From positions 1 to 64,000 of the forward strand of contig NZ_VHLL01000004.1 in the NCBI RefSeq assembly GCF_025384765.1: a stretch of DNA of 64,000 bases, given 5' to 3'. The position numbers were made by a program, and so were the translations under genes. This stretch comes from Methanoculleus formosensis (GTDB lineage: Archaea; Halobacteriota; Methanomicrobia; Methanomicrobiales; Methanoculleaceae). Below, piece after piece: positions 1-64,000 of the stretch. The notes beneath the pieces were generated by a model, which saw only the letters and a list, made by a program, of their open reading frames with translations, had not been told where the DNA came from and ran no database searches. Position 1 is the stretch's first letter. Each line of letters opens with the position of its first letter.

Positions 1-161
1 AGGTCGTCTTCTTGCTTTTGGCAAAAGGCATGAGGGGACGCCTGCAAACGATATAAATCTTTCGTTTTTGTGCGGGTTTCCGGGTTCGGCAGAGAATATG
101 CTGGTTCGAAAATTAGCGAAGTACTGAGTCTGCGGACGATACCGACGGGAGCATTTCCATC

Positions 162-323
162 GTGATCGACGGCGCGGCAACGGCGGTCCGGGAGACCTTC
201 GCGGATATTCGGGTGGCCGAGCCCTACCTTGAGGGCTACGCCCGGGCGCTCCAGCGCGACGCGGTGCTCGTGCACGGCGCAGGCGGCAGGATGACAATCC
301 AATTCCCGCCCCGGAAGAGATAG
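162..323 (+). other. Unassigned short open frame, possible 3' gene remnant
   Basis: A GTG-initiated frame of 53 codons ends in TAG. Its open frame can be followed back to a stop at 114-116, so it could be the 3' end of a decayed gene. The translation (VIDGAATAVRETFADIRV near its start) has a codon pattern like that of neighbouring real genes, but I do not recognise a family. No ribosome-binding site is obvious. The rest of 1-440 is AT-rich upstream sequence leading to the zinc-ribbon gene. Confidence 0.25.
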
Positions 324-440
324 ACGGCGGCCCGCTCCGCGAGCGTTTACGGGTGCGCCGCGTCTTTTTTGCGAATATTTACCCCCTATGCAACCGTTTT
401 GCTTATTGACAGCATTTTATCGCTAAAAGGAGATTGTAGA

Positions 441-965
441 ATGACAGACGGGATACGTACATGCCAGAGCTGCGGGATGCCGATGAGCGCGGTTGAGCAG
501 TTCGGGACGGAAACGGACGGCGCACTCTCGAAGGACTACTGCACCTACTGCTACCGGGACGGGGCGTTCACGGCGCCCGATATCACCATCGATGAGATGG
601 CGAAGGTTGGCGGGGAGATGATGGCGCAGATGTACACGATTCCTCCCGAGAAGGCGGTGGCGTTCACGAAGGACCAGATCTCGTGCCTGAAGCGGTGGGC
701 GGGGAGGGAGATTCCCCTCTGCGAGAGCTGCGGGATGCCCCTTGCCCGCGACGAAGACGCCGGGACGGAGGCGGACGGGTCGCTCTCGGTGAGATACTGC
801 ACCTACTGTTACCGCGACGGGGGGTTCACGGAACCCGGTCTGACGCGGGAGGAGGCGGTCGAGCAGTACGCGCCGATGATGGCCGAGAACCTCGGGATGC
901 CGCTTGAGAAGGCGAAGGAGATGGTGGGCTACTACCTCTCGACGCTGCCGCGGTGGCGGGAGTAA
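441..965 (+). CDS. Tandem zinc-ribbon protein
   Basis: The protein is 174 residues long and contains two copies of one small zinc-binding module. Each module has a CxxCGMP pair followed about 25 residues later by a CTYCYRDG pair. The first copy covers roughly residues 8-45 and the second about 95-135. Each is followed by a short helical segment rich in Glu and Met (EEKA/LEKA). This layout matches the putative zinc-ribbon family often found in bacteria and archaea (PF12674 type), whose biochemical role is not established. I chose the ATG at 441 because AAAAGGAGA lies just upstream. An upstream in-frame start at 369 would add a hydrophobic stretch with no support. It is probably a cytoplasmic metal-binding protein. 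Confidence 0.8.
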   Translation: MTDGIRTCQSCGMPMSAVEQFGTETDGALSKDYCTYCYRDGAFTAPDITIDEMAKVGGEMMAQMYTIPPEKAVAFTKDQISCLKRWAGREIPLCESCGMPLARDEDAGTEADGSLSVRYCTYCYRDGGFTEPGLTREEAVEQYAPMMAENLGMPLEKAKEMVGYYLSTLPRWRE

Positions 966-1139
966 GACCGGCGAATTGCCCCAGGCTCACCGGGGCGGGG
1001 AAATTCCGTCCCATTTTACTCCCATAGGATAAATTACGAGAGATACAGAAATTCTGAGGCGTAGCGCTGGTGCCGGGAGCGGTTGTTGAGACCCTCGCCG
1101 GGCCGCCGCTGAACCTCTACAGGCTTCGGAACGCCCTGC

Positions 1140-1367
1140 TCATGCCGCGCTTTTGGAGACCCGGACCCTGCCGATGATCAGGTCTTCCTCCAGGGGAACA
1201 CCCTGCCCCTCCTGTCGCAACGCTTCCACGTGCCCCTCGATCGCTTCTCTGATGTTTTCCATCGTCTCCTCGACCGTCTCTCCCTGGGAGTAGCATCCAG
1301 GAAGTGCCGGGACTTCCGCCCAGAACCCTCCTTCTTCAGCCTTCTGGATCACAACTGTAAACTCCAT
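1140..1367 (-). CDS. hicB: HicB-family antitoxin
   Basis: This 75-residue protein has the HicB partial RNase-H-like fold signature: an alternating strand (FTVVIQKAEEGGFWAEVPAL), then PGCYSQGET and the helix EETMENIREAIEGH. HicB proteins bind and neutralise the HicA mRNA interferase and usually repress their own operon. It lies 14 nt downstream of hicA (1382-1792) on the same strand, so this is a hicA-hicB operon. Because hicA is split by a MITE, the antitoxin is now an orphan unless it controls another HicA. No DNA-binding extension is visible after residue 65. Confidence 0.85.
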   Translation of the reverse strand: MEFTVVIQKAEEGGFWAEVPALPGCYSQGETVEETMENIREAIEGHVEALRQEGQGVPLEEDLIIGRVRVSKSAA

Positions 1368-1381
1368 TTTAACGCTCCACT

Positions 1382-1792
1382 TTAAAGTAGTTCAAGAAAC
1401 TCTTTCTCAGTTAAACCGGCCTTCTTTATTGCCGCCATGAGAAGCCCGATCTTTAACTCCTTCGACCAGGGCAATGTAATGATCGCCCCGGAGGGCATTT
1501 TTATATTGAGGTCATCCCAAAAAGATCTCCGAACCTTCGGTATACCCTAACCGGAGCCCTTAATTCCCAGGTATTCGCCATCTGAGCTACATCCTGAGCC
1601 AGGGGGATGAAACGGCTTCCCATTGGGTATCGCCACTCGGGGGAGGGTCCGGGAGGGGATGTCCCCCTCCCGGTAACGGTGTTTTGGGACAACTTCATTG
1701 ACATGATCGCCCTTTCCCTGCCGCATCACCCCACCTGCCCGCACAAAGGCCCGCACCGCCTCGTGACCTTTGATCCCCCGGAGTCTGCTCAC
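1382..1792 (-). pseudogene. hicA: hicA toxin gene interrupted by a MITE
   Basis: The 5' part starts at GTG 1792 and encodes SRLRGIKGHEAVRAFVRAGG...KGDHVN. The 3' part resumes at 1507 and encodes IKMPSGAIITLP...LKIGLL...GLTEKEFLELL before TAA at 1382-1384. The 189-bp element at 1508-1696 sits exactly between them. Removing it and one copy of the ATT target duplication restores a single 72-codon HicA frame. HicA is a double-stranded-RNA-binding-fold mRNA interferase. The expected catalytic His is H in GDHVN, next to the break. The gene was therefore intact until this insertion, which points to recent inactivation. Confidence 0.85.
1508..1696 (+). mobile_element. MITE family copy A (189 bp)
   Basis: The element begins GAGGTCATCCCAAAA and ends TTTTGGGACAACTTC, an imperfect 15-bp terminal inverted repeat. 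It is flanked by ATT (1505-1507 and 1697-1699), a 3-bp target duplication. An internal GC-rich hairpin (CCGGGAGGGG / CCCCCTCCCGG) precedes the right end. It has no coding capacity. Related copies are at 4306-4494, 27499-27689 and 37315-37503. It splits hicA. Confidence 0.9.
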
Positions 1793-1934
1793 GCCAATCC
1801 TCTATTCTGTAGTGGCCCCACTGCAGGATATGCATTTCGTTGCTGGCGGATCAGCGCATCTCTGGTCGTTACCAAACTCCCGGGAGAACTCTTATATCCC
1901 CCGGTCCATAAGATCGATACAGGAGAGGGACGGA

Positions 1935-2225
1935 TTGAGTTTGTGTGCCGACCTGCTTGAGCGGCGGGAAGAGATCCTTAGAGTCGCAGCCGGACACGGC
2001 GCCCGCAGGGTCAGGGTCTTCGGGTCGGTGGCCCGGGACGAGGAGACCCCGGAGAGCGACCTCGATCTCCTCGTCGAGTTCGAGCCGGGGAGGAGTCTCC
2101 TCGATCACATTGCTCTCGCTCAAGACTTGAAAGACCTGCTCGGCCGCGAGGTCGACGTGGTGACCGAAGCGGGACTCCGGGAGCGGATCCGCTCAGGGGT
2201 CTTACGGGAGGCGTGGGCTCTATGA
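1935..2225 (+). CDS. MNT-type minimal nucleotidyltransferase (antitoxin of MNT/HEPN pair)
   Basis: This 96-residue protein has the nucleotidyltransferase signature GSVARDEETPESDLDLLVEF (GS, then DxD), with the C-terminal strand [16 protein letters not shown] typical of MntA-like proteins. In MNT/HEPN toxin-antitoxin pairs the nucleotidyltransferase neutralises the HEPN RNase, in studied cases by AMPylation. I chose TTG 1935 because GGAGAGGG lies directly upstream. A longer frame from 1770 has no family similarity in its extra part. Its stop overlaps the ATG of a truncated HEPN gene (2222). It looks intact but its partner is gone. Confidence 0.75.
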   Translation: MSLCADLLERREEILRVAAGHGARRVRVFGSVARDEETPESDLDLLVEFEPGRSLLDHIALAQDLKDLLGREVDVVTEAGLRERIRSGVLREAWAL

Positions 2226-2311
2226 GAGACGATCGTGAACGGGTGCTGGATATCATAGCCCTTGCCTGCGGTCGGATGACTCGCGGGGTCAGGCCCTTGA
2301 GCCCCGTATGA
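2222..2311 (+). pseudogene. HEPN (HepT-like) gene, 5' remnant
   Basis: ATG 2222 overlaps the stop of the MNT gene in the usual ATGA arrangement. The first 12 residues (MRDDRERVLDII) are the typical start of a DUF86/HepT HEPN toxin. The frame then loses similarity and ends after 29 codons, where the usual protein has about 110. None of the catalytic R-x4-6-H region remains. The pair is thus an antitoxin with a deleted toxin. Confidence 0.55.
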
Positions 2312-2384
2312 TTCGGCATCGGGGATGATGATCCGCGGAACTCCTCTATAATGCCGTAGACAATTCTCCGGTGGAGGGATCGAT

Positions 2385-2618
2385 TTGTCAGATACTCGTC
2401 TCCGCTATACGGTCCTTGTGGAGCAAAATGAGGATGGAGGATACACCGTGACGGTGCCATCCCTCCCGGGGTGCGTCAGCGAAGGGGCTACCTGGGAAGA
2501 GGCGCTGGCAGAGATCGAAGAGGCGATCTCGGGGTACATCGAGGTGGCCAGGAAGCTCGGTAAGCCCATTCCAGTCGAGATTTCCGTCCCCCTGAATACG
2601 AGCCATGCGGGGGTCTGA
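2385..2618 (+). CDS. hicB: HicB-family antitoxin
   Basis: This 77-residue protein carries YTVLVEQNEDGGYTVTVPSL, LPGCVSEGATWEEALAEI and EEAISGYIEV, the HicB core. The TTG start at 2385 is preceded by GGTGGAGGG. The ending VPLNTSHAGV occurs in many short HicB proteins encoded upstream of hicA. The following gene is a decayed hicA at 2612-2728, so this antitoxin too lacks a visible functional partner. Confidence 0.8.
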   Translation: MSDTRLRYTVLVEQNEDGGYTVTVPSLPGCVSEGATWEEALAEIEEAISGYIEVARKLGKPIPVEISVPLNTSHAGV

Positions 2619-2728
2619 GACTCCCGAGAACCACCGGCGAGAAGGTAGTCAAAGCCTTGCGAGCGGCCGGTTTTGAAATGGTCGGCATCCGGGGCAGCCA
2701 CCATTTACTTTTACCATGCACACCGTGA
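2612..2728 (+). pseudogene. hicA: hicA remnant, C-terminal half lost or frameshifted
   Basis: In the frame overlapping the hicB stop the sequence reads LRLPRTTGEKVVKALRAAGF then EMVGIRGSHHLL, which is the N-terminal half of HicA including the GSH motif with its catalytic His. The frame then stops at 2726-2728. A different frame just downstream (RDVIVTGAYQGTG) may be the displaced C-terminal strand region. No convincing start codon remains in frame. Confidence 0.6.
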
Positions 2729-2860
2729 CGTGATTGTTACCGGCGCGTATCAGGGCACCGGCACCGGGAAAGCAGCCCGTCCTTACAGAAAAAAGAGCAG
2801 CCCGGTTGACATACTTGACACTTATAACCCGAATCACCAGGACGGCCCGGGAGGTTGCAC

Positions 2861-3193
2861 TCAGTATCCGAACCGGCGATCGTAGCCGGTGTGGTCCAGC
2901 CACTCGATGATGACCGCGCTTACATCGTCATCGCGGATTACGGTATACATGAGCCGCCACGAACGGGTGAGATTATACTTCCAGAGATTCTTCAGCGGCC
3001 CGTATTTCTTGTGGTAGTCTTTCGGGATCAACTTCTTTGGCACCTGGATCCCGCAGAAGGCATCTGCCGCGATTCGGCCGAGAGCCCGGACCAGCAGTTC
3101 AGCTAGCCGACGTTCCTCGGGATCCTGGGAGGCCTGAAGAGCCAGGAAGGCCTCCCGCACCTGCTCGTCTGCAAAATAGATCCGACACTTCAT
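2861..3193 (-). CDS. RelE/ParE-superfamily toxin-like protein
   Basis: The protein has 110 residues. The region LPKKLI..., KYNLTRSWRLMYTVI and the C-terminal VIIEWLDHTGYDRRFGY match the core beta-sheet of RelE/ParE-fold toxins, with basic residues in the strand that binds mRNA. Start ATG 3193 overlaps the stop of the upstream gene (3190-3462) by 4 nt, the layout of a co-translated antitoxin-toxin pair. RelE-type toxins cleave ribosome-bound mRNA and ParE-type toxins target gyrase; sequence alone does not decide which this is. Confidence 0.7.
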   Translation of the reverse strand: MKCRIYFADEQVREAFLALQASQDPEERRLAELLVRALGRIAADAFCGIQVPKKLIPKDYHKKYGPLKNLWKYNLTRSWRLMYTVIRDDDVSAVIIEWLDHTGYDRRFGY

Positions 3194-3462
3194 CGGAACC
3201 GCAAGTCTTCGCGCATTGCATACTTCCGGACCATATCTGGGTCGTGAATCCAGCAGATGGTCCCCCGCGAATCGCTTGCTATCTTCCCCGACTCCAGAAG
3301 ATACTCGATGATCGTCTTGAACGTCTGGTACATCATTTTCTTCGGCAGGTTCTCCCACAAGGCCCGCCGTTTGTATTCGCCACTGTGCTCCTGAATGAAC
3401 TCTTCAACCATCTGGATCGTGTTGAGCTGGGGACTGTGTGTGCTCGGGTTACACGCTGGCAT
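3190..3462 (-). CDS. Small winged-helix-like partner of RelE-like toxin
   Basis: This 90-residue protein has no family I can name. The central part (MVEEFIQEHSGEYKRRALWE then YQTFKTIIEYLLESGKI and TICWIHDP) looks like a compact winged-helix fold: three helices followed by a two-strand wing. Its position immediately upstream of a RelE-like toxin with an ATGA overlap suggests the antitoxin and operon repressor. The first 14 residues may not be genuine; an alternative start is the Met at residue 18. Confidence 0.5.
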   Translation of the reverse strand: MPACNPSTHSPQLNTIQMVEEFIQEHSGEYKRRALWENLPKKMMYQTFKTIIEYLLESGKIASDSRGTICWIHDPDMVRKYAMREDLRFR

Positions 3463-3597
3463 GAGTGACTTTTAGTTGTATAAGTAAATATAACCATAAG
3501 ATCTCGACGGCCGAGAAAAATGCTGCCGTGCAGTATGCTCCCCACCAGGACAGATCTCAGCCCTCTCTCCGTGGAATACGCGCCATATGAGGTCGGG

Positions 3598-4062
3598 TTA
3601 CTCCTCCGGCGACAGATAACAGTGTTTCCCGATCCGCTGTGTGGAACATTCAACTGGAAATAATGCACCTGAGACATCATAATCTTCCGCACAGATCCGC
3701 TCTGCACAAACGACAAAATCCGTTGCCCTGGCGATGACGGAGACCACTTCTTCCCGCATGATGCTCCAGCAGATAGTGTAATCCACCTCTTCCCGGAGTT
3801 CTTCGACCAGGTTAAATGCCCTTCCGTGCTCACGAGCGAGTTCACCGGTCTTGACGTACTCCGAGCCGATCGCCGAGATCAGCCCGGCATGAGTCTTTCT
3901 ACGCCTTTTCGATGCAGAAGAGCAAGGGTTGCAAGATACAATCTCATAGTAGGCTCGATTGATTGAATCTTCGTAATGCCCCTCATCACAGAGGATACGC
4001 GCTGCATCGAGGCGCTGGTGCGATTTGACAAAAAACGCCGTTATGACAGACTGGTCGTTCAC
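3598..4062 (-). CDS. HEPN-domain protein, probably damaged by compensating frameshifts
   Basis: This 154-residue frame begins with the HEPN helices SHQRLDAARILCDEGHYEDS and NRAYYEIV and ends with a helix, GRAFNLVEELREEVDY. Between residues about 43 and 60 the frame reads SCNPCSSASKRRRKTHAG, which does not fit the family. Reading the +1 frame across the same bases gives ATLALLHRKGVE, the expected helix with the R-x5-H catalytic signature. An extra base near 3930 and a missing base near 3898 would explain this. The GTG start at 4062 directly follows the stop of the MNT pseudogene, so this is the toxin of that pair. The RNase is probably inactive because its catalytic segment is scrambled. Confidence 0.6.
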   Translation of the reverse strand: MNDQSVITAFFVKSHQRLDAARILCDEGHYEDSINRAYYEIVSCNPCSSASKRRRKTHAGLISAIGSEYVKTGELAREHGRAFNLVEELREEVDYTICWSIMREEVVSVIARATDFVVCAERICAEDYDVSGALFPVECSTQRIGKHCYLSPEE

Positions 4063-4574
4063 TTAAACCACCACGCCGTCATGAAGAACATGCCTGATGA
4101 AAGGGGTACTGCCGGTGCGCCTGCATAGATCGGCCCGGGAGATGACCTTGACCGAGAGCCGCTCCCCGGAGAGCATCAGCAGGTCGAAAGCAAGTCCCGT
4201 GAGGTATTCGCGAGGGCGTTAGTCCTCCCTGGATGTAATCACAAGGATATCAATATCGGAGTCCGGCCGGTCGTCCCCCGTGCCACGGAACTGAAGAGTA
4301 TGATCGAAGTTGTCCCAAAACACCGCTACCGGGAGGGGGACACCCCCTCCCGGACCCCCCCCCGAGTGGCGATACCCAATGGGAAGCCATTTCATCCCCC
4401 TGGCTCAGGATGTGGCTCAGATGGCGGATACCTGGGAATTATGGGCTCCGGTTAGGGTATACCGAAGGTTCGGAGATCTTTTTGGGATGACCTCATCTCT
4501 TCTATTGCATCGCCGCACGTCTCTCGTGCGTTTGCCGCGAATTCGTGGACGACCGGCCGCCTGGCCGAAACCAT
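4063..4574 (-). pseudogene. MNT nucleotidyltransferase gene interrupted by a MITE
   Basis: From ATG 4574 the frame encodes VVHEFAANARETCGDAIEEI, and after the element it resumes with ILFSSVARGDDRPDSDIDIL and ends LHDGVVV before TAA at 4063. The GS..DxD nucleotidyltransferase motif is visible, with the usual Gly replaced by Ser. Removing the MITE at 4306-4494 and one ATC duplication rejoins the frame within the codons for E-E-I-I-L-F. A separate in-frame TAA lies near 4218-4220. The downstream HEPN gene begins right after the stop, so this was an MNT-HEPN operon. Confidence 0.8.
4306..4494 (-). mobile_element. MITE family copy B (189 bp, inverted)
   Basis: Inverted copy of the element at 1508-1696, with ends GAAGTTGTCCCAAAA and TTTTGGGATGACCTC. 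It is flanked by ATC at 4303-4305 and 4495-4497, a 3-bp target duplication. It interrupts the MNT gene described above. Confidence 0.9.
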
Positions 4575-4679
4575 ATGATGGAGTTGTTGCGAACGCAGGG
4601 CAATAATGAGTACTGATCGAACCTTCACGGCCGGAACTACCCCGGCCGGGTTTTTCTAGGACTCCTATCTCCGGATCCG

Positions 4680-4775
4680 GGTGGGGGCCGGTACCGGGTC
4701 ATCCTCACGATCGAGGATGAACGCCTCCTGATTCTCGTACTGGAGGCAGGACACCGGAGCAGCACCTCCCGACAG
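4680..4775 (+). pseudogene. RelE-type toxin, C-terminal remnant
   Basis: One frame reads GRYRVILTIEDERLLILVLE then AGHRSS, which is the last two strands of a RelE-fold toxin. It closely resembles the 3' end of the toxin at 6336-6606 (YRIILAIENGVMTITVIEVG). There is no start codon and no N-terminal half upstream. The surrounding sequence, 4575-4895, holds nothing else I can identify. Confidence 0.5.
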
Positions 4776-4895
4776 GGAGACGATGAAGAACCATGGCCGT
4801 TCCCGGTCTTCTGCCTTCTCTGGAACGGTGCGGTAGGGGGCGTGCTCCGGGATAAGATTTATAGGTCTGGTGGCGATGTATTTACTACTGGAGAT

Positions 4896-5199
4896 ATGAG
4901 CCCGGGAACCGACATCTATACCCTTCTCATCCAGAGACGGGACGAAATCCTCACCCTCGCGCACCGAAGGGGGGGCAAAAAACGTTCGGGTCTTCGGGTC
5001 CGTGGCGCGGAATGAAGCCCGGGAAGACAGCGATATCGATATCCTGATCCATCTGGATCCCGACCGGAGTCTTCTCGACGTGGGGGGCCTTGCGATGGAC
5101 CTCTCCCTCCTGCTCGACCGTCCGGTCGATGTTGTGACCGAAGCGGGACTCCGGGAACGGATCCGCTCAAGGGTCCTGCGGGAAGCGCGGGGTCTGTAA
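4896..5199 (+). pseudogene. MNT nucleotidyltransferase gene with a poly-G frameshift
   Basis: ATG 4896 opens a frame [20 protein letters not shown]. After a run of seven G (4969-4975) similarity continues in another frame as [20 protein letters not shown] and ends [20 protein letters not shown]. One G fewer would restore a single MNT protein of about 100 residues, nearly identical at its C-terminus to the one ending at 2225. The trace of a HEPN start (AGAGACGAT) follows the stop. Homopolymer length could also be a sequencing error or a phase-variable site. Confidence 0.7.
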
Positions 5200-5281
5200 G
5201 AGACGATCTTTGAGCGGAAGGCACACAGGGCAAGAAATCGGGCATATTAACCGCCGTTTGCGTAATGAGTTTTGCCGGAAT

Positions 5282-5932
5282 TCAGATGAAAATTTGAATC
5301 GCATAAATAACAAGAGAAGATATCAGCCCCGTTAACAACCCCACTATGAACTCTTTTGCGGTTATAAATCGATAGGCCTTTGTTTCAAGTTTTTCGAAGT
5401 CGTTCACTTTGATCTCATCGATATTCATGAGGATTTTCTTGCCTTCGGTGCATGCAGATTTATATGCAGCAATAGATGGCATGACATCCAACCCTACATT
5501 CCTACCTTCGATGGTTCGCGCCTCCTGTGCCTTTGCTCGAAACTGCTGATATCCGGACAGAAGATCGCCTTCTACCATGTTAACGCAAAATTTCCGCTTG
5601 TGCTGATTATCCACCAATCTGGCTATGTTTGTATTCATATAGACCCAGAGTAATTTGTAGCAGTCCAGGGTCGCCCTTTGAAGGTGATGATATGCTTTTT
5701 CTAGATTTTTGTCCCTTAACTCATCCTCCAGATCTCCGTTGAAATGCTGCATCAGGTGTGAGAAGGCGTACTCTATACTTATTAGGACTTCTTGAGGCTT
5801 ATTGACAATAAAACCGGTTAGATCCGAATACGCCGGGATGAATTCATTGTGAAAAAAGGAGACGATCTCAGCGATATCTCTCGGTGGCATGATATTCTGA
5901 TCAGAAAGGTTATCTGAGGGCCGTCTCGACAA
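5282..5932 (-). CDS. C-terminally membrane-anchored protein of unknown function
   Basis: This 216-residue protein is mostly helical and ends in one hydrophobic helix (FIVGLLTGLISSLVIYAIQI, about residues 193-214). The body should face the cytoplasm. I recognise no family. Base composition is lower in GC than the window average, which suggests acquisition. It overlaps the end of the upstream small gene (5910-6122) by 23 nt, so the two are probably co-transcribed. Within an accessory region full of defence-type genes, a tail-anchored helical protein could be an effector, but nothing in the sequence proves this. Confidence 0.6.
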   Translation of the reverse strand: MSRRPSDNLSDQNIMPPRDIAEIVSFFHNEFIPAYSDLTGFIVNKPQEVLISIEYAFSHLMQHFNGDLEDELRDKNLEKAYHHLQRATLDCYKLLWVYMNTNIARLVDNQHKRKFCVNMVEGDLLSGYQQFRAKAQEARTIEGRNVGLDVMPSIAAYKSACTEGKKILMNIDEIKVNDFEKLETKAYRFITAKEFIVGLLTGLISSLVIYAIQIFI

Positions 5933-6122
5933 GCCCGTCGATGTCGTAACTTTTCACGTTGAGAACGTTTCCAGCTCTATCCGTTATGCTGCTGGAAGCG
6001 GCTACCACGTTCAGTTTCACCCCGGTCTTCTCCTCAACGCAGGCGTCCACCTCCTCGATCGATCTAAGCCTGGCAATATTGACCCCGTACTTCTCCTCAA
6101 AATAGACTGTTTTTCGTACCAT
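5910..6122 (-). CDS. Small protein of unknown function, upstream partner of tail-anchored protein
   Basis: The protein is about 70 residues from ATG 6122; a TTG start at 6134 is also possible. It has an N-terminal VRKTVYFEEKYGVNIARL segment and two short acidic helices. It resembles no family I know. The overlap with 5282-5932 suggests translational coupling, as in antitoxin-effector pairs, but that is inference only. The region 6135-6335 downstream of its promoter shows no gene. Confidence 0.45.
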   Translation of the reverse strand: MVRKTVYFEEKYGVNIARLRSIEEVDACVEEKTGVKLNVVAASSSITDRAGNVLNVKSYDIDGLVETALR

Positions 6123-6335
6123 GGACACGACCAACCCTGTAACAGTATCGAACCCGGAGTCACCAACCTGCTTGATGGTGAATTCTGGTTCAGGTTACAT
6201 CCTTGTATAATTACTGAGGGCATATACTTTTCGACATTCATCGAGGTTCGGCGGGTTCGAGCGGATAGGAACTACCACGGCCCGGCAGAGGCTTTCTCCG
6301 GGGTGACCTATTCGCTCCGCAGTTTTCGGGACGCA

Positions 6336-6606
6336 TCAATACTTCCGATAGACGTTACTCCGGTCTCCGACCTCGATCACGGTGATGGTCATCACCCCGT
6401 TCTCGATGGCGAGAATGATCCGGTACGGCCCCACACGATGAGAATACAGCGGGCTACTCTGGTGTCCTTTCAGTTTTTTGACATAAACGGGGAAACGGTT
6501 CTTCTGCGAGAGAGGTTAATTCGTCTTTGATCCGTTTTCCATCAGACTTCGGGAGATGTTTCAGATCACGTTCCGCTCCGCGGGTGAATTCGATTCGCCA
6601 GATCAT
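6336..6606 (-). pseudogene. relE: RelE-type toxin gene with a frameshift
   Basis: ATG 6606 overlaps the antitoxin stop. The first frame encodes IWRIEFTRGAERDLKHLPKS and continues to EEPFPR before going out of frame near 6490. One base shift gives VYVKKLKGHQSSPLYSHRVG, then PYRIILAIENGVMTITVIEV and NVYRKY with TGA at 6336-6338. The reconstructed protein has about 90 residues, normal for RelE. The basic and aromatic residues needed for mRNA cleavage lie in the displaced half, so the toxin is inactive as it stands. Confidence 0.8.
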
Positions 6607-6833
6607 TCCAGACCCAGTTCCTGAGCGATCTCCTCAAGTGAGCGGCAGCGACCGGCCCGCATGTCTGCAAGCCCTTCTTCGATACGCTGTAGCGTCTCTT
6701 CGGAGAGCGGTTCCGGATCGAATAGTATGTCCATGATGCGGTTGAGCGTCTCGTCGTCACTCTCCTGAGGGTGAGCTTTCAAGGCGTCCAGACGGGACTT
6801 GGTCTCCGGTTGAAGCTGGATCGTCGTGGACAT
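6603..6833 (-). CDS. RelB-like antitoxin of frameshifted relE
   Basis: This 76-residue protein starts STTIQLQPETKSRLDALKAH, a ribbon-helix-helix-like N-terminus, followed by an acidic C-terminal helix (LSEETLQRIEEGLADMRAGR) of the kind that wraps RelE toxins. Its organisation and C-terminal pattern match the antitoxin at 13208-13447. An in-frame ATG at 6851 would add six residues; the start at 6833 fits the family better. It overlaps the toxin start by 4 nt. As the toxin is frameshifted, it may now serve only as a repressor. Confidence 0.75.
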   Translation of the reverse strand: MSTTIQLQPETKSRLDALKAHPQESDDETLNRIMDILFDPEPLSEETLQRIEEGLADMRAGRCRSLEEIAQELGLE

Positions 6834-7231
6834 GATAAACCATAGATTCATGAGGGGTATAAGGATTTTGGGTATGATCCGGGAAGGGGATCTGCTATCA
6901 CCGACACCACTCCTATCCTGAGCGACCGGATGAGGGGATCCTCTCCGGGATCACCGTCCGGGAATCCAAGACGTTCCTCTCCGGTGAACGGGGTTAGCCG
7001 GGCATCCCTATCATTGCCGATCTTCATCGTTCTGCAGCGCCCGGCGTGATCCACGTCATTGCTCCGCGCCACGGCTCGCAGTCAGGACCGCTATACCACT
7101 GACCCGGGCGGCGCACGTCCCGGTCAACGAACCAGGAGTCTACCGGGCTTTAGCCCGGGGAAAGTGTTAAATGGCTCTGGCAGGCGGGTAGGCGTCGTAG
7201 GAGACTCATTCAAGAAAAATTGCAATCGTGT
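6834..7231. other. Intergenic region, no gene seen
   Basis: About 400 bp without a supported gene. A short stretch near 6970-7000 (CCGGTGAACGGGGTTAGCC) recurs in similar form near 8960-8990, so small repeats are present. Nothing else is recognised. Confidence 0.4.
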
Positions 7232-7383
7232 CTACAGGTGCCGGGCGAAATCTTCAGGATCGATCCGTGCCAGCCTCAGGACACCCCGAAGAGTGCCGAT
7301 CTTGAGTTCTTTGTGGAGCGGGACAACCGTTCCAACCTTCCCTTCGGGAGTCTGCTTTGAGAGCCGCACATCCGGAGGCCGGT
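7232..7383 (-). pseudogene. hicA: hicA lacking its N-terminal half
   Basis: Directly after the hicB stop the sequence encodes VRLSKQTPEGKVGTVVPLHK, then ELKIGTLRGVLRLARIDPED and FARHL with TAG at 7232-7234. This is the C-terminal half of HicA. The N-terminal strand and the GSH motif with the catalytic His are missing, apparently by a clean deletion between hicB and the remaining part. No start codon with a ribosome-binding site is present. Confidence 0.75.
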
Positions 7384-7596
7384 TTAAGCCCCGGCACCCA
7401 CAGCCACCTCGAATGTTGTAATGATCGGCCTTCGTCCGCTTTCCAGCGGGAATTCTTCAAGGTACAGTTCTGTTGCTTCTTTGAGGTTGGCCACCGCCTT
7501 TTCTACCGTCCTGCCCTGGCTGACGGTACCGACCTCCGGGCACTCAGCTACGTAAATGTCTTCTTCCCTGTACAATACGGCCGTGAATACTCTCAT
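7384..7596 (-). CDS. hicB: HicB-family antitoxin
   Basis: This 70-residue protein reads MRVFTAVLYREEDIYVAECP, then TVSQGRTVEKAVANLKEATE and a short tail. It has the YVAECPEVG/TVSQG signature of the short HicB class whose gene precedes hicA. The downstream hicA has lost its N-terminal half, so the module is defective. A short + strand frame at 7663-7722 (IVVSLNTSNAG) resembles another HicB C-terminus, and the rest of 7597-7869 shows no gene. Confidence 0.8.
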   Translation of the reverse strand: MRVFTAVLYREEDIYVAECPEVGTVSQGRTVEKAVANLKEATELYLEEFPLESGRRPIITTFEVAVGAGA

Positions 7597-7869
7597 GCGC
7601 TCACCGATACAGTATCATCATCTCGAAGGGTGATAATACTGACCGAACCCTAGCACGGAGCTCTTCCGGCGATCGTCGTGTCCCTGAATACCAGCAACGC
7701 GGGGAGATGGCGGGCGGTGTGACCCCCCGGTCAGTATTCGTCGCAGAACGGGTTTACTGGATCGTTTTCCGGCAGAACCACACAGGAATGATCGAATGCT
7801 TCACGGAATGGGGATCTTTGTACCTGCCTCACAAAGTATATCCTCTTGAAGGGCAGAGACCATTGTACC

Positions 7870-8097
7870 ATGCAGACGATAGAAGTATCCGATATGGTTT
7901 ACCAGGAAATTCTTTCGCGCAGAAAGGGGAGGGAATCGATTAGCAAGACCCTTGAGCGCGAATTAATGCCAAAATCAAAAACCGTGGTGATCTGTGAAAC
8001 GGCTGTAAACGTTCAAGGGGTCGATGAGATGGTTCGAAGAACCAACAAAGAGAAAACATACACGTCCCAGGAGCTCCGCGCAAAATACGGAGTTTAA
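7870..8097 (+). CDS. Antitoxin-like protein (VapB/RelB type)
   Basis: This 75-residue protein begins QTIEVSDMVYQEILSRRKGR, resembling the beta-strand plus helix start of small ribbon-helix-helix antitoxins, with a C-terminal basic tail (YTSQELRAKYGV). GC content is low compared with neighbours. It is convergent with a RelE-like gene at 8098-8403; the two stop codons are directly adjacent. That arrangement is unusual for a toxin-antitoxin pair, so it may be an orphan. The function is inferred only from size and pattern. Confidence 0.45.
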   Translation: MQTIEVSDMVYQEILSRRKGRESISKTLERELMPKSKTVVICETAVNVQGVDEMVRRTNKEKTYTSQELRAKYGV

Positions 8098-8403
8098 TCA
8101 GAGTTGGCCATAAATCTGGTGTGCCTTTTCGTATGTTAAAATCTCATGGATCTTTGCGTATCTATCTGGTTTCTCTCCAATAATAGTGTATATCAAAGTG
8201 AACCGTCTTTCTATGTGCAGCCTGCATGAACCTGTTTTCGACCCCTTAATTGCTTTTTTGTTGCACTGCGGGTCGTAATCAAAAAGATGTTTGTCCAGGC
8301 AGTAATCCACCTTATCCATTATTTTTTTGATATACTTTGCATTGTTGCCCTTCAATTCTCTGAAGAATTTTTCTGCGGTGTGTGTGTATTCCACATGACC
8401 CAT
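8098..8403 (-). CDS. RelE/ParE-family toxin
   Basis: This 101-residue protein begins GHVEYTHTAEKFFRELKGNN, with a central TGSCRLHIERRFTLIYTIIG and a tail KIHEILTYEKAHQIYGQL. The paired helices, then the arginine-rich strand and the C-terminal EILTYEKAHQIYG match RelE/YoeB-like ribosome-dependent RNases, where a C-terminal His and Tyr are important. The genuine partner is probably the truncated frame just upstream on the same strand (8405-8452), which ends where this gene begins. GC content is low. Confidence 0.75.
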   Translation of the reverse strand: MGHVEYTHTAEKFFRELKGNNAKYIKKIMDKVDYCLDKHLFDYDPQCNKKAIKGSKTGSCRLHIERRFTLIYTIIGEKPDRYAKIHEILTYEKAHQIYGQL

Positions 8404-8404
8404 T

Positions 8405-8452
8405 CTACCATCTCATCTCTTGTATCGTCTCAATGTACTCCTCTGATGCCAT
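8405..8452 (-). pseudogene. C-terminal remnant of an antitoxin upstream of RelE-like toxin
   Basis: A frame of 15 codons (MASEEYIETIQEMRW) ends 1 nt before the toxin start. The acidic-aromatic helix is typical of the C-terminus of RelB-type antitoxins. Upstream the frame is closed by a TGA. It may be all that remains of the cognate antitoxin, or a minimal leader peptide. Confidence 0.35.
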
Positions 8453-8529
8453 AGAATACCGTCAGTTTTGCATTCGGAAAAATCCCCTTGAAACTCCACG
8501 ATGACAATGCATGATCGGAGATCAGCCGG

Positions 8530-8765
8530 GCAAGCGGTGGGTGTACCCGCAGGGCACCCGGGGTAGTGCCCTACGCAACAACTGGTCATCTGAGATCCTA
8601 TCCAGGTGTTCCCGCTTGCATGCTGGTCCGGGGCACGGCTTTCCATAGGGTATCGCCATGACTGCCCCCGCCCCTTGAGGGGCGGGGGAGGAGCGCTGAA
8701 AGCGCGGGTGGGGTGGGGTTGATGAGAGGGGGGTCTTCCTCTCCTCGCGAGCCGCCACGGTCCAC
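8530..8765 (-). repeat. GC-rich dispersed repeat R2, copy d
   Basis: Inverted relative to 10363-10565. It contains TATCGCCATGACTGCCCCCG, a GC hairpin (CCCCCGCCCC / GGGGCGGGGG) and GGGTGGGGTGGGGTT. Its outer part (CATGCAAGCGGGAACACC on the minus strand) also occurs in copy e at 43076-43203. No coding capacity. Confidence 0.7.
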
Positions 8766-9287
8766 GACATAAGGATGTGCTTGAAAGAATTGGTCGAACT
8801 CGAGGACAGGCCGGATCCGGCACCAACCTCGTCAAGGAAGAGCGAAAACCGGAACAGGGCTTTATCGAAGCCCAATAATGAAAATTTTCAGTTGAATCCG
8901 CCGAGATTGATTATCAGTTATATGCTGGAGCACTACCCGAGAACCCGGCGCCTTCCTCGCCGGCGAGCGGGGTTAGCCAGGCACGGTGCCTTCCTCGCCC
9001 TATAGTCCCCGGCGGCGGCCCGCAGGCATCCCTCTCCATAGCGTCTGTACCTGCGCGCCGGCCGGACCCCGCCCTTCTCTGCCTGCCGGAGCACCCACCC
9101 ACCGCCCCAGGGCGGCGCGCCGGAGGGGGCTATTTTATATATGCCTGCCGATGGATTTGTATTATCCTTGAAACAGCGTTTTGAGCCCGTTGGTTCTTTT
9201 CGGAAAATTATGTATGTCATGAAAGATTCTTTCATGCAGCTGGCGGCGGAGGGCATTAAACTATTCTGGAAAGAATCACTCCAATAT
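8766..9287. other. Intergenic region, no gene seen
   Basis: About 520 bp of mixed composition. A segment near 8940-9005 repeats parts of 6960-7000. The right end becomes AT-rich and leads into the pilin promoter. I see no coding sequence or RNA gene. Confidence 0.4.
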
Positions 9288-9298
9288 CTTTATATATC
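9288..9298 (+). promoter_or_regulatory. TATA box of pilin gene
   Basis: CTTTATATATC lies about 65-75 bp before the pilin start, in a locally AT-rich stretch, and fits an archaeal TATA box with a short leader. Confidence 0.5.
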
Positions 9299-9361
9299 TT
9301 GCAAAATCAGTTTATTTTATCGACTGCCTGTCCCATCGGGGCACGGAGTCAAGAGGTGTGT

Positions 9362-9793
9362 ATGATGAACTTCAAGCAGAATGAAGAAGCAGTATCGCCG
9401 GTCATCGGGGTCATCCTGATGGTCGCCATCACGGTGATCCTCGCTGCGGTTATTGCGGCGTTTGTGTTCGGAATGGCAGGGAATGTCGGTACGACGAAGA
9501 ACGTTGCGGCAACGGCAACTCAGGTTGGTAACGACATTATTATCACCTATCAGGGCGGTCCCGATCACAATGCTGTGATGAACTTAACGGTTATTGGTTC
9601 GGATGGGGTAACTTACTACTACGACAATGAGCCCCCGACCAACCTAGTAGCCGCCATCGACAGCACTGTGAAACCCACCGTCGGCGCAACCATGAAACTA
9701 GTGGACAACGGCACAACAAGTAAAGATCACATTGTTGCTGCAGCTATCTTTGACGACGGCACAACTCAGGTTATTCTAGATACCAACCTGTGA
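9362..9793 (+). CDS. Archaeal type IV pilin
   Basis: This 143-residue protein has a short positively charged leader followed by EEAVSPVIGVILMVAITVIL and AAVIAAFVFG, the class III signal and hydrophobic N-terminal helix of archaeal type IV pilins (Pilin_N type). A prepilin peptidase would cleave just before the helix. The rest is a beta-rich, Thr/Asn-rich exposed domain. It lies 70 bp downstream of a TATA box. A second pilin is at 27815-28216, and the 3' end of a third survives at 10690-10760. It probably contributes to adhesion pili. Confidence 0.85.
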   Translation: MMNFKQNEEAVSPVIGVILMVAITVILAAVIAAFVFGMAGNVGTTKNVAATATQVGNDIIITYQGGPDHNAVMNLTVIGSDGVTYYYDNEPPTNLVAAIDSTVKPTVGATMKLVDNGTTSKDHIVAAAIFDDGTTQVILDTNL

Positions 9794-9947
9794 TGTTCCG
9801 AAACATACTCTCTTTTTCCTTCACAAGCCAGTTCACGCGCGGAATCCGGTAGCAGATCTCTGCCGAAAGGTTATCTTTCTCCTATTGAGTGATCTATTGC
9901 TCTAGGAGATCTATATCCATGAGATTAACCCTACAATTATCTAGACC

Positions 9948-10259
9948 GTGGCAATACACGCCGGGAATAGGAGCTACCTCATCGTCAGGCGGGAGGATTA
10001 CTACGAGGCATTCAGAAAACCCCTTGCCCTCCTCACCGCCGGCGGTGCCGCCGCTTACCTCCTCTCCTGCATCGCCCAGTACAGCCCCACCCTCCACGGC
10101 CCGGCGGGGTTTGCCGTCCCGGTCGGGGTGCCCCTCATCCTTGCCGTAGCATGGTATGTCATGAAGGTGGAGGACGACGATGAATTGGAGGATGATGGGG
10201 AAGAGGAGGAATACGGGGAAGAGGAGGAATACGGGGAAGAGACGGATGAGGAGGAGTAA
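9948..10259 (+). CDS. Small membrane protein with acidic C-terminal tail
   Basis: This 103-residue protein begins with a soluble segment (SYLIVRREDYYEAFRKPL), then two hydrophobic helices (LLTAGGAAAYLLSCIAQY and FAVPVGVPLILAVAWYVM) and ends in an almost pure Glu/Asp/Tyr tail with a duplicated EEEEYGE unit. GTG 9948 is the assumed start. It sits downstream of a pilin gene, which may link it to pilus assembly, but I know no family. Confidence 0.55.
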   Translation: MAIHAGNRSYLIVRREDYYEAFRKPLALLTAGGAAAYLLSCIAQYSPTLHGPAGFAVPVGVPLILAVAWYVMKVEDDDELEDDGEEEEYGEEEEYGEETDEEE

Positions 10260-10362
10260 CACTCCTTTCTTTTTCCTCTGACGAGAACATCTCTAGTTCG
10301 CCCTATCCGCTTGCTATTGTTTCCACTAACGGTGTGACATGCATCCCTCAGTCACACACAAC

Positions 10363-10565
10363 CCGTGCACGGCTTTCGAGGGAATATCGCCATTGGGGGT
10401 GGGGCTGACGGGGAGGGGGGAGCATCCCCCCTCCTCTGTCTCTACTCCGTAAGGCTCTACCTGTGCCCCCCACCCCGCCCGGCCTCCGGCCTCCTCCCCC
10501 GCCCCTGGGGGCGGGGGCAGTGCGTGGCGATACCCCCACGGTCCACTGCACCGGGCTTTTTCCTC
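10363..10565 (+). repeat. GC-rich dispersed repeat R2, copy a
   Basis: About 200 bp bounded by sub-terminal inverted TATCGCC(A) / TGGCGATA motifs. It contains GGGGCTGACGGGGAGGGG, a CCCGGCCTCCGGCC segment and a GC hairpin. It is closely similar to the inverted copy at 60669-60870 over its whole length, and to copies c, d and e over parts. Confidence 0.8.
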
Positions 10566-10592
10566 ATTTAAAATGCCTAAACGATTCCGCTA

Positions 10593-11438
10593 ATGGAGCA
10601 GAATCCCACATGCAACGGCACAACCACACTCAAAAATCAAAAAACGCCAGTCACCGGGGGTTACCACGGGGAACCCGCTCTCAAACCACCCTATCAACCA
10701 ATATCCACGGCTCGTTATCGACAAACCTCCCCACGACCACAACCCGCGCCGCGTCCGGTACGACACGCACCTCAAACACCCCGAGCCGGCTCCGCCGCGT
10801 TCTTCCAGGTCTCGCCGGTCTCGTTCTTCGCCCTCCTCCTCGCCGGAGTAATCGGCTGCGCCCTCATCCGCCGCAGATCGACCGGGATCGATCAGAGAGA
10901 CGCACGACTCCTTGCCTTCTTCGCCCTCGCCGCCATCCTCGTGGTGCTCGCCTACGCAAACTCCCTCTCCGGGATGTCGGCAAGCCCCGGTATCATCCCC
11001 GACATGCGCTACCTCTCCCCGGCCTACCTCCCCATGCTCGTCATTGGAGTCTATGCCCTGAAGCACGCCGGGATGGATGCCAATGGGGCGCAAGAGGCAC
11101 TGAGAACGCTCTTCTGGCTCGCGGTCATCGACCTCCCGCTCATCTTCGTCATCCTCCAGGTCATCGCCGGCCAAAACCCCGGCGGGCAGGTCACGTTCAT
11201 CACGACCCTCACCTACCTCTTCCTCGCCGGGGCCGCGGTGCTCTATGTCGCCGTCCTCGCCCGCCGCGCCTCCCCCCGCCTTCTCGCCTACGCCGTCCCG
11301 GTGCTGATGCTCTTCCCCCTCGCCTGGGAACTCATCGTCGACTTCCGGTTCGCCACGAGCTGCTGGGAAGGCTACCACTTCTGGATACCTGTAGTGGAGT
11401 ATATCTGGTACATCCAGTACGCGATCTTCCCGCTGTGA
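10593..11438 (+). CDS. Polytopic membrane protein, longest copy of a repeated family; N-terminus doubtful
   Basis: The open frame has 281 codons, but only about residues 65-281 look like protein. They contain six or so hydrophobic helices (VSFFALLLAGVIGCALI, LLAFFALAAILVVLAY, LPLIFVILQVIAG, FLAGAAVLYVAVLA) and end FWIPVVEYIWYIQYAIFPL. The first 60 codons run antisense through a pilin remnant (10690-10760) and are proline/arginine-rich, so the true 5' end has probably been lost or replaced. Four further fragments of this gene occur at 12545, 17680, 23062 and 26262. I do not recognise a family. Confidence 0.5.
   Translation: MEQNPTCNGTTTLKNQKTPVTGGYHGEPALKPPYQPISTARYRQTSPRPQPAPRPVRHAPQTPRAGSAAFFQVSPVSFFALLLAGVIGCALIRRRSTGIDQRDARLLAFFALAAILVVLAYANSLSGMSASPGIIPDMRYLSPAYLPMLVIGVYALKHAGMDANGAQEALRTLFWLAVIDLPLIFVILQVIAGQNPGGQVTFITTLTYLFLAGAAVLYVAVLARRASPRLLAYAVPVLMLFPLAWELIVDFRFATSCWEGYHFWIPVVEYIWYIQYAIFPL
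10690..10760 (-). pseudogene. Pilin 3' remnant
   Basis: On the minus strand the segment encodes VPDAARVVVVGRFVDNEPWI followed by LVDR. This closely matches the C-terminus of the pilin at 27815-28216 (VPDATRVVIVGTSGDNKSWI). It lies inside the nominal 5' part of the membrane-protein frame and shows that region is a recombination junction. Confidence 0.6.
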
Positions 11439-11528
11439 AGGATGAAAATCCCTAATAGGTTTGTCTCTCATTTCGTTGGGGGCGTTCTGGAAAACCCCGC
11501 CGAAAGGACAGAAGCAACTCCTCGATAA

Positions 11529-11628
11529 GCTTATATATCATACATACATACCATGCACTGTAGTGAGTAAATCCTTCCTGAAAAGGATGAGGCCGCCTTG
11601 AGGCGGGTGGGACAAAGTAAGGAAGGGG
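11529..11628 (+). ncRNA. Candidate small structured RNA
   Basis: A strong TATA box (GCTTATATATCA, about 11529-11540) is followed by about 65 bp with no reading frame but three nested inverted repeats. CCTTCC (11573-11578) pairs with GGAAGG (11621-11626). ATCCTT pairs with AAGGAT. CCGCC-TTGA-GGCGG forms a perfect hairpin at 11593-11606. It ends in front of the convergent DUF3800 gene. An ACA trinucleotide lies near the 3' side, so an H/ACA-type guide is possible but not demonstrated. Confidence 0.3.
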
Positions 11629-11638
11629 TCACTATTTT

Positions 11639-12316
11639 CTACTTTTGGCGGCCTTTGAAATAATCAAGGACAACCGTTATATTTCCTTCGATGATGTGAT
11701 AGTGATCTGCCATGGGCGCATGTCCTCTATAATGTCTATGGATTGCTCCTGCTATGAAATCAACTGCCTGTACGCAGAGGTTCTGCTTCGAATCAACATG
11801 GGTTACTTCTAATTGATAGTTTCCCGTGTGATACGAATTGTCTCGATCCAGAGAGCGATATATAAGGTATTTGTCGAACTCTGCCCGGCTCACTCCATCA
11901 AGAGACTTATCTATGATCACATTAATTTCATGGGAAAATCCGTACTTCGAGATTATATTTGCAACAAGCGAGCCTGTGAGATAATTATACAGTATCTGAC
12001 GGTTATTCCTTAGATTATCGTAAACCTGTTCTTTCCTGAGAACCACATATGCAATTTCAATCTCTGTTTTTGAAAAATCCTCTAAAATACGCCTCCTGTA
12101 CGTATCATCTGTATTGTGATATTTGAGTTCTGCAATATTTTTGTACTTCTTTGGGAGTTTTCTCATGGTTCGTTTCATACAGGTCCTACATTTTTGAACC
12201 TGTTCCGGGCCCTGTGCGATTATTGCTGCGATGATAAAGTAGGGAGAGAGCTCTCCAGTAAATCCAAGATCCCCGGATTCGTCGATGTAGATATTAACTC
12301 CCCTGGGGGAGGGCAT
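11639..12316 (-). CDS. DUF3800 family protein
   Basis: This 225-residue protein opens with NIYIDESGDLGFTGELSPYF, the hallmark of DUF3800, and has conserved Asp residues later (INVIIDKSLDG, QAVDFIAGAIHRHYRG). The family has an RNase H-like fold. It is frequent in defence islands, phages and mobile elements, and is thought to be a nuclease, though activity is rarely shown. I chose ATG 12316 because the 28 extra codons back to 12400 lack similarity and cross an AT-rich promoter-like stretch (ATAATTATA). GC content is clearly lower than the surroundings, a sign of recent acquisition. Confidence 0.8.
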   Translation of the reverse strand: MPSPRGVNIYIDESGDLGFTGELSPYFIIAAIIAQGPEQVQKCRTCMKRTMRKLPKKYKNIAELKYHNTDDTYRRRILEDFSKTEIEIAYVVLRKEQVYDNLRNNRQILYNYLTGSLVANIISKYGFSHEINVIIDKSLDGVSRAEFDKYLIYRSLDRDNSYHTGNYQLEVTHVDSKQNLCVQAVDFIAGAIHRHYRGHAPMADHYHIIEGNITVVLDYFKGRQK

Positions 12317-12544
12317 GATCTCTGGTATAATTATCACCTCAGAAAACAGCCGTGGGCTGCCGAAGATACGAATTCTGTAAAAATACTGGTGTTTCAACAA
12401 TTAAACTCTTTACGATTGTTTCCAGACTGGACGGTTGAAATGCGGAACAAAACAGAAGTTCAGGTCACCAAAAGGCAGATCCTGAAGGTCTGCCTGCAAC
12501 GGGGGCTCCCGATCACGAACCTCTGGAAGTGCTGTGGTCCGTAG

Positions 12545-12777
12545 TATCTACCGTTATTTTCCTGTCCGGTGCTGCGGTGCTGTATGTCGCCGTCCTCGCC
12601 CGCCGGACCTCCCCCCGCCTCCTTGCCTACGCCGTCCCGGTGCTAATGCTCTTCCCCCTCGCCTGGGAACTCGTCGTCGACTTCCGGTTCGCCACGAGTT
12701 GCTGGGAAGGCTACCACTTCTGGATACCTGTAGTGGAGTATATCTGGTACATCCAGTACGCGATCTTCCCGCTCTGA
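12545..12777 (+). pseudogene. Membrane-protein family, C-terminal fragment (second copy)
   Basis: From about 12560 the frame encodes LSGAAVLYVAVLARRTSPRL then LAYAVPVLMLFPLAWELVVD and ends with the same YIWYIQYAIFPL as 10593-11438. It is nearly identical in DNA to 11230-11438. The upstream part of the gene is missing and the sequence before it (12401-12544) is unrelated. Confidence 0.75.
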
Positions 12778-12914
12778 GGGCCAGCCGGGAGGGCGAAGAA
12801 CGAGGCGGTGGCCTCACCCCGCCTCCTCGAAGGGCGCCCGGCGGCAGCCTCCCGGCATAATGGTTACCAGGGGTGTGGATGGGTATGCGGTTCGGCGGCG
12901 GCATATCATCCGGT

Positions 12915-13155
12915 ATGCCCGACAAGACGACCCCAATTACCATCAATATCCTCAAATCCGACCGGAACCGTCTGGGTGAACTCTGCCGTTACCCGAATGA
13001 GCCCTACCGGCTATCGTTCGCCGACTGCTGGACCAGAGCGGCGACCCCGAACTCCGGAGTCCGGGGGCACTCACCAGCATCCAGGCATCGCTCGACGATA
13101 TCCGGCGGGGCTGTGACGCACGAGGCGCTGAAACGGGACCTGAGGAGCGTGACCC
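12915..13155 (+). pseudogene. Degenerate copy of ribbon-helix-helix-like antitoxin
   Basis: ATG 12915 starts PDKTTPITINILKSDRNRLG and then ELCRYPNEPYR, parallel to the intact antitoxin at 13208. After that the match moves to other frames (IVRRLLDQSGDPEL, SIQASLDDIRRG, EALKRDLRS). At least two frameshifts are present. It is a tandem, decayed duplicate of the neighbouring antitoxin gene. Confidence 0.75.
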
Positions 13156-13207
13156 CCCACTCCCCCATAGCCACGCTTTTATATTATATAATGACCCATA
13201 ACTCGTT

Positions 13208-13447
13208 ATGCCCGAGGACACAACCACGATCGAGATCACCAGATCCGACCGGGACCGGCTGGAGAGCCTGCGCCGCTACCCCAGAGAGCCATACCGGACC
13301 ATAGTCCGCCGGCTGCTGGACCAGAGCGAGGACCCCGAGCCCCTGAGCCCTGAGACGATCGCCGACATCCAGGCGTCGCTTGATGAGATCAGGCGGGGCG
13401 AGTTTGTGACACACGAAGAATTGAAGCGGGATCTGGGGATCGAGTGA
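13208..13447 (+). CDS. RelB-like antitoxin
   Basis: This 79-residue protein begins EDTTTIEITRSDRDRLESLR, a ribbon-helix-helix-type DNA-binding start, continues REPYRTIVRRLLDQSEDPEP, and ends with an acidic helix (IADIQASLDEIRRGEFVTHE). This architecture is typical of small archaeal antitoxins paired with RelE. A TATA-like TTTATATTATATAATG lies about 20 bp upstream, suggesting a near-leaderless mRNA. It overlaps the toxin start by 4 nt and is likely to repress its own operon. Confidence 0.8.
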   Translation: MPEDTTTIEITRSDRDRLESLRRYPREPYRTIVRRLLDQSEDPEPLSPETIADIQASLDEIRRGEFVTHEELKRDLGIE

Positions 13448-13707
13448 GATACTCGCTCATTTACTCGAAAAGAGCCCGGCATAAATTAAAGCGCCTCCCA
13501 AAGGAGACTGCCGCCCGGATGATCGGGGCGCTTGAACTGCTGGCTGAAGAGGAATCTCCACACCTGCAGGTGAAGCGCCTGACGAACTCACCGCTATTCT
13601 CCCTGCGGGTAGGGGTGTACCGGGTGATCCTGGCGTTCGAGCACCAACAACTCGTTATTATGGCAGTCGATCTCGATCATCGAAAGAATGCCTACGATAA
13701 CCTGTGA
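13444..13707 (+). CDS. relE: RelE-family toxin
   Basis: This 87-residue protein starts RYSLIYSKRARHKLKRLPKE, with the classical HKLKRLPKE helix of RelE, then KRLTNSPLFSLRVGVYRVIL and MAVDLDHRKNAYDNL. The pattern LRVGxYRVI...DHRxxxY is the RelE core. Family members cleave mRNA in the ribosomal A site. GTG 13444 is the start and overlaps the antitoxin stop. This is one of the few apparently complete toxin-antitoxin pairs in the window. Confidence 0.85.
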   Translation: MRYSLIYSKRARHKLKRLPKETAARMIGALELLAEEESPHLQVKRLTNSPLFSLRVGVYRVILAFEHQQLVIMAVDLDHRKNAYDNL

Positions 13708-13805
13708 GATACCTCTGATGCTCATGCCCTCGAACCCGTACCGGGACCCGGACAATCGAGGCCCCTCCACCGGAATAAGCAAGCGCCCGGGAGAAAACAC
13801 CCAGG

Positions 13806-14159
13806 ACTCATCGCCCGTGTGTTTCGTGAACTGGGCTTGATCGAGCAATGGGGTAGCGGGTTTCGCCGTATTCTGGACGAGAGAAGCAGAACCTGCCTGA
13901 GCCTGTGCTCGAAGAGATCGGGATGAAAGTTCGGTTTACTACTTTTCTCACGGAGGATAGCTCACTCAGGATTAAACCCGAAGCCATAGGGGAAGCTGAG
14001 AAATATGTAACCGAACGTGTAACCGAACATGTAAAGCGTCTTATGATCTGTTTGGAGGAGAGGCCATCAGGAACAAAAGATGCGATGCAATGCCCGGGAC
14101 TCAGTCACCGCCCCACATTTCTGTATGATCGCGTGTTCCACAATACATTAGTATATTGA
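13806..14159 (+). pseudogene. 3' fragment of an AlbA_2/ATPase regulator gene
   Basis: The DNA is about 90% identical by eye to 24453-24770, the C-terminal part of the AlbA_2 gene at 23456-24883. It encodes HRPGLIARVFRELGLIEQWG, then after a 4-bp deletion LPEPVLEEIGMKVRFTTF and so on. There is no N-terminal AlbA_2 domain. The start near 13806 is abrupt, marking a recombination junction. Confidence 0.8.
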
Positions 14160-14179
14160 ACAATCATTCAATATATTGT

Positions 14180-14725
14180 ATGCTCCGCGAGTTCGAGACG
14201 TTCGTCGGGTTCCGGATCCTCGCCTGGTTCCTCACCCACCCAACCGGCGAGATCCACATCAATAAACTCGCCCGGGAGATCGGAGTCAGCCCGGGAAGCG
14301 TCAAATCGTATGCCGACGCCTTCGAGCGCGACGGTCTGATCACCGCCACGCGCCTCGGCACCGCAAGGCTCCTCTCCCTCGACAACGACTCCTTTGCTGT
14401 CCGGGAGTTGAAGCGGGCCTGCATGGCCCTCCTCCTCGTCCGGGCCGGCATCGAGGACCTCGCGCCCGAAAGCATCGCGGTCGCGGTCTACGGGAGCACT
14501 GCGGCGGGGACCTATGATGAGCAGAGCGACGTCGACATCCTGATCATCGGCGATGAGAGCCAGGTCGATCACGGCCGGGTGCCGGCACTGGAGGCGGAAA
14601 GTGATCGAGAAGTGCAGTTGACGATCGTCCCCTACTACCGGTGGGAACAGATGAAAGAGGAGGGCGATCCGTTTGTCGCGAGCGTCCTGCAAAACCACAT
14701 GCTTGTTACGGGGACCGCACTATGA
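14180..14725 (+). CDS. Winged-helix MNT nucleotidyltransferase (antitoxin type)
   Basis: This 181-residue protein has an N-terminal winged helix (EIHINKLAREIGVSPGSVKS, residues about 27-75) followed by a minimal nucleotidyltransferase domain with VYGSTAAGTYDEQSDVDILI (GS-x10-DxD). This domain order is common in archaeal MNT antitoxins that also regulate transcription. ATG 14180 is preceded by a TATA-like ATATATT. The stop overlaps the start of the HEPN-type gene at 14722. Catalytic residues are all present. Confidence 0.85.
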   Translation: MLREFETFVGFRILAWFLTHPTGEIHINKLAREIGVSPGSVKSYADAFERDGLITATRLGTARLLSLDNDSFAVRELKRACMALLLVRAGIEDLAPESIAVAVYGSTAAGTYDEQSDVDILIIGDESQVDHGRVPALEAESDREVQLTIVPYYRWEQMKEEGDPFVASVLQNHMLVTGTAL

Positions 14726-15030
14726 GGTGGCAGGATTGTGTCGACCGCGGCCTCATCCGTGCCGACCCTAAAAACGCCGACGGTATTCTCCGGCAAGAGT
14801 CTCCAATGCTCCGCGGTCTCAGAGCCTGTGGTGCTCTCCTTCTCATCGTTGCAGTTATCTATTCTGTCGCCAGACGGCAGAAGGGCTATGCGTTATACGG
14901 AAATTCGCACTCCTTGCAGGAGAGGCAGAGGTGGCGCCTATCGTGCCGCCTGTATCGCGTTCTGAAAGCAAAGGATGAGAATACGGAAGACGAACCCGAC
15001 GACGACGAAGAGATAGAGAGAGAAGAATAA
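14722..15030 (+). CDS. HEPN partner of MNT, probably degenerate
   Basis: The first 20 residues (MRWQDCVDRGLIRADPKNAD) are a clear match to the HEPN toxins that follow winged-helix MNT genes. After residue 28 the similarity becomes weak: a hydrophobic stretch (ACGALLLIVAVIYSVA), then KGYALYGNSHSLQER, which recalls the HEPN active-site segment in altered form, and an acidic tail (DEPDDDEEIEREE). The frame is open for 102 codons. I think small internal deletions scrambled the core, but a divergent functional protein is possible. Confidence 0.5.
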   Translation: MRWQDCVDRGLIRADPKNADGILRQESPMLRGLRACGALLLIVAVIYSVARRQKGYALYGNSHSLQERQRWRLSCRLYRVLKAKDENTEDEPDDDEEIEREE

Positions 15031-15178
15031 AGGGTAAAGGGATTGTCGTTATCCCCCGCCGAGTGCCTTCACGATCACCGCCACCATCCCGCCTCCCAGC
15101 CTCTTCCCTCACCCGGTGAGCTCAACCTCGCCTGCAGCAAGGGGCCGGCAGCAGAGCCTGCCGCTGTGGACGTCCCTC

Positions 15179-15639
15179 ATGACGACATCGATCTGCCACC
15201 GTAACGGCGTTCACCAACCTCATCCAGGCCGTCATCAACGACAACCCCTTCGGGTGCGTCGGGTATACGACCTAAGCCAGCGAGACCATCGCCCCGATCG
15301 TCCGGAACCGCGAGCACTACACCTTGATGAGTGAACTTCCTCAACGACGAGGGCAAGAAGGTCGGGACCGTCTCCCTGCAGTCCCCCTCGATCGCTGCGT
15401 ATGAGGCGAACGCCGCGGAGGCCCTCGCCAACGCGACCTTCGCAACCGCGATGGGCGGAGTGGCCGAGCGCGACAACGCCCGCGAGTCCTACTACGCTCA
15501 GCTCAAGTGCCACGACCCGTCCAGTGACGACTACTACGTCACCTTCACCCGGAAGACCGTCCGGCTCTCGTCCTACCAGGACGACGCGATCAAAGGCAGG
15601 GTCGAGACCTGGGCCGACGCCGTCCCCGCGCTGGACTGA
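15179..15639 (+). pseudogene. Broken conserved archaeal gene of unknown function
   Basis: Pieces in different frames line up as one protein of about 150 residues: TAFTNLIQAVINDNPFGCVG, ETIAPIVRNREHYT, FLNDEGKKVGTVSLQSPS and ESYYAQLKCHDPSSDDYYVT, ending VETWADAVPALD. There is an internal TAA near 15270 and at least two frameshifts. I believe intact homologues occur in other Methanomicrobiales, from memory only; no function is known. The last 103 codons (15331-15639) remain open. Confidence 0.65.
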
Positions 15640-15709
15640 GAGGGCTTTTGCCCCCTCTCGATCTCAGCCCCGTGCGACCCTGGTGAACCCGGTCAGCATC
15701 ATCATGCGA

Positions 15710-16828
15710 TCACTCTGTCTCCGGCGTGTCTTTCGACCATTCGATCAGTCTTTTCTTGAGTTCCTCTTTTGAGGGAAGATAGACCTGATACCGGGAAGCG
15801 TAGACATTGGCGTCTTTCGGGAGAGTGAGCTCTACCAGTGCGTCGTTCTTGATTTTGCACAGGATGATCCCGACGGTCGGGTTTTCGTCATCGAGTTTGA
15901 CTTCCCTGTCATAGTAGTTGACATACATTTGCATCTGGCCGAGGTCGCTGTGGGAAATCTTTCCAATTTTGAGGTCGATCAGGACGTAACACCGGAGGAT
16001 ACGATTGTAGAAGACGAGGTCTACGAAGTAGTGGTCGGCATCGAAGGTAAGCCGCTTCTGTCGCGCTTCGAAGAGGAACCCTTTGCCTAGCTCAAGGAGA
16101 AACGTCTCCAGTTTGTCGATGATGGCCGATTCGAGATCGATCTCTCTGTAGCTGACCTTCTCGTCAAGGCCGAGAAATTCAAGAACATATGGGTCTTTGA
16201 GCATATCCTGTGGCTTCTCAATGACGTGGCCGGTGCGGGCGAGGGCTCTCACACCGCTCCTGTCCCGGCTGAGCGCAAGCCGCTCATACAGGCCGGTGTT
16301 GAACTGCCGTTTGAGTTCCGAGAGCGACCAGCGGTTCTGTTGAGCCTCGATCTCGTAGAACCGGCGCTCTTCCCGGTGGCCGATGTTCATCAGGAAGACG
16401 TAGTGAGACCAGCTGAGAGCAACCCAGGGGGTGAATTGCGCAGACAGTGTTTGCGCAATTGGTTGCCCGGCAGAAACGGCCGTATCGGACCCGTCGGGCA
16501 CTGTCTGAGGAGTCAACTCACGGTATTCAAGGTAAAATCGGCGCATATACTCAAGATTTCTTTTGGAAAACCCTCTCCCAAACTCTTCGGTCAGCTGGCG
16601 TGAAAGCTCCTGCATGGTCTGTTTCCCATACCCCGCCTTCGGCTTCCCTTGCTGCTCATGTTCGACGATCCGCCTGCCGATCTCGAAGTTGGTGACGACC
16701 TGTATCGAGTTGACGTTCTGTGCTACGGCCAGGCGGGCTTTCTGGACGATATCCCGGATCTCCCTGATGAGAGGAGAGATGACTATTTCCAGCTCTCTTC
16801 CGGCCGTTCTTCCTGCTGGCTTTTCCAA
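15710..16828 (-). CDS. DUF1016 (YhcG-like) PD-(D/E)XK nuclease-domain protein
   Basis: This 372-residue protein has the N-terminal DUF1016_N helical domain (RLAVAQNVNSIQVVTNFEIG, GFSKRNLEYMRRFYLEY, about residues 15-170) and a C-terminal nuclease-like domain with HYFVDLVFYNRILRCYVLID and LKIGKISHSDLGQMQMYV, in which D, D/E and K residues form the PD-(D/E)XK core. The full length is normal for the family. Members are often near restriction-modification or toxin-antitoxin genes and are thought to act on DNA. It is a single gene flanked by pseudogenes. Its low-complexity insert TAVSAGQPIAQTLSAQ is not typical. Confidence 0.85.
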   Translation of the reverse strand: MEKPAGRTAGRELEIVISPLIREIRDIVQKARLAVAQNVNSIQVVTNFEIGRRIVEHEQQGKPKAGYGKQTMQELSRQLTEEFGRGFSKRNLEYMRRFYLEYRELTPQTVPDGSDTAVSAGQPIAQTLSAQFTPWVALSWSHYVFLMNIGHREERRFYEIEAQQNRWSLSELKRQFNTGLYERLALSRDRSGVRALARTGHVIEKPQDMLKDPYVLEFLGLDEKVSYREIDLESAIIDKLETFLLELGKGFLFEARQKRLTFDADHYFVDLVFYNRILRCYVLIDLKIGKISHSDLGQMQMYVNYYDREVKLDDENPTVGIILCKIKNDALVELTLPKDANVYASRYQVYLPSKEELKKRLIEWSKDTPETE

Positions 16829-16919
16829 TGTATCTCCTCCTCTATCCGTTCCCGTTCAAGACAGGCGGTTGAGGCTCCATCGGGGCCAGGCCCCGGGATT
16901 GTCTCGTTCGAGGTCCTCA

Positions 16920-17123
16920 TCAGCGTATGCCGGGGGATCTTGCCCCGAACAGTTCCTCCCACTGGCATCGCCGGTCTCGCCCCATGAATAGGAGATCGGG
17001 AGGAGAACCGATAAACGTGGCGGTGAGATACCCTCTGTTCCCGATGACGGATGCGGTTATCCTGCCGTCACGGATCTTCTTGATCGTCCTCTCAAAGGAC
17101 GCGCCGTAGGCAACGGTCACCAT
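16920..17123 (-). CDS. RelE-like toxin, C-terminus apparently lost
   Basis: The first 25 residues (MVTVAYGASFERTIKKIRDG) match RelE-type toxins that pair with AbrB antitoxins. After about residue 27 the sequence (NRGYLTATFIGSPPDLLFMG) has no similarity to the expected core, and the protein ends at 67 residues instead of about 85-90. The start overlaps the antitoxin stop. It is likely a truncated or chimeric, inactive toxin. Confidence 0.55.
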   Translation of the reverse strand: MVTVAYGASFERTIKKIRDGRITASVIGNRGYLTATFIGSPPDLLFMGRDRRCQWEELFGARSPGIR

Positions 17124-17383
17124 GATTCAAGATCACGAACAAAATCGGCATGGTCCTTCTTGACAAATTTGCCCTCTTTAAATTCCTGGAGCGCTCGTTC
17201 TGTCCTTTCTGCAAAGAGGATATCCTCTTTCAGCTCCGGCTCCAGTTCATCAAGCGGTTTTACGATAAAGCGGTCCCCCTCCCTGACGATGAGCAGTTGT
17301 GTACCCTCAGGAAACCCCCTCCGCATGAATGCCGGAATGACAATCTGCCCCTTTGAACTCAGTCTGGTGATACCGATATCCAT
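17117..17383 (-). CDS. AbrB/SpoVT-type antitoxin
   Basis: This 88-residue protein starts MDIGITRLSSKGQIVIPAFM, the swapped-hairpin AbrB DNA-binding motif, followed by TQLLIVREGDRFIVKPLDEL and a C-terminal helix (KFVKKDHADFVRDLESW) that should bind the toxin. GAGG lies 8 nt before ATG 17383. The longer upstream frame to 17608 is not supported. It overlaps the RelE-like gene by 7 nt, a classical operon. Confidence 0.8.
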   Translation of the reverse strand: MDIGITRLSSKGQIVIPAFMRRGFPEGTQLLIVREGDRFIVKPLDELEPELKEDILFAERTERALQEFKEGKFVKKDHADFVRDLESW

Positions 17384-17679
17384 AGATCCTCGTAAGATAT
17401 GTCTTACTCGATCCCATATGAGGTTTTGCATGGCACCAGGCACACCCTTCAGGAACTCGTGAGCGGCCGCCCGCTCGCAGGGTTGGAGAAGCAGGCGTGT
17501 TCTTCCATCTAGAGGCTGCCCGCCCCGAAGTCGGCGGTCATCACAAGTTCGCCCAAAACAGTTTGCGAATTTCCGGTTACCATATGGGGCTTCCGCCACC
17601 AGGACCATAGCCGGGGTCAGGACGCGGACCTTCGCCCGACAACGCCTTCCTCCTCACCCCAGCGGCCGGGTGCGCCCTC

Positions 17680-18006
17680 TCCTGGCTCGCGGTCATCGAC
17701 CTCCCGCTCATCTTCGTCGTCCTCCAGGTCATCGCCGGCCGGAGCCTCGCCGGGCAGGTCACGTTCGTCACGACCCTCACCTACCTCTTCCTCGCCGGGA
17801 CAGTGGTGCTCTATGTCGCCGTCCTCGCCCGCCGCGCCTCCCCCCGCCTCCTCGCCTACGCCGTCCCGGTGCTGATGCTCTTCCCGCTCGCCTGGGAACT
17901 CGTCGTCGACTTCCGGTTCGCGACGGCCTGCTGGGAGGGGTATCACTTCTGGCTACCGGTGGTGCAGTACATCTGGTACATCCAGTACGCGATCTTCCCG
18001 CTCTGA
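17680..18006 (+). pseudogene. Membrane-protein family, C-terminal fragment (third copy)
   Basis: Encodes SWLAVIDLPLIFVVLQVIAG, then the same helices and ending (YIWYIQYAIFPL) as 10593-11438. It lacks the first three helices. The 5' junction is near 17680. The sequence upstream, 17384-17680, contains no gene I can identify. Confidence 0.75.
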
Positions 18007-18013
18007 AGGGCGG

Positions 18014-18630
18014 GAAGGTCTCCGCGCCGGACCCCCTCTTGCACACGGGCCCGGCCCGCCAGCGGTAAAGTCAGATTGATAACGTTCCAGAGCGAGGGAA
18101 CAGGTGCAACGCAGAGACAGAACAGGCGGCAGCCCACGGGATGAAACATGCGCCAGCATCGATTCACACGGGGCGGCCGGCAACCCTTCTCCCTCCAGGG
18201 TGATACGAGGGGTTGCCGGGGAGCGATGCGCCGGCGCCATCCCGCCCTACCTGATACTGCGGGTCGCGGCCGGGCGGGACCGGAGCGGGAGCATGGCATG
18301 TTGCAGCATTACAGCAGGTTTACAGCAGGATTTCAGCACTGAGTGCAACAGCCAATCGACCCAAAACGATGTTGAATTGGCCGATGTTTGTACAGATAGA
18401 GAGAGGCGTCTCCCTCTTAGTACTGAAGTACAGCAGAACATACACACAGTCACCGATACCGGCTCCGTGGTGTGTGTGTGCATGTGTGCGTGTGTGAAAC
18501 CCAGAATGCCGGAACCGATCCCCGGATACCAACATTATGGGGCGGAAACTTCAATAAAACGCCATATAATCGCCATTTGGATGACATCGCCGGCTGTAAG
18601 GCGCTGAAAAGTGATGTGAGATGAGGGGCC
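18014..18630. other. Intergenic region with short inverted and simple repeats
   Basis: About 600 bp without a supported gene. TGTTGCA (about 18299) and TGCAACA (about 18346) could pair around three imperfect copies of TTACAGCAGG. A GT-rich run occupies about 18470-18496. No conserved protein or RNA family is recognised. Confidence 0.35.
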
Positions 18631-18913
18631 ATGATGCAAAAACTTCTATCGGGAACCCTCGACCACCAGGAGTTTCTCCGGGTTAAGAATCGGAATGACG
18701 GGAACCCGGAAGAAAACGCTCCGGGATCACCCCCGGCCAACATACCCGATCGCCACGAGTTCGAGCAGGTGGAGGTCGAGCCCGGCCGGTGCGATATCCG
18801 TGACCATGGGAAAGCGGTGTATCGATCGCGGGAGACCGCACGTGAAGACCTGTGAAGGGTGTTATGCAAGAATGGTCCGGGAGTGGAACGGGCGGGCGGG
18901 GGTGATGTGATCT
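18631..18913 (+). pseudogene. Decayed copy of cysteine-rich zinc-ribbon-like gene
   Basis: Encodes LDHQEFLRVKN..., then HEFEQVEVEPGRCDIRDHGK and AVYRSRE, and after a frameshift VKTCEGCYARMVREWNGRAG. This parallels the protein at 21153-21635 (TRTKVELGRCDVYGMGKAVY and VCEGCYAWLVREWN). The first CxxC pair is absent and the frame is broken near 18845. Confidence 0.7.
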
Positions 18914-19286
18914 CTCTCCTCTTAATGGAGGGGCTGCGGGATTTGTGAGCTGTGAATCGCAGAAAGGTGCCGCCTCAGGGCAGATCAAAGCCCGAAAATT
19001 ATCTGATCGTAAAACAGTGCCATATTATCCGCCGTTGAGAATGGTAACGCTTTTGCTTGAATCTCATGTATCACTTATACTGGATATACCGTGTTCTTCT
19101 CGTGTGAAGGGCGGTGTCTGTGGGTGCTGTTACATGGAACCGGGAGAGAAGATCTCAAAAATTGTGCCTGATACCACCGTTACCGGCCCATTCTCCCCGG
19201 GACCAATCGAGGCCCGGGTGGGAACCCCTGGTCCGGGTTGAGCGCTATCACATCAGGGCGAATGCGATACTGGAGGCATCGAAGGA
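18914..19286. other. Intergenic region upstream of AlbA_2 regulator
   Basis: About 370 bp with no supported gene. GGAGG at about 19273 is the likely ribosome-binding site of the next gene. Otherwise I see nothing distinctive. Confidence 0.4.
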
Positions 19287-20975
19287 ATGGATCTGAGCGG
19301 ATTGCAAGGACTCATCGCAAAAGGTGAACGGCTCGATGTGGAGTTCAAATCAGATAGGCGGGCGTTTTCAGACAAAGAAATTTATGAAGAAGTCGTTGCC
19401 ATGGCAAACACCGACGGGGGCACCATCCTCATCGGTGTCGAGGATGACGGGCGGGTGACCGGCGCACATCACCGGCATGGCAGGGTTACCGATCCGATGA
19501 AGGTAAGGTCTGCGATCTTCCACAATACGGTTCCGAACATCCTCGCGCGTGTTTCGGTCGCCGATCACTCAAATGGCGAAGTCATTGTCATTGAGGTCGA
19601 GCCGTACCCGGAGGTCTGTGCGACCGCACAGGGGAAAGCGCTCCGGCGGGTCATCGGAGGGGATGGGAAACCTGCATCGGCTCCCTTTTATCCCCGGGAT
19701 CAGCGGTCACGCCGGATCGATCTCGGGCTGTTTGATTTTACGGCTCAACCTCTGGGGCATCTCTCCTTTGAGTGTCTCGACCCTCTTGAGTTTGAGCGCC
19801 TGCGGCAGACGGTGACCCAACCCGGAGGTGATCGAAGCCTTCTCGATCTTCCAAATGAGGAACTCGCAAAAGCCCTGCGGCTAGTGGAGACGAAGAACGG
19901 CCAATTAGTGCCGACGATTGCCGGACTGCTTCTGCTTGGGAGGGAGTCGGTTCTCCGCGAACAACTCCCAACCCACGAGGTCCACTTTCAGGTGCTTGAT
20001 GATCAGGGCAACGTGCGGGTCAACGACACGTTTCATTTTCCGCTCATCCGAATAATACAGGAGGTCGGGTCACGGTTTTTAGCCAGGAATGAAGAGCGAG
20101 AAGTCCTTGTCGGACTGTTCAGGGTACCGATCCCGGACTATTCGCTTGAGGCTTTCCGCGAGGCAGTCAATAATGCGGTGCTTCATCGGGATTATTCCCG
20201 GCCGGATGCCGTGTATATCCAGTGGCACCACGACCACCTCTACATCACCAACCCCGGTGGGTTCCTAGAAGGGATTACGGCGGACAACATTCTTGTCCAC
20301 GAACCGAAACCCAGGAATCCCCGTCTCGCAGAGGCGTTTAAGCGGGTAGGCATCACCGAGCAGACCGGTCGTGGTGTCGATAAGATCTACATGGGACAAC
20401 TCAGGTACGGGCGACCTCCACCGGATTATCATGCCAGTGATGGTGCGACGGTCAGGGTCGAACTGCCGGGAGGAGAGTCGTCCCTGAATTTCGCGGCATT
20501 TGTCTTCGAGCAGGACCGAGACGGCAAGTCGCTCTCGCTTGACGAATTGCTCATCATGAATGCGCTATTCTTTGACCGGCGCATCACGGCCCGTGCCGCC
20601 GCAGGCCTGATTCAGAAGAACCAGACAGCGGCCCGACGCGTGCTGGAGCGGTTGCATGAGCGTGGCCTCGTGGAGGGGCGGGGGGAAGGCCGGGGACGCG
20701 TCTACCACCTTTCCACATCAGTGTACCGGCGGTTCCATATGGAGGCTGAATACGTCAGGGCTAAAGGATTCGAGCCTCTCCAGCAGGAACAGATGGTTAT
20801 CGGGTACGTTCGGGAGCACGGGTCGATCCGGCGATCGGAAGCTGCTGACCTCTGCCGCATCAGTGGACCGCAGGCAACCCGTCTGCTTCGCCGGATTGCC
20901 GGGAAGTATCCCCGGTTTGAGCAGATCGGAGTACGACGAGGAACTCGCTATGTCTGGAGAGAACCTGAGGTATGA
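19287..20975 (+). CDS. AlbA_2 domain, GHKL-ATPase-like transcriptional regulator
   Basis: This 562-residue protein begins with an AlbA_2 (Schlafen-like) domain: GERLDVEFKSD and EEVVAMANTDGGTILIGVED within residues 1-130. A HATPase_c_4-type module follows (EAFREAVNNAVLHRDYSRPD, then ITNPGGFLEGIT and RVGITEQTGRGVDKIY, about 285-400). The C-terminus has two winged-helix segments, the last reading EHGSIRRSEAADLCRISGPQ. Family members are often labelled ATP-dependent helicase or transcriptional regulator; the real ligand is unknown. GGAGG 9 nt upstream supports ATG 19287. A cluster of perfect palindromes follows the stop. Confidence 0.85.
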   Translation: MDLSGLQGLIAKGERLDVEFKSDRRAFSDKEIYEEVVAMANTDGGTILIGVEDDGRVTGAHHRHGRVTDPMKVRSAIFHNTVPNILARVSVADHSNGEVIVIEVEPYPEVCATAQGKALRRVIGGDGKPASAPFYPRDQRSRRIDLGLFDFTAQPLGHLSFECLDPLEFERLRQTVTQPGGDRSLLDLPNEELAKALRLVETKNGQLVPTIAGLLLLGRESVLREQLPTHEVHFQVLDDQGNVRVNDTFHFPLIRIIQEVGSRFLARNEEREVLVGLFRVPIPDYSLEAFREAVNNAVLHRDYSRPDAVYIQWHHDHLYITNPGGFLEGITADNILVHEPKPRNPRLAEAFKRVGITEQTGRGVDKIYMGQLRYGRPPPDYHASDGATVRVELPGGESSLNFAAFVFEQDRDGKSLSLDELLIMNALFFDRRITARAAAGLIQKNQTAARRVLERLHERGLVEGRGEGRGRVYHLSTSVYRRFHMEAEYVRAKGFEPLQQEQMVIGYVREHGSIRRSEAADLCRISGPQATRLLRRIAGKYPRFEQIGVRRGTRYVWREPEV

Positions 20976-21048
20976 ACGTGTGTACATAGTTATGAACGCG
21001 TTCATAACGATGAAGTGACATTATGAACGCGTTCATATCGCGTTCATA
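20971..21048. promoter_or_regulatory. Array of TATGAACGCGTTCATA palindromes, candidate operator
   Basis: Two perfect 16-bp palindromes (20991-21006 and 21022-21037) are separated by 15 bp. The first extends to a perfect 20-bp palindrome at 20989-21008. An imperfect copy (TATGAACGTGTGTACATA) begins at 20971 and a half-site (CGCGTTCATA) lies at 21039-21048. Centre-to-centre spacing of the perfect copies is 31 bp, close to three helical turns. The array lies over the end of the AlbA_2 gene and before the zinc-ribbon/MNT genes. Confidence 0.6.
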
Positions 21049-21152
21049 TCTGCACTTTTATCTCGCGGGGTTGAAGTGGCGAAGCGGAGGAACCTCAGTC
21101 TGGCTGGATGACGACCCGACGAGTGACGGCAATGACAGCGATTTTCAGCAGA

Positions 21153-21635
21153 ATGATGGCAACTGCGGTCAACCCCGCCGACTACATCCCTCTCCCGGCG
21201 GCAAAGGACGAGCCCTGCCACCTCTGCGGCCGCCGGCCGACATCATCGGTGAGGCGGGGCGGTGGAGGGGTCTACCTCTGCTACGACTGTCTTATCACGG
21301 CAAAGCGGCCGGCAAAGGTGCAGTCGCTCCCCGGGGTCCTCGACCACCGGACGTTTACCCGGACGAAGGTTGAACTCGGCCGGTGCGACGTCTACGGGAT
21401 GGGAAAGGCGGTGTATCGGTCACAGGAGGCGCAGGCGAAGGTTTGCGAAGGATGCTACGCCTGGCTGGTCCGGGAGTGGAACGCGATGGGGGAGTGCGAC
21501 GAACTCGTGGCGTTGCAGCCCTCCACGAACCAGAGTATCCCCTCAACACCGGATATCAGACACCCCGGGGACAGAGGATGTCCGGGAGGCTGGCATATCG
21601 TTGCTCCAGAACCTTTTTCACCCATTGGTTCAAAT
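21153..21635 (+). CDS. Cysteine-rich zinc-binding protein, frame runs into the MNT gene
   Basis: The protein has EPCHLCGRRPTSSV and YLCYDC pairs, then VELGRCDVYGMGKAVYRS and KVCEGCYAWLVREWN, a set of cysteines suited to two zinc sites within residues about 15-115. The family seems restricted to related methanogens and has no known role. Its reading frame has no stop before the MNT gene and continues into it, giving a 345-codon fused frame from 21153 to 22190. The bridge (about 21520-21635) is low in similarity to anything, so the usual stop has probably been lost. A decayed copy is at 18631-18913. Confidence 0.5.
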
Positions 21636-22190
21636 ATGAACCATGTGGAACAGAATGTGTCCATTCAGATCGTTGCTCTCCTGCTCAGGAGCGACTCTCA
21701 TCCCCGCAAACTTGCACAGGATCTGGGCCTCTCGCATACCACTGTGCTCCGGAAACTTAGGGGCCTATTAGATGGAAATATCGTCGACTTCAGGATGGAG
21801 GGGAAGAATAAGACCTATTTCCTGAAGAAAACCCTTGAAGCACGGGTGCACGTCTATGTGGCAGAATGGTACGCGCTCGAAAACCTGATACAGGAGGCCC
21901 CGCATCTGCGATCCATCATCAAGGCGGTTCAGGAGCGAGAGGATTTCCCGCTCGCCGTACTCTTCGGCAGTTATGCGAAGGGGACCGCAGATAAAAAGAG
22001 CGATATCGATCTCTATATCGAGACGGAGGATAGGGAGATGAAACGGGAGCTGGAGCGGTGCCATTCAAAGCTCAGCGTGAAGATCGGGCTCTGGGATCCG
22101 GAGAATCTATTGATCCAGGAGATCGTAAAGAACCATGTCATCGTGAAAGGAGTCGAGCGATTTTATGAGAAAACAGGGTTTTTTGAATAA
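21636..22190 (+). CDS. Winged-helix MNT nucleotidyltransferase (antitoxin type)
   Basis: From ATG 21636 the 184-residue protein has an N-terminal winged helix (RKLAQDLGLSHTTVLRKLRG) and a nucleotidyltransferase domain with LFGSYAKGTADKKSDIDLYI (GS-x10-DxD). It is the intact antitoxin partner of the HEPN gene at 22165, which it overlaps by 26 nt. In studied MNT/HEPN systems the enzyme modifies the toxin with AMP. The winged helix suggests self-regulation. It may also be made as a C-terminal fusion to the zinc-binding protein, since both share one open frame. Confidence 0.8.
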   Translation: MNHVEQNVSIQIVALLLRSDSHPRKLAQDLGLSHTTVLRKLRGLLDGNIVDFRMEGKNKTYFLKKTLEARVHVYVAEWYALENLIQEAPHLRSIIKAVQEREDFPLAVLFGSYAKGTADKKSDIDLYIETEDREMKRELERCHSKLSVKIGLWDPENLLIQEIVKNHVIVKGVERFYEKTGFFE

Positions 22191-22650
22191 ACTCCACCAT
22201 GAGGGAAAGATCCGGATTGTTGAGCCCTGCGTTCAGGTCCAGGAGGCATACCGGAAAAAGTCGGAAAGTTACCTCGCCTCGGCAAAGATCCTGTTCGAGA
22301 ACGGGCGGCTTGAGGAGACCGTATCGATGGCATACTACAGCATGTACTACATGGTGCTGGCCCTCCTCTTTGCGACGGGCATAAAATGCGAGAACCACTC
22401 CGGCGCAATAATCCTCCTTGAGAACCTGTATGGTATCGACAACACCCGGATTGCTGCCGCCAAACGAGAACGCATCGATAAACAGTACTACGTAGATTTC
22501 GCGATCACGGTAGAAGATGTCCGCGACTCCATAGAAGAGACGGAGGCGTTCTATGCAGACCTGCTTGATTACATGGAGCGGTTGCACCAGGGCGATATCT
22601 CACGCCTCAGGGAGGAAGCAGCGCGGCTCCTGGAAGGGTCACCGGGATGA
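22165..22650 (+). CDS. HEPN-domain toxin-like protein
   Basis: This 161-residue helical protein has the HEPN core: YRKKSESYLASAKILFENGR, then ETVSMAYYSMYYMVLALLFA and GIKCENHSGAIILL. The segment KCENHSG occupies the place of the R-x4-6-H RNase motif. The usual Arg appears as Lys, so catalytic competence is uncertain. It overlaps the MNT gene and forms the most complete MNT/HEPN pair in the window. In this superfamily the toxin acts on tRNA or other RNA. Confidence 0.75.
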   Translation: MRKQGFLNKLHHEGKIRIVEPCVQVQEAYRKKSESYLASAKILFENGRLEETVSMAYYSMYYMVLALLFATGIKCENHSGAIILLENLYGIDNTRIAAAKRERIDKQYYVDFAITVEDVRDSIEETEAFYADLLDYMERLHQGDISRLREEAARLLEGSPG

Positions 22651-22917
22651 GAGTAACAGGCTATTTTCTGCGCCCGGCATAACCCTTATAGTCAGACTTT
22701 TTCTCTTCCCCGTCCCATCATACTCCGGAAGGGTTACGGGGATGACCGGCGAGAAGGCCCCCGGGGAGCCCTATCTTACGGGACCATGTTGCCGGCGCCT
22801 GCACGAATGGAGGCAGAGGACGAGGTGTTTGAGGCATGGTTGCGGGCGCTCGAAGGGTGGCGAGGAGTGGAGGGTTTCGACGGTTAGCGCTGGCGGGGCA
22901 GCGGGGTGGTGGCGGAG

Positions 22918-23060
22918 GCGATCGTCAACACCGTCGTCCACGGTGACTACACGAGCAACGGCAGTGTCCAGGTGATGCTCTTCTCAGACCGGCCTCGCAA
23001 TCTGGAACCCGGGCACCCTCCCGCCGTCGCTGACCATCGATAAACTCCGGCAGGCCCACG
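22918..23060 (+). pseudogene. Fragment of HATPase_c_4 gene
   Basis: Encodes VAEAIVNTVVHGDYTSNGSV then QVMLFSDR and, one frame over, IWNPGTLPPSLTIDKLRQAH. This is the ATPase motif region of an AlbA_2-type regulator, similar to REAVINAIVHADYS in the gene at 23456. Both ends are abrupt. It joins directly to a membrane-protein fragment at about 23060. The 22651-22917 stretch before it holds no clear gene. Confidence 0.7.
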
Positions 23061-23061
23061 G

Positions 23062-23235
23062 CTCCTCGCCTTCTTCGCCCTCGCCGCCGTCCTGGTGGTG
23101 CTCACCTACGCCCGGTCCATCCCCGGGATGCCGGCAAGCCCCGGGATCATCCCCGACATGCGCTACCTCTTCCCGGCCTACCTCCCGATGCTCGTCATCG
23201 GGCTCTACGGCCTGAAGCACGCAGGTCTCGACTGA
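23062..23235 (+). pseudogene. Membrane-protein family, central fragment (fourth copy)
   Basis: Encodes LAFFALAAVLVVLTYARSIP then GIIPDMRYLFPAYLPMLVIG and LYGLKHAGLD before TGA. It matches about residues 107-165 of the protein at 10593-11438. Unlike the other fragments it covers the middle of the gene and not the 3' end. Confidence 0.75.
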
Positions 23236-23391
23236 GAAGGGGTAAGGGAATCCCTCAAAACCCTCAACACAAAGAACGCTTCCCACCATCGTTGCCCCGC
23301 CCCCCTGGAGGGGCGGTCGCCTATCAGTTCCAATTACTTTCATTTCACACCCCTCAGTTTAATGAGTGTGTAGTCTCAACCGTTCAGATGA

Positions 23392-23404
23392 TGAGACCGT
23401 CTCA
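23392..23404. promoter_or_regulatory. TGAGACcGTCTCA palindrome upstream of AlbA_2 gene
   Basis: A perfect 6-1-6 inverted repeat 52 bp before ATG 23456, with a further GTCTCA half-site about 20 bp upstream. It could be an operator for the regulator it precedes. Evidence is positional only. Confidence 0.35.
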
Positions 23405-23455
23405 CCCTGCGGATGGAAAACTGAAACCGGGCATCATTACCGGGAAGGAGGTCCA

Positions 23456-24883
23456 ATGAGTCTCCCTGTCACTCAGCTGCTCTCAATGCATGAAGGCAAA
23501 ACGCTGGAGTTCAAGCGAGACCTCTCATCTCCCAGAAACATCCTCAAAACACTGGTTGCATTTGCCAACACAGCCGGGGGACGTCTGTTTATCGGAGTGG
23601 AAGACGGTTCAAAAGAGATTCCGGGGGTTGCAAACCCGCTGGATGAGGAAGAACGGCTGTGCAGCCTTATTGCTGACAACATCGAGCCGCGGCTCGTGCC
23701 CAATGTGGAACTGATCGCTGTTGAGGACAAAACCCTGCTCCTGGCAGAGGTGTACCCCAGTGGCACCCGACCTCATTGGATAAAGAAAGAAGGCCCTGCC
23801 GATGGAGTGTATGTCCGCCTTGGTTCAACAAACAGGAAAGCCAATAAGGAACTTATTGCAGAACTGGAACGGAGCGCGGCAGGAACGGCCTTTGATGAGC
23901 TGCCCCTGCCTGAACTGACCGGAGATGCGCTGGATCTGGCAGCCGCCCGGGCGCTCTTTACAGGGCAGCGAGAGTTGAGCGAGAAGGAACTGCTCACCCT
24001 GAAACTGCTCGCACCGGTACAGGGGAGGCTTGTTCCGACCGTCGGCGGGGTGCTGCTCTTCGGAAGAGATCGCGAGGGGCATTTTCCTGATGCCTGGATA
24101 CAGTGCGGGCGTTTTGCAGGAACGACAAAGAATGTCATCTTCGACCATACTGAGATTCATGAGCACCTGCCTATCGCCGTCGAGCGCGTTATTGAGTTTA
24201 TCAAAAAGCATGCGATGAGAGGGGCGGACTTATCGGAGATCCGTCGTCGCGATGTCTGGAGCGTTCCCATGACTATTGTGCGCGAAGCAGTCATCAACGC
24301 CATAGTGCATGCTGATTATTCGCAGATCGGTGCGCCTCTGCGGGTTGCTATCTATGACGACCGGGTGGAGATAGAAAATCCGGGCATTCTACTTCCGGGC
24401 ATGACCATCGAGGATGTGAGGCAGGGCGTATCCAAAATCCGCAACCGCGTCATCGCCCGTGTGTTTCGGGAACTGGGTCTGATCGAGCAATGGGGTAGCG
24501 GGTTTCGCCGTATTCTGGATGAGGCAGAGAAGCAGAACCTGCCTGAGCCTGTGCTCGAAGAGATCGGGATGAAAGTTCGGTTTACTGTTTTTCTTGCGGA
24601 GAATATCTCACCAATTAAGCACGAAGTCGTAGAAGAGACCGAGGAACCTGTAACCGAACAAGTAAAGCGTCTTCTGATCTGTTTGAAGGAGAGGCCATCC
24701 GGGACAAAAGATGCGATGCAATGCCTGGGGCTCAGTCACCGCCCCACATTTCTGTACGATTACCTGAGGCCGGCGATTCAGGCGAGATTTGTTCAAATGA
24801 CGCAACCGGATTCACCCAAAAGCCCAACCCAGAAATACCGCCTGACTGAAAAGGGAAGGAGATGCCTGGAAAGAAGGGGCTGA
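23456..24883 (+). CDS. AlbA_2 domain, GHKL-ATPase-like transcriptional regulator
   Basis: This 475-residue protein has an N-terminal AlbA_2 domain (GKTLEFKRDLSSPRNILKTL, then FANTAGGRLFIGVEDGSKEI, residues about 10-125), a HATPase_c_4 region (TIVREAVINAIVHADYSQIG, VEIENPGILLPGMT and GLIEQWGSGFRRILDEAEKQ, about 270-390) and a C-terminal winged helix (LKERPSGTKDAMQCLGLSHR). AAGGAGGT at 23445-23452 fixes the start. A 3' fragment of a near-identical gene is at 13806-14159, so the gene has been copied within the region. Family members are considered transcription regulators or nucleic-acid ATPases. Confidence 0.88.
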   Translation: MSLPVTQLLSMHEGKTLEFKRDLSSPRNILKTLVAFANTAGGRLFIGVEDGSKEIPGVANPLDEEERLCSLIADNIEPRLVPNVELIAVEDKTLLLAEVYPSGTRPHWIKKEGPADGVYVRLGSTNRKANKELIAELERSAAGTAFDELPLPELTGDALDLAAARALFTGQRELSEKELLTLKLLAPVQGRLVPTVGGVLLFGRDREGHFPDAWIQCGRFAGTTKNVIFDHTEIHEHLPIAVERVIEFIKKHAMRGADLSEIRRRDVWSVPMTIVREAVINAIVHADYSQIGAPLRVAIYDDRVEIENPGILLPGMTIEDVRQGVSKIRNRVIARVFRELGLIEQWGSGFRRILDEAEKQNLPEPVLEEIGMKVRFTVFLAENISPIKHEVVEETEEPVTEQVKRLLICLKERPSGTKDAMQCLGLSHRPTFLYDYLRPAIQARFVQMTQPDSPKSPTQKYRLTEKGRRCLERRG

Positions 24884-25084
24884 TACGCTGGACGGGAGCG
24901 GCGGCGGACGTTCACGGTTCTGCAAGTCTCGGGCGGTAGGGCTCAAGGCTCCCTCGTAATCCCTCGCCCCGAGGCGGCCTCTCACTTTCTCCCGGGGAAG
25001 CCCCCTGCTGTCAGTGGATCTTCAACACATGCCCGTTACCTTAGAGGGGATACTCTTGGCACATCAGGCTTTCCCAAGATGCGA

Positions 25085-25304
25085 TCACCTGAAGGTGCGC
25101 CTGGACTCTTCCCCATCAATCCCGGCCTGTTTGAGGATGCCATTCAGGGTGCCTCTCTTCAATTCCCGGTGCAGAGGTACAGAAAAGACCCGCCACCCCT
25201 TCTGCACGACAACATGGGATGAGGTTTACCGTTGCGGGACAAAGCCATGTCGGGCAAGATACTTCACCAGCTCTTCCCCGGAGACAACCGGCAGTTTATG
25301 CGAC
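25085..25304 (-). pseudogene. hicA: hicA with an in-frame nonsense codon
   Basis: ATG 25304 overlaps the hicB end. It encodes SHKLPVVSGEELVKYLARHG and FVPQR, then TAA, then in the same frame TSSHVVVQKGWRVFSVPLHR and ELKRGTLNGILKQAGID, ending TGA 25085-25087. Only the single stop (CGG TAA ACC) separates the two halves of an otherwise normal HicA of about 70 residues. The residue at the stop is usually Gln (QRQTSSH), a one-base change from CAA to TAA. Confidence 0.8.
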
Positions 25305-25520
25305 ATCCGCTACGTCAATCTTCGATATTTCGTGACGTACAGTTGATGCCTGCCGACGCACCTCTTCCCACTGCACCTCAAGAACAAGTTCTATCGCTTC
25401 TTTGATGTTGGCAAGTGCTTCTTCCCGGGTCTCGCCCTGGCTGATCGCTCCCGGGATTTCAACGCACTGGACGGTGAACCCGCCCTCTTCCTGCGGCTCG
25501 AGTACTACCGTATATCTCAT
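25296..25520 (-). CDS. hicB: HicB-family antitoxin
   Basis: This 74-residue protein begins MRYTVVLEPQEEGGFTVQCV, followed by PGAISQGETREEALANIKEA and the tail KIDVADVA. It is the HicB fold of the short class. ATG 25520 fits the family; an upstream ATG at 25538 adds six residues. It overlaps hicA. The toxin carries a nonsense codon, so the antitoxin has no active partner here. Confidence 0.82.
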   Translation of the reverse strand: MRYTVVLEPQEEGGFTVQCVEIPGAISQGETREEALANIKEAIELVLEVQWEEVRRQASTVRHEISKIDVADVA

Positions 25521-25736
25521 GATCCTACCATTGGTCACGTGGATTATACAAGTTTTTTGGGTAGCGGTTCAGGCTACTCAGTGGGCGGCGATCGGGATGA
25601 ACAGTGTTTTCCGGTGTTTGATTACACGTCCCCGGGGTTTGGCCTCGTCCCCCGGAACGATCCGTATGCCGGAAAGCGACTGATTCACTCGGGCCGAATA
25701 GTTGCACGATAGAGTTAACAGTTGACCCCGGGGGGG

Positions 25737-26027
25737 TTAGAAACGCCCATACCACTTGTGCGCTCGCTCGATCGGCATCACGGCGAGAACATGAACCTCT
25801 TGTTCTGCCTCATGGATGCGATAGAATGCCGTGAAGGTATGGCTTATGTGAAGGCGATAAGTGTCCTCCCGTCCCTGAACATACAGACGTTCCTTATCGC
25901 TTCCGCCACCGGGGAACGGATCTTCTTGAAGCGTCTTCAGTTTCTCCATGACGATCCGCCGGCTCTTCGGGCGGAAACTCTGGATACTCTCAAGGACCTT
26001 GCGGTTAAGCAGTATCCGGAACGTCAA
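25737..26027 (-). CDS. RelE-family toxin
   Basis: This 96-residue protein reads TFRILLNRKVLESIQSFRPK, then LKTLQEDPFPGGGSDKERLY, DTYRLHISHTFTAFYRIHEA and ending VMPIERAHKWYGRF. The sequence LNRKVLESIQSF...YRLHISHTFTAFYRI is the RelE-fold core with a basic strand; the C-terminal His, Lys and Tyr suit an RNase. It overlaps the antitoxin by 23 nt. The gene is complete. Confidence 0.8.
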   Translation of the reverse strand: MTFRILLNRKVLESIQSFRPKSRRIVMEKLKTLQEDPFPGGGSDKERLYVQGREDTYRLHISHTFTAFYRIHEAEQEVHVLAVMPIERAHKWYGRF

Positions 26028-26208
26028 AATTCAGCTCCACAAAATCTCCCTCCGCCTCGATACGATCCATATCCTCAATGAACCGGCGCTTTTTCTCCAG
26101 TTCCACCATGTGGGAGAGGAGATCATCGAACGTCTGTCCCGGGCGCTTGAGATCGGAGATCTCCTCCCATACACCTTCTGAGACCGGTATCCGCTTGGTT
26201 GCAACCAT
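26005..26208 (-). CDS. Antitoxin of RelE-type toxin
   Basis: This 67-residue protein begins MVATKRIPVSEGVWEEISDL, then RPGQTFDDLLSHMVELEKKR and an acidic tail (EGDFVELNFDVPDTA). The strand-helix-helix start with TFDDLL is typical of small archaeal ribbon-helix-helix-like antitoxins. ATG 26208 is the likely start; one eight codons upstream is possible. The module is apparently intact. Confidence 0.75.
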   Translation of the reverse strand: MVATKRIPVSEGVWEEISDLKRPGQTFDDLLSHMVELEKKRRFIEDMDRIEAEGDFVELNFDVPDTA

Positions 26209-26261
26209 GATAATACTGTAAGTGCTGACCATATTTACAATGGTTGGTGAAGACTCTCCTG

Positions 26262-26480
26262 GCGTTCATCACGACCCTCACCTACCTCTTCCTCGCCGGA
26301 GCCGCGGTGCTCTATGCCCGCCTTCTCGCCTATGCCGTCCCGGTGCTGATGCTCTTCCCGCTCGCCTGGGAACTCATCGTCGACTTCCGGTTCGCGACGG
26401 CCTGCTGGGAGGGGTATCACTTCTGGATACCGGTGGTGCAGTACATCTGGTACATCCAGTACACGATCTTCCCGCTGTGA
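26262..26480 (+). pseudogene. Membrane-protein family, C-terminal fragment (fifth copy)
   Basis: Encodes FITTLTYLFLAGAAVLYARL, then LAYAVPVLMLFPLAWELIVD and the YIWYIQYTIFPL end. A stretch of 24 bp (VAVLARRASP region) is missing compared with the other copies. Upstream helices are absent. Downstream, 26481-26752 has no recognised gene, although the minus strand is open from 26684 (FIGAICAPALENIAWEMEVL) without a family match. Confidence 0.75.
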
Positions 26481-26752
26481 GGGGAACGGTCGTATCACAT
26501 CGCCAACGTTCAGGGAAGCCTTCCTGAAGGTCAAACCGCCTGGCCTCCACTCGCAACTGAATGGTTGGTCGCGCCCCATCCCCCACACCTGGTGGTGCTC
26601 ACGCTCCTGCCCCGGCATGAGGAGGACTTCCATCTCCCACGCAATGTTCTCAAGTGCCGGGGCACAGATCGCCCCGATAAACACACCCTCTTCAGACAGA
26701 GATATGTAGATTGAAACACCAGAAGATCGATATACCCAGAGGTGAGACGACC

Positions 26753-26950
26753 ATGACCCAGGTGAAAGAGGAGATCATCAGTGAACTGAACGACCTCCCG
26801 CCCTGGACGTATGGTGAGGTGCTCGATTTCATTCGGTACCTCAAATTCCGGCGCCGGAAGGCCGCACCGGACACCGCCCTTGCGAGCGAGCCCGCACTCC
26901 GCAAAGACTGGCTCCGGCCCGAGGAGGACGAGGCGTGGAGCGACTTATAA
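26753..26950 (+). CDS. Antitoxin of MazF-like toxin (DUF2281-like)
   Basis: This 65-residue protein begins TQVKEEIISELNDLPPWTYG and EVLDFIRYLKFRRRK, the DUF2281-type antitoxin core, and ends in an acidic Trp-containing tail (DWLRPEEDEAWSDL) that should occupy the toxin groove. A start at 26711 is also open. It overlaps the start of the MazF-like gene. Confidence 0.75.
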   Translation: MTQVKEEIISELNDLPPWTYGEVLDFIRYLKFRRRKAAPDTALASEPALRKDWLRPEEDEAWSDL

Positions 26951-27317
26951 AGGGCGATGTTGTCGTTGTACCGTTTCCTTTCTCGGATCTGTCGACGGGG
27001 AAGCGGCGACCGGCCCTTGTCGTTGCGGCACCCGGAGGAGATGATGTCATCCTCTGTCAGACGCGATGGTTCATCAGAACCTGAGCGGGAGCACCACAAG
27101 GTGCGACTTCATGAGCCAGCAGATCCGGGACCGCTACGCCGTTGGTATTACCGAACTTGACTTTACAGAGGGAACACTCCACAAGCCGAGCAATATCCGG
27201 CCAAATCGGCTCTTTACGGCCAGTTTCGACCTGATTCTTTATCGCGCCGGCCATCTCAACGACCAGACCGTCACGTCGGTTATCGATGGGATCATCGAGA
27301 TCCTGCAGGCAGAGTAA
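26935..27317 (+). pseudogene. MazF/PemK-type toxin gene split by a ~50-bp insertion
   Basis: GTG 26935 starts ERLIKGDVVVVPFPFSDLST then GKRRPALVVAAPGGDDVILC, the MazF N-terminal barrel with the usual GDVVxVPFPFSD. After CQ at about 27059 comes an out-of-family segment with a stop. From about 27111 the family sequence resumes in another frame: SQQIRDRYAVGITELDFTEG, then KPSNIRPNRLFTASFDLILY to the normal end. The extra 50 bp (about 27060-27110) is the only defect. MazF toxins cut single-stranded mRNA. Confidence 0.8.
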
Positions 27318-27498
27318 CTTCCTGCCCCAACGTCTGCCGGGATCCCGCAGTTTTTGCCTCCGCACCCCTTCACGTTCAGCCCGCGCACGGCCCGCCTTTA
27401 TCAATCCCTTCTTCCCCAGACTCATCCATGTTACGCTCCCTCTTCACCGCGACAAGATCCTTTTTCGATCCTGGCGTTTTCGAGCCCACGTTCGTTCC

Positions 27499-27689
27499 GA
27501 GGTCATCCCAAAAAGATCTCCGAACCCCCGGCATACCCTGATCGGAGCCCTTAATTCTCAGGTATCCGCCATCTGAGCCACATCCTGAGCCAGTGGAATG
27601 AAACGGCTTTCCACTGGATATGCGCCCGGGCGGGGGAGGGTCCGGGAGGGGGACACCCCCTCCCGGTAACAGCGTTTTGGGACAACTTC
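27499..27689 (+). mobile_element. MITE family copy C (191 bp)
   Basis: Same ends as copy A, with several base differences (for example CCCCCGGCATACC where A has CCTTCGGTATACC). Flanking trinucleotides differ (TCC and GGT), so there is no target duplication; a deletion or recombination may have removed it. It truncates the gene at 27690-27815. Just before it, 27318-27498 has no gene. Confidence 0.85.
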
Positions 27690-27815
27690 GGTGTTAGAGA
27701 TATCCGCGATCTCTGCCAGGGCAAACGTGAGCACGGTCGCGAACCCGTACCGGAAGGCGGAAGACCGCCCCGGAGACCGGCGACTCTGCCTGTAGAGGCA
27801 GACCGCCAGGCGCAT
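27690..27815 (-). pseudogene. Small gene downstream of pilin, truncated by the MITE
   Basis: ATG 27815 overlaps the last base of the pilin stop. It encodes RLAVCLYRQSRRSPGRSSAF and then a hydrophobic stretch (YGFATVLTFALAEIADIS) before entering the MITE. The original 3' end is lost. It would have been co-transcribed with the pilin, perhaps as a small membrane protein. Confidence 0.45.
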
Positions 27816-28216
27816 TAGAGGGTCTTATCGAGCAGTATCCACGACTTGTTATCACCAGACGTCCCGACGATAACAACCCGCGTCGCATCCGGAACGCTGG
27901 ATGTATTGGTCGCCCCCGCCCGGGCATCGAGCGTGAAGTTCGGGTTCCCCTCCCCGACCCCGCCGATCCAGCACCGGATCTCCGTGACCCGGTCCATGTT
28001 CATCCCTCCGTGCACCATGAATGTGACGTTCCCCCCGGACCGTGTCGCCGTCACCGCGACGGTCTTCGGTTCCTCCGGCATACCTATCCCGAAGACCAGC
28101 GATGCCACGATTGCCGCGAGGATGACCGCGACCGCCACCATCAGGATCGCGCTCAGCACCTCCGAGACCCCGCCCTCGGGATGCACCCACCCTCCCGGGC
28201 GGCGAACGTCCTCCAT
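27815..28216 (-). CDS. Archaeal type IV pilin
   Basis: This 133-residue protein has a hydrophilic leader ending in EGG, then VSEVLSAILMVAVAVILAAI, a class III signal helix, and a beta-rich domain ending VVIVGTSGDNKSWILLDKTL. Prepilin peptidase cleavage would be at the Gly before VSEV. It is paralogous to 9362-9793 and its 3' end matches the remnant at 10690-10760. It was followed by a small gene cut by a MITE. Confidence 0.8.
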   Translation of the reverse strand: MEDVRRPGGWVHPEGGVSEVLSAILMVAVAVILAAIVASLVFGIGMPEEPKTVAVTATRSGGNVTFMVHGGMNMDRVTEIRCWIGGVGEGNPNFTLDARAGATNTSSVPDATRVVIVGTSGDNKSWILLDKTL

Positions 28217-28494
28217 ATATTCCTCATAGCCCTGTTGGGTCGTGGGTATTGCCGCGCTTGTTCCCGGTGCGGTTTACTAACAAGCTCCTCGCTTTTCACG
28301 CGTCTCGGGAGCAGGAGGATTCCCCCGTCGGTCATCCGGTCCTTCTGCAACAGGTTCAATGAAAAATTCGCGGCCGTAATGGCCCACTGGAGAATATACT
28401 CGGCCACCGCCCTCCTCCTCCGCTGACAGGAAGCGACTTGAAAAAGACCCTTCCCGATCCCCCTCTGCCCTTACGGGCGCATAAGAGTTCCCTG

Positions 28495-28714
28495 TTTTTA
28501 TTATAAAATTTTGAGAATAAATATCCGTAAAGGTTATATATTTATACTGCTATCCACCCACTCACCGGCTACCATATGACCGGGTCTTAAATCGGATTTC
28601 GCTCTCCGCCTGTCGGACTCCCCGACGAGCACCTGCTTTAGCCAGCCAGATTGTGCTACCGAAAGGTCTGCGCCGTCGTCCTGCGGACAGGGAGCGATTG
28701 TCAAGGGGGAAAAA
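28495..28714 (+). promoter_or_regulatory. Promoter and long leader of first adhesin gene
   Basis: AT-rich promoter (TATAAAATTTTGAG, then AAGGTTATATATTTATACTG) is followed by about 150 nt of GC-rich leader. The leader shares GAGCACCTGCTTTAGCC and a downstream hairpin (GTGCTACC-GAAA-GGTCTGCGC) with 33115-33334, although the sequence between varies. AAGGGGGA sits before ATG 28715. The shared, foldable leader may carry post-transcriptional control. The 28217-28494 stretch upstream has no gene. Confidence 0.5.
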
Positions 28715-31700
28715 ATGAAAAAACTCACGTATCTGACACTGTTATGTGCAGTCGTCATCGTCGGGCTGCTGGCGCCGCCGGTTGCGGCGGCAGAGATTGC
28801 TCCGGGAGATCTGGTACCGTTTGCGGTCTTCCCCGGGTCGCAGGAGAACCCCGACGTTGACGGAGATATGGTCGTCTGGGAAGACGGCCGGAACGGAAAC
28901 AAAGAGATCTACTTCTCAAACAGTCCGGGCACCTCCGGCACCAGGATAACGAACGATCCTGCCTCACAGGAGAAGCCGTCCATCTCGGGAGACTACATCG
29001 CCTGGCAGGACTATCGAAATGGGAACTGGGATATCTACCTCTATAAGCGCTCGACAGGCGAGACAACCCAGCTCACCAATGACACGGGCAAGCAGTGGCT
29101 GCCGATCGTCCGCGGAAATTACGTTGCCTGGTATGATAGCAGCAGCGGCGATACAAACGTCGTCCTCTACGACATCGCCGCCGGCAGCAAAGACATCATC
29201 GAGTGCGACGCAAAGACGACGATCCCCGGCGGGAGCACCGAGTTCAAGCCCGCACTCTCGGAGAAGTACGTCGCCTGGATCGAAGAGATCGACGAGAGGA
29301 TCCGGTACTACTCCATCGAGGACGGCGAGATAAAAGGGCCGGTATCCACGAGCACCGCCGCTCAGTCCTGGCCCTCGCTCTACGGGAGCGTCGTAGCCTG
29401 GGAGGATAACCGGCACGCGAGCCCCGACATCTACATGACCAATCTCGACAACCCGTCCGGCGGGGAGCAGAGGATCACCTCCGACGGCTCCGACCAGGTT
29501 TCGCCGGCGCTCACCGGTCAGATCCTCGCATGGGAGGACAAGCGGGATCCGCCGAGGAGCATCTACATGTACGACCGCAACAACGGTGAAGAGATGGCTG
29601 TGCCCACCGCCGGCGGCGAACAGCTCTACCCCGCCGCCAGCGGTAACATGATCGTCTGGCAGAAAGCCCGCGGTTCCTACTCGGATCTCTACGCGTTCAT
29701 ATACGATCCCGAAGGAGAACCGGGCGAGGTCACCAGGATCGAGGTTGAACCTCCCACGGCTACGCTGGATATCGGCGATGAGGTGAAGTTCAACGCCACC
29801 TGTTACGACGAGAACAATGACGCCATGCCCGACCTGAAGGTCTCCTGGTCGTGCAGCAACGGAACCGTTGGATACATCGACTCCGGTGGCTACTTCCTCG
29901 CTTACGAAGTGGGTACGGCGACCGTCACCGCGACGGCAGGCGGCATACCCGGAACCGCGACCGTCACCGTCAACGCAGGAGAGCCCGCCGGCCCGGTCGC
30001 AACAGAGGTTGCAATCACACCGCTCACGCCCACCGTCACGGTCAACAATACGGTGGCGTTCGCGGCAACCGTCCGCGACCAGTTCGACCGTGCCATGACC
30101 GGCGTCAACGTCACCTGGGCAAGCAGCAACGAGACCATCGGCACCATCGATAATTCCACCGGCCTCTTCACCGCCCTTGCCGAAGGCACGACGACCGTCA
30201 CCGCAACCGCTGGAAGCGTCTCCGGGACCGCAACCGTCACGGTCACCGCTGAAGAACCGGTCGCGAAAAACATCACGGTCACACCGACCGCGCCCGCACT
30301 CGCGATCGACGCCACTGAGCAGTTCGAAGCAATAGTCCGCGACCAGTTCGGCAACGCCATGACCGGAATTGCGGTCAACTGGTCGTGCAGCAACACGACC
30401 GTCGGGACCATCGATAACTCCACCGGCCTCTTCACCGCCCTTGCCGCGGGCACGGCGACCGTCACCGCAACCGCTGGAAGCGTCACCGGGACCGCAACCG
30501 TCACGGTCAACGCAGAAGACCCGGTAGGGCCGGAAGAGCCGGTCCTGACAAGGATCGCGCTCACGCCGCCCGGAGCCACACTTGACATCGAGGATGTCCA
30601 GAGATTCATGGTGACGGGCTACGACCAGAACGGCAACGTTATGCCCGCCGGTGAGATCGAGTGGGCCTGCAACGACGGAGCCGTCGGGACCATCGACGGG
30701 GACGGATTCTTCACCGCTCTCACCGTGGGTACGGCGACCATCACCGCAACAGCAGGCTCCTGCTCTGCGGAGGTGACCGTCACCGTCAACGCAGAAGAGT
30801 CTGCGCTCGCGAAGATCGTCTTCTTCCCGTCCGCGGTCACCCTGTACCCCGGGGACTCCCTGCAGTTTGAGGCCGTCGGGCTCAACTGCTACGGCAACAT
30901 CGTGCCGGATGCTGCGATCGTCTGGACGAGCAGCAACGAAACCATCGGCACCATCGACGAGGGCGGCCTCTTTACCGCCATCTGTGCAGGCACGACGACC
31001 CTCACGGCGTCGGGCGACGGCGCCACCGGAACCACGACCGTCACGGTATCCTGTGACGAGCCCGTCCTCACCAGCATCGTCGTCACCCCGTCGGCGATCA
31101 CGCTCGCTAATGACGAGACCGCGACCTTCACCGCGACCGCGCTCGATCAGTTCGGCTGTGAAATGTCCGAGAACGTAATCGACTGGGAGTGCGGCGACCC
31201 GTGCGTCGGCACCATCGATCTCTGCAGCGGCGTCTTCCTCGCCGAAGACTGCGGCACGACGACCGTCACCGCAACGGCCGGTGGTATCACCGGGACTGCG
31301 GACGTAGAGGTCACCAGTTGCTCGGGGGTAGGGATATCCCCGTCGGCGATCGTCCTGGACCCCGGGGACGAGTGGCCGTTCACCGTGTATGGCCTGCAGG
31401 ACAATGCTGGCTCTACTGTGGACTGGTCGTGCAGCGACCCGGGTGTCGGTGAGATCACCGCAGACGGCTGTTTCACCGCAATCTGTGAAGGCACCGCGTC
31501 CGTCACCGCGATGATCGACGGAGTCGACGAGGTCGGGCCTGCGACGGTGATGGTCCGGTCGGTGTGCCCGGTCCCGGCGCGGATCGTGGTCAGCCCGTCC
31601 GACTTCACCATCGCCAGCGCGAACGGCCTCCAACTCACCGAGACCGTCTACGACCAGTACGGTTGCGAGATGCCGGAGGCCGTGGTGGTCTGGGAGAGCA

Positions 31701-32797
31701 GCGACCCGAACATCGGCGCCGTCGGTGGGTGCGGTCTCTTCGCCGCCGGCGAGGAAGGTGAGGTGACCATCACTGCATCGATGGACGGGGTCTCAGGCTC
31801 TGCCTGCGTGACCGTCGCCCCCCGGCTCCCGTTCCCGGCCCGCGTCGAGATCGACCCGTCTGAAGCCACACTCGCGCCCGGAGAAACCCGAGTGTTCACA
31901 GCCACGGTCTTTGACCCGAGCGATAACGAGATGGGTTGGGTCAAGATAAAATGGTCATGCCTCGACGACGATGTCGGCACGATCGACCGCTCAGGCCTCT
32001 TCTCGGGAGTCTCACAGGGCTCAACAGAGATAACGGCCCGGGCCGGCAGCGTTGAGAGAACGGCGTCGGTCACCGTCACGGCGGCGTCAACGCCCGACCC
32101 TACACCCGATCCCACACAGACTCCGACTAACCCCGGATCGAATAGCCGCGCCTATAGTGACGGCGGCGGAGACCCCGGCCCCAGTTTCTTTGCAGGGATC
32201 TGCGAGGACCTAAAGAGCGGCGAGACGCACACGTTCTCGGGTATCGACGTCACGTCGGTCGGCAGCATCGCCATCACGGCGGCCGACAACATCCCGAGAC
32301 TGCTGATGACCGTGAAGGAGACGGGGTGCCCCAACCCGGCGGAGCCTCCCGGCAGCACCTACAAGTACGTCGAGATCACCCTCTCGTGGGTGAACCCGAA
32401 CCAGATTGGTGGCGCGACGTTGACCTTCACCCTCCCGGCAAAGTGGCTCGATGAGCACGGCATGGCCCCGGAGGACGTCAGGCTCATGCGCTACGTCAAC
32501 GGTGGTTGGCAGATCCTGGAGACCGAGGTCGTCGATGAAGAGAACGGCAAGTATACCTTCCGGGCGACCACCCCCGGGTTCTCCACCTTCGCCATCGCCG
32601 CGGCGCCGTCGAGCCTGGCGGCATCGGCCGAGGAGATAGACGTCACGCCGGAGGTCACTGAGACGCCCGGGGAGACCGAAGAGGTGACGACGGAGCCGAC
32701 CGAGGCCATCCCAACGACGACGCCTGCGGCACCGCTCGTCTATGCTCCCTTCCTCGCACCGCTGGCCTTCCTCCTCTGGGGAAGAAGGAAGAACTAA
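28715..32797 (+). CDS. Giant surface adhesin with propeller, Big_2 repeats and C-terminal anchor
   Basis: This 1360-residue protein has a signal peptide (KKLTYLTLLCAVVIVGLLAP), then a TolB-like beta-propeller (about 30-335) with repeats of the form YIAWQDYRNGNWDIYLY. Nine Big_2-type Ig-like repeats follow (about 345-1130), each with ITATAG/VTATAG and GTATVTV strands. A PGF-pre-PGF-type domain comes next (about 1160-1310), then a Thr/Pro/Glu stalk, and the end is VYAPFLAPLAFLLWGRRKN, a hydrophobic anchor with a basic tail. It should be displayed on the S-layer and heavily glycosylated. The paralogue at 33335 has seven Ig repeats. Confidence 0.88.
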   Translation: MKKLTYLTLLCAVVIVGLLAPPVAAAEIAPGDLVPFAVFPGSQENPDVDGDMVVWEDGRNGNKEIYFSNSPGTSGTRITNDPASQEKPSISGDYIAWQDYRNGNWDIYLYKRSTGETTQLTNDTGKQWLPIVRGNYVAWYDSSSGDTNVVLYDIAAGSKDIIECDAKTTIPGGSTEFKPALSEKYVAWIEEIDERIRYYSIEDGEIKGPVSTSTAAQSWPSLYGSVVAWEDNRHASPDIYMTNLDNPSGGEQRITSDGSDQVSPALTGQILAWEDKRDPPRSIYMYDRNNGEEMAVPTAGGEQLYPAASGNMIVWQKARGSYSDLYAFIYDPEGEPGEVTRIEVEPPTATLDIGDEVKFNATCYDENNDAMPDLKVSWSCSNGTVGYIDSGGYFLAYEVGTATVTATAGGIPGTATVTVNAGEPAGPVATEVAITPLTPTVTVNNTVAFAATVRDQFDRAMTGVNVTWASSNETIGTIDNSTGLFTALAEGTTTVTATAGSVSGTATVTVTAEEPVAKNITVTPTAPALAIDATEQFEAIVRDQFGNAMTGIAVNWSCSNTTVGTIDNSTGLFTALAAGTATVTATAGSVTGTATVTVNAEDPVGPEEPVLTRIALTPPGATLDIEDVQRFMVTGYDQNGNVMPAGEIEWACNDGAVGTIDGDGFFTALTVGTATITATAGSCSAEVTVTVNAEESALAKIVFFPSAVTLYPGDSLQFEAVGLNCYGNIVPDAAIVWTSSNETIGTIDEGGLFTAICAGTTTLTASGDGATGTTTVTVSCDEPVLTSIVVTPSAITLANDETATFTATALDQFGCEMSENVIDWECGDPCVGTIDLCSGVFLAEDCGTTTVTATAGGITGTADVEVTSCSGVGISPSAIVLDPGDEWPFTVYGLQDNAGSTVDWSCSDPGVGEITADGCFTAICEGTASVTAMIDGVDEVGPATVMVRSVCPVPARIVVSPSDFTIASANGLQLTETVYDQYGCEMPEAVVVWESSDPNIGAVGGCGLFAAGEEGEVTITASMDGVSGSACVTVAPRLPFPARVEIDPSEATLAPGETRVFTATVFDPSDNEMGWVKIKWSCLDDDVGTIDRSGLFSGVSQGSTEITARAGSVERTASVTVTAASTPDPTPDPTQTPTNPGSNSRAYSDGGGDPGPSFFAGICEDLKSGETHTFSGIDVTSVGSIAITAADNIPRLLMTVKETGCPNPAEPPGSTYKYVEITLSWVNPNQIGGATLTFTLPAKWLDEHGMAPEDVRLMRYVNGGWQILETEVVDEENGKYTFRATTPGFSTFAIAAAPSSLAASAEEIDVTPEVTETPGETEEVTTEPTEAIPTTTPAAPLVYAPFLAPLAFLLWGRRKN

Positions 32798-33114
32798 CCC
32801 CACCTTTTTTGGCGCTTTCATGATGCGGTTCCCGCGAGGGCGTGAGTTTACAACCCGTGCGTCGTCACCTTCATCTGCGGCAATCGCCCCCGATACGATT
32901 GCAGGAACCGGGTTTCAGCCCCCACTCCGGGAGCATTCAGGCGGCTCCCGTATTCCGGCCGGCCGCTGGGCATTTCAACACAAAACCGACGCGTAAAAAT
33001 GCCACCGGGGCGATAAGGGCGGGGACTCTTCTATCCAAGGCACTCATCAGTGGTGGGAAAAAGGGGCCGTCCGGCTATCCCTGCACCGATGAGGGGTGAG
33101 GAGGTATTCCAAAT

Positions 33115-33334
33115 TTTATTATAAAATTTTTAGAATAAAACACCGTAAAAGATATATATTTATACCGCGATCCCCCCTCACCGGCAACCCTATGACCGGA
33201 TCTTGAATCGAGATTCGCAGTACTCCCGCCGGGAGCTCGCCGGAGCACCTGCTTTAGCCGGTCTGTTTGTGCCTACCGGCAGGTATGCACCACGGTCCCG
33301 CGAGCGGAGAGCAGAGTTAACAAGGGGGAAATGA
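33115..33334 (+). promoter_or_regulatory. Promoter and leader of second adhesin gene, similar to the first
   Basis: TATAAAATTTTTAGAATAAA and AAGATATATATTTATACC match the first promoter closely. The leader again holds GGAGCACCTGCTTTAGCCGG and a hairpin GTGCCTACC-GGCA-GGTATGCAC. AAGGGGGAAATGA precedes the start. The region 32798-33114 between the first adhesin and this promoter has no gene. Confidence 0.5.
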
Positions 33335-36300
33335 ATGACCAAAAAAATGCATATGGCACTGTTTTGTGCAGTCGCCATCATCGGACTGTTGATATCGCCG
33401 GTTACGGCGGTAGATCCTGCAGCGGGGGAGCCTCTCTATCACCCCTTCGACTACGCGCAGGATCACCCTGATATCGACGGCGACATGATCGTCTGGGAAG
33501 ACGACCGGAACGGTCAGAAGGACATCTATTTCGGAACGATAGACGCCTTTCGGGCGAGTTCCGGTTACACCGGCGAGAGGATAACCACCGATCCGAACTC
33601 GCAGGAGAGACCGTCCATCTCGGGAGACTACATCGCCTGGCAGGACGACCGGAACGGGAACCCGGACATCTACCTCTACGAGCGCTCTACGGAGACGACG
33701 ACGCAGCTCACCAACGACACGGGCAAGCAGTGGCTGCCGGCCGTCAGCGGGAACCACGTCGCCTGGTACGACGATAGCAGCGGCAGAACCAACATCGTCC
33801 TCTACGACATCGCCGCCGGAGAGGTGAAGGACGTCATCGACTCCGACGCAAAGACGACGATCCCCGGCGGAGCGACCGAGTTCAAGCCCGCACTCTCGGA
33901 GAACTACGTCGCCTGGGTGGAAGAAGCAGACCAGAATGTCTATTATTACGACATCGCAGCCGAAACAATCGCAGGCCCGGTGTCCACGAGCACGTCTATT
34001 CAGTCCTGGCCCTCGCTCTCCGGGAGCGCCATCGCCTGGGAGGATTATCGCCATGGAGACTTCGGCGGCGAGATCTACATGACCGATCTCGACAACCCGT
34101 CCGGCGGAGAGAAGAGGATAACCAACGCCCCCGGCGATCAGGTCTCGCCGGCACTCAGCGGGAGTATCATCGCCTGGGAGGATATGCGGGACGGAAACCG
34201 GAGCATCTACATGTACGACCTCGCCACCGACGAAGAGATGTCCGTGTATCTCTCCCCGGAGCCCAATGATGAACAACTCTACCCTGCCGTCAGCGGCAAC
34301 TCGATCGTCTGGCAGAGACGCGCAACCCCCAACTCGAACCTCTACATCTTCGTCTATGAACCCGGGGCGCCGATCGAACCGGTCGTAACGACCATCGAGA
34401 TCGACCCGGAAATAACCACCGTCACAGTCAACAGCACGGTGAAGTTCACGCCAACCGTCCGCGATCAATTCAACGCCACCATGACCGGCGTCGAGATCAA
34501 CTGGACGAGCAGCAACAAAACCATCGGCACCATCGATAATTCCACCGGCCTCTTCACCGGGGTTGCCGTGGGTTTAACGACCGTCACCGCAACAGCAGGC
34601 AACGCATCTGCCTCGGCGCTCGTCACCGTCGAGGCGCCGGTAGAACCGCCGGTAGAACCGCCTGAAGTGGCGAGCATCACAGTCAAACCGCCCACGACCA
34701 CCCTGCAGATCGGTGGCACACAACAGTTCGAGGCAACCGTCCGCGACCAGTTCGACCGTGCCATGACCGGCGTCAACGTCACCTGGGCGAGCAGCAACAA
34801 GACCATCGGCACCATCGATAATTCCACCGGCCTCTTTACCGCCCTTGCCGAAGGCACGACGACCGTCACCGCGACTGTCGGCGAGATCACCGGAGAAGCG
34901 ACCGTCACCGTCAGCGCTGAAGCGCCGCCCGACCCGGTCGCAGCGCGTATCACGCTCACATCGGATAGAACCACCGCCGTGGTCAACGAGACAGTGACCT
35001 TCTCTGCAACGGTCTATGACCTGAATGACATCGAATTGCCGGATGTCACGGTCAACTGGACAAGTAGCGATCCGGCCGTCGGAACCATCAACGAGACCGG
35101 TCTCTTCACCGCGATTGGCGAAGGTACAGCGAACGTCACGGCAACGGCAGGCAACGCATCCGCCTCGGCGCTCGTCACCGTAGAAGCACTGCCCGAACCG
35201 ATTCTGGACAATCTTTATATCACCCCGTCCGGGGCCACCCTCGCGATCGGCGATACCCAGCGATTCGTCGTGACCGCCAGCGACCAGGACGGCAACGCCA
35301 TGACCAACGTCTCGGTCAACTGGACGAGCAGCGATGAGGACGTCGGAACCATCGACGAGGCCGGTCTCTTCGTCGCGCTTGCCGAAGGCACGGCGACCGT
35401 CGCCGCAACGGCAGAGAACGTAACCGCGACGGCGACCGTCACGGTCATCAACAACGAGCCCGCTCTTGCCAGCATCGCCGTCACACCGTCGGAGATCACT
35501 CTCGTTTCCAATGACACGGCAGCATTCACCGCGACCGCTCTCGACCAGTTCGGCAACGAGTTCTCCGGCATTGAGATCGCCTGGACGAGCAGTGATCCGG
35601 CCGTCGGAACCATCGATGCGGACGGGCTCTTCAACGCGGTTGCCGACGGCACGACGACCATCACCGCAACGGCAGAGAACATAACCGGAGAAGCGACCGT
35701 CACGGTCGCCACGGCGTCCTCAGGCGTCGTGGTCTCCCCGTCGACGATCACCCTGGGTGCCGGGGAGTCCCGGCAGTTCACCGTACACGGCCTGCAGGAC
35801 AACGCAGGTTCTGCTGTGGACTGGTCGTGCGATGACGAAGCCGTCGGCACCATCGATACCAACGGGCTCTTCAACGCGGTTGCCGACGGTATAGCGACCA
35901 TCACCGCAACGGCAGAGAACGAGACCGGAACCGCGACCGTGACCGTCGCATCGTCGCCGGTCGCAACCCGCATCGAGATCGAACCGGCCACGGCCACCAT
36001 TCAGCCCGGAGAGACCCGGGCGTTCACCGCGACCGTCTTTGACCAGCGCGATAGCGAGATGGACTGGATCAGGGTCACCTGGTCGTCCTCCAACCCGGAC
36101 GTCGGCACGATCGACCGCGCCGGCCTCTTTGGGGCCTTCGCCGAGGGATCGACGGAGATAACAGCATCGGCAGGCGAAGCGGCGGGAACAGCGGCCATCA
36201 CCGTCTCGACGACCGTCGTGCCTGAGCCCACCCCGGTCAACCCCGGAGGCGGCGGCGGGTCGGTAGCCTACAGCGATGGCGGCGGCGGCAGCAGCGAACC

Positions 36301-36922
36301 CACGTTCTGCGCAAGGACGTGCGAGAATCTCGCGAGCGGCCAGACCTTCACGTTCTCGGATCTGACCACCTCATCGGTGAGCAGTGTCAACATCACCGCG
36401 GCGGGTAACATTCCGCAGATGATGCTGACCGTGAAGAAGACGAACGCGCCATCTGCGGCAGAATCTCCTGCCGACGACGTCTACGAGTACGTCGCTATCA
36501 CCTCCTCATGGGTGAACCCGAGCCTGATCGGCAACGCAACAGTATTCTTCAGCGTTCCGACCGACTGGCTCGGAGCCCGCAACATGACCCCGGAGGACGT
36601 CAGGCTGATGCGCTACGCCAACGGCGCCTGGGAATCCCTGGAGACCGAGGTCGTCGGTGAAGAGAGTGGTTTGTACCGCTTCCGGGCGATCACCCCCGGG
36701 TTCTCCACCTTCGCCATCGCCGCGTCGCCGTCGAGCCTGGCGGCATCGGCCGAGGAGATAGATGTCACGCCGGAGGTCACTGAGACGCCTGAAGAAACCG
36801 GAGAGGTGACGACGGAGCCGACCGAGGCCGTCCCGGCGACGACGACGCCTGCGGCACCGCTCGTCTACGCGCCCTTCCTCGCACCGCTGGCCTTCCTCCT
36901 CTGGGGAAGAAGGAAGAACTAA
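33335..36922 (+). CDS. Giant surface adhesin, paralogue of the preceding one
   Basis: This 1195-residue protein has the same order: signal peptide (ending LLISPVTAV), propeller repeats (about 35-350), seven Big_2-type Ig-like repeats (about 360-1000), a glycine/serine linker, a PGF-pre-PGF-type domain (about 1010-1140), a Thr/Pro stalk and VYAPFLAPLAFLLWGRRKN at the end. Stretches of more than 100 bp are almost identical to the first gene, for example 34738-34860 compared with 30064-30185, suggesting gene conversion or recent repeat shuffling. The C-terminal 60 codons of the two are also nearly identical. Confidence 0.88.
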   Translation: MTKKMHMALFCAVAIIGLLISPVTAVDPAAGEPLYHPFDYAQDHPDIDGDMIVWEDDRNGQKDIYFGTIDAFRASSGYTGERITTDPNSQERPSISGDYIAWQDDRNGNPDIYLYERSTETTTQLTNDTGKQWLPAVSGNHVAWYDDSSGRTNIVLYDIAAGEVKDVIDSDAKTTIPGGATEFKPALSENYVAWVEEADQNVYYYDIAAETIAGPVSTSTSIQSWPSLSGSAIAWEDYRHGDFGGEIYMTDLDNPSGGEKRITNAPGDQVSPALSGSIIAWEDMRDGNRSIYMYDLATDEEMSVYLSPEPNDEQLYPAVSGNSIVWQRRATPNSNLYIFVYEPGAPIEPVVTTIEIDPEITTVTVNSTVKFTPTVRDQFNATMTGVEINWTSSNKTIGTIDNSTGLFTGVAVGLTTVTATAGNASASALVTVEAPVEPPVEPPEVASITVKPPTTTLQIGGTQQFEATVRDQFDRAMTGVNVTWASSNKTIGTIDNSTGLFTALAEGTTTVTATVGEITGEATVTVSAEAPPDPVAARITLTSDRTTAVVNETVTFSATVYDLNDIELPDVTVNWTSSDPAVGTINETGLFTAIGEGTANVTATAGNASASALVTVEALPEPILDNLYITPSGATLAIGDTQRFVVTASDQDGNAMTNVSVNWTSSDEDVGTIDEAGLFVALAEGTATVAATAENVTATATVTVINNEPALASIAVTPSEITLVSNDTAAFTATALDQFGNEFSGIEIAWTSSDPAVGTIDADGLFNAVADGTTTITATAENITGEATVTVATASSGVVVSPSTITLGAGESRQFTVHGLQDNAGSAVDWSCDDEAVGTIDTNGLFNAVADGIATITATAENETGTATVTVASSPVATRIEIEPATATIQPGETRAFTATVFDQRDSEMDWIRVTWSSSNPDVGTIDRAGLFGAFAEGSTEITASAGEAAGTAAITVSTTVVPEPTPVNPGGGGGSVAYSDGGGGSSEPTFCARTCENLASGQTFTFSDLTTSSVSSVNITAAGNIPQMMLTVKKTNAPSAAESPADDVYEYVAITSSWVNPSLIGNATVFFSVPTDWLGARNMTPEDVRLMRYANGAWESLETEVVGEESGLYRFRAITPGFSTFAIAASPSSLAASAEEIDVTPEVTETPEETGEVTTEPTEAVPATTTPAAPLVYAPFLAPLAFLLWGRRKN

Positions 36923-37057
36923 CCCTCTTTTTTTTTGGTAATGCCCCGGTGTATACCCGATAGATTTCTCGTATCGGGCTCTGGTAACGCCCTATTCCAG
37001 CTGCCTGTGGGCCGTGGGGGATCACAATGGGGCTGGATCAGGATCTGCCCCGGGTAT

Positions 37058-37240
37058 CTCCCCGGACACTGGACCGTGATGGATATCGCCGTTGGGGGTG
37101 GGGACCGGGGAGGGGGTCTCCCCCTCCCCACCCAGGGCATAGCGCTCCGCACGATCCCCACCCCACCCGGCCTCCGGCCTCCTCCCCCCAAGGAGCGGGG
37201 GCAGTCATGGCGATACCCCATGGGAATCCGTGCCCGGGCA
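37058..37240 (+). repeat. GC-rich dispersed repeat R2, copy c
   Basis: Shares ATATCGCCGTTGGGGGTGGG, CACCCGGCCTCCGGCCTCCT and GGGGGCAGTCATGGCGATAC with the other R2 copies. The central part is shortened and diverged relative to copies a and b. Confidence 0.75.
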
Positions 37241-37314
37241 TTGGTCCTAACACCCGGCGAAACTCCCCCACGTTATGAGGTTGGTCACTCCGAATCGGAT
37301 CAGCATGAAACACC

Positions 37315-37503
37315 GAGGTCATCCCAAAAAGATCTCCGAACCTTCGGTATACCCTAACCGGAGCCCTTAATTCCCAGGTATCCACCATCTGAGCCACATC
37401 CTGAGCCAGGGGGATGAAACGACTTCCCATTGGGTATCGCCACGCGGGGGAGGGTCCGGCAGGGGGTGTCCCCCTCCCGGTAACGGTGTTTTGGGACAAC
37501 TTC
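37315..37503 (+). mobile_element. MITE family copy D (189 bp)
   Basis: Closest to copy A; the ends are GAGGTCATCCCAAAA and TTTTGGGACAACTTC. Flanked by ACC at 37312-37314 and 37504-37506, a clean 3-bp target duplication. It lies between genes. Confidence 0.9.
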
Positions 37504-37556
37504 ACCGAGAGGGGATCTCAGGAGAAGAAGAGGAGGGGAAGAGTCCCGTCCTCGTA

Positions 37557-39731
37557 TCACTCCACGACGAAGTCGCCGTTCATGTCGGGGTGGACGTCGC
37601 ACTGGAAGTAATAAGTCCCCGGCTCGGAGGGAGCCGTGAAGGTGTAGGTGATCTCGGCCGGCCCGGTGATGACATCGCCCACGAAGATCTGCTCCGACCG
37701 GAGGGGACTGTCGTAGACCGCGACGTTGTGGGGGATACCCTGGTCCTGGTTGTCAAAGACCATCGTCACCTCCGCCCCCGCCGGCACCGTGATGGTGTTC
37801 GTGTCGAACGCGAGATTGTCGGCGGCGATGTTCACCGTCACGGCACCCCCGGCCGCCGGGGTCTCGTTCCCGGTCTGACCCCCGACCGGGGGCATGGTGG
37901 TCGGCGTGACGTTCATCGTTGCTGGCGGCGTGACATTCTCCGTTGGTGTCGGCGTGACATTCTCCGTTGGTGTCGGCGTGACATTCTCCGTTGGTGTCGG
38001 CGTGACATTCTCCGTTACCATCGGGGTCACGTTCTCCGTCGGAGCGGGGCCGTTGCCGGTGGGCGCCACGACCCGCCAGACCCGGCCGGTGCTGGTAGAG
38101 TTGTCCGGACCGCCCACATCGTTCGTCAGCACGTAGAGGTCCTGGTTGGCGTCCTCGCCGAACCCGCGCAGGAACATCCCCAGGGTCTCGTTCTCCTGGC
38201 CGGTGATGTTCACCGACTGGGCCTCCCACATAGAGTTTGCCTCAGCGGTCAGGTTTGCAGCGGACTCCGGTGCGGTCCACCCTTCCGGCGGCGTCGCGGC
38301 GAGGAGGGTGCCGTTCCCCACCGTCCGGCTGTCGCTCCAGTAGCCGAAGACGTACTTCCCTTCGAGATTCGGAGCGGCAGTGCCGCGGTAGACGTTGCCG
38401 CCGACGACGACGATGCCGAGATCACGGCCGCCCTCGAAGATGGGGCCGATCAGCGGCTCGCCCAGGTAGCCGGTGGTGTTGCAAGACTCCGGCGGGGCCG
38501 TGGTGTTGTTCGGGTCGAAACAGTGCGTGCCCTCGCGGATGTTCCAGCCGTAGTTTCCGCCGCGGTAGACGACGTCCACCTCCTCGAAGAGATTCTGGCC
38601 CGCATCGGCGACGAAGAGCGAGTTGTTGCCGCCGGAGTCAAAGGACATGTAGGCCGGGTTCCGGAATCCGTAAGCGTAGATCTCGGGCGGGATGGAGTCG
38701 TAAGCGTAGGCATCGAGGATCTCGGTCTGGTTTTCCGCAAACGGGTTGCTGGCGGGTATGCCGTAGAGGCTGCCGGCAAACGTCGTCCACGTCGGCTCGG
38801 GCGGGTTCGCGGTCCGGTTGACGGTCATGTTATCGGTCTGGTTCACCATCCCGGTCATGTTATCGGTCTGGTTCACCATCCCGGTCATGTTGTCGGTCTG
38901 ATTCCCGTCGGTAACGTTGTCCACATCGATCCTGAGCACCTTGCCGTAGATCTTCGTCAGGTCTTGGGCGTTCCCGATGCCCGGGGTGTGACCGTTCCCG
39001 ACGTCGTTCGCCCTCCCGGCATCGCCGAGCGATACATACAGGTAGCCGTCGGCCGGGCTGAAGGCGAGCTGGCCGCCGTTGTGGTTATGGTAGGGCTTGT
39101 CGATGTACATCAGCACCTTCTCAGAGGTCAGGTTCACCCGGTTCGGGTCATCGGGGTCGACCTGGAACTCGGAGATGTGGTTCGTGCAGTTCCACTCCTC
39201 GGGAGCCCCCTGGCGCAGGGGTGCGCTGTAAAAGGCGTAGACTTTGCCGTTCTCCGAGAAGTTCGGGTGGAACGCGACCGAGAGCAGGCCGCGCTCGTCG
39301 TAGGTCGGGTTGAGGTCGACCAGGTTCTCCCGGAGGTCCAGGAACGGCTCGGAGAGCGTGGTCCCGTTCGCGTCGACGGCCCAGACCACGCCGATCTGGT
39401 CGACGACGAAGAGTCGCCCGGTCCCGTCGTCGGGCGCCGTGAGCGCGAGGGGCGAAGTGAAGTTCTCCGCGACGAGTTCAAGACCGATCTCGGCCGTAAC
39501 GTTCGAGACCGTCGTCCGGGTCGCGTTGTCCTGGAGTTCCGCAGCAAGCGGGGAACCCGTGTTCGTCAGGTCCGTCGCGTTGCCGCTCATGTTCTGCATG
39601 CTTTCCATCGTCTGGTTTGAACTCTCGTTGCCATCACTGGTGTTGCTCGATCCCACCACCTGTGCACCCGCACCCGCGATGAGCGCGAGAACCAGGAGGA
39701 AGGATGCTATGACAAGGGTAACTTTTGTCAT
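37557..39731 (-). CDS. Secreted PQQ/GSDH-type sugar dehydrogenase fused to a cupredoxin
   Basis: This 724-residue protein has a signal peptide (VTLVIASFLLVLALIAGAGA), a Glucose/Sorbosone dehydrogenase-type six-bladed propeller (about 80-545; ERGLLSVAFHPNFSENGKVY, NHNGGQLAFSPADGYLYVSL, YGFRNPAYMSFD), a stalk of NVTPTPTE repeats, and a C-terminal plastocyanin-like domain (about 625-724). The latter has the type 1 copper ligands H (GIPHNVAVY), C and H (QCDVHP) and M (PDM). The family oxidises sugars using PQQ. Whether PQQ is available to this archaeon is unknown, so the propeller may serve another purpose. The copper domain could accept the electrons. It is rich in N-glycosylation sequons. Confidence 0.85.
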   Translation of the reverse strand: MTKVTLVIASFLLVLALIAGAGAQVVGSSNTSDGNESSNQTMESMQNMSGNATDLTNTGSPLAAELQDNATRTTVSNVTAEIGLELVAENFTSPLALTAPDDGTGRLFVVDQIGVVWAVDANGTTLSEPFLDLRENLVDLNPTYDERGLLSVAFHPNFSENGKVYAFYSAPLRQGAPEEWNCTNHISEFQVDPDDPNRVNLTSEKVLMYIDKPYHNHNGGQLAFSPADGYLYVSLGDAGRANDVGNGHTPGIGNAQDLTKIYGKVLRIDVDNVTDGNQTDNMTGMVNQTDNMTGMVNQTDNMTVNRTANPPEPTWTTFAGSLYGIPASNPFAENQTEILDAYAYDSIPPEIYAYGFRNPAYMSFDSGGNNSLFVADAGQNLFEEVDVVYRGGNYGWNIREGTHCFDPNNTTAPPESCNTTGYLGEPLIGPIFEGGRDLGIVVVGGNVYRGTAAPNLEGKYVFGYWSDSRTVGNGTLLAATPPEGWTAPESAANLTAEANSMWEAQSVNITGQENETLGMFLRGFGEDANQDLYVLTNDVGGPDNSTSTGRVWRVVAPTGNGPAPTENVTPMVTENVTPTPTENVTPTPTENVTPTPTENVTPPATMNVTPTTMPPVGGQTGNETPAAGGAVTVNIAADNLAFDTNTITVPAGAEVTMVFDNQDQGIPHNVAVYDSPLRSEQIFVGDVITGPAEITYTFTAPSEPGTYYFQCDVHPDMNGDFVVE

Positions 39732-39886
39732 GCGACCCGGAGCATGACACCGGAACAGATAAGGGTTGTGGCGGATCTTCCGGCCGGGTTTTAGCTGTTT
39801 ACAGCCAGAGATTCAAGAAACTTATCCATCCCGGTAGAGATCTCCGCATCAGCCGTATGCGGAAAGGGTTGAAGATGGAGGCCGGG

Positions 39887-40375
39887 TTACTCCACGACGA
39901 AGTCACCGTTCATCTCGGGGTGGACGTCGCACCGGAAGTAGTAAGTCCCCGGCTCGGAGGGAGCCGTGAAGGTGTAGGTGGTCTCGACCGGCCCGGTGAC
40001 GGTGTCGCCCACGAAGATGGCCGTGGCCGCCGAGGAGTCGGTGTAGACCGCGAGGTTGTGCGGGATGCCGTCGTCCTGGTTGTCGAAGTTCACCGTCACC
40101 TCCGCCCCTGCCGGGACCGTGATCGTCTCCGTATCGAACGCCATGATGTCGGCGGTGAGATCGATGGTCACGGCCTCGCCGCCGGTCGCGGTGGTCGCTG
40201 CCGTTGTAACGCTCATTGTCGCTGTATCGGTTTCAATCGGTGTCGTTGCCACGGGGGTCCCGGTTTCGGTCGGTATCGTCGTCGGCTGGGTGGCGTTGTC
40301 ACCCGGCGAGACACACCCTGCGGCCAGGATGCTGGCAGCGGCGACGACGAGTGCAAGGAGGAGAACAGGTTTCAT
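39887..40375 (-). CDS. Cupredoxin-domain lipoprotein
   Basis: This 162-residue protein starts KPVLLLALVVAAASILAAGC, a lipoprotein signal with lipobox LAAGC. A Thr-rich linker follows, then a plastocyanin-like domain with IPHNLAVY and YYFRCDVHPEM, giving the four type 1 copper ligands. Its last 95 residues closely match the C-terminal domain of the dehydrogenase at 37557-39731. It is therefore either a soluble electron acceptor for that enzyme or a duplicate of its domain. It acts on the outer face of the membrane. Confidence 0.85.
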   Translation of the reverse strand: MKPVLLLALVVAAASILAAGCVSPGDNATQPTTIPTETGTPVATTPIETDTATMSVTTAATTATGGEAVTIDLTADIMAFDTETITVPAGAEVTVNFDNQDDGIPHNLAVYTDSSAATAIFVGDTVTGPVETTYTFTAPSEPGTYYFRCDVHPEMNGDFVVE

Positions 40376-40493
40376 GCGGGAGACCACCCCTGACCATCTA
40401 TTTATACGTTGTCCTCCCGGGCCGGATGAAGGGAGATAAGAGGTGAGGAGTGCGGGGCAGCCCCGTTCTCTTCACGCTGGTTTGCTCCTGCAT

Positions 40494-40578
40494 CACTCCG
40501 CGATGAGATTCCTGGGGGTGGGCGTCGCACTAGAAGTATGTCCCGGATTCGGACGCAGCCGTGAAGGTAGGTGACCCG
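40494..40578 (-). pseudogene. Third cupredoxin, short remnant
   Basis: The + strand sequence (GGGGGTGGGCGTCGCACTAG and GCAGCCGTGAAGGTAGGTGA) is a degraded version of the C-terminal cupredoxin DNA at 39895-39980. Only the DVHP-to-TFTAAS part remains, with indels. The surrounding 40376-40757 has no other gene. Confidence 0.6.
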
Positions 40579-40757
40579 GCATGCGGAGCCAGTACTTCAC
40601 TAAAACGGTGAGGTAATCTTCAAGAGGTCAACTCATCGACCCCTACTGGGAGCGGGGGAGGGAGCACGGGGGGGTGTTCCTCATCGGGCACAATCCTCCG
40701 TCGAGTGGGGCCGGTTTCCTCGACAGGGTTAAGTGAGGAGGCGCCGTATCCCGTCGT

Positions 40758-41102
40758 ATGATACGCACGAAACGGGTCTACGAAGAACCCTCGGAGACCG
40801 ACGGGCTCCGGGTCCTCGTCGACCGGCTCTGGCCCCGGGGCGTCTCGAAGGAGAGGGCGAACCTCGACCGGTGGGAGAAGGACCTTGCACCGACGAATGA
40901 ACTGCGGAAGTGGTTCGGGCACGACCCGGCGAAGTGGGAGGAGTTTCTCCGGCGTTACCGGGTCGAGGTCGAGGGGAAGGAAGAACTCCTCGCCGAACTC
41001 CAGAAGGAGGCGACCGCGGGGACGGTCACGCTCCTCTACGCCGCAAAGGACGAGGAGCACAACAACGCCGTGGCGCTGAAGCGGTATATCGAAGAGAAAT
41101 AG
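40758..41102 (+). CDS. DUF488 family protein
   Basis: This 114-residue protein reads IRTKRVYEEPSETDGLRVLV, then DRLWPRGVSKERANLDRWEK and LLYAAKDEEHNNAVALKRYI. These are the signatures of DUF488 (YeaO-like), whose biochemical role is unknown. It is 44 bp upstream of the CODH-family gene and in the same direction, so it may share its transcript. The protein is cytoplasmic. Confidence 0.88.
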   Translation: MIRTKRVYEEPSETDGLRVLVDRLWPRGVSKERANLDRWEKDLAPTNELRKWFGHDPAKWEEFLRRYRVEVEGKEELLAELQKEATAGTVTLLYAAKDEEHNNAVALKRYIEEK

Positions 41103-41146
41103 GCGGCACCGATACTTTTTTACAACTCAGATGCGGTCACTCCCCC

Positions 41147-43057
41147 ATGACCATGGAGAGCGACAGGATATCCTACCACGACTCAGTCCGGACCGTCTAC
41201 GAACGGCTCAAGAAGGACGGCATGTCCAACGTCTGGGACCGCTACGAGGCCCAGGGCTTCGGGAACGACCCCGACAAGCGGTGCGGCTTCTGCCAGGCGG
41301 GCGCCCGGTGCGACTTCTGTTCGAACGGCCCCTGCCGGGCCGACGCAAGCCGGAACCACCGGGGGGTCTGCGGGATCAACGCCGACGGCATGGCGATGCG
41401 GATGATGCTCCTCCGGAACGTCATGGGCGCGTCGAACTACCACTTCCACGCCCAGCAGGCGGTCCGGACCCTCCGGGCGACCGCGGAGGGAAAGACCCCG
41501 TTCTCGATCGCCGAGCCGGAGAAACTCCGGACGTTTGCCGGGCGGCTCGGTATCGATGCGACCGGAAGCGACGCCGATGTCGCACTCCGGCTCTGCGACT
41601 TCGTCGAGGAGGACTTTCACCGGTTCACCTACGAACCGAGCCGGATCGTCGAGCAACTCGCACCGCCGGAGCGAAAAGAGGTCTGGAAACGCCTGGGGCT
41701 CTTCCCGGGCGGGATCTACGGGGAGACGATCGTCGTTACCGCGGCCAGCCTGACCAACGTGGATGGGTGGTACGCGAGCCACGCCATGCGGGCGATGCGC
41801 CTCGGGGTCGCGATGGCCTACCAGAGCCAGATCGTCCTCGAGTACATCCAGGACATCCTCTACGGTATCCCGCAACCGCACCCCATGCGGGTCGACCTCG
41901 GGGTGCTCGACCCCGACTACGTCAACATCCTCCCGAACGGCCACGAACCCTTCCTCGGGTTCGCCCTCATCGACCTCGCCCACGCCGACGAGTGGCAGCA
42001 AAAGGCAAAGGCAGCGGGGGCGAAGGGGCTCCGGGTCATCGCGAACATCGAGACCGGGCAGGAACTGATCCAGCGCCGGAAGATGGACAACGTCTTCTAC
42101 GGCTACACGGGAAACTGGATCATGCAGGAGGCGGTCCTCGCCACCGGGGCAGTGGACGTCTTTGCCGCCGATATGAACTGCTCCCTCCCGCTCGACCCCC
42201 TCTACGCCGAGAAGTACCACTTCAAACTGATCCCGGTCAGCGAAGTCGTGGTCTTCGAGGGCGGGACGGACCGGCTCGAGTACGCCCCCGAGGAGGCAAA
42301 GGAGCAGGCGGCGGCCCTCCTCCAGATGGGGATCGAGAACTTCAAGGAGCGGCATGCGAAGATCGAACCGATCCGCGGCCTTCCCGTGCGGGAGGCGGTG
42401 GTCGGGTTCGCCCCCGAGAGCATCGTCGCGGCGCTCGGCGGGAGCCTTGATGCGCTGCTCGGGGCGATCAAGGACGGCACCATCCGGGGCATCGTCGGGC
42501 TCGTCTCCTGCACCACGCTGCGCGACTCCGGGCAGGACATCCACACCGTCGCGGTCGCACAGAACCTGATCGCCCGCGACATCCTGGTCCTCGGGATGGG
42601 CTGCGGCGTCGCCGCGCTCCAGGTCGCCGGGCTCTGCTCACCGGAGGCGAAGGAGAAAGCCGGGCCGGGGCTCAAAGGGCTCTGCACGGCGCTCGGGGTG
42701 CCGCCGGTGCTCGGGTTCGGGACCTGCACCGACACCGGCAGGTGCGCCGACCTCCTCTTCTCGGTCTCCGACGCCCTCGGCGGGGTGCCGATCCCGGACC
42801 TCCCGGTCGCCGTCGCGGCTCCCGAGTACATGGAGCAGAAAGCGACGATCGACGCCCTCTTCGCGCTAGCGCTCGGCGCCTACACCTACGTCAACCCGGT
42901 CCCGACCGTGACCGGCGGGCCGGATCTGGTGAAACTCCTCACCGAGGACCTCCCCGGCGTCACGGGCGGGGTGCTCCACGTCGAGACGGACGCAAGAGAG
43001 GCGGCGGAGGGGATGCTCGGGCACATCGAGGCGAAGCGGAAGAAACTGGGGCTATAG
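41147..43057 (+). CDS. cooS: CODH-family (CooS-like) Ni/Fe-S protein with hybrid-cluster-type ligand set
   Basis: This 636-residue protein has the full length and fold of monofunctional CO dehydrogenase. The N-terminus has C46-x2-C49, C55, C58, C63 and C75. C55/C58/C63/C75 match the B-cluster; C46-x2-C49 is the CX2C form of the D-cluster instead of CX7C. At the active site I align H266 (NGHEP), C345 (MNC), C455 (LVSC), C486 (GMGCG), C527 (GTC) and K565. The position of the canonical ligand C295 of the C. hydrogenoformans CODH-II is E302 (NIETGQE), and residue 563 is Glu in EQK, as in hybrid-cluster protein. Database annotation would be CO dehydrogenase, but the ligand set suggests a different cluster and reaction. 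ATG 41147 and 41153 are both plausible starts. Confidence 0.8.
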   Translation: MTMESDRISYHDSVRTVYERLKKDGMSNVWDRYEAQGFGNDPDKRCGFCQAGARCDFCSNGPCRADASRNHRGVCGINADGMAMRMMLLRNVMGASNYHFHAQQAVRTLRATAEGKTPFSIAEPEKLRTFAGRLGIDATGSDADVALRLCDFVEEDFHRFTYEPSRIVEQLAPPERKEVWKRLGLFPGGIYGETIVVTAASLTNVDGWYASHAMRAMRLGVAMAYQSQIVLEYIQDILYGIPQPHPMRVDLGVLDPDYVNILPNGHEPFLGFALIDLAHADEWQQKAKAAGAKGLRVIANIETGQELIQRRKMDNVFYGYTGNWIMQEAVLATGAVDVFAADMNCSLPLDPLYAEKYHFKLIPVSEVVVFEGGTDRLEYAPEEAKEQAAALLQMGIENFKERHAKIEPIRGLPVREAVVGFAPESIVAALGGSLDALLGAIKDGTIRGIVGLVSCTTLRDSGQDIHTVAVAQNLIARDILVLGMGCGVAALQVAGLCSPEAKEKAGPGLKGLCTALGVPPVLGFGTCTDTGRCADLLFSVSDALGGVPIPDLPVAVAAPEYMEQKATIDALFALALGAYTYVNPVPTVTGGPDLVKLLTEDLPGVTGGVLHVETDAREAAEGMLGHIEAKRKKLGL

Positions 43058-43075
43058 GGCTCCACATCCTATTTT

Positions 43076-43203
43076 TGCCGGAGGGGGCGGGGGCAGTCAT
43101 GGCGATACCGGGGGAAAACCGTACTCCAGACCGGCATGCAAGCGGGAACACCCGGGGCGAGGTCCCGGATTACCCATTATTGCGGAGGGCGCTACCGATA
43201 CAC
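43076..43203 (+). repeat. GC-rich dispersed repeat R2, copy e (partial)
   Basis: Contains GGGGGCAGTCATGGCGATAC and CATGCAAGCGGGAACACC, which match the distal part of copy d. Only the right end of the element is present. It lies between the CODH-family gene and the membrane-protein gene. Confidence 0.7.
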
Positions 43204-43252
43204 CCGGGCGGAACAGAAAGCGTTTAAGGTGTGGTGGCAAAGAGAGATTTGA

Positions 43253-43759
43253 ATGAGCTCCGCACAGCGCACAGGAGCAGACTTTCTCCTGATCAACCTC
43301 CTCCTTCTCGTTCTCACCCAGCCCGGCGCACTCGTCCTGGCCGGATTCGACCCGCCGTTCGGTCTCGCGGTGAACGCCACCACCTGGATGGCCGCGTTCG
43401 TCGGCGTCTCTCCCCTCGCCGTCCTCTACCTCCTCATCAGGAGCGAATCGCTCGGCAGGCGGTTCCTCCCGATAACGGCGGCCTACATCGCCCTGGTTCT
43501 CGCCGTCGCCTATGCATCCTACCTCCTGCAGCAGCCCCTCTTTGAAGGCTTCAGAGCGCCGGGCTACGAACAGACCTTCCTGGTCTTCCTTGCCGCCTCC
43601 GTGCTGACCGCCGTCATCTCGCTGACACTCCTGCCGGCCGGCCTCCTCGCCTACGCCTGGAATCTCGAAAATCTTCCCTTTCTCGCGGTGAATGTCGTGC
43701 TCCTGGCGGCAGTCGTGCTGCTCTGGCGCCTGCGCTCGCGGGGCTACGAGAGTGGCTGA
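43253..43759 (+). CDS. Four-helix membrane protein of unknown function
   Basis: This 168-residue protein has four or five hydrophobic helices (FLLINLLLLVLTQPGALVLA, WMAAFVGVSPLAVLYLLI, AAYIALVLAVAYASYLL, FLVFLAASVLTAVISLTLL, FLAVNVVLLAAVVLLWRL). No metal or quinone motif is seen. It follows the CODH-family gene after an R2 repeat and could be a membrane partner, but this is only neighbourhood evidence. Confidence 0.6.
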   Translation: MSSAQRTGADFLLINLLLLVLTQPGALVLAGFDPPFGLAVNATTWMAAFVGVSPLAVLYLLIRSESLGRRFLPITAAYIALVLAVAYASYLLQQPLFEGFRAPGYEQTFLVFLAASVLTAVISLTLLPAGLLAYAWNLENLPFLAVNVVLLAAVVLLWRLRSRGYESG

Positions 43760-43860
43760 GGGAGTGTATCTCCCGGGGTGACGGCATCCTTTTCCCTCAG
43801 AAGAACGACGACTGAATCGTATCCGGCAGAATCGATCCTGCCGGGAGGTGAGGGGGTAGT

Positions 43861-44550
43861 ATGGTAAACGGACCCAGAGGAGCAATCCTCCAGAGAGACA
43901 GAACGTCCTATGCGATCGTGCCGAGAACACCCGCGGGAATCGTCAGCCCGGAGCACCTGGAGAGCATCGTCAAGGTCGTCAGGCGCTACGAGATCCCCAT
44001 CATCAAGATGACATCGGGGCAGCGGATGGTGCTCGTCGGGATCAAAGAAGAGGATATCGAGAACATCTGGAACGAACTCGGGATGACCGTCGGGCAGGCG
44101 ACCGCGCCCTGCGTCCACTACGTCCAGGCATGTGCGGGGACGGCGACGTGCAGATACGGCATGCAGGACTCCCTGGGCCTCGGGATCGAGGTCGAGGAGA
44201 TCTACCAGGAGATGAACCTGCCGGCAAAACTCAAGATGGGAGTCTCCGGGTGTTTCCGGTGCTGCGGCGAGAGTTACCTCCGCGACATCGGGTTGTTTGG
44301 GAGCGCAAAAGGATGGACGGTCATCTTCGGGGGCAACTCCGCCGGCCGTCCCCGGATCGGCGATGTCGTCGCAAAAGACCTCCAAAAAGATCAGGCACTC
44401 GACCTGGTCCGCCGGCTGCTCGAATACTATCGGAAGAACGCAAAACCGGGAGAGCGGACCGCACGGTTCGTCGAACGGGTCGGCTTTGACGCCATCAAAA
44501 AGGACGTCCTGACCTTCGCCCCCTACATACCGCTCGACTCCGTCCGGTAG
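43861..44550 (+). CDS. Small siroheme/4Fe-4S nitrite-sulfite reductase-like protein
   Basis: This 229-residue protein has the ferredoxin-like half-domain (YAIVPRTPAGIVSPEHLESI) and the siroheme-4Fe-4S motif C91-x5-C97 (CAGTATC) plus C131-x3-C135 (GCFRCCGES). It is about half the length of dissimilatory reductases and matches the small Dsr-like proteins of methanogens. Those proteins are of uncertain role in sulfite, nitrite or sulfur metabolism. It starts at ATG 43861 right after GGTGAGGGGG, and converges with the TrmB gene. It may pass electrons to the same substrate class as the adjacent CODH/HCP-like protein. Confidence 0.85.
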   Translation: MVNGPRGAILQRDRTSYAIVPRTPAGIVSPEHLESIVKVVRRYEIPIIKMTSGQRMVLVGIKEEDIENIWNELGMTVGQATAPCVHYVQACAGTATCRYGMQDSLGLGIEVEEIYQEMNLPAKLKMGVSGCFRCCGESYLRDIGLFGSAKGWTVIFGGNSAGRPRIGDVVAKDLQKDQALDLVRRLLEYYRKNAKPGERTARFVERVGFDAIKKDVLTFAPYIPLDSVR

Positions 44551-44553
44551 GGG

Positions 44554-45384
44554 TTACGCGGAAGGGGGCCGCACCCCTGCCTCTCCCCGCGCCGGCCCCT
44601 CGATCCGCTCCGCGGTTGCGATCATCCGGTTAACGAACTGCCGCTGGACGCAGGTGATGAACGGCAGGGTGATCACCACGGCGTTCCTGACCCCGTCCTC
44701 GCGGTAGACGATCATGCAGACCCGGTCGTCGGCGATGAAGATGTAATCGAGCAGGAACGCCGCCCCGTCCACCGAGAGCGGGGCACGGTAGACCTTCTCA
44801 AAGACGTTCTCCTGGAAGAAGGAGCAGAACGGTTTCGGGGCGTAGAGCGACGCACCCCCGAGCGGTTTTGTGATCCCGTGTTTCCCGTTCGGGAGAAGGA
44901 TGTTCACCGGGTGGTCTCTCGATGCATCGGCGATCACCCGGGCGAACTCGCCGATCTCGCCGTAGTCCAGGCAGACGACCGCGAGGTCGCGGGTGACGCC
45001 CGCGGCAAGCGACTCCGCGTGGCTCCGGATGCTCCACTCCCCCTGCACGTACCAGATCGGCGAGTTCTTCGATCGGGCGTCGAGCGAGAGGGCTTTCAGT
45101 TCCTGCACCGCCGCCGTCGCTGCGGCATCGGCCGCGCTCTTCAGGTGGCGGATGACGACGGCGGGTTCGGCCGGGATGTAGAGATAGGGATTCCCCCGCC
45201 GGACGGTGATGAAACCCCGTGCGGCAAGACCTTCGGCGATGTCGTAGACCCTCGGCCGGGGGACGCCGCTCGCCTCGTGGATCTGGCGGGCGCTCCCCTC
45301 GCCGATCCCGACGAGAGCCGCATAGACCCGCGCTTCGTACTCTGTCAATCCGAGGGTCGTCAGGTTCCGGACAAGGCCGTCCAT
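44554..45384 (-). CDS. TrmB-family transcriptional regulator
   Basis: This 276-residue protein has the TrmB winged helix (TTLGLTEYEARVYAALVGIG then ASGVPRPRVYDIAEGLAARG, residues about 8-75) and the C-terminal PLD-like regulatory domain (SPIWYVQGEWSIRSHAESLA onward). TrmB proteins sense sugars or metabolites and repress or activate nearby promoters. It is divergent from the DUF2115-cupin-NapH cluster across a 75-bp gap with an imperfect palindrome, so it may control the cluster. Confidence 0.85.
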   Translation of the reverse strand: MDGLVRNLTTLGLTEYEARVYAALVGIGEGSARQIHEASGVPRPRVYDIAEGLAARGFITVRRGNPYLYIPAEPAVVIRHLKSAADAAATAAVQELKALSLDARSKNSPIWYVQGEWSIRSHAESLAAGVTRDLAVVCLDYGEIGEFARVIADASRDHPVNILLPNGKHGITKPLGGASLYAPKPFCSFFQENVFEKVYRAPLSVDGAAFLLDYIFIADDRVCMIVYREDGVRNAVVITLPFITCVQRQFVNRMIATAERIEGPARGEAGVRPPSA

Positions 45385-45387
45385 TGT

Positions 45388-45406
45388 TGTTACTATGAAA
45401 GTTACA
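45388..45406. promoter_or_regulatory. Imperfect palindrome in the TrmB divergent promoter
   Basis: TGTTACT-ATGAA-AGTTACA is a 7-5-7 inverted repeat with one mismatch per arm, 3 bp upstream of the TrmB start and next to an AT-rich CATAATTAAAC. It is a candidate operator. Confidence 0.4.
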
Positions 45407-45459
45407 CCATAATTAAACCTCTCCGCGTCTCATGATCGTAGGTAAACCCTGGTGATACC

Positions 45460-46233
45460 ATGCGGCTGGAGACGATCCTGAACGGTATCCTGCGGCTCAT
45501 CGGCCGGGAAGGCCGCGAGACGCCCGGGGCCGGTCCCGGCGAGGCCTGCTCCTTCATCATCGACCCCTTCGCCGACGACGAGGGGGATGCGGGGGACGGG
45601 CAGACGGTATCGGTCGCGGCGATCAGGAGAGCGTGCCGGCGGATGCACGAGGCAGCGACAAAGAAGGACCTCCTCCGCGTGATCGCCGACGAGATGAAGG
45701 CGTTTGACCTCCACGACCTGGAGATGATGCACGCCCGGTTCGAGCGGAAGGTCGCCAACCTCCCGGAGGACTACCGCGACCGGCTCCTTGAAAGCGTCCG
45801 GGAGGAGATCTTCGGAGCACACCACCGCCTGGTCCTCCTCTCCCGGAACGGCGGCGGATCCGACGACCCCCCGGACCCGGCGCTTTCCGCCTACGCCGCC
45901 ATGGTGGCGGAGGCCTGCACCGAGAAGGCTCGGGAGAAGGACCCGAAGTACCTCTACCTGAAGTATCTCCTCTCCGGGTTCACGATGTTTGTCCTCGCCG
46001 AGCCCGCTCACCCCGTCGGCACACCGTTTCCCGGCGGGCAGATCGTCGACGAGTGGGAGGGGGCCTACCTCTGCCCGGTCAGGGACAAGGCCGACGACGT
46101 GGCGTTCGCCCTCTGCCCCTTCTGCCCGGCGGTCCAGAGCACGGAGCCGACCTTCCCGGAGATGCGGGCCCGTCGATATGAACGGCGGCGGCGGGAGAGC
46201 CTTGAGAACTACTGGACGAATTATAAGGGATGA
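45460..46233 (+). CDS. DUF2115 (UPF0305) family protein
   Basis: This 257-residue protein contains ATKKDLLRVIADEMKAFDLH, PKYLYLKYLLSGFTMFVLAE and near its end CPVRDKADDVAFALCPFCPA. The cysteine cluster (YLCPV and ALCPFC) might bind a metal. DUF2115 proteins are found almost only in methanogens and have no known function. It opens the cluster of cupin and 4Fe-4S genes and is 21 bp from the next gene. Confidence 0.82.
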   Translation: MRLETILNGILRLIGREGRETPGAGPGEACSFIIDPFADDEGDAGDGQTVSVAAIRRACRRMHEAATKKDLLRVIADEMKAFDLHDLEMMHARFERKVANLPEDYRDRLLESVREEIFGAHHRLVLLSRNGGGSDDPPDPALSAYAAMVAEACTEKAREKDPKYLYLKYLLSGFTMFVLAEPAHPVGTPFPGGQIVDEWEGAYLCPVRDKADDVAFALCPFCPAVQSTEPTFPEMRARRYERRRRESLENYWTNYKG

Positions 46234-46254
46234 ATGCGATAAGAGTGACTGGAG

Positions 46255-46602
46255 ATGAACGATATGAAGATTGTTGATGTAGCAGAGGTACCGATCAGCG
46301 AAACCCCGCACCATGTCGACGCCCGGAAGATCTACGACACCGAGCACGCGAACGCGGTTGTGATCACCCTTGCGCCGGGAGAGTCGCTCAAGAAGCACAT
46401 CACCCCGGTGGACGTCTTCTTCTACGTCCTCGAGGGGACGGGGATCGTCGAGATCGGCGACGAGCGCGCGGAGGTCGGCAAGGACCACCTGGTCGACAGC
46501 CCGGCAAAAATACCGCACCGCTGGATGAACGAGAGCGACGGCACCTTCCGGGTGCTCGTGGTAAAGGTCCCGCGGCCGACGACCGGGACGAGACTGCTGT
46601 GA
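46255..46602 (+). CDS. Cupin-domain protein
   Basis: This 115-residue single cupin barrel has the two motifs as PGESLKKHITPVDVFFYVLE and DSPAKIPHRWMNESDGTFRV. The first motif lacks the usual second His (the pattern is KxH..P.D.FFYV), so metal binding is uncertain. It lies between the DUF2115 and NapH-like genes, with short spacings, and is likely co-transcribed. Confidence 0.85.
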   Translation: MNDMKIVDVAEVPISETPHHVDARKIYDTEHANAVVITLAPGESLKKHITPVDVFFYVLEGTGIVEIGDERAEVGKDHLVDSPAKIPHRWMNESDGTFRVLVVKVPRPTTGTRLL

Positions 46603-46608
46603 GCTACG

Positions 46609-47382
46609 ATGGTCGTTGAGTCAATCCCGCCTGCCGTGGGCTCCATCTATGCCCTCCTCGCTTTTGCCGCCCTTGTCTGGCTCTGGCACTCGGGCCGGTT
46701 CACCCGGCGGCGAGCAGTGCCGTTCCTCATAATCTCGGTGCTCCTCGGGTTCCTGGTCTTTGCACCGGTCTTCCCCTACCAGCTGCAGGGTCTCGTCCTC
46801 CGGGACGCGGCGTTGCTCGGGGCGCCGCTCCCCATGGCGCTCATCGGGACGCTTGCCTTCATCGTCCTCGCCTTCGTCTTCGGCCGGATCATCTGCGGGC
46901 AGATCTGCCCGGCGGGCGCCGTCCAGGAGGTCATGCACCTCGTGCCGGTGAAGAAATACAGCAGCGCCGAGAGCCGGGTCCCGGTGGCGGTCAGGGCAGG
47001 CATCTTCGTCGTCTTCCTCGCCGCCGGCCTCGGGCTCGGGATAAGCGTCCTCGGGCTCCTGGGCCTCGCGGACTTCTTCAACCTCACGGTCGCAAGCGTG
47101 TCGTTCTTCGTCTTCCTCGGGATCGTCCTCCTCTCCGCCGTCGTCTACCGGCCATTCTGCCGCTACATCTGCCCCTACGGCACCCTCCTCGCCCCCGCGG
47201 CGTCGAGGGGCGTCTACCGGCTCCGGCGGACGGACGCCTGCATCAACTGCCGGAAGTGCGAGCGGGCGTGCCCGACCGGAGCGGCGAGCCCCGATCACCG
47301 GCTCGGGGAGTGCTACCTCTGCGGCCGGTGCACGGACGCCTGCCCGGTGGAAGGGGCGCTCGTGTATGGACGGGGAAGATGA
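46609..47382 (+). CDS. NapH/polyferredoxin-type membrane electron-transfer protein
   Basis: This 257-residue protein has about five membrane helices with CGQICPAGAVQE and CRYICPYGTLL motifs on the cytoplasmic face, and ends in two ferredoxin-type 4Fe-4S motifs (CINCRKCERACPTGA and CYLCGRCTDACPVEGA). It is homologous to NapH/MauN/CcoG-like proteins, which pass electrons between quinones or ferredoxins and periplasmic or cytoplasmic acceptors. It is a reasonable electron donor for the redox proteins in this cluster. It starts 6 bp after the cupin gene. Confidence 0.88.
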   Translation: MVVESIPPAVGSIYALLAFAALVWLWHSGRFTRRRAVPFLIISVLLGFLVFAPVFPYQLQGLVLRDAALLGAPLPMALIGTLAFIVLAFVFGRIICGQICPAGAVQEVMHLVPVKKYSSAESRVPVAVRAGIFVVFLAAGLGLGISVLGLLGLADFFNLTVASVSFFVFLGIVLLSAVVYRPFCRYICPYGTLLAPAASRGVYRLRRTDACINCRKCERACPTGAASPDHRLGECYLCGRCTDACPVEGALVYGRGR

Positions 47383-47432
47383 GAAGATTACATATGCGAA
47401 GGATATCAGAGTAAAGAAGAGGTTGGTATACC

Positions 47433-47768
47433 ATGGCTAAAGAGAGTCGTGCAGAGTTGCAGGGGAAGGTCCTCCAGTTAGAGGAACTCGTCGCCTACCA
47501 GGACGGAACCGTAGCGAGCAGGATGATCATCAACAACCGGGCGGGGAGCATAACCCTCTTCTCGTTCGACGAGGACGAGGGGCTCTCGGAACACACCGCG
47601 CCCTACGACGCGGTGGTGACGATCCTCGACGGGGAGTGCGAGGTCTGGATCGCGGGAGCGACGCACCAGATGAAGACGGGGGAGACGATCATCTTCCCGG
47701 CAAATGTCCCCCACGCCCTCTCGGGCATAACCCGGTTCAAGATGTCGCTGACGATGATCCGGGAGTGA
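47433..47768 (+). CDS. Cupin-domain protein
   Basis: This 111-residue protein contains FDEDEGLSEHTAPYDAVVTI and PANVPHALSGITRFKMSLTM, a normal single cupin barrel with His ligands (EH and PH). It may bind a metal ion or a small ligand. It is 50 bp after the NapH-like gene and 5 bp before the next one. It and the previous cupin are different and not recent duplicates. Confidence 0.85.
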   Translation: MAKESRAELQGKVLQLEELVAYQDGTVASRMIINNRAGSITLFSFDEDEGLSEHTAPYDAVVTILDGECEVWIAGATHQMKTGETIIFPANVPHALSGITRFKMSLTMIRE

Positions 47769-47773
47769 AGGGT

Positions 47774-48049
47774 ATGACGAACAGTAAAGACGGTGACTAC
47801 TGCAACGTCTGCGGCGGGGTCCCGCCGGACAAGATCAAGATCAAGACCGTCCTCGTGGATGGGAAAGCGACCGGCATCAACCAGCTCGAGTTTATCGTCG
47901 CCGGTGTGCGGGACCTGAACCTCCCAAACGACGCCGCCATCCGCGAAGAACTCCTCAAGTGGGCGTGCGAGTTCAACTACATCCCGACGAAGAAGAAACC
48001 GGCGTATGGCGACGCCCTGATGAAGGAGTACAAGGAAACGCAGGAGTGA
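47774..48049 (+). CDS. Small CxxC protein, conserved in methanogens
   Basis: This 91-residue protein begins TNSKDGDYCNVCGGVPPDKI, followed by INQLEFIVAGVRDLNLPNDA and a C-terminal NYIPTKKKPAYGDALMKEYK. Similar proteins are often labelled NAC family transcription factor in methanogen genomes, from memory; I see no DNA-binding domain and treat that name with caution. A CxxC pair could bind zinc or be redox-active. ATG 47774 is preceded by GTGAAGGG. It is the last gene of the cluster. Confidence 0.65.
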   Translation: MTNSKDGDYCNVCGGVPPDKIKIKTVLVDGKATGINQLEFIVAGVRDLNLPNDAAIREELLKWACEFNYIPTKKKPAYGDALMKEYKETQE

Positions 48050-48136
48050 GCGGTCGGCGCCGGAACGGTCTCCGGCGCCGCACCCCTGAGAGTTGCTTTT
48101 TTTCAAGGTCTCGTCACGCGAGGTGCTAGAAAATGT

Positions 48137-50590
48137 TCAGGCGCTGATGGCAGCCAGCCTGCCGTCTTCGCGCACGAACAGCCAGTAGCCCTCGGTCGGG
48201 GAGAGTCCTTGATCGTCGGTCTGGTTGTTGACGATCGCCGGCCGGTAAGTCTGGTCACCCGCATCGTAGCCGACGACGTAGACCCAGATATCTTCCACCG
48301 ACCTGAGCGTCTCATCCGCGCTGCGCTCCACCAGGTCGGAGTGGCCGATGGCGTTCCAGCCCGGGCTGAGCGTCTTCAGTGCGGGTGCCCGCACCGGATT
48401 GGTGCTGAGGTTCAACTGCACGGTGGTCTCCTCGGTCGAGTAGACCCAGTATCCTTCAAGGACACTCAGGGTCTCATTCTCTCCCAGGGGCTCGAAGCCG
48501 CCGGCCGGGGTGTAGGTGTAGATTGGCCGCCCGTCGGTCTCGACATCCGCAAAGACCGACGCTGCCGTGTCGTTGCCCGGAGAGAGAGGTCTCGGGATAG
48601 AGACGAAGTTCCAGCCTTCATAGAGTTGGAGATCCATAGTCTCCTCCTGCACCGGCGGGGTCGTCGGGGTCGGAGTAACGTTCATCGTCGGGGTCGGAGT
48701 AACGTTCATCGTCGGGGTCGGAGTAACGTTCATCGTCGGGGTCGGAGTAACGTTCATCGTCGGGGTCGGAGTAACGTTCATCGTCGGGGTCGGAGTGACG
48801 TTCACCGTCGGCGTTGGAGTGACGTTCATCGTCGGCGTCGGGGTGACGTTCGTCGTCGGAGTTGGAGAAGGTGTTGGGATCGGGGAGTCCGGTGGGATCA
48901 GGACACCGTCGATCACGTAGACGATGATGTTGTTCGTGATCTGGATCTGGGTTATGACGATGATGTTGTTGATGGTCAACTGGCCGTTGTTAAACGATGC
49001 GTTGACAGTCGATCCACCCACGGTCGGCAGGGAGATCTGGCCGTCGGTCGAGTTCTCGCAGAGCATCACAAGTTCTTCGATCGTGTAGTCTCCCTGGATG
49101 ACATGATACTCAAGGATGCTGTTGAGGAGCGTCGTGTCGCCCAGGATAACCGAGAGCGTCTCGTTACCGAGTCCGTCAAACGCGTCATCGGTCGGAGCAC
49201 ATATGACGTAACTCGCGTTCTCTTCAAGACGCTCGCCGATAGTCGAGTTGTTCAGAGCCTCAACGAACGTTGTCAGGTTCTCCTCTTCCGAGAGCCCTTC
49301 AACGATCTCACGGGTGATCTCATCTCCAGGCGGTGTCACCGTCGGCGTCGGGGTGACGTTCACTGTCGGAGTCGGGGTGACGTTCACTGTCGGAGTCGGG
49401 GTGACGTTCACTGTCGGAGTCGGGGTGACGTTCACTGTCGGAGTCGGGGTGACGTTCACTGTCGGAGTCGGGGTGACGTTCACTGTCGGAGTCGGCGTGA
49501 CGTTCACCGTCGGAGTCGGCGTGACATTCACCGTTGGCGTCGGGGTGACGTTCACCGTTGGCGTCGGGGTGACGTTCACCGTCGGAGTCGGCGTGACGTT
49601 CACCGTCGGCGTCGGCGTCACATTTTCGCCGCCGACGGTGACGTTCACCGTCTCGAAGACGAGCGGGATGAGCGGCGTGTGGTCGTTGTTGACCACCTGG
49701 ACCGAGAGGTTGTGCTCACCCTCCGTCACGTTCTCCCATGTGTGGGAGAGGTTCGTGGAGATGACATAACCACCGAACTCCGGAACCGCGGGTTCGCTCT
49801 CATTCGTCGGCACCACGGCGTCAAGGTAGTAGTGCAGGTGCCCCTCGCCCGGCGCGTTCTCCTGCCCGGTCGGCTCCACCAGCGTAAAGTTCGTCAGGTT
49901 CACTTCAACCGTCACGTTCCCGGCCGGGAGGGTCGCGCCATCCATGGGCTCGACAATGGTGACGTTCGCTTCGGCAGTCGGTGTCGGGGTGACGTTCACC
50001 GTCGGAGTCGGAGTAACGTTCACCGTCGGTGTCGGGGTGACGTTCACCGTCGGTGTCGGGGTGACGTTCACCGTCGGCGTTGGAGTCACGTTCACCGTCG
50101 GGGTCGGCTCGGGTGTTACAACCGCCTCAAGAACGGTCACGTTGAGTATCACCGTGTACGCAGCATCCTCAATGGTGTGTTCCGGTGGCCCGTAGGAGAA
50201 GGTCAGGTTGTCCCCGTCGGTCACGTTCGTCACCGCAGGTCCGGTCGTGCCCTGCTCGCCGTTCACCCAGTAGGTCCAGTTGTTCGGCGTTTCATTCAAA
50301 ATCTCGTTTTCGATACCCGCAATCGATAAAATACTGAGATTTCCCTCTTCCAGAGGCAGGTCTTCAGCAACCTGATACTCAAAGGCTCCGCGGTTCGAGG
50401 CGTCATCGAGTGCTCCAAGCACTGTCGCCTGCGGCACCTCGTACGTTTCGGTGCTGTTTAGCGGTGTAATGTTCACAGTCACATCAGGATCCAGTTCGAC
50501 AGGGCCTATTCCAATCGTGACCGCTACACTTGCAGCGGAGAGCGACAGGATAAGGACGATGCACAAACTGAACAATACAGGTCGTCTCAT
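48137..50590 (-). CDS. Fasciclin-domain surface protein with NVTPTPTV repeats
   Basis: This 817-residue protein has a signal peptide (LFSLCIVLILSLSAASVAV) and a DUF4430-like domain (about 35-150). A first block of NVTPTPTV repeats is followed by a beta domain (about 205-325) with EGHLHYYLDA. A longer repeat block comes next, then a FAS1 domain (about 430-580, GERLEENASYVICAPTDDAF), a third repeat block, and a C-terminal domain (MDLQLYEGWNFVSIPRPLSP onward). Every NVT in the repeats is an N-glycosylation sequon. The start ATG 50590 follows AAGGGGGGATATGT. It is likely an S-layer-associated adhesin. Confidence 0.85.
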   Translation of the reverse strand: MRRPVLFSLCIVLILSLSAASVAVTIGIGPVELDPDVTVNITPLNSTETYEVPQATVLGALDDASNRGAFEYQVAEDLPLEEGNLSILSIAGIENEILNETPNNWTYWVNGEQGTTGPAVTNVTDGDNLTFSYGPPEHTIEDAAYTVILNVTVLEAVVTPEPTPTVNVTPTPTVNVTPTPTVNVTPTPTVNVTPTPTVNVTPTPTAEANVTIVEPMDGATLPAGNVTVEVNLTNFTLVEPTGQENAPGEGHLHYYLDAVVPTNESEPAVPEFGGYVISTNLSHTWENVTEGEHNLSVQVVNNDHTPLIPLVFETVNVTVGGENVTPTPTVNVTPTPTVNVTPTPTVNVTPTPTVNVTPTPTVNVTPTPTVNVTPTPTVNVTPTPTVNVTPTPTVNVTPTPTVNVTPTPTVNVTPTPTVTPPGDEITREIVEGLSEEENLTTFVEALNNSTIGERLEENASYVICAPTDDAFDGLGNETLSVILGDTTLLNSILEYHVIQGDYTIEELVMLCENSTDGQISLPTVGGSTVNASFNNGQLTINNIIVITQIQITNNIIVYVIDGVLIPPDSPIPTPSPTPTTNVTPTPTMNVTPTPTVNVTPTPTMNVTPTPTMNVTPTPTMNVTPTPTMNVTPTPTMNVTPTPTTPPVQEETMDLQLYEGWNFVSIPRPLSPGNDTAASVFADVETDGRPIYTYTPAGGFEPLGENETLSVLEGYWVYSTEETTVQLNLSTNPVRAPALKTLSPGWNAIGHSDLVERSADETLRSVEDIWVYVVGYDAGDQTYRPAIVNNQTDDQGLSPTEGYWLFVREDGRLAAISA
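49326..49620 (-). repeat. 24-bp minisatellite encoding NVTPTPTV, about 12 units
   Basis: Tandem 24-bp units such as GTCGGGGTGACGTTCACTGT differ by synonymous changes at third positions (GGAGTCGGGG, GGCGTCGG). A second array of six units lies at about 49978-50110, and a third with TMNVTPTP units at about 48665-48870. Copy number in such arrays tends to vary between strains. Confidence 0.8.
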
Positions 50591-50931
50591 ACATATCCCC
50601 CCTTACGAGCAAGGGGAATGAACAGGGTAATATAAAAATATTGCTATAATAGCGCTCGGCCGCCATTCTGAGAAAATAACGTCCTGCATCGGGGCGAATG
50701 CTCTTACCACCCCGTCATATGGCGGCGTCATCCCGTCGCCGAACGGAGACGGAAACGATTCACGCTGAGGGCTTCGATTCGTGCTCGGAGCGCTCCAGCG
50801 CCCGGCATATCGGCCGGTCAGGAAAAACAATCCGGCAGTCTTTGCCGGTAAAAATGAAGAGGTGTTGCAGCCCGGACGAAGCCCGACGGCCGGTCCGGAG
50901 GGGGCAGGCCGGCGGCGCCTGCCGCCCTGCA
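50591..50931. other. Intergenic region between fasciclin genes
   Basis: About 340 bp. The left end is the promoter of the gene at 48137-50590 (minus-strand TATA-like TTTTTATATTA near 50628-50640). The rest has no supported gene. Confidence 0.5.
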
Positions 50932-51663
50932 TCACTGCACGACGCCAACCATGCCGGTCTCGTTCTCGGCCGTTTCCGGAGTCACGGTCTCGTTTTCAGT
51001 CACCGTCAAGTTCACGCCCGGAGGTATCAGAACCTGGTCGATGATGTGGATCACGCCGTTCGTCGCATTGATATCCGCCACGGTGACGGCGGCCTCCTCG
51101 ACCATGACCTCGCCGTTGGTGGCGGAGACGTTCAGGTCCTCACCGGCGAGCGTCGTGAGGGTGCTCATGTTCTCGCTCTCATTATCCATGCCGAGGAGCC
51201 CGCTGAAGATATCGAGCACCCCGCCTTCTGACTCGTTTCCGGCAGTCTGGTTCTGATCTCCGGTCTGGTTCCCGGCCATCTCGGTGATGCTCGCCGCGGT
51301 GTACTCACCGTCGACAACGTGATATTGGAGAACCATCGTCAGGTTATCGGGCTCGGCCATGAGCTGGGTCACGGTCTCGTTCCCGAGGGCGTCGAACGCC
51401 TCGTTGCTCGGGGCAAAGACCGTGTACGGCCCCTCGCCGTTCAGGGTATCATAGAGCCCCGACACGGCAATCGCTTCCGCCAGCCTCGTCAGGTTCTCGT
51501 CCTCACCGATGTAGGCGGCGATCGTCATGTTCGCGGTCTGATTTTCGATCTCGCCCATGGGCGTCTCCGTTGCATTCTCGTCCCCGATCACCGCCGCCGT
51601 TACGGCAAACGGCATCGCAAGAAGAGCAAGAATGCATGCGCATAGCATTATCCATCGTCTCAT
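50932..51663 (-). CDS. Fasciclin-domain surface protein
   Basis: This 243-residue protein has a signal peptide (WIMLCACILALLAMPFAVTA) and one FAS1 domain (about 45-220; GEGPYTVFAPSNEAFDALGN and LQYHVVDGEYTAAS). An insert rich in Asn, Gly and sequons interrupts it, and it ends with an acidic Thr/Glu tail. The start at 51663 is chosen over 51669 because AAGGGGGG then lies 6 nt upstream, exactly as in the neighbouring fasciclin gene. An AT-rich TATA (ATATTTATATAAT) precedes it. Confidence 0.82.
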   Translation of the reverse strand: MRRWIMLCACILALLAMPFAVTAAVIGDENATETPMGEIENQTANMTIAAYIGEDENLTRLAEAIAVSGLYDTLNGEGPYTVFAPSNEAFDALGNETVTQLMAEPDNLTMVLQYHVVDGEYTAASITEMAGNQTGDQNQTAGNESEGGVLDIFSGLLGMDNESENMSTLTTLAGEDLNVSATNGEVMVEEAAVTVADINATNGVIHIIDQVLIPPGVNLTVTENETVTPETAENETGMVGVVQ

Positions 51664-51856
51664 TACCATCCCCCCTTGGGAGAGGACGAGGATGCGTTTG
51701 GAATTATATAAATATTACGATACATCGGATGAAAACTCGGATTGCTAAACAGGCACCCCGAGTCACTTCCCGATACACGGGGTATCCCGAACTCGACCGC
51801 CCGGCGGGGTGCGGGCCGGAAAGCACCGCCACCCCCGATCCCGGCTATTTCGAGTA

Positions 51857-53287
51857 CTACAACCGCACCAGGACGGCCTTCTCCTCCGAATACTCATCGA
51901 GCGCTCTGCTGCCGTTTTCCCTGCCGATGCCGCTCCCCTTCGTCCCCCCGAACGGCACCTCCGGGGGGATCTTCAGGTGCTGGTTGACCCAGACGATCCC
52001 CGCATCGAGTTCCTCCGTCGCCCGGGCTATCACGTTCGCATCGTGGGTCCAGACCGAGGCCCCGAGCCCGTAACGGGAGTTGTTCGCAAGAGTAAGCGCT
52101 TCGTCGAGGCCAGAGACGGCGGCGACCGGCAGCACCGGGCCGAAGACCTCCTCGGAGAAGAGGACGGAGTCATGCGGAACACCGGCAACGAGCGTCGGCA
52201 GGAAGAAAAGGCCGCGTTTGTACTCTTCCCCCTCCGGCGCCCGTCCCCCGGCGACGATCTCCCCCTCGTCCCGTTCCCGGGCGGCATCGACGACACTGGC
52301 GACCCGCTCAAGGCCCGCACGGTTGTTCAGCGGGCCCATCCCGACACCGCGATCCATGCCGTTCCCGACCACGATCCCCTCGACCCTCGCCGTCAGCCGC
52401 CGGACGAACTCGTCTGCGATCGACTCGTCAACGTAGAGCCTCTTCACCGCCGTGCAGACCTGGCCGCAGTTGTAGAACCGTCCCCTGACGACCCCCTCGA
52501 TGGCCGCTCCGATATCGGCGTCGGCACAGACGATCATCGGGTCGCTCCCCCCGAGTTCCAGCGTCAGCCGTTTCATCGCCGGGGCGGCGTCGAGAGCGAC
52601 CTGCCTCCCGGTCTCGACCTCGCCGGTGAATGAGACCTTCCGGATGGACGGGTTCCTCGCGATCTCCCGGCCGACCGTCTCCCCCGGCCCGGTGACGACG
52701 TTCAAGACGCCCGGCGGGAGGCCCGCCTCTCCGAGGATCTCCGCGAGCCTCAGGCAGGTCAGCGGCGCGGTCCGGGCGGGTTTTAAGACCATCGTGTTCC
52801 CCGCCGCGAGAGCCGCTCCTATCTTCCAGCCCATGATGATCGCCGGCATGTTCCACGGGATGATCGCGCCGCAGATGCCGAGCGGCCGTCTCTCTACAGT
52901 GGCGCGGCCGTAGCCCTTGAGGTTCGCGAACTCGCCTTGCGGCACCGCCGAGAGACCGTGGTAGTACTCGAGGATGTTTGCGAACCCGTTGATCTCATCG
53001 ACCGCCTCGCGGATGGGTTTCCCCTGTTCCGCGGTCAGGAGCGCCGCAAGATCGGTGTTCCTGCGCCGGACCTCCGCGGCGGCGAAGAAGAGGATCTTTG
53101 AGCGATCCCTCGGGCTCTTTGCGGCCCAGTCGGAGAACGCTTCCCCGGCGGCCTCAATGGCGGATACGACATCATCCTCGCCGCCGAGCGGCGCTTCACC
53201 GACCAGATCGCCCGTTGCAGGGTTATGCACCGGAAAGATCCTGCCGGAGATCGAATCGCGCCACTCGCCGTTGATCAGCATCTTCAT
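51857..53287 (-). CDS. Aldehyde dehydrogenase (NAD(P)-dependent)
   Basis: This 476-residue protein carries the ALDH signature with N146 in the PWNMP motif, E244 in LELGGSDP and catalytic C278 in GQVCTAVKR. The length is normal. Substrate type (lactaldehyde, succinate semialdehyde, glyceraldehyde) cannot be told from sequence. ATG 53287 gives a conserved N-terminus (MKMLINGEWRDSISGRIFPV). The gene is the last in a minus-strand cluster with MFS, aCPSF1 and psmB, and is separated from MFS by 38 bp. Confidence 0.9.
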   Translation of the reverse strand: MKMLINGEWRDSISGRIFPVHNPATGDLVGEAPLGGEDDVVSAIEAAGEAFSDWAAKSPRDRSKILFFAAAEVRRRNTDLAALLTAEQGKPIREAVDEINGFANILEYYHGLSAVPQGEFANLKGYGRATVERRPLGICGAIIPWNMPAIIMGWKIGAALAAGNTMVLKPARTAPLTCLRLAEILGEAGLPPGVLNVVTGPGETVGREIARNPSIRKVSFTGEVETGRQVALDAAPAMKRLTLELGGSDPMIVCADADIGAAIEGVVRGRFYNCGQVCTAVKRLYVDESIADEFVRRLTARVEGIVVGNGMDRGVGMGPLNNRAGLERVASVVDAARERDEGEIVAGGRAPEGEEYKRGLFFLPTLVAGVPHDSVLFSEEVFGPVLPVAAVSGLDEALTLANNSRYGLGASVWTHDANVIARATEELDAGIVWVNQHLKIPPEVPFGGTKGSGIGRENGSRALDEYSEEKAVLVRL

Positions 53288-53325
53288 AGGTGATCCTATA
53301 ACCGGGGGCGGTAATATGCGCTCCG

Positions 53326-54393
53326 TCACCCGCGGTGCTCGCACCGGCACCTGCCGATGGGGACGGCCACCGCCGCCGCCATCCCGGCCAGCAGGAGGAA
53401 CGCAGCCAGGAACCCGGCTCCCCCTGCGGCCAGCCCGGCAAGGGCGGAGAGGAACGTGAACCCGGCATAGGTTGCGGTGTTGAAGAGCCCGGTCATCGCG
53501 CCCTGTTCGATCCCCGTCTCCGCGAGGAACGCGAGAGCCGCGACGATGATCACGCCTGAAAGCGCCCCGATGACGGGAAAAGCGTACGGCGTAACGTAAC
53601 TCGCCAGAACCGCCGCTGCCATCAGGAGCGAGGTAACCCGGATGGTCGGGGCGGGACGGAAGGTGAACCGGGGGGCGACGAGAACGGCAACGACGGTTGC
53701 GATGTTGATCGTCGCCAGTTGCAGGGCGAGCACCGACGGATCGCTCCCGGTGTATCCGGGGTAGATGGCCGCCACCGCCCCGGTCATCCCCACCAGAACG
53801 ACCGCCGCGACGAAGAACCAGAAGTAGTTACGCACGATCTCCGCGAAATTCGCCTTCGCGAAACCCGTGCGCTCGCTCTCCCGGACGACGAACCCCATCA
53901 CGGCCGCGGGAACGGCAAGCACCGTAAAGAGGGCGATCCCCGCAAGATGGGTATCGAGGGCGGCATCGAGCCAGCCCGTCGCGAGCAGCCCCACGACCAG
54001 GCCGAGGTTCTGGGCCGCGATGACGTAGCCGCTGATCCGCCCGGGGGACGGGTGCGAGTTCGCCCACGCAAGCGCCGCCGAGAGAAAGAGCCCGGCCCCG
54101 ATCCCCTCGACCACCCGGAAGACGAGGAGGGGCAGGCCTGACGGGAAGAGCAGGATGAGAATGCCGCTTGCAAGGGTCAGGAGAAGCCCGGCGCGGATGA
54201 GGGGCGCGCTCCCTATCCGGTCGCTTGCAACCCCTGCAGGGAGTACCGTAAGAAACGCGCCCAAAAAGTATGCAGAGTAGACCACGCCCTGCAGCGCCGC
54301 CCCCTCGGCGAAATCGGGAAGCACCGGGACGACGGCGTTCGAGAGCGCCATCACCACGAATATCCCAAAAAGAATGGGGAATTTTCGCGGCAT
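53326..54393 (-). CDS. MFS transporter
   Basis: This 355-residue protein begins PRKFPILFGIFVVMALSNAV and has about 11-12 hydrophobic helices with the MFS loop motif GVASDRIGSAPLIRAGLLL between helices 2 and 3. The substrate is unknown. It is a little shorter than usual (about 400). The start is 2 bp downstream of the aCPSF1 stop, so the genes are coupled. Confidence 0.85.
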   Translation of the reverse strand: MPRKFPILFGIFVVMALSNAVVPVLPDFAEGAALQGVVYSAYFLGAFLTVLPAGVASDRIGSAPLIRAGLLLTLASGILILLFPSGLPLLVFRVVEGIGAGLFLSAALAWANSHPSPGRISGYVIAAQNLGLVVGLLATGWLDAALDTHLAGIALFTVLAVPAAVMGFVVRESERTGFAKANFAEIVRNYFWFFVAAVVLVGMTGAVAAIYPGYTGSDPSVLALQLATINIATVVAVLVAPRFTFRPAPTIRVTSLLMAAAVLASYVTPYAFPVIGALSGVIIVAALAFLAETGIEQGAMTGLFNTATYAGFTFLSALAGLAAGGAGFLAAFLLLAGMAAAVAVPIGRCRCEHRG

Positions 54394-54395
54394 CC

Positions 54396-56288
54396 CTAGA
54401 TCATGCGGTAAGTCTCGAGGTTCATGGGGGAGTGCGTCTCGATGCGATGCCGCTTGTAGATAGAACTTGCAAGGTCGATCGTCTTGTTCTCGTCGCCGTG
54501 GATGGTGAAGATCTTCTCCGGGCGCGGCTGGAGGTGGGCGACGTAGTTCATCAACTGTTTGCGGTCAGAGTGACCGGAGAACCCGTCGCTCGTCGCGATC
54601 TCGAGGTTGATCACGATCGTCTCGCGCCAGCCGAGCGGGATCTCGCGCCATCCCTTCTGGATGCGCCGCCCGAGCGTCCCGTCCGCCTGGTAGCCGACGA
54701 AGACGAGCGTGTTGCGCTCGTCCGGGCCGAGGGCCTTGAGGTACTCCATCACCGGTCCGCCGTTCAGCATACCGCTCGTCGTGATGATGACGCAGGGATC
54801 GCCCGTTATCACCTTCTCCCGGATGGCCGGCGAGTCCACCTGGACGAAGGCCTCGGAGAGGAAGGGGTTCAGCCCTTCGCGGAAGATCTGGTTCCGGAGA
54901 TCGCTGTTGAGGTACTCCGGGTAGGTCGTGTGGATCGCCGTTGCCTCTTTGATCATACCGTCGAGGTAGATCTTCACCGGCGGGATCTTCTGTCTCCGGA
55001 TCCCCTCCTCGAGGGCGAGCATGACCTCCTGCGACCGGCCAACGGCGAACGCGGGGATGATCACCTTGCCGCCGCGCTGGATCGTCGCCGAGACCGTCTC
55101 GTAGAGTTTATCCTCGGCGTCTTTCCTCTGGGGCTGGTTGTCGTTCGCCCCGCCGTAGGTGCTCTCCATGAAGAGTGCCTCGAGCCGGGGGAAGGAGGAT
55201 ACCGCGGGGGAGAAGAGCCGCGTCTTCTGGTAGTTGAAATCCCCGGTGAACGCGATGTTGTAGAGCCCTTCGCCGATGTGGAAGTGCGCGATCGCCGAGC
55301 CGAGGATGTGCCCCGCGTTATGGAAGGTAAGTTTAACGTCGGGGGCGATATCGGTCACGCTCCCGTAGTTGAGCGTGATCGAGTGCTTCATGTAGGTCCG
55401 CACCTCGTTCGAGGTGTAGGGGATCTTGTCCGTCTCCTTCCGAACAACGTCCAGGTAGTCGAGCTGGAGCATCGTCGAGAGGTCCCGCGTCGGCGCGGTC
55501 GAGTAGACCGGACCCTCGTAGCCGTATTTGTAGAGGAGGGGGACGAGAGCGCAGTGGTCGAGGTGAGCATGGGTGAGCACCACCGCATCGAGCGAGTCGA
55601 GGGGGTAGATCTCGGGGACGTAGAGGTAGGGCGTCCCGTTCGCGATGTTGCCCGGCTTCTCGCCGCAGTCGACCAGGATCTTGCTCTCCGGCGTCGATAT
55701 CAGGAACGCGGCGCGACCGACCTCGCGGCAGCATCCGAGCGTCGTGACCCGCAGCCACTGGTCCTTGCTCGTGACTTCGCGGTGGATACGGCGGCCGATC
55801 GTGCGTAGAAACGCCTTGCGCTCATCCTTCACCGATCGAAGGTAGGTGCGGATCTGCTTCACCGTCGAGCTCTCGATGGGCGGCGTCCGGACAACCTTCG
55901 GCGTCCAGCCGATCTGCTTCGTGATCTCGCGGAGGGTCACCCCGTTCTTGCCGATGACGACGCCGGGCTTCTCCGCCTCGATCAGGACTTCGCCGGTCTC
56001 CGGGTCGAAGAAGAGGTCGGTGATCCCTGCGTTCTCCGGCACGACCGCCCGGATCTCCTGGGCAGCCCGCTCAGGGTCTTCAAGGATATTCGGGCGCACG
56101 ACGATCCGCTTTCGGAGGTCGCGTGCCAGTATCTTTATCAGGTCTGCCTGGTCGGCAAACTGTTTCGGATCGTCAGTGTAGATGACGAGCTCGGGGCCTT
56201 CGAACTCGACGTTCGAGATTGTTATTCCAGCGGGAACGATCTTCTCGATCTGCTCCTTCAACTCCTGGAGTTTGTCTTCGATAACCAT
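54396..56288 (-). CDS. fttA: aCPSF1 (FttA) beta-CASP ribonuclease
   Basis: This 630-residue protein starts with two KH-like domains (about 1-150; [18 protein letters not shown] at 110-127). A metallo-beta-lactamase domain follows with H240-A-H242-L-D244-H245 and then a beta-CASP insert ([41 protein letters not shown]). The C-terminus has [14 protein letters not shown] and HGDENK. This is the universal archaeal CPSF73-like nuclease that terminates transcription and processes RNA. Length is normal and all metal ligands are present. It follows psmB by 21 bp. Confidence 0.95.
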
Positions 56289-56309
56289 TAAAATCGTCCT
56301 AAAAAAATT

Positions 56310-56954
56310 TCAAGGGGTTGAGCGGGCTGCAGATGGTCTTTGCAGACCGCTCTCGATCTGTTCTTCGTATTTGTCCTTCGTGATCACGACCACCATGATC
56401 TCCTCGCCGGACGCGGAGTCGCGGCGCATCGCCGATCGTACGGCACGGACAGCGAGGTCCTTCGCCTCGTCCTCCTTCATATCGGGGCGGTACTGGTCTT
56501 CGAGCACGCCGTAGGCGAACGGTGATCCCGAACCGGTTGCGACGATATCCTCTTCCCGGGTCGCCCCGCCCATGGCATCGACGGAGTAGACGCTCGGCCC
56601 CTCGTCGTCGAACCCGCCCATCAGGAGCTGGACGTAGTAGGGATAGTAGCGGTTCTGGTTCAGGTAGTTCGAGAGCAGGGTCGATGCAGCACCGACAGAC
56701 ATGGTCTTGCCGCGCCGCATCTCGAAGAGGTTGCACTCGACCTGCAGGATCCGCACGAGCTGCTGTGCGTCGCCGACGCCGCCGGCGGTCGTGAGGCCGA
56801 TCCTCGGCGTGATCTGGTAGATCTTCTTCGCACGCTTGCTCGCGATCATGTTCCCCATCGTCGCTCGCATCTCGGTTGCAAGAACCACGCCGCCGTTAAA
56901 GATCAGCCCGACCGTGGTTGTACCTTTCATAATCTCTTGGGAAGTATCAAGCAT
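56310..56954 (-). CDS. psmB: Proteasome beta subunit
   Basis: This 214-residue protein has the propeptide [11 protein letters not shown] and the mature N-terminus [20 protein letters not shown], so T12 is the catalytic nucleophile after autoprocessing. Further core motifs are [20 protein letters not shown] and [13 protein letters not shown]. It forms the inner ring of the archaeal 20S proteasome. ATG 56954 is chosen since it gives a normal propeptide. Upstream, an AT-rich stretch precedes the gene. It heads the psmB-aCPSF1-MFS-ALDH cluster. Confidence 0.95.
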
Positions 56955-57099
56955 TGAAGCACCCCTAAAACCATTAAAACGCTTTATCTCGCACAAAAGC
57001 GGTTAAGCGTATAGCGATATCATAAAACATAAATTTATCGCCGTACCGGGTCACGGCACGACATGGATAGACATCTCTATATTATATGAACATTGCCCC

Positions 57100-57963
57100 T
57101 TAATTCTTTCGCAGGGCCTGCTGCTGGTCAGGCAGCAGCACCTTGATCAACTCACGGTCGAAGAGCATGGCGACAAGCCGCTTGTTCCCGTTGACCACCG
57201 GGAGCTGGTCGACCCGGGCCCGCCGCATCTTCAGTGCGCATTCGCCGACCTCCGCATTCAAGGGGACAGCGAGGACATTCTTCACCATCGCGTTCTTCAC
57301 GGGGATCGGAAGGAGTTGGATCCGGGAGATACCATAACTGATGGTATGCATGTCCCGGATGCTCTCCCACGTCCACTCGTCGTCGTCCGTGCCGTTCGAG
57401 AAGTCGCTGACCTCGACGCCGTCCTCGATGCGGGAATGCCTGATGAGGTCCCGCTCCGATATGATGCCGATGAGCGTGCCGTCCTCCATCAGGATGGGGA
57501 TGGCGTCGTAGCCCGAGATCTCGAGGATCCTTCCCACAAGCGAGAGGGGCGTCTCCTCCCAGAGGGCGTAGGTCTTGCTGGTGTAGTTATCCCTGATAGG
57601 GAGGGTGACACGCAGCTGGGCGATGGCGCCGATGAGGTCGGCCACGCTGATGAGCCCGATCATCTTCCCGTCCTCCATGACGGGAAGCCTCCGGATGTTG
57701 TGGTGCACCATCAACTGAGCCGCCTCCGAGATGGGGGCGTCCGGCCGGATGACGACCGGGTCAGGCGTCATCAGGAGCCCGAGCTGGGTCTCTTCCGCTT
57801 TTCGGAGGAGATCTTTTCGGGTGATGATGCCGACAAGCTCGCCGTCTTTGAGGACGGGGACGCCGCTGATGCCGGTCCGTTTCAGGATACGCAGGACATC
57901 GTCCCGGTTACCGGGGATCTCGACGCAGACGACGTCGGTTATCATGAAGTCCCGGACGAACAT
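57100..57963 (-). CDS. Four-CBS-domain protein
   Basis: This 287-residue protein contains four CBS repeats: about residues 1-60 (GISGVPVLKDGELVGIITRK), 65-125 (HNIRRLPVMEDGKMIGLISV), 140-200 (GYDAIPILMEDGTLIGIISE) and 225-285 (RARVDQLPVVNGNKRLVAML). CBS pairs bind adenine nucleotides and regulate partner proteins. There is no attached enzyme domain. It is 14 bp downstream of the USP gene in the same direction. Confidence 0.92.
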   Translation of the reverse strand: MFVRDFMITDVVCVEIPGNRDDVLRILKRTGISGVPVLKDGELVGIITRKDLLRKAEETQLGLLMTPDPVVIRPDAPISEAAQLMVHHNIRRLPVMEDGKMIGLISVADLIGAIAQLRVTLPIRDNYTSKTYALWEETPLSLVGRILEISGYDAIPILMEDGTLIGIISERDLIRHSRIEDGVEVSDFSNGTDDDEWTWESIRDMHTISYGISRIQLLPIPVKNAMVKNVLAVPLNAEVGECALKMRRARVDQLPVVNGNKRLVAMLFDRELIKVLLPDQQQALRKN

Positions 57964-57977
57964 CTGCTCCGGAGAGG

Positions 57978-58406
57978 TTATGATCTCACCACCGTTGTCG
58001 TGATGGGACTGTTCTGCACCACGTAGTCGGTCACGCTCCCGAGCAGGAGCCGGTCGACACCGCTCTTCCCGTATGAGCCGAGGACGATGAGATCGGCCCC
58101 CAGCTCTTCGGCGAGAGCGACGATCTGGGAACCTGCGTGCCCCTGCTGGAGGTGCGTGACGAGCGAGACGCCCGCTGCATCCGCCTTATTCCGGGCCTTT
58201 CCAAGGATATCCTCGCCCTCCTTCTGCAAAACACTGTAGATGATCTCGAGTGTGTTGTCCATGGGGAGGGAAGTAAATAGCCCGGATTCGACCACATACA
58301 CAACGTGAACTTCGGCTTTCCACATGGCGGCCTCACCGAGCGCCATCTCGAATGCCCGGTCGGCCGGTTCAGAGCCGTCTATAGCGACAAGTATCTTACG
58401 GAACAT
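57978..58406 (-). CDS. Universal stress protein (UspA family)
   Basis: This 142-residue protein begins MFRKILVAIDGSEPADRAFE, and ends with the ATP-binding loop VLGSYGKSGVDRLLLGSVTD. Both are classical for ATP-binding USPs. It precedes the CBS gene, and both are nucleotide-sensing proteins. ATG 58406 is chosen over 58415. Confidence 0.92.
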   Translation of the reverse strand: MFRKILVAIDGSEPADRAFEMALGEAAMWKAEVHVVYVVESGLFTSLPMDNTLEIIYSVLQKEGEDILGKARNKADAAGVSLVTHLQQGHAGSQIVALAEELGADLIVLGSYGKSGVDRLLLGSVTDYVVQNSPITTTVVRS

Positions 58407-58442
58407 ACACACCACGCAGAATAGGTACTCTTCATCTGGTTT

Positions 58443-59489
58443 CTATTGCAGGGTTAAAACTGTTTGGCAAATAGATGAGGAATCCAGCCGTTTTACGATG
58501 GTCGCACGAACATCCCGGCTGAAGGAGATATTCTTTTCCAGCGGATTTATGACCAGGAAATTCGCTTTCTGCCCTTCCTCAAGGTATCCGGATGCGCCCA
58601 CTATCCCGGCACCGGAGATCGCGGCCCGGAGGATCTCGTCGGGGGGCGCGCGGTATACCGTCGCGGCAAACGCCATCTCCCGGAGCATATCGGGCTGGAC
58701 GAACATCACGTTGTCCGTCCCGAGGTGGAGCGTTCCCCCGAGTTCAAGTATGCGCGCAACGGGCGGGTGGGCAGACGACGCCGCGACCCCCAGCAGCCAG
58801 TTCGATCGCGGGCAGACGACGATGGGGATCCCCATATCGACGATCCGGCGGAGCTGGGCATCCGTCGCGTGAGTGCAGTGAACGAGCAGGTCGGGCTCGA
58901 ACGCGAGCGCGTCGTCGAGATCGCCGGGTCTCCTCTCGGCGGCGTGGAAGGCGACGAGTTTTCCTCCGGCCCGCGCGTTCCTGACGATCTCTTCGGCGTT
59001 CGCTACGTCGTGAACGCTGCTGATGCCCGCCCCGTCGCTCACCTCCTCGCCGCCTTCGCGGCCGAGGATGACCGGGCGGCAGTCGAGACCGGACGCCGCC
59101 TCGCGGAGCGCCGCAACCCCGTCGGCACCTCCTTCGCGGAAGTCGGCAAACCCGGTCGTCCCGGTGGCGATCATCGCGCTGATGCTCGACCGCATCCCCC
59201 GGACGAGTTCAGCCCGCGGGGTCTTTGCGAGGATCCGGTGCTTCAACCCGTTCGGGGGTTTGACGAGGTCGGCGAGGCTGCCCCGGGCGGGGAGATCCAT
59301 CGCGACGGTGTCGCCGAGATGCGTGTGGGCGTTAAAGAAGGCGGGCACGATCCACCTCTCGGGTATCCGGGAGACAGGCTCTATCGAGGTGACGATCCCC
59401 TCCGAGACGGTGATGGTGACATCCTCTTCCCGGAGGTCTTCGCCGAGGAGCGCCCGGCCGGTGACGATGTAGGGTGAGACTTCCTGCAT
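58443..59489 (-). CDS. Amidohydrolase-family protein
   Basis: This 348-residue protein has metal-site motifs FNAHTHLGD (HxH), VAFHAAE, LVHCTHA and LGTDNVMF (Asp), in the order of the cytosine deaminase/chlorohydrolase-like branch of amidohydrolases. It is shorter than the usual 420 residues but no motif is missing. The substrate is probably a cyclic amidine or nucleobase-like compound. A TATA-like ATATATAAAAC lies just upstream, between it and the divergent secretion subunit gene. Confidence 0.85.
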   Translation of the reverse strand: MQEVSPYIVTGRALLGEDLREEDVTITVSEGIVTSIEPVSRIPERWIVPAFFNAHTHLGDTVAMDLPARGSLADLVKPPNGLKHRILAKTPRAELVRGMRSSISAMIATGTTGFADFREGGADGVAALREAASGLDCRPVILGREGGEEVSDGAGISSVHDVANAEEIVRNARAGGKLVAFHAAERRPGDLDDALAFEPDLLVHCTHATDAQLRRIVDMGIPIVVCPRSNWLLGVAASSAHPPVARILELGGTLHLGTDNVMFVQPDMLREMAFAATVYRAPPDEILRAAISGAGIVGASGYLEEGQKANFLVINPLEKNISFSRDVRATIVKRLDSSSICQTVLTLQ

Positions 59490-59533
59490 GGTCGAACCTC
59501 TGTTTTATATATCGTAAAGGAGAATATTTCAGT

Positions 59534-59692
59534 ATGGCGAAGAAATCTGGCGGAAGACTGGTATCCTCTGCCGGCCTGGTCAATTACTATGACAGCGACG
59601 ATCACCGGGCCATCCACATCGACCCGAAAGTCGTTATCGTCCTGACCATCGTGACCGGAGCGGCAATTTTTGTCCTCAATGCTCTCTTCTAA
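59534..59692 (+). CDS. Sec61-beta-type preprotein translocase subunit
   Basis: This 52-residue protein reads AKKSGGRLVSSAGLVNYYDS, then the membrane helix VVIVLTIVTGAAIFVLNALF. It matches archaeal Sec-beta: a short basic N-terminus, a conserved GL..YYD, and a C-terminal tail anchor. It associates with SecYE. The upstream in-frame extension to 59474 is not genuine. The stop codon overlaps the end of cofE on the other strand by 4 bp. Confidence 0.92.
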   Translation: MAKKSGGRLVSSAGLVNYYDSDDHRAIHIDPKVVIVLTIVTGAAIFVLNALF

Positions 59693-60438
59693 TCCTTTTT
59701 GTTCTCCTTCAGGGCGGCCCTGACGACGTCCTCCTCCCGTGTGAAGTAAACGTTGTCGTGCCCGTTCCACGTCCGGCAATTCCGGAAGACCACCGCAGGC
59801 ACGCCCTGGTGGCTCTCGCCCATGACGAAGTTCGCGAAGGCCGCGATCTCGTCGACGACCGCTTCTTCGGTGATCTCGAGGACGTGGCCGAAGAGGTCGG
59901 TGTCGCCCCGGTAGTCGTCGATGGCCGTCATCCCTGCCCAGCCGATGGCGATGCCGGTCTGGCCGCGGCGGAACGCCCGCCCGCAGGTGTCGGTGACGAT
60001 CACCCGGACGTCCTTTCCGGTGATGCGGTGGATGGCGTCCCGGAGTTCGGCGGCGGCACCCATGGGGTCGGGCGGAAGGACGATCAGCCGGCCGTCTTCG
60101 ATGTTGCTGTGGTCGACGCCCGCCCGGACACCGATGTGGCCGGACGGCAGTTCTGAGAGGATGAACGGGTATTCGAGCAGGATATCGGTGGACGAGTCCA
60201 GCACCGCCTGGACGAAGCGCGGGTCTTCCTTCGTCTTTGCCGCGATCCGCATGGCTTCTGCACCCGGGACGATGGCGGCGAGTTCGCGGGTGAAACCTTT
60301 TGCCTTCGAGTAGACAGACGAGGCGACGGTGAGGATGTCCCCGTCCTCGAACGCGACCCTCTCACAGATCAGGGCGGGAAGGTCGTCTCCTCGCTGGATC
60401 AGGGGAAGGTCTTGAACACCGATTACCTGAATATCCAT
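59689..60438 (-). CDS. cofE: Coenzyme F420-0:L-glutamate ligase
   Basis: This 249-residue protein begins MDIQVIGVQDLPLIQRGDDL and contains VASSVYSKAKGFTREL, IGVRAGVDHSNIEDGRLIVL and VIVTDTCGRAFRRGQTGIAI, the GTP- and metal-binding signatures of CofE. It adds glutamates to F420-0 in biosynthesis of the methanogen electron carrier F420. The start at 60438 fits the family. It is strong evidence for an F420-using organism. Confidence 0.95.
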   Translation of the reverse strand: MDIQVIGVQDLPLIQRGDDLPALICERVAFEDGDILTVASSVYSKAKGFTRELAAIVPGAEAMRIAAKTKEDPRFVQAVLDSSTDILLEYPFILSELPSGHIGVRAGVDHSNIEDGRLIVLPPDPMGAAAELRDAIHRITGKDVRVIVTDTCGRAFRRGQTGIAIGWAGMTAIDDYRGDTDLFGHVLEITEEAVVDEIAAFANFVMGESHQGVPAVVFRNCRTWNGHDNVYFTREEDVVRAALKENKKD

Positions 60439-60980
60439 TGGACTCACGGATAGTGGTCGTCTCCGCATGCAGAAAAAGGCTCGGGTTTCTCTCGCAAGGG
60501 CCTCTGCCGAATTGTGGGGATTATTTCTGGTTCCGGCCGGGCGCGGCGGACGGGGAGGCCCGGGCATGAGCACCGATAGGCGTGGGTTGCGAAGGATGGG
60601 ATGACAGGAGTTCGAGAAGGCCGATGACCTTCGCTGTGCGACAGACTAAACAGCCGAAGCGAGAAACAAGCCCGGTATAGTGGACCGTGGTGGCTATCGC
60701 CACGCACTGCCCCCGCCCCTTGGGGCGGGGGAGGAGGCCGAAGGCCGGGTGGGGTGGGGTCACAGATTAGCTTTACGGGGTAGAAGTAGAGACAGGGGAG
60801 GGGGAATGCTCCCCCCTCCCCGTCAGCCCCTCCCCCAATGGCGATATTCCCACGGAATCCGTGCCGGGGAAGCAATCCAGATGCCACGTATGAACGCCGC
60901 TGGTGCGAGCACCGTTAGGCGTGAGGCAGGGGAGCCCGCGCCCGGGATCGCCGATAATCCACTCCCCCACCGCCCACCGC
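60439..60980. other. Intergenic region holding R2 copy b
   Basis: No gene is supported. The central 200 bp are the R2 repeat listed separately; the flanks show nothing recognisable. Confidence 0.6.
60669..60870 (-). repeat. GC-rich dispersed repeat R2, copy b (inverted)
   Basis: Reverse complement of copy a over its full length: GTGGACCGTGGTGGCTATCG, CGCACTGCCCCCGCCCC and CCCCTCCCCGTCAGCC match in order. Base substitutions scatter along it, for example in the region between the GC hairpin and the left end. Confidence 0.8.
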
Positions 60981-62252
60981 TCACCCGCATGACAACCCCA
61001 CGCCCTCCCTCAGCCGGAACTCCGGCTCGAACGCGGCGATCAGGTCGAGGTACTGCTCGACGGTGCGGGTGAAGAGGAAGCGCTCCCGCACCCTCTCGCG
61101 CGCTGCACGTCCGAGCTGCTCTGCGAGATCGGGGTCGCGGAGGAGCCGGACGATCCGCTCCGCCGCCTCATCGACGGATGAGACCAGAAACCCGCTCTCC
61201 CCATCCTCGATCTGATGGCGGATGCCGCCGACGTTCCCGCCGATCACCGCCGCGCCCTTCCACATCGCCTCCGATACCGTCAGCCCGAACCCCTCCCGGA
61301 GGGACTTCTGCAGGACGACCGCCGCCCGCCGCTGGAGGGCGTTCACCAGCGCCCCGTCCTGAACGCTTTTTACAATGATCCGCTCGTTACGGTGAGTGAG
61401 GAGCGACCGGTAGACCTCGGCGCCCTCCGGGTCGTCGGTTGCGACGTTCCCGACGAGGACCAGGGTGCACTCCTCCTCCTTCCTCGCCTTCTCAAACGCC
61501 CGGATGACGCCCAGGGGGTCCTTCCAGCGGTCGAACCGGGAGACCTGAACGACCAGGGGGAGGTCGGTCGGGATGCCGTAGTGCTCGAGGCGCTCATCGA
61601 TGGCGCTCTCGGAAAGTTCCCGGTTCACGATGGAGAAGGGATCGATCCCGGGCGTGAAGAAGACCTGCGGCCTCCTGAGATCCCGCAGGTACTCCCCGCA
61701 GGAGAGGATGACGGCGTCGTACCGCTCGATGAACGGGACGAGGTAGTCCCAGACCTCACGATTCGGTGCGGTGAGGTCGAGGTGGCAGCGCCACACCCAG
61801 GGGCATTTCTTCCGGTAATGGGTGATCAGCGGGAGCGGCTGTGGGTCGTGGACGAAGACCATGTCGTGGTCGATATGGTTCCTCACGGCGTTCTCGTGGA
61901 TGACGTCCTCGTAGATCTCCTTCTTCCGGCCGGAGAGGTTGATCTCTGCCCCCTGGAGGGCGTTATGAAACTTCTTTGTCACGCTGAAGAAGTCCGGGGG
62001 GCCGTGGATGACGCGCCACCCGGTCTCTATGCCGAGGCTGTTTGTCAGGAGCGTCAGGGATGAGAGGATCTGGGAGACTCCTCCGCCGTAGTAGGTGGAG
62101 TTCATGTGCAGGACGTGCATGTCGTGGAGCGGCCGTGCCTTCGCCTCGATGCGGCGTACGACCTCTTTTCCGACGTACTGTTCGTAGTCCCCGATGGTGT
62201 GAATCACGCTCATCCCGATCGCCCCTGCATCGAAGCGTTCGCTCTTATGCAT
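60981..62252 (-). CDS. treT: TreT-like GT4 glycosyltransferase
   Basis: This 423-residue protein has the N-terminal Rossmann half with HVLHMNSTYYGGGVSQILSS and TKKFHNALQGAEINLS, and the C-terminal GT4 site KSLREGFGLTVSEAMWKGAA (E-x7-E). It resembles trehalose glycosyl-transferring synthase (TreT), which joins a sugar nucleotide and glucose, but other retaining GT4 functions are possible. A TATA box (CTATATATCG) at about 62288-62297 would give a start of transcription near 62268, so ATG 62252 is chosen; 62213 is an alternative. A longer frame to 63182 is antisense to the next gene and is not real. Confidence 0.8.
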   Translation of the reverse strand: MHKSERFDAGAIGMSVIHTIGDYEQYVGKEVVRRIEAKARPLHDMHVLHMNSTYYGGGVSQILSSLTLLTNSLGIETGWRVIHGPPDFFSVTKKFHNALQGAEINLSGRKKEIYEDVIHENAVRNHIDHDMVFVHDPQPLPLITHYRKKCPWVWRCHLDLTAPNREVWDYLVPFIERYDAVILSCGEYLRDLRRPQVFFTPGIDPFSIVNRELSESAIDERLEHYGIPTDLPLVVQVSRFDRWKDPLGVIRAFEKARKEEECTLVLVGNVATDDPEGAEVYRSLLTHRNERIIVKSVQDGALVNALQRRAAVVLQKSLREGFGLTVSEAMWKGAAVIGGNVGGIRHQIEDGESGFLVSSVDEAAERIVRLLRDPDLAEQLGRAARERVRERFLFTRTVEQYLDLIAAFEPEFRLREGVGLSCG

Positions 62253-62285
62253 ACCGGTGGGTCCCGGCAGATGACGGTCCTGCAT

Positions 62286-62333
62286 AACGATATATAGGTG
62301 CCGCGGCACCCACCAGCGAAGAGAGGAAGAAGC
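62286..62333. promoter_or_regulatory. Divergent promoter of glycosyltransferase and Rieske-FAD genes
   Basis: A 48-bp gap holds CGATATATAGGTGCCGCGGC, a TATA box readable on both strands, followed by AAGAGAGGAAGAAGC as a ribosome-binding region for the + strand gene. Confidence 0.55.
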
Positions 62334-63881
62334 ATGGAAGAGGCACCGGAACGAGACGAGAGTCTGCCGGGAAGGGCAGAGTCGTACTGGATGGCCACCT
62401 CGCCGGAGACGGGGTTTCCGCCGCTCGACGGGGACGGGCGCGTGGACGTCACGGTGATCGGCGGCGGGATAGCGGGCATCACCACGGCGTTTCTGCTGAA
62501 GAAGGCGAGGCTGACCGTCGCCCTCATCGACGCCTACCGGATTGTAACAGGCGCCACCGGCCATACAACGGCGAAGGTCACGGTGCTCCACCGGCTGATC
62601 TACGCCGACCTGATCGACCGGTTTGGGGGTAGATTGGCCCGGCAGTATGCCGCTGCGAACCGGGCGGGGGTCGAGACGGTCGCGTCCCTCGTCCGGGAGT
62701 ACGACATCCCGTGCAGTTTCGAGCGGAAACCTGCCTACACCTACGCGGAGTCGGAAGAGGAGCGGGAGAAGGTCATGGCCGAGGTTGACGCGGCACGGCA
62801 CCTCGGGCTTCCTGCGGCGTTCACGGAGGACGTCCCGCTGCCGGGAGAGAGCCACGGGGCGGTGGTCCTCGAAGGCCAGGCGCAGTTTCACCCGCGTAAC
62901 TACCTCCTGCTCCTCGCCGGACACCTCCCCGGGGAGGGGAGTTACGTCTTTGAGATGACGAGAGCCGTAGGCATCGAGGAGCGGGCGGACGGCGTCGCGG
63001 TGAAGACCGACCGCGGCACACTCCACTCCGGTCACGCGGTTCTCGCGACCCACTACCCCATCTATGACCGTCCCGGTGCATACTACGCCCGGATGCAACC
63101 GTCGCGGTCTTACGCGCTCGGCGTCCGGATCGACGAGCCGTTCCCAAACGGGATCTTCATCAACGCGAGCGACCCCGTTCACTCGTGGCGGTCACAGCCC
63201 GCGGCCGACGGCGACCTCGTCATCGTCACCGGCGCGGCGCACGGCACCGGGCAGGTGACCGATACCCGGGCGCATTACCGCGACCTCGAGGCCTACGCCC
63301 GGTCGGTCTACCCGGTGAGATCGGTCGACTACCACTGGTCGGCGCAGGACTACATAACGGCCGACCGCGTCCCCTACATCGGCCGCCTTGCCGGGGGGCA
63401 CGACCGGATCTATGTCGCAACGGGGTTTTGCAAATGGGGGATGGCCGCCGGCACCGCGGCGGGGATGATCCTCACCGACCTGATCCGGGGGCGCGAGAAC
63501 CCCTGGGCGGAGGTCTTCGACCCCTCCCGGTTCCGGGAGCAGCCGGAGTTCCCCGACCGGGTGCAAAAGAAGATCGAGGCCGCGGGAGGGGCGATCGAGG
63601 TCGATGCGGCCGGTTTCGACCGGGAGGTCGCGGCGATACCGCCCGGGGAGGGGAAGGTCGTCGAGGTGGGAGGGCAGCGAGTCGCGGTCTTCCGCGACGA
63701 CCGCGGCGGGGTCCGCCCGCTGGACCCGACCTGCATGCACATGGGCTGCACCGTCGCGTGGAACAACGCGGAGAAGTCCTGGGACTGCCCCTGCCACGGT
63801 TCCCGCTACGCCGCCGACGGGAGGGTGATCGAGAGCCCGACAGTGAGGAACCTGCGGAGGAAAGAGGTCGTGCGGCGGTAA
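62334..63881 (+). CDS. FAD-dependent oxidoreductase with C-terminal Rieske domain
   Basis: This 515-residue protein begins with a DAO-type FAD domain (VTVIGGGIAGITTAFLLKKA about residues 38-60) and ends with a Rieske [2Fe-2S] site: C467-M-H469 and C485-P-C-H488 (CMHMGC and CPCHGS). The middle carries ATGHTTAKVT near the flavin. It resembles the FAD-Rieske oxidoreductases seen in bacteria and some archaea, with unknown substrates. ATG 62334 is chosen because AGAGAGGAAG lies upstream. The enzyme is likely cytoplasmic. Confidence 0.9.
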   Translation: MEEAPERDESLPGRAESYWMATSPETGFPPLDGDGRVDVTVIGGGIAGITTAFLLKKARLTVALIDAYRIVTGATGHTTAKVTVLHRLIYADLIDRFGGRLARQYAAANRAGVETVASLVREYDIPCSFERKPAYTYAESEEEREKVMAEVDAARHLGLPAAFTEDVPLPGESHGAVVLEGQAQFHPRNYLLLLAGHLPGEGSYVFEMTRAVGIEERADGVAVKTDRGTLHSGHAVLATHYPIYDRPGAYYARMQPSRSYALGVRIDEPFPNGIFINASDPVHSWRSQPAADGDLVIVTGAAHGTGQVTDTRAHYRDLEAYARSVYPVRSVDYHWSAQDYITADRVPYIGRLAGGHDRIYVATGFCKWGMAAGTAAGMILTDLIRGRENPWAEVFDPSRFREQPEFPDRVQKKIEAAGGAIEVDAAGFDREVAAIPPGEGKVVEVGGQRVAVFRDDRGGVRPLDPTCMHMGCTVAWNNAEKSWDCPCHGSRYAADGRVIESPTVRNLRRKEVVRR

Positions 63882-63967
63882 CTCCGGGGCGGGAGGGGGG
63901 CGGTGCGCTGCACCGTACTCCGGCCCCATACCCAGACTATATATGCTCCCGGCGGAAGGGGGCGGGC

Positions 63968-64000
63968 ATGGAGCATTGGCCGGGAGCATATGGCCTGCCG
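63968..64000 (+). CDS. Possible 5' start of the next gene (cut by window end)
   Basis: ATG 63968 follows a TATA box (CTATATATGC at about 63937-63946) by about 25 bp, as expected for a leaderless archaeal mRNA. Only 11 codons (MEHWPGSIWPA) are visible, so neither identity nor reality can be judged. The 63882-63930 stretch shows nothing. Confidence 0.25.
   Translation, partial: MEHWPGAYGLP

Follow-up and report, generated by a model that had tools for sequence, protein, structure and literature searches.

Organization of the locus

The segment from 37557 to 40578 of the window (the whole stretch of 64 000 nucleotides analysed, G+C content 60 %) carries, all on the minus strand, a gene for a propeller protein with a cupredoxin domain, a gene for a putative cupredoxin lipoprotein and the decayed remnant of a further cupredoxin (Table 1). 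The host is a methanogen, as the first-pass annotation had it, and has two mcrA loci. At the side of the cluster occupied by the PD40/Big_2 gene, several relatives have large ORFs with a similar end.

Table 1. Features of the cupredoxin cluster and its flanks (window positions)
Feature	Position	Strand	Evidence
CDS, 724 aa	37557..39731	-	Pfam scan, sequence, alignment of 20 relatives
GSDH-type beta-propeller, about residues 92-556	38064..39458	-	Pfam scan, alignments
Linker of low complexity with T-E-N-V-T-P-x repeats that may be N-glycosylation sequons	37857..38063	-	Sequence read directly
Cupredoxin domain 1, H in IPHN, C-x2-H-x2-M loop CDVHPDM	37560..37865	-	Pfam scan, alignment
Putative lipoprotein CDS, 162 aa from ATG	39887..40375	-	Pfam scan, sequence, domain model with fold matches
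Remnant of third cupredoxin 3′ end	~40512..40574	-	blastn within window, relatives' loci
DUF488 protein, cluster flank, also in several relatives	40758..41102	+	Pfam scan
Anaerobic CO dehydrogenase CooS, cluster flank, also in several relatives	41138..43057	+	Prismane/CODH, TIGR01702 above cut-off
PD40/Big_2 surface-type protein, opposite flank	33335..36922	+	Pfam scan

The 724-residue protein consists, in order, of a signal peptide, a GSDH-type propeller, a Pro/Thr linker with repeated N-V-T sequons and a C-terminal type 1 copper domain, the signal peptide and linker being assigned by eye. The propeller matches Pfam PF07995 (GSDH) with an E-value of 1.1e-27 (97.6 bits, cut-off 25), and the copper domain of the same ORF matches Cupredoxin_1 and Copper-bind (E-values 2.2e-10 and 3e-7), in agreement with its earlier description as a GSDH-like enzyme ending in a type 1 copper domain. 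The neighbouring gene, described earlier as that of a lipoprotein, encodes cupredoxin domain 2 (39890-40204, Pfam E-value 1.4e-10, loop CDVHPEM). In front of this domain, inspection of the sequence shows a signal sequence with a lipobox-like LAAGC, residues 17-21 when counted from the ATG; the ORF is open also from a GTG at 40387.

Cupredoxin domains

Both window domains score over the Pfam cut-off. A model of the lipoprotein domain (pLDDT 76) resembles auracyanin (Z 10.2, rmsd 2.7, 93 aligned residues), rusticyanin (Z 9.5, rmsd 2.9, 100 aligned; Foldseek E-value 6e-6) and amicyanin (Foldseek E-value 7e-6); since Z values close to those of these blue copper proteins are also reached by EfeO (9.6) and by coagulation factor VIII (8.9), the fold by itself is no proof of copper. 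A full-length model of the 724-residue protein was poor (pLDDT 48, from 6 sequences) and was left out of the fold search. The loci compared gave 62 domain hits, and in all 57 that remain once five partial ones are dropped, both window domains included, the type 1 ligands H, C, H and M are kept; the loop reads C-x2-H-x3-M in 14 of the 57. The window domains miss the cut-off of the amicyanin equivalog TIGR02657 (30.1 and 29.1 bits against 110.2). A copper ATPase model has six matches over cut-off in the window's own genome; of 14 control genomes, 13 likewise contain matches that pass. Taken together, the ligand set, the cupredoxin fold, the signal peptide and the lipobox-like sequence make copper electron transfer outside the cytoplasm plausible.

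The two domains had been described as nearly identical and recently duplicated, a view that the comparison overturns. They are identical at 72 of 102 residues and at 252 of 311 nucleotides, near identity being confined to about the last 85 nucleotides (4 differences in the last 84 aligned, against 57 in the 216 upstream). In the domain tree, which is built on few columns and in which 15 of 51 inner branches are drawn open, each window domain clusters with its counterpart from other species. Given this grouping and the level of identity, the two domains are, as judged from their sequences, old paralogues, and a recent duplication is contradicted by the tree and the site patterns. In a quartet with relative G018, 28 upstream sites favour orthology and 5 the paralogue pair, against 2 and 5 sites respectively in the 3′ part (Fisher P 0.006). 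Over five relatives the P values of this test ran from 0.006 to 0.16, so that partial gene conversion within this lineage, homogenizing the last ~85 nucleotides, is only suggested.

Related loci and the decayed remnant

Some part of the 724-residue protein is matched in 38 of 40 family genomes (E-value ≤0.001), in 19 of these by a single piece covering at least residues 52-558; a cupredoxin match is present in 37 of the 40. The cupredoxins of the relatives' clusters ride on four kinds of carrier, namely the GSDH propeller, a PQQ-like propeller, a DUF4399-like protein (22 to 27.5 bits in four proteins, below the Pfam cut-off of 28) and the lipoprotein. The tail clade of the domain tree is a mixture of the first three. 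Some carrier labels of the tree are wrong, several PQQ-like carriers being marked GSDH. In the revised labelling G016_C29_9468 and G008_C9_17453 still appear as 'small', their loci being truncated; their carriers are of the PQQ-like and GSDH kinds. Among the 16 genomes with loci, the GSDH propeller ends in a cupredoxin in seven and in a fasciclin domain in five, no recognized tail being found in three and a contig end cutting off the last, so that fusion to the copper domain appears dispensable for the propeller. Two long proteins from Methanosarcinales/Methanoperedenaceae assemblies join cupredoxin and GSDH in the reverse order. The scan of genome contigs gave six loci, and near relatives may be missing from it.

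In some species the cluster is larger. CydA-like and haem-synthesis genes lie within it in G004 and G014, and partly in G017 and G021. The G004 cluster (L046) contains two cupredoxin genes, a GSDH gene, two CydA-like proteins (Pfam E-values 6e-14 and 7e-17), an AhbA that just passes its cut-off (141.8 bits, with 140 required) and, below their cut-offs, two radical SAM genes of AhbC/AhbD/NirJ-like type. CydA-like matches occur in six of 40 genomes, and none was found in the other 34, the window's own among them. The six CydA-like rows aligned have conserved His columns, and two of these columns align with His residues of a bd oxidase of known structure, although the match is weak (E-value 4e-4).

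The remnant matches the intact cupredoxins by blastn within the window (E-value 4e-10, 80 % identity over 65 columns), and the translated match has an internal stop. It had been taken for a decayed third copy; the decay is real, but an origin as a tandem copy of the other two is not the best explanation. With its flanking DNA it finds its best matches in two relatives' loci, L056 (E-value 4e-18) and L041 (E-value 5e-17), in each at the 3′ end of a gene for a quinoprotein-like propeller with a cupredoxin; the L041 match continues into the intergenic DNA ahead of the lipoprotein gene, and the cupredoxin ends of other carriers score slightly lower. Relatives keep an eight-bladed quinoprotein-like propeller gene with a cupredoxin tail at this place. 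The remnant is thus best explained as the 3′ end of such a gene, and the second carrier, a PQQ-like propeller with cupredoxin, appears to have been lost by deletion except for the final ~60-90 bp. By this comparison of loci, the window pair is what is left of a larger cluster found in related species.

The propeller and PQQ

Residues H217, R357 and N358 of the propeller are invariant in an alignment of 20 sequences reaching down to 46 % identity; they align with H147, R214 and N215 of YliI, and R357-N358 also with R228-N229 of sGDH. The positions of YliI K314 and R341, which we take to correspond to sGDH K377 and R406, the basic anchors of the PQQ carboxylates, are S466 and F520 here, in one low-identity alignment of sequences. 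The protein misses the TIGR03606 cut-off (52.7 bits against 434.55), and its closest match in the PDB is the Hedgehog-interacting protein, HHIP (E-value 5e-27 with a single sequence, 3e-54 with a profile).

A search for PQQ synthesis genes, suggested earlier as a check, came back negative: PqqC was found in none of 40 family genomes, of which 26 have a completeness of 90 % or more, and PqqE in none of 10 over its cut-off, the positive control being detected for both. As to a hidden PQQ maker among the PqqE-like radical SAM hits, all but the control fall below the PqqE cut-off, and for the pair in the G004 cluster the highest scores come from NirJ2/AhbD and pseudo-SAM/NirJ1/AhbC models, again below the cut-offs. 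Of the label 'PQQ-type dehydrogenase', then, the GSDH propeller stands, whereas a working PQQ enzyme is not supported, given the synthesis genes not found in the genomes searched, the apparently changed anchors and the proximity to HHIP. The propeller is unlikely to be a self-sufficient PQQ enzyme and, since PQQ-making genes were not found in those genomes, probably belongs to a surface electron-transfer module rather than being an ordinary sugar dehydrogenase. The case is a caution that a methanogen protein annotated as a 'PQQ-dependent dehydrogenase' may be mislabelled as to its cofactor.

A possible copper electron-transfer module

The reading that we prefer, and hold to be evenly poised between right and wrong, is a two-part extracytoplasmic module for copper electron transfer. 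One part would be a secreted GSDH/HHIP-like propeller that retains a candidate catalytic His-Arg-Asn set and bears its copper domain on a flexible, possibly glycosylated linker; the other would be a second copy of this domain, attached to the membrane through a lipid. The copper tail may shuttle single electrons between a partner bound or oxidized by the propeller and the lipoprotein, which would relay them along the membrane face, and the window cluster would be a reduced version from which the second carrier has been lost. The proposal builds on what the computations show: the domain matches, the fold of the cupredoxin and its copper ligands, sequences of the export type, occurrence in relatives and the four carriers. 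No obvious donor or acceptor gene for the lipoprotein lies within the 64-kb window, and multihaem cytochrome c554, the one family searched, was not found in the window's own genome.

The propeller might instead have no enzymatic role, serving as an HHIP-like binding or scaffold protein or an adhesin at the surface with the copper tail for buffering or resistance. HHIP as the best solved relative speaks for this, as do the flanking gene for a large Ig-like surface-type protein, the metal ATPases of the genome and the five fasciclin-tailed relatives, fasciclin being an adhesion domain; we nevertheless consider it unlikely, for the candidate catalytic residues are invariant, a full type 1 set with axial Met exceeds the needs of simple storage, and a PQQ-like propeller bears the same tail. 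Slightly less likely again is a sugar dehydrogenase using PQQ scavenged from bacteria, with electrons passing from sugar through PQQ and the copper tail to the lipoprotein. Its GSDH family membership, the conserved His and Arg-Asn and the presence among the hits of amicyanin, with its C-x2-H-x2-M loop, the partner of quinoprotein methylamine dehydrogenase (1mda), fit this, but neither the Pqq searches nor the residues at the presumed anchoring positions do, and the nearest solved sequence, HHIP, is not known to bind PQQ.

A defence against O2 or NO, in which the cupredoxins would supply the CydA-like haem oxidase of some species' clusters, the window species having no oxidase, draws on the G004 cluster, the six genomes with CydA-like hits and their conserved His columns, two of them weakly matched to bd oxidase. 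This linkage is positional only, and cupredoxins are far more widespread in the family than CydA-like proteins, which makes the idea improbable. Marginally more doubtful still is a broader scheme in which copper carriers at the surface of methanogens replace quinones and cytochromes c, one cupredoxin domain serving several extracellular propeller enzymes with a non-PQQ cofactor as well as a membrane lipoprotein, and the lipoprotein in some species delivering electrons to a CydAA′-like haem oxidase that owes its haem to the synthesis genes next to it.

Should the two-part module function as proposed, the surface of these methanogens would be wired with copper in a modular fashion. This would bear on how they take up electrons from partners or from metals and on their tolerance of oxygen, in a group, the anaerobic archaea, once surveyed as copper non-users. 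The system offers small testable proteins, namely two domains of 100 residues and one propeller.

Comparison with known systems

The GSDH quinoproteins (sGDH, E. coli YliI and Pyrobaculum 3a9g) share with the window protein a GSDH propeller by Pfam and the aligned active-site His and Arg-Asn; the window protein differs in two presumed PQQ-anchor changes, a C-terminal copper domain and a sequence nearer to HHIP, and PQQ synthesis was not found in the genomes searched from its species' family. The likeness to HHIP is a family-level match only, to an animal Hedgehog-binding protein that is not known to have a copper domain. With amicyanin, auracyanin and rusticyanin the window domains share fold and ligand order. 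Their C-x2-H-x2-M loop is as in amicyanin. They fall short of the amicyanin equivalog, the cupredoxins of these loci are found fused to large carriers, and some of the domains have the C-x2-H-x3-M loop.

Cupredoxin-fused GSDH proteins of methanogens were not found among the matches listed from the open-licence literature. For Thaumarchaeota, an electron flow from PQQ/GSDH enzymes to plastocyanin-like cupredoxins has been proposed (PMC7300363, PMC6657660), and the passages on it do not mention a fusion of the two; unlike the methanogens, these organisms are putative aerobes and possess a gene for a PQQ synthase (PMC7300363). The first-pass annotation had thought cupredoxins unexpected in strict anaerobes. 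This accords with an older survey that classed all 21 anaerobic archaea it examined as copper non-users (PMC2147054), but not with the order at hand, where 99 of 199 genomes have a cupredoxin over the Pfam cut-off, nor with the surface cupredoxins reported for Methanosarcina barkeri (PMC6315138). M. barkeri belongs to another methanogen order and is listed in that study as having separate proteins for what is one protein here; it is alike in being a methanogen with surface cupredoxins and quinoprotein-like 'PQQ domain' proteins, both raised in direct interspecies electron transfer, and without PQQ synthesis genes of its own (PMC6315138).

Gene organization and domain content

The copper-tailed, GSDH-like propeller is part of a putative exported redox cluster that relatives of this organism also have. 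The organism is itself a methanogen since its genome (2.65 Mb, 19 contigs) carries two mcrA loci. The first-pass annotation was sound as an observation and wrong in part as a reading: the copper domains it described, at the C-terminus of a GSDH-like enzyme, in a lipoprotein and as a decayed third copy, are all present (by Pfam, and for the third by blastn). Two complete genes, both on the minus strand, lie between the bordering PD40/Big_2 protein and DUF488-CooS pair. The larger encodes a 724-residue protein in which Pfam recognises a GSDH-type propeller (E 1.1e-27) and a terminal cupredoxin (E 2.2e-10); judged by eye, it also has a signal peptide and a Pro/Thr linker with N-V-T repeats. GSDH matches in this genome are confined to this gene, as two pieces. 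With E up to 1 allowed, the genome gives six cupredoxin matches, of which three exceed the Pfam cut-off. An antisense frame of 709 residues is most probably a side effect of high-G+C codon usage. The two adjoining Big_2 proteins share an identical sorting-like C-terminal end, PLAFLLWGRRKN.

Features of the cluster and of related loci (L, locus; G, genome, G000 being that of the window; C, contig)
Feature	Location	Strand	Remarks
Big_2 surface-type protein	window 28715-32797	+	adjoins the next
PD40/Big_2 surface-type protein	window 33335-36922	+	borders cluster on one side
Antisense open frame	window 37491-39620	+	opposite GSDH gene
GSDH-cupredoxin gene	window 37557-39731	-	signal peptide, propeller, linker, cupredoxin
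Cupredoxin lipoprotein gene	window 39887-40375	-	lipobox-like signal sequence (by eye); cupredoxin E 1.4e-10
Cupredoxin remnant	window 40512-40574	-	
DUF488-CooS pair	window 40758-43057	+	borders cluster on other side
Small cupredoxin, ~105 aa	L082:8355-8669 (G000:C1:12357)	-	ligands visible; no obvious signal peptide
439-aa protein	L083:2017-3333 (G000:C8)	-	weak cupredoxin match, fasciclin domain, DUF4399-like part
AhbC/AhbD-like radical SAM pair	L081, about 30500-33700 (G000:C6)		away from window; one member fused to AhbA-like part
CydA-like (PF01654) proteins	L046:11994-13661 and 13797-15419 (G004); also L088, L090, L091, L055		~550 aa, mostly paired, near cupredoxin and haem-synthesis genes
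GSDH propellers with fasciclin in place of copper domain	L046:15547-17820; L052, L053, L055, L016		
Very long protein	L065:5482-9583		cupredoxin, GSDH, SdrD_B, CHRD
Very long protein	L066:2063-7882		cupredoxin, GSDH, SdrD_B; weak cytochrome c match (22.0 bits, cut-off 21.3)

The third, decayed cupredoxin piece is real: within the 64 kb window it matches the first cupredoxin domain (blastn E 4e-10), and the translation of that match is interrupted by a stop codon. When window positions 40376-40770, which include its surroundings, were compared with 15 loci of relatives, the best matches were to the 3′ ends of genes encoding a PQQ-like propeller plus cupredoxin (L056, E 4e-18; L041, E 5e-17), that of L041 extending into the intergenic DNA preceding the lipoprotein gene; the cupredoxin ends of other carriers rank behind, from E 1e-12. 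Since a PQQ-like carrier gene also stands at the place of the remnant, adjoining the lipoprotein gene, in the relatives G010 and G016, the lineage of the window probably possessed, at an earlier stage, another propeller with a copper tail that it has lost.

Age of the cupredoxin copies

The two intact domains had been called nearly identical and recently duplicated, but they agree at only 72 of 102 residues and, in DNA, at 252 of the 311 columns aligned. A tree built from 57 domains groups the window GSDH tail with those of G010 and G018 (support 97/69), joined next by that of G016 (94/85), and the lipoprotein domain with the G018 lipoprotein (99/95). Between window and G018, 26 of 216 upstream and 9 of 84 3′ sites differ in the GSDH tails, and 28 of 216 and 10 of 84 in the lipoproteins; the window's own two copies differ at 57 of the 216 upstream sites but at only 4 of the last 84. 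The tree and these differences thus place the duplication before the split from G018. The 3′ ends were perhaps homogenised afterwards, as the site counts would suggest (the numbers are small, and Fisher tests on five quartets gave P between 0.006 and 0.16).

Cofactor of the propeller

The description of the enzyme as a PQQ-type dehydrogenase is doubtful. A search for PQQ synthesis genes, proposed earlier as a check, found PqqC in none of 40 family genomes, among which 26 reach 90 % completeness or more, and no PqqE above the cut-off in 10 genomes (control, 610 bits). Sinorhizobium pSymB (428 bits) was taken as the PqqC control because none of 14 standard control genomes gave a match. In an alignment with YliI of E. 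coli, the active-site His (H217/H147) and the Arg-Asn pair (R357-N358/R214-N215) are retained in the propeller, but K314 and R341 of YliI are replaced by S466 and F520. These two YliI residues presumably correspond to K377 and R406, which anchor PQQ in sGDH. Its best solved relatives are HHIP chains. The protein should be labelled 'GSDH-like' instead of 'PQQ-dependent'.

Copper ligands, carriers and possible partners

The His, Cys, His and Met ligands are kept in all 57 complete domains (62 matches less five partial ones, the small cupredoxin of G000:C1 among those dropped). The ligand loop is C-x2-H-x2-M in 43, which we take to be the spacing of amicyanin, and C-x2-H-x3-M in 14. When modelled (pLDDT 76), the domain of the lipoprotein resembles auracyanin (Z 10.2; 93 aligned at rmsd 2.7), rusticyanin (Z 9.5; 100 aligned at rmsd 2.9) and, by Foldseek, amicyanin (E 7e-6). 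Two presumably non-blue-copper proteins, EfeO (Z 9.6) and factor VIII (Z 8.9), score close to these, and the argument for copper therefore rests on the ligands. Cupredoxins score above the cut-off in 99 of 199 genomes of the order. The small cupredoxin resembles one beside the GSDH-cupredoxin gene in five relatives (G006, G007, G008, G012 and G013).

Some part of the 724-residue protein is matched in 38 of 40 family genomes (E <= 0.001), in 19 by one piece covering at least residues 52-558 and in the rest by shorter stretches, at most two neighbouring pieces of a copy that is more distant. Tail states were examined at 20 loci in 19 genomes, leaving uncounted three distant copies (G021-G023) in which no tail was found; in the 16 genomes with a closer orthologue the tail is a cupredoxin in seven, fasciclin in five (including G014, which also has a tail-less GSDH copy), neither at E 1e-3 in three, and cut by a contig end in one. 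Four types of protein carry the cupredoxin: besides the GSDH propeller and the lipoprotein, these are a DUF4399-like protein scoring below the Pfam cut-off and a PQQ-like propeller with eight blades (Pfam PQQ E 1.8e-44 in L041). The closest solved chain to the PQQ-like carrier of L042 is quinohaemoprotein alcohol dehydrogenase (E 2e-23), whose vicinal Cys pair lands in an alignment gap. Outside the family, cupredoxin precedes the propeller in very long proteins at two of six genome-scan loci (one Methanosarcinales and one Methanoperedenaceae assembly), so the coupling of cupredoxin and GSDH occurs in two domain orders.

The analysis shows export-type sequences, domains, ligands, conservation and one domain carried by several proteins; that electrons pass between the GSDH tail and the lipoprotein at the membrane's outer face is an inference. 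The clusters of G004 and G014 further contain a CydA-like membrane protein pair, which we take to resemble CydAA′ of other archaea, and haem-synthesis genes (in G004, AhbA just above the cut-off and two radical SAM genes below theirs); parts of this set occur in the clusters of G017 and G021. By position alone, these genes suggest a haem oxidase as a possible partner in such species. CydA-like matches occur in six of 40 family genomes, and none in the window's genome. A recent survey names no methanogen group with cytochrome bd and gives full haem synthesis among methanogens to Methanosarcinales only (PMC7618691), and the CydA-like pair therefore merits separate attention.

Comparison with Methanosarcina

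In the open-licence literature searched we found no paper on a fused cupredoxin-GSDH protein in methanogens. In M. barkeri, surface cupredoxins and PQQ-domain proteins are reported to be raised during direct interspecies electron transfer; that organism lacks genes for PQQ synthesis, and the authors suggest a different cofactor (PMC6315138). They also consider known cupredoxin potentials, 150 to 680 mV, high for a route to methanophenazine (PMC6315138), a caution that applies to the cupredoxins described here as well.

Follow-up and report, generated by a model that had tools for sequence, protein, structure and literature searches.

Group D-1 of clade D of the CO dehydrogenases (CODHs) was described in 2018-19, and a structure followed in 2022. 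According to Inoue et al. (PMC6344411), D-1 proteins have glutamate at the position of the first C-cluster cysteine, another glutamate two residues before a lysine, a type III D cluster, and tyrosine in place of the acid-base histidine, and the likeness of their active site to that of the hybrid-cluster protein (HCP) was remarked upon in the same paper. CooS-V (CODH-V) of Carboxydothermus hydrogenoformans (PDB 7B7Q, 7B7T, 7B95, 7B97 and 7B9A), as characterized by Jeoung et al. (PMC9311411), contains a Ni-free [4Fe-3S-nO] cluster that restructures with redox state, while a persulfide opens and closes a channel; it neither oxidizes CO nor reduces CO2, its turnover of hydroxylamine is very slow (kcat 0.13 s-1), and no reduction of NO was detected. 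Its cluster potentials are about 300 mV below those of HCP, which the authors took as a hint of a different role. In the same study, replacing C295 of CODH-II by glutamate left the enzyme deficient in Ni and without the ability to oxidize CO. The EPR signals of CooS-V lie at g 1.98/1.90/1.80 in the oxidized state and at g 2.12/1.96/1.78 in the reduced state. HCP (hydroxylamine reductase, TIGR01703, classes I to III) has the same ligand composition as this group: one histidine, two glutamates and four cysteines.

The window, by which we mean the entire 64,000-nucleotide stretch of Methanoculleus DNA analysed here, encodes a 636-residue protein (41147 to 43057, forward strand) that family models name the anaerobic CO dehydrogenase catalytic subunit: it scores 696 bits against the curated CooS family TIGR01702 (cut-off 478) and also matches PF03063. 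Its best match in the PDB is CooS-V (7B7Q, 3e-199; 52% identity over 623 positions), whereas C-cluster CODHs match far less well (1e-114 or weaker). An earlier note on this DNA had proposed that a CODH scaffold with B- and D-cluster cysteines carries an HCP-like ligand set, and had named CODH-V of C. hydrogenoformans as a parallel; the proposal is supported and the parallel is correct, every hybrid-cluster ligand of CooS-V, whose crystal structure has such a cluster, being matched one-to-one as follows (the numbering of H266, E302, C345, C455, C486, C527 and E563 was confirmed codon by codon).

41111 to 41123, forward: stretch rich in T and resembling a TATA box, some 25 nt upstream of the start codon (read by eye)
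41147 to 43057, forward: CooS-V type CODH-like protein (clade D, structural group D-1), 636 aa (PDB and family matches, identity, model)
41282 to 41293, forward: C46 and C49, cysteines of the subunit-bridging [2Fe-2S] type D cluster, equivalent to C38 and C41 of CooS-V (alignment; role from PMC9311411)
41309 to 41371, forward: C55, C58, C63 and C75, cysteines of the [4Fe-4S] B cluster, equivalent to C47, C50, C55 and C68 of CooS-V (alignment)
41438 to 41440, forward: Y98, replacing the CODH acid-base histidine (H93), as in CooS-V (alignment; a group D-1 trait in PMC6344411)
41942 to 41944, forward: H266, the hybrid-cluster histidine, H259 of CooS-V (alignment, codon check)
42050 to 42052, forward: E302, E295 of CooS-V and C295 of C-cluster CODHs (alignments, codon check)
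42176 to 42181, forward: N344-C345, N337-C338 of CooS-V, in which the asparagine hydrogen-bonds a cluster water and the cysteine is a cluster ligand (alignment)
42509 to 42511, forward: C455, C449 of CooS-V (alignment, codon check)
42602 to 42604, forward: C486, C480 of CooS-V (alignment, codon check)
42725 to 42727, forward: C527, C521 of CooS-V, the redox-switching persulfide cysteine (alignment, codon check)
42833 to 42841, forward: E563-Q-K565, from E556 (Fe3 ligand) to K558 of CooS-V, pairing with WYEQK of HCP (alignments, codon check)

Translation may in fact begin at M3 (41153), since residue 3 is where the alignments of most homologues start, and the TATA-like stretch upstream may be the gene's own archaeal promoter, giving a leaderless transcript. 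The D-cluster spacing, C46-x2-C49, is that of the CooS-V type [2Fe-2S] or type III motif; as a diagnostic by itself this motif was rejected, since 6 of the 12 C-cluster CODHs compared from the same order have it. All the D-1 traits are nevertheless present together (E302, E563-Q-K565, C46-x2-C49, Y98), and because of this and the correspondence with CODH-V, the protein is best classed, by its sequence, as a new member of the known CooS-V group rather than a new kind of enzyme.

Alignment of NIETGQE with ICCTGNE of ChCODH-IV (6ELQ) and MCCTGNE of the Thermococcus CODH (6T7J) confirms that E302 occupies the position of C295. Rescue by a nearby cysteine is ruled out: the residue before E302 is Ile301, where ChCODH-IV and the Thermococcus CODH have cysteine, and no compensating cysteine was found. 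In both sequence and model, no nearby cysteine stands in for C295, and E302 and E563 are not displaced from the cluster pocket. The AlphaFold model (pLDDT 89.3, pTM 0.92) superimposes on CooS-V (7B9A/7B7Q) with a TM score of 0.96 and an rmsd of 1.6-1.7, and on the C-cluster CODHs listed with TM scores of 0.91-0.94, all below CooS-V. The earlier note's statement that the family usually has HEK at the C-terminal site does not hold among the sequences compared, in which only ChCODH-IV has the histidine and the others have serine (SQK or SEK).

Each of the 109 close relatives compared (67-97% identity) has E302, E563, Y98, N344, C46, C49 and R54; these relatives come from archaea (Methanoculleus, Methanosarcinaceae, ANME-1, Asgard archaea, Thermoplasmata and Bathyarchaeota) and bacteria (Actinomycetota, Chloroflexota, Desulfobacterales and WOR-3); E302 and E563 are therefore not the product of chance or sequencing error. 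The 12 C-cluster CODHs compared from the same order all have His, Cys, Gln and Ser at positions 98, 302, 344 and 563, and 30 further C-cluster CODH loci from the same phylum, partly overlapping these 12, likewise have Cys at 302 and Ser at 563. In a tree, CooS-V and the D-1 set fall on one side of a branch and the C-cluster CODHs on the other, with SH-aLRT support of 100 on both sides, although the CooS-V branch is long and the named C-cluster references number two. Archaeal and bacterial D-1 proteins are intermixed, a pattern that would fit old transfers between the domains, but many of the deeper forks are weakly supported, and contaminated metagenome-assembled genomes may also contribute. 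Relatives of the protein were not found in viral contigs. Four CODH homologues elsewhere lie within open frames of 1375-1407 aa (G199:C19:178386-180242, G208:C35:6378-8219, G217:C47:36689-38542 and G234:C173:7467-9311), possibly CooS fusion proteins, in one family of the phylum.

These comparisons make it very improbable that the protein functions as a Ni,Fe CO dehydrogenase whose C-cluster has been altered. Its CODH fold and curated family assignment could be so read, a review (PMC4652020) credits two monofunctional CODHs of Methanosarcina acetivorans with helping to remove CO, and PMC6344411 reads genetic results from that organism as a possible part for D-1 in CO oxidation. Against this, C295 and the acid-base histidine have been lost in 109/109 relatives, and CooS-V, with the same ligands, has neither Ni nor CO activity; the CODH-II variant described above points the same way. 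The C-cluster ligand set is incomplete, and the acid-base pair of histidine and lysine persists only as K565. Among the neighbouring genes looked at, none was recognized as a Ni maturation gene (cooC, cooJ or cooT).

To examine the relationship to HCP, the protein was aligned by profile with ten HCPs from Euryarchaeota (97.6% probability); in this alignment H266, C345, C455, C486, C527, E563 and K565 match HCP columns. The glutamate of the HCP cluster pairs not with E302 but with E306 of TGQE, which all the CODHs compared keep. Six of the seven cluster ligands thus align, while E302 agrees with HCP in composition and structural role, as in CooS-V, and not in sequence position: E302 as the sequence counterpart of the HCP glutamate is ruled out by this alignment. 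Because the HCP glutamate aligns with E306, E302 appears to be a convergent ligand, as PMC10502027 states for CooS-V. Against TIGR01703 the protein scores 26.3 bits, far below the cut-off of 360.8.

The genome that contains the window (G000) has two PF03063 genes, the one described here and an HCP on another contig; family searches found neither CdhA nor a C-cluster CooS in it. CdhA was found in 0 of 35 Methanoculleus genomes, and the 'CODH' annotation of the gene here is therefore misleading. The D-1 gene is present in 20 of the 35, each without a second CooS, and on a WOR-3 chromosome (L052) it is the sole member of its family. The generalization that CooS-V types occur only together with another CODH fails on these 20 genomes and L052. 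The gene is thus no ground for inferring CO metabolism; metabolic models may credit Methanoculleus with a capacity for CO oxidation that is very likely absent.

The D-1 gene is missing from the other 15 of the 35 genomes, and in two relatives it is interrupted (G007:C1:1049652-1051556 and G135:C17:43218-44857; one has a TAA stop, and the other is split, with TGA), perhaps because some relatives can do without the gene or are losing it, or perhaps because of faulty assemblies. Such losses are what would be expected of a drifted protein of little function that is kept as a scaffold, yet about 70% identity between archaeal and bacterial members and the invariance of the cluster ligands in 109/109 relatives indicate strong constraint and make this explanation scarcely credible.

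The genes downstream of the CooS-V type gene in the window are:

43861 to 44550, forward: small sulfite/nitrite-reductase-like siroheme protein (PF03460 and PF01077; family matches)
44554 to 45384, reverse: TrmB-family regulator, on the opposite strand, its link to the CooS-V type gene uncertain (family matches)
46255 to 46602, forward: small cupin, type A, with homologues adjoining D-1 genes in Actinomycetota and HCP genes in Euryarchaeota (homologue loci)
46609 to 47382, forward: 4Fe-4S membrane protein of NapH/YccM-like type, with a cupin gene on either side (family matches)
47433 to 47768, forward: small cupin, type B, with homologues adjoining D-1 genes in Asgard archaea and Methanoregulaceae (homologue loci)

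The CooS-V type gene, the small siroheme-type protein, the two cupins and the NapH-like polyferredoxin all lie within 7 kb of one another in the window. The cupins are 3-4.5 kb downstream of the CooS-V type gene, with an opposite-strand gene in between, and the ferredoxin homologue of this genome is on another contig. There (locus L170, G000:C6:28000-46000), a ferredoxin homologue of the D-1-adjacent type is followed about 1 kb downstream by a small cupin-like ORF (C6:37008-37820 and C6:38738-39154). Within the same order, type B cupin homologues with 77-82% identity also adjoin HCP genes. The NapH/YccM-like protein is a possible electron path; its gene is closely linked to D-1 mainly in Methanoculleus-type loci. 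Two other genes were rejected as conserved partners: the siroheme gene, which is near D-1 in 3 of 8 Methanoculleus-type loci and at none elsewhere, and a DUF488 gene directly upstream, found in Methanoculleus-type loci only. Elsewhere in the window are a surface-type protein of 1195 aa with repeated Ig-like units such as TSSDPxVGTID (33335-36922, forward); a long secreted-type protein rich in NVTPTPT repeats (48137-50590, reverse), whose repeat-rich style recurs at 37557-39731 (reverse); and a nearly identical cupredoxin-like C-terminal stretch shared by the proteins at 37557-39731 and 39887-40387 (reverse) (YYFQCDVHPDMNG / YYFRCDVHPEMNG).

A survey of 72 D-1 loci outside Methanoculleus-type genomes indicates which neighbours recur. 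Homologues of the window cupins are present at 19 loci, 17 of them within 500 bp and 16 of those on the same strand; a 4Fe-4S ferredoxin that we call FrdX-like, a name based on its position next to hcp rather than on a sequence match to Desulfovibrio FrdX, is near 24 (20 within 1.5 kb); and seven loci have both. At 4-8 kb from the 72 D-1 genes neither was found, the space searched for cupins being about 0.4 Mb at that distance and 0.07 Mb within 500 bp. These counts leave out a weak cupin-like neighbour on a very long branch at locus L105, and several neighbour 'clusters' that are antisense shadow ORFs were ignored.

The same partners accompany HCP. Cupins are encoded 9-429 bp downstream on the same strand at 15 of 30 euryarchaeal HCP loci; from the phylum of a Desulfobacterales genome (G439), 16 of 30 HCP loci have the ferredoxin, and no cupins turned up at these 30. 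Two euryarchaeal HCP loci have the ferredoxin as well. By comparison, 0 of 30 C-cluster CODH loci have the cupin and 0 of 30 the ferredoxin within flanks of about 1.5 kb. Fisher tests, which ignore relatedness and taxon differences and are a guide only, compare D-1 with C-cluster loci at p = 0.0013 for the cupin and 0.0006 for the ferredoxin, and HCP with C-cluster loci at 6e-6 for the cupin and 2e-6 for the ferredoxin. Both cupin types include CooS-adjacent and HCP-adjacent members, the cupin at 47433 being closest to an HCP-adjacent one. Thus, the D-1 relatives have partner genes in common with HCPs rather than with real CO dehydrogenases, and this is new: a published survey (PMC13056359) reports that clade D neighbourhoods lack a clear pattern, that of PMC6344411 linked D-1 to COG1063 and HypA/HypB rather than to the cupins and FrdX-like ferredoxin found here, and the main text of neither mentions a cupin.

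Published transcriptomes connect HCP loci with stress from NO and nitrite. A cupin gene beside hcp in Desulfovibrio desulfuricans is NO-induced along with hcp (4.4 and 3.17 in the table of PMC5701242). The HcpR regulon of Desulfovibrio takes in hcp-frdX as well as an operon for a putative sulfite/nitrite reductase and a polyferredoxin; nitrite is reported to induce both in D. vulgaris (PMC545781). A small Acididesulfobacillus protein, which shares both siroheme-reductase domains with the one encoded at 43861, increases along with Hcp on nitrate (PMC10949509). The likeness of the gene set in the window to these HCP stress sets is suggestive only.

On the strength of the gene context shared with HCP, we argue for an HCP-like stress role: quite probably, the protein is a CooS-V type hybrid-cluster enzyme that does not oxidize CO and acts as a ferredoxin-fed, HCP-like reductase in a nitrosative or oxidative stress set. 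The proposed mechanism combines the sequence, ligand set, fold prediction, family-wide invariance, HCP context and C-cluster-free genome described above with the cluster, redox switching, channel gating and lack of CO activity reported for CooS-V. The protein would be a homodimer of CODH fold whose [2Fe-2S] D cluster bridges the subunits. Two B clusters of the [4Fe-4S] type would accompany it, and the site of the former C-cluster would be taken by a Ni-free Fe/S/O hybrid cluster on the ligands numbered above. By analogy with CooS-V, CO would not be oxidized; electrons would pass by way of the D and B clusters to the hybrid cluster, which they would reduce; the persulfide sulfur of C527 would move into the cluster, opening a gas channel; a small oxidized substrate would bind and be reduced, NO, hydroxylamine or some related N-oxide being likelier than peroxide; and the cluster would return to its oxo form after turnover. 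The cellular slot would most likely be that of HCP, in a stress set that includes the FrdX-like ferredoxin and small cupins. A part in NO or nitrite stress, ferredoxin as the donor and any role of the cupins as accessory proteins would follow from this context.

The earlier note's suggestion that the substrate may be hydroxylamine, NO or peroxide instead of CO is supported only indirectly. The main doubt about NO reduction is that the sole purified member of the group, CooS-V, showed no NO reductase activity (PMC9311411), and, given also its slow turnover of hydroxylamine, the native substrate may be something else. For peroxide or an oxygen species in place of N-oxides, one may cite the link between a [2Fe-2S] D cluster and oxygen tolerance (PMC9311411) and the Lokiarchaeal D-1 loci (L066 4656-5906 and L083 6497-7849), where genes for a flavodiiron-type protein and rubredoxin reductase are close by, hinting at an oxygen/NO defence island; however, these loci are closely related to one another and so offer few independent cases, and the peroxidase activity of HCP is slow (PMC10210160), so that we consider such a substrate quite unlikely.

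Instead of a detoxifying reductase, the hybrid-cluster protein might be a regulator or a low-potential sensor of redox state or gas. In favour of this are the poor catalysis of CooS-V and the reversible rearrangement of its cluster as the redox state changes (PMC9311411), and regulatory or redox-sensing roles have been suggested for clades C and D from their gene context (PMC13056359). We nonetheless think a sensor unlikely: redox-gated opening of the channel favours a reductase (PMC9311411), electron carriers and cupins make up the neighbourhood, with an Rrf2 regulator at only 6 loci, and HCPs, which have the same neighbours, are reported to be NO reductases in bacteria. D-1 CooS proteins and true HCPs could be interchangeable catalytic parts of one conserved stress-response set, containing a small cupin and an FrdX-type ferredoxin, in archaea and bacteria. 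The cupin would then work alongside them, perhaps handling iron for the hybrid cluster, sensing NO or oxidants, or delivering substrate; this is a conjecture worth entertaining that, on balance, we doubt. The neighbours in common with HCP provide a testable list of partners for CooS-V proteins.

Compared with known systems, the protein shares its fold, its B cluster and five of six C-cluster ligands with C-cluster CooS CODHs and keeps K565, but differs from them in having Glu for C295, Tyr for the acid-base His and E563 for Ser or His. It corresponds to CooS-V at every cluster; unlike CooS-V, it belongs to a tight sub-branch that spans archaea and bacteria apart from CooS-V, and unlike that of CooS-V, its genome has no other CODH. 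HCP lacks the bridging D cluster that this protein possesses, and has cupin and ferredoxin neighbours in common with group D-1; these shared neighbours suggest that a CODH scaffold bearing a hybrid cluster has been fitted into the cellular slot of HCP.
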